DNA from: Treponema sp.
GTDB lineage: Bacteria; Spirochaetota; Spirochaetia; Treponematales; Treponemataceae
DNA length: 12,919 bases
Direction: 5' to 3'
Assembly (NCBI GenBank): GCA_017453705.1
Contig: JAFTEK010000077.1
Span: forward strand, 1-12,919
Below the pieces are notes generated by a model that made no database searches, was not told the origin of the DNA, and saw nothing but the letters and a program-made list of their open reading frames with translations. How positions within the stretch are numbered: position 1 is the stretch's first letter; the number at the start of each line of letters is the position of its first letter. This document shows positions 1 to 12,919 of this stretch, in pieces. Both the position numbers and the translations under genes were made by a program.

Positions 1-429
1 CCCAATGCAACGCCCTTGCATTTCTAAATGCAGCAGGGCTGTCAGGCTGTCACACACCAGCGTGTCACAGTCTATGTAGAGGAGCCTTCCCTGCATATCA
101 GGAAGCAAGTCTGACAGAAAAAGCCTTGCAAAAGTGGTCTTGCCATTGGGTACGCAGCCGTAGCTTTTGATCCTGTCCCCCACGGACTCCAAGAGGGGAG
201 CCGCAGGAATAAAGCTGACTTCCCGCTTTTCCCCATACGAGCCAACAAGATTCTCCAAGATTGCCCTGCTAGCTGCACTTATGCCGTCGTCCAAGACGTA
301 TATATGTATTTCCTTAAAGCCCCGGTTTTTGTCCAGCAGGGACATAATCGAGACACCCATCACGGGAACGTAATTTTCATCGGAGGCGTATGCTACTTGA
401 AGAATGTCTGAAGGGGAGGAAAAAGACAT
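1..429 (-). CDS. Family 8 glycosyltransferase, N-terminal fragment (3' end beyond window)
   Basis: Seen: an open frame read leftward from an ATG at 429 with no stop to base 1, giving 143 residues. It opens with a GT8-type nucleotide-sugar-binding strand (VAYASDENYVPVMGVSIMSL, about residues 12-31). It continues with the IYVLDDGIS strand and ends with RLLYIDCDTLV, in which D120-C121-D122 is the DxD motif that holds the metal and UDP-sugar. Known: GT8 enzymes (LgtC/GspA/WaaJ-like) are retaining transferases that move glucose or galactose from UDP-sugars to lipid-linked or surface glycans in the cytoplasm. The acceptor cannot be inferred. A typical GT8 domain is about 250-300 residues, so roughly half is missing. 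The start is supported by a promoter that places transcription at or next to this ATG. No Shine-Dalgarno lies in the usual place. The gene is divergent from the pentapeptide-repeat gene. Confidence 0.85.
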   Translation of the reverse strand, partial: MSFSSPSDILQVAYASDENYVPVMGVSIMSLLDKNRGFKEIHIYVLDDGISAASRAILENLVGSYGEKREVSFIPAAPLLESVGDRIKSYGCVPNGKTTFARLFLSDLLPDMQGRLLYIDCDTLVCDSLTALLHLEMQGRCIG

Positions 430-465
430 TGCCACATTCTATCCCATTTGACTAAATGTTTTCAA
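430..465 (-). promoter_or_regulatory. Sigma-70-like promoter of the GT8 gene, predicted leaderless
   Basis: Reading leftward, TTGAAA (465-460) is followed by 18 bases, then TAGAAT (441-436), then 6 bases (GTGGCA), then the ATG at 429. A start 6-8 bases after the -10 box falls on or beside the A of the start codon. There is no purine-rich ribosome site in the gap. This is inference from box matches (4/6 or better at both boxes) and spacing; no experimental start is known to me. Confidence 0.5.
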
Positions 466-482
466 TAGCTTACAGTATGGGC
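448..482 (+). promoter_or_regulatory. Sigma-70-like promoter of the pentapeptide-repeat gene, predicted leaderless
   Basis: TTGACT (448-453), a 17-base spacer, TACAGT (471-476), then 6 bases to an ATG at 483. The -35 matches consensus at 5/6 and the -10 at 4/6. The boxes interlock with those of the divergent GT8 promoter: each -35 lies inside the other promoter's spacer. An alternative pair, TTGCCA (429-434) and CTAAAT (452-457), also has a 17-base spacer but would start transcription near 464. Both options lie downstream of the ATG at 456, so that codon is unlikely to be the start. Confidence 0.45.
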
Positions 483-1166
483 ATGTACCTCTACAACCCC
501 TGCCTGTATCCAGGCTGCAAAAAGCTGGCAATATCATCCTTTGACGACAAGGGGGAACTTGCCGATGTCCCCGGCTACTGTCTGGAGCACCAGAAGAACC
601 TTCAGGAGATGCGCGATAAGCTCCATGAATACATAATGACCCATGACAAGATAGTAGGACTTAACGCGCCCGGCCTTACGGTAACAGACATGGACTTGAG
701 CGGGAAAAAATTCTACGGTTGCAATATGCAGCACTGCACTTTCACAAACGTGAACGCAAATTCCCTCCGCATACGTATGTGCATGTTCGATTTTTCCACC
801 ATGACCGACTGCAATTTGATTGGATGCAACATACAGTTCTCATCCCTGTCAGGTGCCAAGCTCGTCCACGCCCTTTTTACAGGCAGTGACTTTATCCACA
901 ACAACTTTAACGGAGTCACCGCCTACCAATGCAGTTTTGATGACAGCGACCTGTACAACACCCGGTTCATAAAGGCAGTTCTCATAAACACCTCGATGAT
1001 GAACTGCAACATGAAAAAAGCCGTGTTCTACGGGTCTGTAAGGGACGGTGTGTCCTTCAAGATGTCCAACACAGGTGAAGCCTTGTTTGACCGCGACAAG
1101 GGCGGGCTTATGGGAGATGCCGACGGTATGCTGGATGACGGGCTTGAGCGAAAGAGGGGTCTATGA
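483..1166 (+). CDS. Pentapeptide-repeat protein with N-terminal Cys/His cluster
   Basis: Seen: 227 residues from the ATG at 483. Residues 1-40 hold a candidate zinc site, C7-x4-C12 and C33-x2-H36 (PCLYPGC ... GYCLEH). A short, probably helical segment follows. From about residue 70 to 184 come roughly 23 consecutive five-residue units with the hydrophobic residue in the middle (for example CNLIG, SDFIH, SDLYN, CNMKK). Known: such repeats fold as a right-handed square beta-helix, and functions are diverse (DNA mimics, scaffolds). This one is rich in Cys, Asn and Met. The tail is acidic and glycine-rich. The frame also has an ATG at 456, giving 9 more residues, and one at 477. I prefer 483 because the promoter -10 ends 6 bases before it. 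The stop overlaps the next gene's start (ATGA), so the two are translationally coupled. The function is not recognised. Confidence 0.8.
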   Translation: MYLYNPCLYPGCKKLAISSFDDKGELADVPGYCLEHQKNLQEMRDKLHEYIMTHDKIVGLNAPGLTVTDMDLSGKKFYGCNMQHCTFTNVNANSLRIRMCMFDFSTMTDCNLIGCNIQFSSLSGAKLVHALFTGSDFIHNNFNGVTAYQCSFDDSDLYNTRFIKAVLINTSMMNCNMKKAVFYGSVRDGVSFKMSNTGEALFDRDKGGLMGDADGMLDDGLERKRGL

Positions 1167-1741
1167 AAATCTACTTCAACCTGTGTCTGGAAGGTTTTAC
1201 CAACTGCTATGTGGTCGTGAACGATGACCCCAAGGTTATGGAAGCCCTCATCATAGACCCCGGCAAAATAAGCAGCGAGATAATAAACCAGATTGAGCGG
1301 GGGCGTTATGAGCTGACCGCGGTTCTTATTACCCACAACCACACTAACCACGTAAAGGGGCTTTCCACCCTAAAGAAGATTTATTCCCCTTACGTCTATG
1401 CCGCAGACTATGATGTTGGAGGGGGAAAGTCCGTCGTCCTGAGGGGCAACGGCGAAATGGAAGTGGCGGGGCTCAACGTTAAGTATTACTCCGTTCCAGG
1501 GCACAGCTCGGACAGCATGGTGTACAGGATAGGCAATGTCCTTTTCACAGGCGACACGCTTACATCTGGAATCATCGGGGAGACGACAAGCAAGTATTCC
1601 AACAGGCTTTTGATGGACAATATAATAGAAAAGATTTACTCCCAGGCGGATGCCACCGTACTGATGCCGGGGCACGGGCCGCCTTCAACGATAGGGGGCG
1701 AAAAGCAGTTCAACCTGGATATTCCTTACCAGTTGAATTAG
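1163..1741 (+). CDS. Metallo-beta-lactamase-fold hydrolase with HxHxNH variant motif
   Basis: Seen: 192 residues, a small glyoxalase-II-like MBL fold. Motifs in order are T57-H-N-H-T-N-H63 (canonical THxHxDH), P112-G-H114, F128-T-G-D131 and P169-G-H171. All expected metal ligands are present except the Asp of the first motif, which is Asn62 (codon AAC). The N-terminal GFTNCYVVV segment and the IIDPG segment are typical of glyoxalase-II-like hydrolases. Known: that Asp normally binds the second metal, so this protein may be mononuclear, use a different metal, or be altered in activity. The start overlaps the previous stop by 4 bases and is preceded by AGAGGGG (1153-1159). The 3' end overlaps the convergent deacetylase gene by 32 bases. 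The substrate is unknown; thioester or phosphoester hydrolysis are both possible. Confidence 0.85.
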   Translation: MKIYFNLCLEGFTNCYVVVNDDPKVMEALIIDPGKISSEIINQIERGRYELTAVLITHNHTNHVKGLSTLKKIYSPYVYAADYDVGGGKSVVLRGNGEMEVAGLNVKYYSVPGHSSDSMVYRIGNVLFTGDTLTSGIIGETTSKYSNRLLMDNIIEKIYSQADATVLMPGHGPPSTIGGEKQFNLDIPYQLN

Positions 1742-2645
1742 CGAACTCTTCTTTGAGCACCGCCATTGACTTACATTCTTCCGCGCGGTCAGGGGAACAG
1801 CTGGCTTCCACAAAGCCCGGCTTCTGGTATTCGTCGCGAGAGGCTATTTCTTCCTGCGGCACCTGTCCGGGGTGGAACAAAAGCACAAGGGGTCGCCCCT
1901 TGCGTTCTGCCAGAGCCATAAGCTTGGGCAGGACAGGCCTCAGGTTCCCTTCCGTCATGGCACCGGTAAAGAAAACACCAGAAAGATATGTAGGCCTTAT
2001 GCCCAGTTTTTTAAGATGCCGCTTGACCCTGTGCGAAAGAAAGTTAAGGACTAGGCACTTTATGATATTCGCAAGCTTTATATGGGCGTAGATTTTGGGC
2101 GTGCTCAGATACGGGAAAAGGGGGTCTTCCGAGTTCCTGATGCAAGAAATGCGGCAGCCGTCCTTTTGCAAACTAGCCACCGCGTCCATCAGCGCATCAA
2201 AGAATACCGGGATATGATGGGGATGCTGGTGGCTGTCCAAGCTGACGGCCGTTTTATCAATGATTCCCGCGTCCAGGCAGCGGCGAACCTGGGCCTCGAT
2301 TTCCACGGCCAGCTGCCTGCGAATCCGCCCCCTCTTCCAGGGCAGGAAAGAATCAATGAATAAGGAAGCCCATGAGACACAAAAAAGCCCCCTGCCGTCC
2401 ACCAGATTTTTTACCTGTTCGGGTAAACTTACGGGGCGGCCTTCCATGACGTTTAGATGAACGGAGACTTTTGGCTTTATGGGAAAAGACGGAATGGCTT
2501 CCTTGTACAGGTCAACGCACTCACCAAAGCATGATATATTGCATATAACGCTCAGTGAGTCCACATTGCCCTGCTGACAGAGGCTTATAATGTCTTTTGA
2601 TGATGACAGGGCAAGGGCAAAGTCATCAGCATGGAAACTGACCAT
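1710..2645 (-). CDS. ChbG/YdjC-family carbohydrate deacetylase
   Basis: Seen: 311 residues with the family's landmarks. These are HADDFA (residues 5-10, containing the catalytic and metal Asp pair), VSVHLNVMEGRPV with H63, DSHQHPHH (137-144), and LLFHPG near the C-terminus. Known: the YdjC/ChbG fold is a distorted TIM barrel related to polysaccharide deacetylases. It removes N-acetyl groups from chito-oligosaccharides and similar sugars using a metal held by Asp and two His. There is no signal peptide, so it should be cytoplasmic. The start has an AAGGGGA ribosome site about 10 bases upstream and lies 20 bases after the decarboxylase stop, so the two genes form one unit. The substrate is unknown; an amino-sugar made inside the cell is plausible. 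The pairing with a decarboxylase does not explain itself. Confidence 0.85.
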   Translation of the reverse strand: MVSFHADDFALALSSSKDIISLCQQGNVDSLSVICNISCFGECVDLYKEAIPSFPIKPKVSVHLNVMEGRPVSLPEQVKNLVDGRGLFCVSWASLFIDSFLPWKRGRIRRQLAVEIEAQVRRCLDAGIIDKTAVSLDSHQHPHHIPVFFDALMDAVASLQKDGCRISCIRNSEDPLFPYLSTPKIYAHIKLANIIKCLVLNFLSHRVKRHLKKLGIRPTYLSGVFFTGAMTEGNLRPVLPKLMALAERKGRPLVLLFHPGQVPQEEIASRDEYQKPGFVEASCSPDRAEECKSMAVLKEEFANSTGKEYPG

Positions 2646-2665
2646 TCCAAGAGTCCCCTTGCCTC

Positions 2666-3838
2666 TTAGTCCATGTAGTATGTCTTAATGGGCGGAAAGC
2701 CATTGAAGGCGACGCTGGCGTAAGTAGAAGTATATGCCCCTGTGGAAAGCCAGTAGAGCCTGTCACCCGCCTTTAGGTTCACGGGAAGCCGGTACTTAAA
2801 GTCCTCGTACATTATATCCGCGCTGTCACAGGTGGGGCCGGCGAGGATTACCTCCCCCTCCTTGGCATCAGGCGCATCCTTGGAGCTGATGACCGGATAC
2901 TTGATGGACTCACCCATAGTTTCCACAAGGCCGTTGAATTTGCCAGCGTCCACGTAGACCCATCGCTGGAGGGCGGTGTTGTTCTTGCGGCTGATGAGGA
3001 TGACCTCGCTGGTCAGGATGCCGCAGTCTCCCACGAGAGACCTTCCCGGCTCAAGGATTATCTGGGGCATGTCGTCCCCGAAGTCCTCGCGAAGGTAGCG
3101 GGTTATCTCGGAGGCGTAGGTCCCAAGCTCGTTGGCAGGGCTTACATAGTGGGCAGGGAAGCCGCCCCCCATGTTTATCATGGAAAGGCGGATACCCTCC
3201 TCCTCTTCCAATGAAGAGAAAAGGTACAGGCTCTTTGCAATGGCATCGTTCCAAATTCCTATATCGCGCTGCTGGCTGCCCACGTGGAAGCTCACGCCGT
3301 AGGGGGTCAGCCCCATGTCCCGCGCCTGAACGATGAGGTCATAGGCCATGTCGGGGTGGCAGCCGAACTTGCGGCTGAGCGGCCAGTCCGCGGTGCTGGT
3401 GCTTTCTATGAGCATACGGACGTAGACCCGGCTCTTGGGGGCAAATTCAGCAATGTTCTTTAAATCTTCCTTGCTGTCCGTGGCGAACATGCGGACGCCC
3501 TTCTCGTAGAAATAGGCTATGTCGCTCGCCTTCTTTATCGTGTTGCCGTAGGACAGGCGGTCGGGGGAAACACCCAGCGAAAGAACCTCGTCCAGCTCGT
3601 AGCGGGAAGCAATGTCAAAGTTGGAGCCCATGTCCGCAAGCATTTTGATGATTTTCTCGCCCGGATTAGCCTTCACCGCATAATAAATCTGAGCATAAGG
3701 GAAGGAATCCTTTAGCTTTATGTAGTTGTGCTTGACCTGGTGCAAGTTGATGACGATGTTGGGGGTCTGCAAATCCTTTGAAAATTTCTGGAAAGCCTCC
3801 CAGTCAAAATCAGATACAAAGTCAGCGCGATTGTACAA
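2666..3838 (-). CDS. PLP-dependent ornithine/lysine decarboxylase (alanine-racemase fold, UUG start)
   Basis: Seen: 390 residues, full length for the eukaryotic-type ODC fold. The PLP-binding lysine is K56 in YAVKANP. YGNTIKK is at 97-103, FHVGSQQRD at 184-192, the glycine loop GGGFP at 224-228 and the phosphate loop EPGRS at 263-267. The catalytic cysteine is C337 in GPTCDSAD, and GAYT plus FNGFPP lie near the end. Known: this family includes the short Pseudomonas SpeC-like ODC and bifunctional L/ODC enzymes, which make putrescine or cadaverine as obligate dimers in the cytosol. Which amino acid is preferred cannot be read from sequence. The start is TTG at 3838: an in-frame TAA lies five codons upstream, there is no in-frame ATG before residue 66, and the Shine-Dalgarno AAGGCGG sits 7 bases upstream. 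It is the first gene of the unit with the deacetylase. Confidence 0.92.
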   Translation of the reverse strand: MYNRADFVSDFDWEAFQKFSKDLQTPNIVINLHQVKHNYIKLKDSFPYAQIYYAVKANPGEKIIKMLADMGSNFDIASRYELDEVLSLGVSPDRLSYGNTIKKASDIAYFYEKGVRMFATDSKEDLKNIAEFAPKSRVYVRMLIESTSTADWPLSRKFGCHPDMAYDLIVQARDMGLTPYGVSFHVGSQQRDIGIWNDAIAKSLYLFSSLEEEEGIRLSMINMGGGFPAHYVSPANELGTYASEITRYLREDFGDDMPQIILEPGRSLVGDCGILTSEVILISRKNNTALQRWVYVDAGKFNGLVETMGESIKYPVISSKDAPDAKEGEVILAGPTCDSADIMYEDFKYRLPVNLKAGDRLYWLSTGAYTSTYASVAFNGFPPIKTYYMD

Positions 3839-3845
3839 AGCATTA

Positions 3846-3852
3846 CCGCCTT
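3846..3852 (-). promoter_or_regulatory. Shine-Dalgarno that decides the UUG start of the decarboxylase
   Basis: AAGGCGG in the leftward direction, 7 bases before the TTG at 3838. An out-of-frame ATG (3843-3841) lies between the two and opens a frame of about 41 codons inside the gene, so two starts compete for one ribosome site. Confidence 0.55.
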
Positions 3853-3853
3853 A

Positions 3854-3867
3854 TCATAAAATTATGA
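3854..3867 (-). promoter_or_regulatory. Extended -10 and short palindrome upstream of the decarboxylase
   Basis: Leftward, TGTCATAAT is an extended -10 (TG, one base, CATAAT at 3866-3861) with only a weak -35 candidate, TTCAAT (3889-3884), 17 bases away. Transcription would begin near 3854, giving a leader of about 16 bases. The -10 is embedded in a perfect 6+2+6 palindrome, TCATAA-aa-TTATGA, which could be an operator or simply a by-product of an A/T-rich promoter. Confidence 0.35.
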
Positions 3868-3922
3868 CAGCTGGAACCACTGCATTGAAAGGGATAATAA
3901 TATAAAACGCCCTTGCTTGCAA

Positions 3923-3954
3923 GAAGTTTAAGCCAAAAACTTCCTTGAAGTTTA
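3923..3954. repeat. GAAGTTTA direct and inverted repeats overlapping the -35 of the polyphosphate unit
   Basis: GAAGTTTA occurs at 3923-3930 and again at 3947-3954, exactly 24 bases apart, with the inverse AAACTTC between them at 3937-3943. The second copy overlaps the TTGAAG -35 box (3945-3950). The two direct copies and the one inverse give two alternative perfect 7-bp dyads. This layout suits a regulator-binding site, but that is inference. Confidence 0.4.
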
Positions 3955-3980
3955 TCCGCCGCTAGACTATAATGGAAGCA
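3945..3980 (+). promoter_or_regulatory. Near-consensus sigma-70 promoter of the polyphosphate unit, predicted leaderless
   Basis: TTGAAG (3945-3950), 17 bases, a perfect TATAAT (3968-3973), then 7 bases to an ATG at 3981. The more upstream ATG at 3972 overlaps the -10 box itself and so cannot be in the transcript from this promoter. Transcription is predicted to begin at or beside 3981. Confidence 0.6.
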
Positions 3981-4409
3981 ATGGAATATCTCGTCCTTTT
4001 AGGCCTGGCTCTCTTCATCTTCTTTATGCTTCGCTTCATCGTAAGCTCCGACAGGGAGGACAAAAAAAACGCCCTCAAAAAGGCAAATGACGAAGCCCAG
4101 AAAAAGGCGGAATCCAGGGGTCTTCTCGTAAGCTGCCCCCTCTGCTCCAGCCCGCTTGCCAAAGGAGAGGACATCATCAGCAAAGTATACAGACCCATGA
4201 ACGTGCCAGACCAGCTGTGCACGATAGACGGATGCCCCCACTGCTTTCCCAGGCCGGAACCCGGACTAAAGCGCAAGTGCCCGGTCTGCGGAAAAGAGGT
4301 TCCTCTCAAGGAAGGGCATCTCAACGCCCGCCTGTTCAATTACGAGGACGGAAAAAAGCACGTGGTCGTCACAGGCTGCACTGAATGTAGCAAGGGGAAC
4401 AAAAAGTAA
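3981..4409 (+). CDS. Single-pass membrane protein with multiple CxxC zinc-ribbon motifs
   Basis: Seen: 142 residues. A hydrophobic helix (about residues 3-21, EYLVLLGLALFIFFMLRFIV) is followed by a charged Lys/Glu/Asp-rich stretch likely to form a short helix. A Cys-rich domain follows, with C52-P-L-C55, C80, C85-P-H-C88, C100-P-V-C103 and C133-T-E-C136. The paired CxxC motifs fit two zinc ribbons. The positive residues after the helix suggest a cytoplasmic C-terminal domain. I do not recognise a named family. The gene heads the unit with ppx and ppk: its TAA is 3 bases before the ppx ATG. A role in placing or sensing polyphosphate enzymes at the membrane is inference only. The start at 3981 is chosen over 3972 because the latter overlaps the -10 box. 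Confidence 0.75.
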   Translation: MEYLVLLGLALFIFFMLRFIVSSDREDKKNALKKANDEAQKKAESRGLLVSCPLCSSPLAKGEDIISKVYRPMNVPDQLCTIDGCPHCFPRPEPGLKRKCPVCGKEVPLKEGHLNARLFNYEDGKKHVVVTGCTECSKGNKK

Positions 4410-4412
4410 GAT

Positions 4413-5942
4413 ATGAGTAGCATAAAGGCTGTCATAGAAATTGGCTCCACGGGCATCCGTATGCTCGTCGCCGAGATGACCGATGACAAAAAGCGCAACA
4501 TACTGGACAGATCGGAATTCCCTGCCAACATAGGCCGGGATGTCTTCACCTCACGCTACATCAGCCGTGACACCCTGCTCAACGCCCAGCGCATACTGAA
4601 CCGCTTTGGGGAGCAGCTTTCCGCATGGGGGCTTACCAGAGAAGAAACCCTTGTCCTGGGTACAACAGCAGTCCGTGAAGCCCTGAACCGTGACCCCTTT
4701 GTGGACAGGATAAACATAAAGACCGGCTTTACCGTCCGTGTCATAGACGGAATAGAAGAGAACCGCCTTATGTACATTGCCGTGACCGAGTGCCTGAAAG
4801 AAGAAAGCTTTTCGGTCAGGCAGAGCAATTCTATCATCCTTGACGTTTCCGGCGGGGCGACCGAGATGATGCTCATGGAAAAGGGAAGCATCGTTGGTGC
4901 GCACTCGCTCAGGCTGGGTACGGTTATAATCGGCCAGCAGATTCACTCTATGACAGGCAACACTGACGACGCCATACGCTTTGTCACCGAGTTCATCAGC
5001 AACACCCGCGCGACGCTCAACGCCGAGATGAACTTGGACAAAGTTCAGCAGTTCATCGCACTGGGCAAGGACATGCAGATTGCCGCGATTTTCGCAGGTT
5101 ATTCCGTGTCCACATTCCTCTGGGAAATAGACAGGGACAGCTTTGACAAATTCGTTGACGAGGTGGTGCACTATTCCGAGGAAGAATGTGTCGCCAGATT
5201 CAAGATGAGCTATAACGAGGCCAAGACATTCCGCATCTCATTGCTCACCTACAGGCAGTTCATCTCACTGACAAACGTAAAGACAATAGTGGTTCCTGAG
5301 ACATCCATACGGGAAGGCGCGCTTATAGCAGGCACCCAGGATGGCGACGGGGGACTGCGCGATGAGTTCTCTGAGCAGATTGTCGCCAGCGCAAGAACCC
5401 TGCTCAGGAAATACAAGGGGGACGAGAAGCACACCGAGTACGTCCGCAAGGTAAGCTGCAGGATATTCGACGCGATGGAAGGAGAACTGGGGCTGGATGC
5501 CCACGCCAGGATGCTGCTGGAAGTCTCAGCCCTGCTGCACGACATCGGTATGTTCATCAGGCCGGAAGACCACAACCTGCACTCCTATTACATCATCAGG
5601 CACAGTGAGATATTCGGGCTAGGGGCAGACGAGATGAACCTTGTCGCCCTTATCTCCCTTTACCACAAGGGAAAGGTTTCCCCGCAAAACGAGGCGGAAG
5701 TAAAGATGCTCCCGCGTGCCAGCCGCCTTACGATACTGAAGCTCTGCTCCATACTTAGGGTGGCGGACTCCTTTGACCGCAGCCACAGGCAGAGGATCAA
5801 GGACTTCAGCATATCATTCTCCAAGGACAGCATCACATTCAGGATAAAAGGACACGATCACATGGGGCTGGAGAGGCTGGCACTGCAGGAAAAGTCTGAC
5901 CTGTTTGAGGACGTATTCGGCTACAAGGTCGTCTTGGTTTAA
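4413..5942 (+). CDS. ppx: Ppx/GppA-family exopolyphosphatase with C-terminal HD domain
   Basis: Seen: 509 residues, close to the length of E. coli Ppx. The N-terminal ASKHA domain begins AVIEIGSTGIRMLVAEM. The E115-E116-N-R-L motif matches the catalytic EEARL region. The second phosphate loop is D144-V-S-G-G-A-T-E151. The C-terminal half has an HD-type helical domain with LLHDIGMF (H376-D377) and a downstream HNLHSYYIIRHSE segment. Known: the family removes terminal phosphate from polyphosphate, or the 5' phosphate from pppGpp. Both phosphate loops deviate from the usual DxGSNS and DIGGGSTE: E9, T13, G14, S146 and A149 replace D, N, S, G and S. The catalytic acids D144 and E151 remain. A purine-rich AAGGGGA at 4392-4398 lies 14 bases upstream, rather far for a Shine-Dalgarno. 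The gene is 3 bases after the zinc-ribbon gene and 14 bases before ppk. GppA-like activity is the main alternative. Confidence 0.88.
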   Translation: MSSIKAVIEIGSTGIRMLVAEMTDDKKRNILDRSEFPANIGRDVFTSRYISRDTLLNAQRILNRFGEQLSAWGLTREETLVLGTTAVREALNRDPFVDRINIKTGFTVRVIDGIEENRLMYIAVTECLKEESFSVRQSNSIILDVSGGATEMMLMEKGSIVGAHSLRLGTVIIGQQIHSMTGNTDDAIRFVTEFISNTRATLNAEMNLDKVQQFIALGKDMQIAAIFAGYSVSTFLWEIDRDSFDKFVDEVVHYSEEECVARFKMSYNEAKTFRISLLTYRQFISLTNVKTIVVPETSIREGALIAGTQDGDGGLRDEFSEQIVASARTLLRKYKGDEKHTEYVRKVSCRIFDAMEGELGLDAHARMLLEVSALLHDIGMFIRPEDHNLHSYYIIRHSEIFGLGADEMNLVALISLYHKGKVSPQNEAEVKMLPRASRLTILKLCSILRVADSFDRSHRQRIKDFSISFSKDSITFRIKGHDHMGLERLALQEKSDLFEDVFGYKVVLV

Positions 5943-5948
5943 GGGAGG
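5941..5948 (+). promoter_or_regulatory. Shine-Dalgarno that sets the ppk start at 5957
   Basis: AAGGGAGG lies 8 bases before the ATG at 5957 and overlaps the ppx stop codon by two bases. An in-frame GTG at 5948 would add three residues, but it lies inside this site, so it is rejected as the start. Confidence 0.8.
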
Positions 5949-5956
5949 TGCTAGAT

Positions 5957-8095
5957 ATGGCAGAAAACAAAGAGAAAGGACGATATTTCAACAGGGAGCT
6001 GAGCTGGCTGGAATTCAATGCCCGTGTCCTAAGCGAAGCCTTAAGGAAGGACAACCCGCTCCTTGAGAGGCTTAACTTTCTGGGAATTGTCTCCAGCAAC
6101 TTTGGAGAGTTCTTCCAAGTGCGTGTCGCCTCCCTCAAGAGGGAAGCAAGCGTCAACCCCAGGCAAAAGGACTCCAGCGGCCTTACCGCCAAGGAATGTC
6201 TGGAAAAGATTTCCAAGAGAAGCCACGAGCTTGTGGAAAAACAATACAAGTGTCTTATGGGAGACATCCTTCCGGCACTGGCAAAAGAAGGGCTTGTCTA
6301 CGTCCGCCCCAAGGATTTTTCCACAGCCCAGAAAAACTATGCGGAAGGCTTTTTCCACCACGACCTTTTTCCCCTCCTCACCCCGCTCAGGACTGACTTG
6401 GAGGAGTTCCCCCATATAGGCAGCATGAGGCTACATGTCGCCTTCCTTTTGGACAAAATGCCGGGAGTCCACCGCAAGGAGACAGGATTGCTCCCCAAGT
6501 CGGACTCCGACCTGATAGCGCTCGTTCCTATACCTTCCAGCCTGCCGAGGGTGCTTTACCTGCCCAGCGAGGACGGTACAAAGCGCTTCTCGCTGGTGGA
6601 TGATATCGTCACCTTATTCGGAAGAGAACTTTTTCCCGGATACAACGTCAAAGAATCCATGGTATTTGAGCTGGCACGTGACGCTGACTTTGCAGTGGAC
6701 GAGGAAGCGGGCGACCAGTTCATACAGGCAATGAAAGAAGTCCTTGTCAAAAGGCAGTCCTCATTCCCTGTCTGCCTGTGGGCTGACAGCGGCAGCAAAA
6801 AGCTCCTGTCCGCCATAAAAGAAAAGCTTGCCCTGGAGGACAAGGATATCTACAGGGTGGACGGAATCATTGAGCCGGGCTCCCTCATGGAGATTTCTGA
6901 AGGAGACGAGGCCGCGAGGCTTTCCTATCCTAACTGGCCGCACTTTTACCCCGCGGAACTGCCGGAAGACGGCAGCTACTGGAACACCCTGCGCCAGAAG
7001 GATGTACTGCTCAACGTTCCTTACGAAAGCTATGATCCCGTCGTAAAGCTGATACAGGATGCTTCCGTAGACTCCGAAGTCCTGGCAATAAAGATGACCC
7101 TGTACCGCACCGGCAGCAACTCCCCCATAGTACAGGCCCTCAAGCGGGCATCCGTAAACGGAAAGTCAGTCACGGTATTCGTGGAGCTAAAGGCCCGCTT
7201 TGACGAGCAGCGCAACATATCATGGGCACAGGAGCTAGAAGACGCAGGTGCCACGGTCATATACGGCATGGTCAACCTAAAGGTTCACGCCAAAATCTGC
7301 CTTATAATCCGCAAGGAGAGTGACGGAATCCGCCGCTACGTGCACCTGAGCACAGGCAACTACAACCCAAAGACCGCCCGCCTGTATCAGGACTTCTCCA
7401 TATTCACGAGTAATCCCGACATAGCCCTGGACGCAACCCTCTTCTTTAACGTGGTATCAGGCTACAGCATAGTTCAGTCCATGCACTCCCTATACATGGC
7501 ACCGGTCAGCATAAAAAGCCGCCTTATAGAAATGATAGAGCGTGAGATAAGCTGGAGCAGCCCTGACAACCCTGGCCTCATAATGGCAAAGATGAACAGC
7601 CTGTGCCACGATGAGATAATCGAGGAGCTTTACAAGGCTAGCAGGGCAGGTGTCCGTGTCATGCTGAACATACGTGGTATCTGTACGCTTATCCCCGGTG
7701 TCAAGGGTATGAGCGAGAACATAGAGGTATCAAGCGTAGTGGGGCGATACCTGGAACATTCCCGCGTGTTCTACTTCAAGAACGGCGGCAGCGAGGAACT
7801 GTATCTAAGCAGCGCGGACTGGATGGTACGCAACCTGGACAAGAGGATAGAACTGATGTTCCCCGTGCTGGACAAAGAAGCCTTCAAGACCGTAAAAGAG
7901 GAACTGGAGCTGTATTTCCGTGACAACACGCACCGGCACTGCCTGTGCAAGGACGGCGGCTGGAAAGAGGTAAAGACCCCTCAAGGGGAAACGCCTGTAA
8001 GCGTCCAGGAGGAGATGCAGAGGAAATACGAAAGGCTGGACGAAGCCCGCAAATCCCAGCCCAAGCTGGAATTTGTCGTAAGGCGAAAGAACTAG
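5957..8095 (+). CDS. ppk: Polyphosphate kinase (PPK1)
   Basis: Seen: 712 residues, normal PPK1 length. The N-terminal domain opens with YFNRELSWLEFNARVLSEA, the family signature. The two phospholipase-D-like catalytic domains carry VNLKVHAK with H444, HLSTGNYNPKTARLYQDF, and GRYLEHSRV with H601, followed by SSADWM.RNLDKRIE. The spacing H444 to H601 is 157 residues, the same as between H435 and H592 of the E. coli enzyme as I recall it. Known: the first His is autophosphorylated by ATP, and the tetramer polymerises long-chain polyphosphate reversibly, often at the membrane. It is the last gene of the unit with ppx, so synthesis and breakdown are co-transcribed, as in some other bacteria. The downstream neighbour is convergent. 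Confidence 0.97.
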   Translation: MAENKEKGRYFNRELSWLEFNARVLSEALRKDNPLLERLNFLGIVSSNFGEFFQVRVASLKREASVNPRQKDSSGLTAKECLEKISKRSHELVEKQYKCLMGDILPALAKEGLVYVRPKDFSTAQKNYAEGFFHHDLFPLLTPLRTDLEEFPHIGSMRLHVAFLLDKMPGVHRKETGLLPKSDSDLIALVPIPSSLPRVLYLPSEDGTKRFSLVDDIVTLFGRELFPGYNVKESMVFELARDADFAVDEEAGDQFIQAMKEVLVKRQSSFPVCLWADSGSKKLLSAIKEKLALEDKDIYRVDGIIEPGSLMEISEGDEAARLSYPNWPHFYPAELPEDGSYWNTLRQKDVLLNVPYESYDPVVKLIQDASVDSEVLAIKMTLYRTGSNSPIVQALKRASVNGKSVTVFVELKARFDEQRNISWAQELEDAGATVIYGMVNLKVHAKICLIIRKESDGIRRYVHLSTGNYNPKTARLYQDFSIFTSNPDIALDATLFFNVVSGYSIVQSMHSLYMAPVSIKSRLIEMIEREISWSSPDNPGLIMAKMNSLCHDEIIEELYKASRAGVRVMLNIRGICTLIPGVKGMSENIEVSSVVGRYLEHSRVFYFKNGGSEELYLSSADWMVRNLDKRIELMFPVLDKEAFKTVKEELELYFRDNTHRHCLCKDGGWKEVKTPQGETPVSVQEEMQRKYERLDEARKSQPKLEFVVRRKN

Positions 8096-8102
8096 GAAGC
8101 CT

Positions 8103-8132
8103 GTTGCAAAAGCACGTCCAGACTTTTGCAAC
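8103..8132. repeat. Perfect 10-bp inverted repeat between convergent genes
   Basis: GTTGCAAAAG (8103-8112) and CTTTTGCAAC (8123-8132) are exact inverses separated by 10 bases. The repeat begins 8 bases after the ppk stop, where a terminator is expected. Neither side is followed by a T-run, so it is not a classic intrinsic terminator. It could be a factor-dependent terminator, a 3'-end stabiliser for both convergent messages, or a dispersed genomic repeat. Confidence 0.7.
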
Positions 8133-8164
8133 CGCATCTAGGTACGCATAACTAACCCGCGTCA

Positions 8165-8208
8165 GGAATTATGGCAACCCGGAATTATGGCAAGGCGGAA
8201 TTATGACA
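8165..8208. repeat. Three-copy 16-base tandem repeat at the end of the second ABC gene
   Basis: GGAATTATGGCAA occurs at 8165-8177 and 8181-8193, and a diverged third copy (GGAATTATGACA) at 8197-8208, with a 16-base period. The third copy contains the TAA stop of the ABC gene. The last part plus flank, AATTATGACAGCT (8199-8211), is repeated exactly at 3860-3872 in the promoter of the decarboxylase. Confidence 0.75.
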
Positions 8209-10171
8209 GCTCAAACGCGCCTGTATACAGGTCGTAGTAGCGGCCTTTCTTTGCCATAAGGCTGTCATGGTTGCCCCTCTCGATAATCGTTCCTTTTTCC
8301 AGAACAATTATCTCATTCGCATTGCGGACAGTGGAAAGCCTGTGGGCAATGACAAATACGGTGCGCCCTTCCATCAGCGAGTCCATTCCCTTCTCTATAA
8401 GGGCTTCCGTGCGGGTATCTATGGAGCTGGTAGCCTCGTCCAGAATCAACACAGGCGGGTCGGCCACGGCCGCACGTGCAATCGCAAGCAGCTGCCTCTG
8501 CCCCTGGCTCAAGTTGCCCCCGTCACCGGAGATTACAGTGTCATAGCCTTTCTCCAAATGGCGGATAAAATAGTCCGCGTTGGCAAGCTTTGCCGCCGCC
8601 ACAATCTGTGACTCGCTCGCCTCCAGGTTGCCGTAGCGGATATTGTCGCGTATGCTGCCTGTGAACAAATGCGTGTCCTGAAGAACCATGCCGAGAGAAT
8701 GCCGCAGGTCATCCTTCTTGATGTCCTTGAGGGGTATACCGTCGTATGTTATCAGCCCCTTGCCGTCTTCTATATCATAAAAGCGGGTGAGCAGGTTTGT
8801 TATAGTCGTCTTTCCAGAGCCTGTGGAGCCGACAAGAGCGATTTTCTCGCCCGGCCTTGCATGTAAGTCAATATGATGCAGGACTTCTTTCTCCGGCACA
8901 TAGCTGAAAGACACATCCTTGAAGTCCACATCTCCCTGCAACCTGCGAAGAACAAATTCCTCTCTGTCAGCATGGGTAACATCCATGTCCGTATCAGCGG
9001 CCATTTCCTTGTGAATTCTCCAAGCCCACTCACCGGTCTGCGCGTATGACTGAACCAAATGAACTTTACCGTCGCCCGAAGCAGAAGGCAGGGTTTCACT
9101 CGCGTTGACCAAAGTGACCGTTCCCTCATCCAGCTCATTCTCCTCGTCTATGCAGGCAAAAATCCTCTCCGCTCCGGCAAGGGCGTTCAGTATGCCGTTG
9201 AACTGCTGGCTCATCATGGAGATAGGACGGGTAAACGCCCTTGTATACTGCAAGAACGCGGCGATAGAACCTAAATCCAGCATACCCCTTATTATCATGG
9301 CAGCCCCGGCAATAGAGACAAGGGCATACTGTATGTGCCCCACGTTGTTAGTGAAAGGCCCCAGTATGTTGGCATAGGTGTTGGCTCTGGTTCCCGCCTC
9401 GCACAGCTCGTCATTTTTACGGCAGAACTCCTTTATCACCGCTTCCTCATGGTTAAACACCTTCACCACACGCTGCCCCTCAATAAGCTCCTCTATATAG
9501 CCGTTGACCTTACCTATGGCGGCCTGTTGGTCACGGAAAGCCGCTGCACTGCGCTTTCCCACGCAAGCCACAATGAAAAGCATGAGGCTTATCGTGACGA
9601 TAACCAGGAGCGTAAGAATGGGGCTGGTGATGAGCATCATTACAAAAACAGCCGTGACGCTTATTATGCTCGAAAAAAGCTGAGGAAGGCTCTGGCTCAT
9701 CATGTCACGCAGGGTATCCGTGTCGTTGGTGAACAGTGACATAAGCTCCCCGTGCGTATGGGCATCGTAGTACCTCATGGGCAGCCTCTCCAGCTCATCA
9801 AAGAGGTCACGCCTTATCCTATATAATGTCTGTGTGGAGACATGGAGCATGAGCCTGGAATTCACCCATGTGGCCAATGCCCCGCATACGAATATGACAG
9901 CCATCAGCAATATCAGGCGCAAAAAGGGATAAAAGTCCGCGAATACTATCTGCTCACCAGCAGCAGCCCTTTGATACAGGGGCACGATGTAATTGTTTAT
10001 AGCGGGTTTTAGCATGGAGTCGCAGGCGACCGTCGCCCCGGAACTGACAATCACCGCCAGCATCACGAAAAAAAGCTGGAGCTTGTATATCCCAAGGTAT
10101 CTAAAAATCCTCTTTATTGTATTGGCGACATTCTTGGGCTTCGCCATTCCGCGCATATTCATTCTTGGCAT
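8201..10171 (-). CDS. ABC exporter half-transporter, catalytically competent subunit (heterodimer partner 2)
   Basis: Seen: 656 residues, a type IV exporter half: a six-helix membrane domain (to about 340) and an ATPase domain (from about 412). Walker A is GSTGSGKTT (448-456, K454), Walker B is VLILDEATSSID with catalytic E579, and the switch histidine is H610 in VIAHRLSTV. The signature is LSQGQ (554-558) instead of LSGGQ. Known: in heterodimeric exporters such as TM287/288, LmrCD or BmrCD, this pattern marks the subunit whose Walker motifs form the working ATP site. The stretch between the two domains (about 349-412) is some 40 residues longer than usual and includes GEWAWRI. The start at 10171 follows GGAGGAA with good spacing and lies 15 bases after the partner gene's stop. 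The cargo is unknown; drugs, lipids and peptides are all possible. Confidence 0.93.
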   Translation of the reverse strand: MPRMNMRGMAKPKNVANTIKRIFRYLGIYKLQLFFVMLAVIVSSGATVACDSMLKPAINNYIVPLYQRAAAGEQIVFADFYPFLRLILLMAVIFVCGALATWVNSRLMLHVSTQTLYRIRRDLFDELERLPMRYYDAHTHGELMSLFTNDTDTLRDMMSQSLPQLFSSIISVTAVFVMMLITSPILTLLVIVTISLMLFIVACVGKRSAAAFRDQQAAIGKVNGYIEELIEGQRVVKVFNHEEAVIKEFCRKNDELCEAGTRANTYANILGPFTNNVGHIQYALVSIAGAAMIIRGMLDLGSIAAFLQYTRAFTRPISMMSQQFNGILNALAGAERIFACIDEENELDEGTVTLVNASETLPSASGDGKVHLVQSYAQTGEWAWRIHKEMAADTDMDVTHADREEFVLRRLQGDVDFKDVSFSYVPEKEVLHHIDLHARPGEKIALVGSTGSGKTTITNLLTRFYDIEDGKGLITYDGIPLKDIKKDDLRHSLGMVLQDTHLFTGSIRDNIRYGNLEASESQIVAAAKLANADYFIRHLEKGYDTVISGDGGNLSQGQRQLLAIARAAVADPPVLILDEATSSIDTRTEALIEKGMDSLMEGRTVFVIAHRLSTVRNANEIIVLEKGTIIERGNHDSLMAKKGRYYDLYTGAFELS

Positions 10172-10186
10172 AGTAATTCCTCCGGC

Positions 10187-11929
10187 CTAGTTCTGTGACT
10201 GCTGGGAGTCATAGACCTCCCGGTATATCTCATTGTTCTTCAGAAGCTCCTCGTGTCTTCCAAAGCCAACTATCCTGCCTGCATCCATGACAAAGATTAT
10301 GTCAGCATCCTGAACCGATGTGATTCTCTGGGCTATTATTATCTTGGTCGTATTCGGAAGGGTAGTCCTGAGCGCCTTCCTTATCCTGGCATCCGTCGCC
10401 GTGTCAACGGCACTCGTGCTGTCATCCAGAATAAGAATCTTGGGCTTTTTGAGGAGTGCACGTGCAATGCAAAGCCTCTGCTTCTGGCCGCCGGACAAGT
10501 TGACGCCCCCCTGCCCCAAATCGCTGTCATAGCCCTTTGGCAGGCTGCTCACAAACTCGTCAGCGTCGGACGCAATGCAAGCCGCACGGATTTCCTCGTC
10601 GCTCGCCCGGGGATTGCCCCATTTTAGGTTGTCACGTATCGTGCCGGAAAAAAGGACATTCTTCTGCAAGACCATCGACACATCATCGCGAAGAGCCTTG
10701 AGCCTGTAGTTCCTGACATCTATTCCGCCGACTGAGACGGAGCCGGACATAACATCATACAGGCGGGGAATAAGAGAAACCAGCGTAGTCTTGGAAGAGC
10801 CTGTTCCACCGATTATGCCGACGACCGCCCCTGCGTCAATATGCAGGCTGACATCATTGAGCACGGCCTTGTCAGCATCCTTGGAATATGAAAAGCTCAC
10901 ATCCTTGAAATCCACAGAGCCGTCAGGAACTGACTCCGCAAGGCCGGCATCAGGACTGTCACAATCCGTAATCTCAGGTCTCTCGTCCAACAGCTCCACA
11001 ATCCGGTTTATGCTCGCCCTTGACAGCACAAGCATGACGAATATCATGGACAATATCATCAAGGACATCAGTATCTGCGTAATATAGGTAATAAAGCTTA
11101 TAAGCTGCCCGGTCATCATGTCGCCGAACACTATCATGCGGCCGCCAAAGAAGAGGGCGGCGATTATACAGGAGTACACGAGCAGCTGCATCACAGGCCC
11201 GTTCAATATGACAAGCTTTTCAGCCCTGACCTGAAGCCTTCTGAGAGTGTCAGCAGAATTGTTGAATTTCTCACATTCATAGGGGGTACGCACAAAACTC
11301 TTGACCACACGGATTGCTATCAGGTTTTCCTGAACCTTGGCATTAAGGTCATCATACTGGGCGAGCATCTTTCGGAAGCGGGGATAGCTCAGTGCGATTA
11401 TAATGCCCAGCACTACGGCCAATATGGGTATGGCGACAAAGAAGACAGTGGACAGGCGCAGGTTTATCATGCAGGCCATGAAGGTGCCGGACACCAGCAT
11501 TATAGGCGCACGGAAACAAATACGCAAAAGCATCTGATATGTGTTCTGGATATTCGTGACATCAGTGGTAAGGCGGGTCACTAGCGATGATGTGGAAAAG
11601 TGATCCACGTTGCCGAACGAAAAGGCCTGCAACCTAGTGAACAAATTCCGCCTGAGGTTCCTGGAAAAGCCCAGGGAAGCCACAGCCCCGAACCTGGCGC
11701 CAAGACAGCCAAAGGCAAGGGAGACCAGGGACAGGCAAACCATCACAAGTCCTGTCCTAAGGACGTAGGCCAAATCCCCCCCGGAGATTCCAAGGTCAAT
11801 GATTCTGGACATAAGGAGGGGAATAATCACCTCCATAGCAACTTCACCCACCATAGTAACGGGCGTAAGAATGGAATAAAGCCTGTACTTAAGCTCAAGG
11901 CCTTCCAGCAGTTTTTTTAGTGAAGACAT
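10187..11929 (-). CDS. ABC exporter half-transporter, degenerate-site subunit (heterodimer partner 1)
   Basis: Seen: 580 residues from the ATG at 11929, with a six-helix membrane domain followed by an ATPase domain. Walker A is GGTGSSKTT (374-382), with Ser379 in place of the usual Gly. Walker B is ILILDDSTSAVD, with D503 in place of the catalytic Glu. The switch residue is Q534 (IIIAQRITS) in place of His. The signature LSGGQ (478-482) is intact. Known: these changes define the non-hydrolysing site of heterodimeric exporters, while the intact LSGGQ completes the partner's working site. The two genes fit exactly. The same frame is open to an ATG at 12040, but the extra 37 residues (MLSTPTFFFGIG...) resemble no transporter N-terminus and cover the promoter. 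The start at 11929 gives MSSLKKLLEGLELKY, followed by the first membrane helix. Confidence 0.93.
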   Translation of the reverse strand: MSSLKKLLEGLELKYRLYSILTPVTMVGEVAMEVIIPLLMSRIIDLGISGGDLAYVLRTGLVMVCLSLVSLAFGCLGARFGAVASLGFSRNLRRNLFTRLQAFSFGNVDHFSTSSLVTRLTTDVTNIQNTYQMLLRICFRAPIMLVSGTFMACMINLRLSTVFFVAIPILAVVLGIIIALSYPRFRKMLAQYDDLNAKVQENLIAIRVVKSFVRTPYECEKFNNSADTLRRLQVRAEKLVILNGPVMQLLVYSCIIAALFFGGRMIVFGDMMTGQLISFITYITQILMSLMILSMIFVMLVLSRASINRIVELLDERPEITDCDSPDAGLAESVPDGSVDFKDVSFSYSKDADKAVLNDVSLHIDAGAVVGIIGGTGSSKTTLVSLIPRLYDVMSGSVSVGGIDVRNYRLKALRDDVSMVLQKNVLFSGTIRDNLKWGNPRASDEEIRAACIASDADEFVSSLPKGYDSDLGQGGVNLSGGQKQRLCIARALLKKPKILILDDSTSAVDTATDARIRKALRTTLPNTTKIIIAQRITSVQDADIIFVMDAGRIVGFGRHEELLKNNEIYREVYDSQQSQN

Positions 11930-11990
11930 ATTTTCATTATAGCAGATTTCACATACTAAAGACAATTTTTCTTGATTTTTTATTTTTTTT
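11930..11990 (-). promoter_or_regulatory. Sigma-70-like promoter with A-rich UP element for the ABC exporter genes, predicted leaderless
   Basis: Leftward: TTGTCT (11965-11960), 18 bases, a perfect TATAAT (11941-11936), then 6 bases (GAAAAT) to the ATG at 11929. Directly upstream of the -35, bases 11990-11966 are almost pure A with a few other bases on this strand, as in an UP element bound by the RNA polymerase alpha subunit. No Shine-Dalgarno lies between the -10 and the ATG. Confidence 0.55.
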
Positions 11991-11991
11991 C

Positions 11992-12018
11992 TAAAGGTCA
12001 AATTCCCTATACCGAAAA
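11992..12018 (+). promoter_or_regulatory. Sigma-28 (FliA)-type flagellar promoter of flaB
   Basis: TAAAGGTC (11992-11999), exactly 11 bases, then ACCGAAAA (12011-12018). This compares with the flagellar consensus TAAAGTTT-N11-GCCGATAA, with 6 of 8 matches in each half by my count. The predicted start is near 12025, giving a leader of about 72 bases. Known: treponemal flaB genes are read from sigma-28 promoters. Confidence 0.6.
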
Positions 12019-12024
12019 AGAAAG

Positions 12025-12096
12025 TAGGGGTGGACAGCAAGTGATTTTCTTTTGCTTGCTATTAAACCGAATCTTTTATAAAGAGGAGATAAATCT
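12025..12096 (+). promoter_or_regulatory. flaB leader with stem-loop and GGA motifs
   Basis: The leader holds AGCAAG (12036-12041) and CTTGCT (12055-12060), which pair into a 6-bp stem extended by a possible U-G pair. A GGA (12032-12034) sits just before the stem. A second GGA (12085-12087) lies in the strong Shine-Dalgarno AGAGGAGA (12082-12089). Known: in spirochaetes such as Borrelia, CsrA represses flagellin translation by binding GGA sites in the leader. A similar control here is inference. Confidence 0.4.
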
Positions 12097-12919
12097 ATGG
12101 TTATCAATCACAACATGAGCGCAATGTTCGCTCAGAGGGCTGAGGGCATAACTGAGGTCAGGCAGCAGAAGAACATCGAAAAGCTTTCTTCTGGTGAGAA
12201 GATCAATCGCGCAGGCGATGATGCTTCCGGACTTGCAGTTTCTGAGAAAATGCGTGCACAGATCCGCGGTCTGAACCAGGCTTCACGGAATGCTGCAAAC
12301 GGCATTTCCTTCATCCAGACGACGGAAGGTTACCTGCAGGAGACCGAGGACATCATCCAGCGCCTCCGCGAGCTTGCCGTTCAGTCAAGCAACGGAATCT
12401 ACACCGATGAGGATCGCACCTACATCCAGGTCGAGGTTTCTTCTCTCATCGCTGAGGTTGATCGCATCGCTTCTTGCGCCCAGTTCAACGGCATGAACAT
12501 GCTGACCGGACGCTTTGCACGTGCTACCGGTGAGAACACGCCCACCGCTTCTATGTGGCTGCACATCGGTGCCAACATGGATCAGAGGACCCAGGTTTAC
12601 ATCGGAACAATGACCGCTGCCGCCCTCGGAATCCGCAACGTCGGAACTGAGGAAATCATGACCCTTGAGACCCCCGACAACGCCAACCGCGCCATCGGAA
12701 CTCTCGATGAGGCCATCAAGAAGATCAACAAGCAGCGTGCTGACCTCGGTGCCTACCAGAACCGCCTTGAGAAGACTGTTGAGGGCTTGGATGTTGCCGC
12801 TGAGAACACTCAGAGCAGCGAGTCCAGGATCCGCGACACCGACATGGCCGCCCAGATGGTCGAGTTCACCAAGGACAACGTTCTTTCCCAGGCCGGAACC
12901 GCCATGCTCGCGCAGGCGA
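12097..12919 (+). CDS. flaB: Periplasmic flagellin FlaB (core filament protein), C-terminus cut by window edge
   Basis: Seen: 274 codons, open to the right edge. The N-terminus [14 protein letters not shown], the D0/D1 block [25 protein letters not shown], the [13 protein letters not shown] segment, [13 protein letters not shown] and the C-terminal block [21 protein letters not shown] are close to the treponemal FlaB sequences I know. Known: FlaB forms the core of the periplasmic flagellar filament, inside the FlaA sheath, and lacks the variable D2/D3 domains of external flagellins. About 12 residues appear to be missing relative to the usual 286. The start follows AGAGGAGA with an 8-base gap to its core. 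A cysteine is present at residue 127. The gene is divergent from the ABC exporter unit, with a 167-base control region between them. Confidence 0.97.

Follow-up and report, generated by a model that had tools for sequence, protein, structure and literature searches.

The window analyzed here, the whole stretch of 12,919 nt, contains four lead genes preceded by sigma-70-type promoters that end 5-8 nt before the start codon. This arrangement very probably gives rise to leaderless mRNAs at these genes, and at about a fifth of the lead genes sampled across the genome. RNA polymerase usually begins ~7 nt downstream of the -10 box. With a box ending 5-8 nt ahead of the start codon, the mRNA would begin at the AUG or within about two bases of it, and it is predicted to lack a Shine-Dalgarno (SD) leader since transcription would start ~7 nt past the box. 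Ribosomes would then initiate on the 5'-terminal AUG; SD sites are more frequent at operon-internal genes. The comparisons below establish the layout, its confinement to genes that are not operon-internal, its conservation, and three of the four start codons, and it is from this geometry that we infer the actual 5' ends and the mode of translation start. The original prediction that leaderless mRNAs are a regular way of starting transcription units in this spirochaete is very likely right, as one mode among others, given the contrast between lead and internal genes and the comparison of orthologues.

Promoters adjacent to start codons in the window

One layout had been proposed for four units, and all four sets of -35, -10, and ATG were found in place. 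The gene for a GT8 family glycosyltransferase (1..429, reverse strand, running off the window; Pfam PF01501, E 1.4e-16) starts at ATG 429. Its promoter (436..465, reverse strand) has a -35 TTGAAA (465-460), an 18-nt spacer, and a -10 TAGAAT (441-436), followed by 6 nt to the ATG. The gene for a pentapeptide-repeat protein, assigned by Pfam (483..1166, forward strand), starts at ATG 483, 6 nt after a promoter (448..476, forward strand) made of TTGACT (448-453), a 17-nt spacer, and TACAGT (471-476). The gene for a zinc-ribbon-like protein (3981..4409, forward strand; sub-threshold Pfam match only) starts at ATG 3981, 7 nt after a promoter (3945..3973, forward strand) with TTGAAG (3945-3950), 17 nt, and TATAAT (3968-3973). 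Finally, ABC subunit 1 (10187..11929, reverse strand) starts at ATG 11929, and its promoter (11936..11965, reverse strand) combines TTGTCT (11965-11960), 18 nt, and the -10 TATAAT (11941-11936), extended by a preceding TGC, which ends 6 nt before the ATG.

The four starts had also been described as devoid of an SD site. We found no AGGA, GGAG, GAGG, or AGGT core at the pentapeptide, zinc-ribbon, and ABC starts (by script) or at the GT8 start (by eye), although the zinc-ribbon gap, GGAAGCA, includes a weak SD-like GGAA. The purine-rich sites reported upstream of internal genes were recognized by eye. These genes include the MBL-fold hydrolase (1163..1741), ppx (4413-5942; weak site), and ppk (5957-8095), all on the forward strand, and ABC subunit 2 (8201..10171, reverse strand; GGAGG upstream).

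The layout holds for the four lead genes named, but the window has six, and the other two are apparently leadered, judging by the sequence before their start codons. The Orn/Arg/DAP-type decarboxylase (2666..3838, reverse strand) starts at TTG 3838 with an SD-like AAGGCGG and a promoter-like TTGCAA-17-TATTAT (3922-3894). The flagellin gene (12097..12918, forward strand) starts at ATG 12097 after a long leader with a GAGGAG site, and TAAA-N15-ACCGAAAA (11992-12018) upstream of it resembles a sigma-28 promoter.

The leaderless transcripts might be minor, most of the protein being made from a second, leadered promoter. This is compatible with the sequence, since additional transcripts with a leader could come from a more distant upstream promoter. 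However, the 53-nt pentapeptide/GT8 intergenic region is filled by the two promoters, and the four ATGs lack an SD core, so that we regard this explanation as rather unlikely.

A mechanical scan found 16 promoter-like sites in the window, all four layouts among them, against 10.1 +/- 2.9 in shuffled sequences. Since this excess is modest, the number of sites is weak evidence by itself, and it is their position that counts. In the genome sample described below, a full promoter stands before the ATG at control offsets in 0-5 of 134 lead genes (mean 2.2/134). At this mean rate, finding four of six lead genes by chance has P ~1e-6, for thresholds picked after the data were seen.

Lead and internal genes across the genome

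The enrichment expected genome-wide at first genes relative to internal ones was borne out in a sample of 60 contigs, covering 434 kb of the 2.28 Mb of this 72% complete genome, with genes called by our own coding-potential script. A strong box, defined as a -10 element with 5/6 or more matching positions that ends 5-8 nt before the ATG, precedes 28 of 134 lead genes and none of 85 internal genes (P 4e-7); controls at other offsets gave 6, 7, 6, 0, and 2 of the 134. About a fifth of the sampled lead genes carry such a box, or ~18% of lead genes once the background is subtracted. Among 40 contigs picked by number, the strong box was found in 13 of 62 lead genes (controls 2, 4, 3, 0, and 0) and in 0 of 43 internal genes. 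Over all called genes, 39 of 300 have a box where the controls lead one to expect ~8, which leaves ~10%.

In 21 of the 28 boxed lead genes, a -35 element matching in 4/6 positions or more lies at a spacing of 16-18 (other spacings: 5, 0, and 0), and 26 of the 28 lack an SD core at the ATG; the core is present in 2/28, versus 51/85 internal genes. It also occurs in 41 of the 106 lead genes without a box, which indicates that many lead genes are leadered.

The boxes could instead be chance matches in AT-rich DNA, with the true promoters further upstream and leaders devoid of SD sites. The number of sites in the window, only somewhat above that of shuffles, would fit such an explanation, as would the SD cores of unboxed lead genes and the behavior of TAnnnT alone. 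This shorter pattern precedes 38 of 134 lead genes (controls 19, 17, 20, 6, and 7), a smaller excess than that of strong boxes, and 4 of 85 internal genes (controls 3-8); without gene positions it shows almost no peak. Yet strong boxes peak at 5-8 nt together with a correctly spaced -35, are absent from internal genes, and are kept in orthologues (see below), which makes chance matches quite improbable.

A count over the entire genome gives 173 instances of TATAAT-N5-8-ATG and 77 of TATAAT-N20-23-ATG. A control with the reversed pattern (219 vs 33) was discarded as overstating the effect, since positional controls give only ~2.2-2.5 fold. The excess (z 6.1) is the largest of 149 genomes of the phylum. 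In 125 more distant phylum genomes the N5-8 ratio is 1.01, with z > 3 in three of them; most of the phylum is without the excess. Within the genus, the gene-based test was weak in G086, where the box precedes 12 of the 123 lead genes (8, 10, 7, 7, and 14 in controls). An exact pattern for the 16S tail matched in 3 of 21 genomes but not in G000, which is uninformative since MAGs are often without rRNA.

Conservation, start codons, and interlocked promoters in the genus

The boxes are conserved among the best-matching orthologues of the genus (own locus included in each set). TAnnnT lies 5-8 nt before the ATG in 28/30 pentapeptide, 26/28 ABC, and 14/27 zinc-ribbon loci (control windows 0-7). With the stricter box of at least 5/6, the counts are 7/30 (controls 0), 13/28 (0-3), and 14/27 (0-3), respectively. 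Among the 13 zinc-ribbon orthologues without TAnnnT at this distance, six carry GATAAT at 5-6 nt from the ATG, three an SD core, and four neither. The zinc-ribbon promoter layout recurs in L032, L033, and L034. Close relatives keep the -35, the -10, and their spacing, and the spacer sequence varies. A degenerate pentapeptide promoter motif occurs once per genome in 21 of 79 genus genomes, always directly before the pentapeptide gene. For GT8, matches were found in 44 of the 79 genomes. The paralogue of the same genome (L229, 63% identity) has TTGAAA-17-TAGAAT-6-ATG, and G201 (59%) has TAGACT 6 nt before the ATG. We take GT8 conservation from these two because the remaining listed matches are distant (23-33% identity, apart from 40-47% over four short stretches).

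The box varies with gene position. Three orthologues (in L161, L131, and L170) are without it, and these are separated from a preceding ORF of at least 900 nt by 3, 9, and 23 nt, respectively. The murI, ABC, and zinc-ribbon genes provide cases of one gene having a box when leading and none behind another gene, contrasts that make the lead-gene rule testable. For murI, the box is present in 5 of 7 loci as lead versus 1 of 12 behind the zinc-ribbon gene (P 0.01), or 3/7 versus 0/12 for the box of at least 5/6 (P 0.04). A search of G000, G201, and G216, all incomplete and run without a positive control, did not recover the small zinc-ribbon protein that relatives have.

The original prediction was right that longest-ORF starts need correction, but they number four and not three (435 to 429, 456 to 483, 3972 to 3981, and 12040 to 11929). 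Comparison with orthologues supports the pentapeptide, ABC, and zinc-ribbon starts. Of 78 best matches, one per genome and with the own one counted, 76 align from residue 1 of the 483 start. In 26 of 30 loci orthologous to the ABC gene, an ATG falls exactly at the aligned position, and in close relatives the zinc-ribbon ATG follows the box after 6 or 7 nt. A zinc-ribbon start inside the box is disfavored, as it would be out of frame in relatives with the 6-nt gap. The GT8 start is probably ATG 429, as the paralogue and one relative indicate, with GTG 435 as the alternative. Translation from the in-frame starts 435, 456, 3972, and 12040, which would put the boxes inside coding sequence, is allowed by open reading frames but very improbable, since relatives vary by 1 nt in the distance from box to ATG, which speaks against translation from upstream ATGs, and the comparisons contradict 456, 3972, and 12040.

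A new observation of this analysis is the interlocking of the promoters for GT8 and the pentapeptide gene, with 53 bases from ATG to ATG. The same layout is found in 19 of 30 loci, with three different divergent genes, and a second pair with a 53-nt gap lies in G000 (L045, 7319/7373). As a general design, interlocking was rejected: in the first 79 of 196 genomes, facing TATAAT boxes, one of them with an ATG 5-8 nt after it, number 254 at 22-31 nt apart and 245 at 42-51 nt apart. Tentatively, the pentapeptide promoter may be a module that recurs in the genus and interlocks two leaderless promoters within ~53 bp; the two units would be alternately expressed because only a single polymerase could load at once. 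Upon loss or replacement of the first gene on the divergent side (zinc-ribbon giving way to murI or GT8), the ATG of the next gene would join the old -10 box, and an operon-internal gene would become leaderless. We regard this scenario as possible but doubtful.

For comparison, bidirectional promoters of E. coli, as described in PMC12825309, share a -10 element, with distances of mostly 10, 18, or 23 bp between their starts. In both cases one short stretch of DNA serves two divergent genes. Here, in contrast, the -35 elements interlock, the predicted starts are ~54 bp apart, and both mRNAs are predicted to be leaderless; a shared -10 of the E. coli kind is absent at the GT8/pentapeptide pair, where the boxes are 29 bp apart (442-470).

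Leaderless starts in spirochaetes and other bacteria

Leaderless starts have been described before in other bacteria, one spirochaete among them, and in this genome first genes seem to use them regularly. Zheng et al. 2011 (PMC3160421) describe TA-led leaderless bacterial genes with TANNNT ~12 bp before the start, a Pribnow-like box at the same distance as here. Their figures list 6 of 18 Spirochaetes genomes, with a mean of 3.9% of genes (1.8-6.9), versus ~10% of called genes here, although the methods differ and the values are not directly comparable. In Deinococcus-Thermus, a -10 motif likewise abuts the ORF, in ~30% of ORFs according to PMC12340547. The dRNA-seq study of Leptospira interrogans (PMC5243855) gives ~440 mRNAs with a 5' UTR < 10 nt and calls them a common feature. 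Leaderless mRNAs are measured in that spirochaete and predicted in this one; apart from sigma-54, that study found no common promoter motif, and the present genome shows a promoter resembling TTGACA/TATAAT. The titles and abstract openings of the literature found report no leaderless starts in Treponema. Our results would add a Treponema-like genome to Leptospira, where leaderless starts were measured, and would correct the start annotation of many lead genes.

Promoter layouts of lead genes in the window

The original prediction described four leaderless layouts, in which the -10 box ends so close to the ATG that the mRNA is predicted to start at or near the AUG. All four were found in the sequence, at GT8 (ATG 429), the pentapeptide gene (ATG 483), the zinc-ribbon gene (ATG 3981), and ABC subunit 1 (ATG 11929), confirming the observation. 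Two more lead genes (first genes of transcription units), a decarboxylase and a flagellin, were absent from that account, so that the leaderless type represents four of the six lead genes in the window. Upstream of the decarboxylase (start TTG 3838) lie an AAGGCGG site and a promoter-like TTGCAA-17-TATTAT, with 55 nt between its -10 and the start codon. The flagellin (ATG 12097) contrasts with the leaderless units: its long leader (11992-12096) contains GAGGAG, a strong Shine-Dalgarno (SD) sequence, and a sigma-28-like TAAA-N15-ACCGAAAA. The genome containing the window spans 2.28 Mb in 393 contigs and is 72% complete. Eight relatives of its ppk were found: five, at 84-86% identity, are MAGs named Treponema or Spirochaetaceae (one from goat rumen), and the remaining three are distant.

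Boxes before first genes in the genome

For 60 contigs (434 kb) of this genome, a script predicted genes from coding potential and start-codon type, which kept upstream signals from affecting the starts. We counted a -10 box as strong when it matched at 5/6 positions or better and ended 5-8 nt short of an ATG lying at most 45 nt from the coding start. Strong boxes precede 28 of the 134 lead genes (6, 7, 6, 0, and 2 at control offsets) and 0 of the 85 operon-internal genes (1, 0, 1, 3, and 0). This difference (P = 4e-7) bears out the predicted enrichment before first-gene ATGs. Intermediate genes have the box in 7 of 38 cases (1, 3, 1, 1, and 0) and contig-edge genes in 4 of 43 (3, 1, 1, 0, and 2). 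TAnnnT with a -35 was found at 24/134 lead genes (2, 5, 3, 1, and 0) and 1/85 internal genes, and TAnnnT alone at 38/134 (19, 17, 20, 6, and 7) and 4/85 (8, 3, 5, 5, and 4). Since 12 of the sampled contigs came from a pattern-match list, we recounted on 40 contigs taken by number. There, strong boxes precede 13 of the 62 lead genes (2, 4, 3, 0, and 0), six of the 26 intermediate genes, and none of the 43 internal ones; boxes with a -35 precede 10 of the 62 lead genes (1, 3, 3, 1, and 0) and one internal gene. Without the window, the full sample gives 27/132 lead and 0/80 internal genes.

Counts made without gene calls gave 6, 14, 8, and 17 cases of TATAAT lying 5, 6, 7, and 8 nt upstream of an ATG in the 60 contigs, where spacings of 12-60 nt average 4.6 cases each, and 2, 8, 1, and 7 in the 40 contigs, where that average is 2.2. 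The excess of spacings 6 and 8 over 7 in the 60 contigs (L039-L098) is perhaps due to chance.

Orthologous loci and the interlocked promoters

The best 30 matches each for the zinc-ribbon, ABC, and pentapeptide genes were taken from 79 genomes of the genus, own locus included. This left 27 usable zinc-ribbon loci (excluded: L137 and L147, whose matches begin at residues 36 and 30, and L148, at a contig edge) and 28 ABC loci (excluded: L158 and L174, with no ATG within 30 nt and a TTG start preceded by GGAGG). TAnnnT lies 5-8 nt before the ATG at 28/30 pentapeptide (0-3 in six control windows), 26/28 ABC (1-7), and 14/27 zinc-ribbon loci (1-5); for a -10 of at least 5/6 the counts are 7/30 (controls 0), 13/28 (0-3), and 14/27 (0-3). 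The 13 zinc-ribbon loci without TAnnnT at this distance comprise six with GATAAT at 5-6 nt, three with an SD core, and four with neither feature. The box is absent at L131, L161, and L170, where an ORF of at least 900 nt ends 9, 3, and 23 nt upstream, and present at L153 and L184, whose short upstream ORFs (285 and 249 nt) are probably spurious. Close relatives L032, L033, and L034 retain the zinc-ribbon promoter as TTG(A/C)(A/T)G-17-TATAAT-6/7-ATG with a variable spacer sequence, and a GT8 paralogue in the own genome has TTGAAA-17-TAGAAT-6-ATG.

The GT8 and pentapeptide ATGs are 53 nt apart and their promoters interlock (436-476), each -35 (GT8, 460-465; pentapeptide, 448-453) lying within the other's spacer. 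TTGA at spacing 16-18 is present in 25 of the 28 boxed pentapeptide loci, and the 23 loci with a 17-nt spacer show the pattern TTTGACTAAATGttTTCAATAgCGTAaAGT. Of the 79 genus genomes, 21 carry a single copy each of a degenerate form of this promoter, always directly before the pentapeptide gene, and the other 58 have no exact match to it. The close divergent layout was found at 19/30 pentapeptide loci with three partners: a small zinc-ribbon gene (MCWKCG..., without Pfam match) 50-53 nt away in 14, murI at 52-53 nt in four, and GT8 in the own genome. The remaining 11 loci showed either another spacing or no divergent gene of this kind. These arrangements suggest that the divergent gene was swapped while the promoter persisted. 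In each of the 18 loci where the small zinc-ribbon gene was found, a -10 matching 5/6 or better sits 5-8 nt before it (three also have an AGGT core), and murI follows this gene in 5/5 loci read for order. Leaving out L207 (murI 486 nt away), murI has a TAnnnT box in 5/7 loci as lead vs 1/12 as internal gene (P = 0.01).

Facing boxes at the interlocked distance are not enriched across the 79 genomes (254 vs 245), and the interlock is thus one recurring locus, not a general design. An exclusive switch, in which the pair would load one polymerase at a time and express its units alternately, is disfavored by the five E. coli bidirectional promoters reported as tested, which fire too rarely for polymerase competition (PMC12825309). 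Those promoters are described as sharing a common -10, and most of their paired starts are separated by 10, 18, or 23 bp (PMC12825309). They are resembled by overlapping opposite TATAAT boxes on two contigs of the own genome (C30, 1032-1060; C153, 3616-3642), each with an ATG 4-9 nt off. On contig C63 of the same genome (L045, 7319-7373), a gene encoding a protein of 184 aa and one of the Na/H exchanger family form a second divergent pair, with outward-facing TATAAT boxes in the 53-nt gap.

The start mode across spirochaetes

Genes computed to be leaderless, with TANNNT some 12 bp upstream of the start, are reported across many bacteria, including 6 of 18 spirochaete genomes (1.8-6.9%) (PMC3160421). 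About 440 leaderless mRNAs were measured in Leptospira interrogans (PMC5243855), and a ribosome paper mentions in passing that such transcripts are highly frequent in Borrelia (PMC10618245). In the whole own genome, TATAAT lies 5-8 nt upstream of an ATG 173 times and 20-23 nt upstream 77 times (ratio 2.25). Of the 149 phylum genomes compared, none has a higher z (6.1) and two have a higher ratio. The ratio is 1.31 in the family (13 genomes, own among them), 1.15 in 11 further genomes of the class, and 1.01 in the other 125, three of which have z above 3. Single genomes elsewhere in the phylum reach 3.1 (52/17; G096, f6), 2.1 (92/44; G011, f17), and 4.2 (21/5; G063, f2). The gene-based test was weak in G086, a member of the genus (lead genes 12/123, controls 8, 10, 7, 7, and 14), where 0/69 internal genes have the box (lead vs internal P = 0.005).

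The proposal that leaderless mRNAs are a regular way of starting units is supported at the sequence level in the own genome: among the sampled genes, about 18% of those leading a unit, and about 10% overall, are boxed in excess of background. We infer 5' ends at or near the AUG, and likewise the mode of translation. Phylum ratios and the weak result in G086 show that this start mode is strong in the own genome and uneven across the genus.
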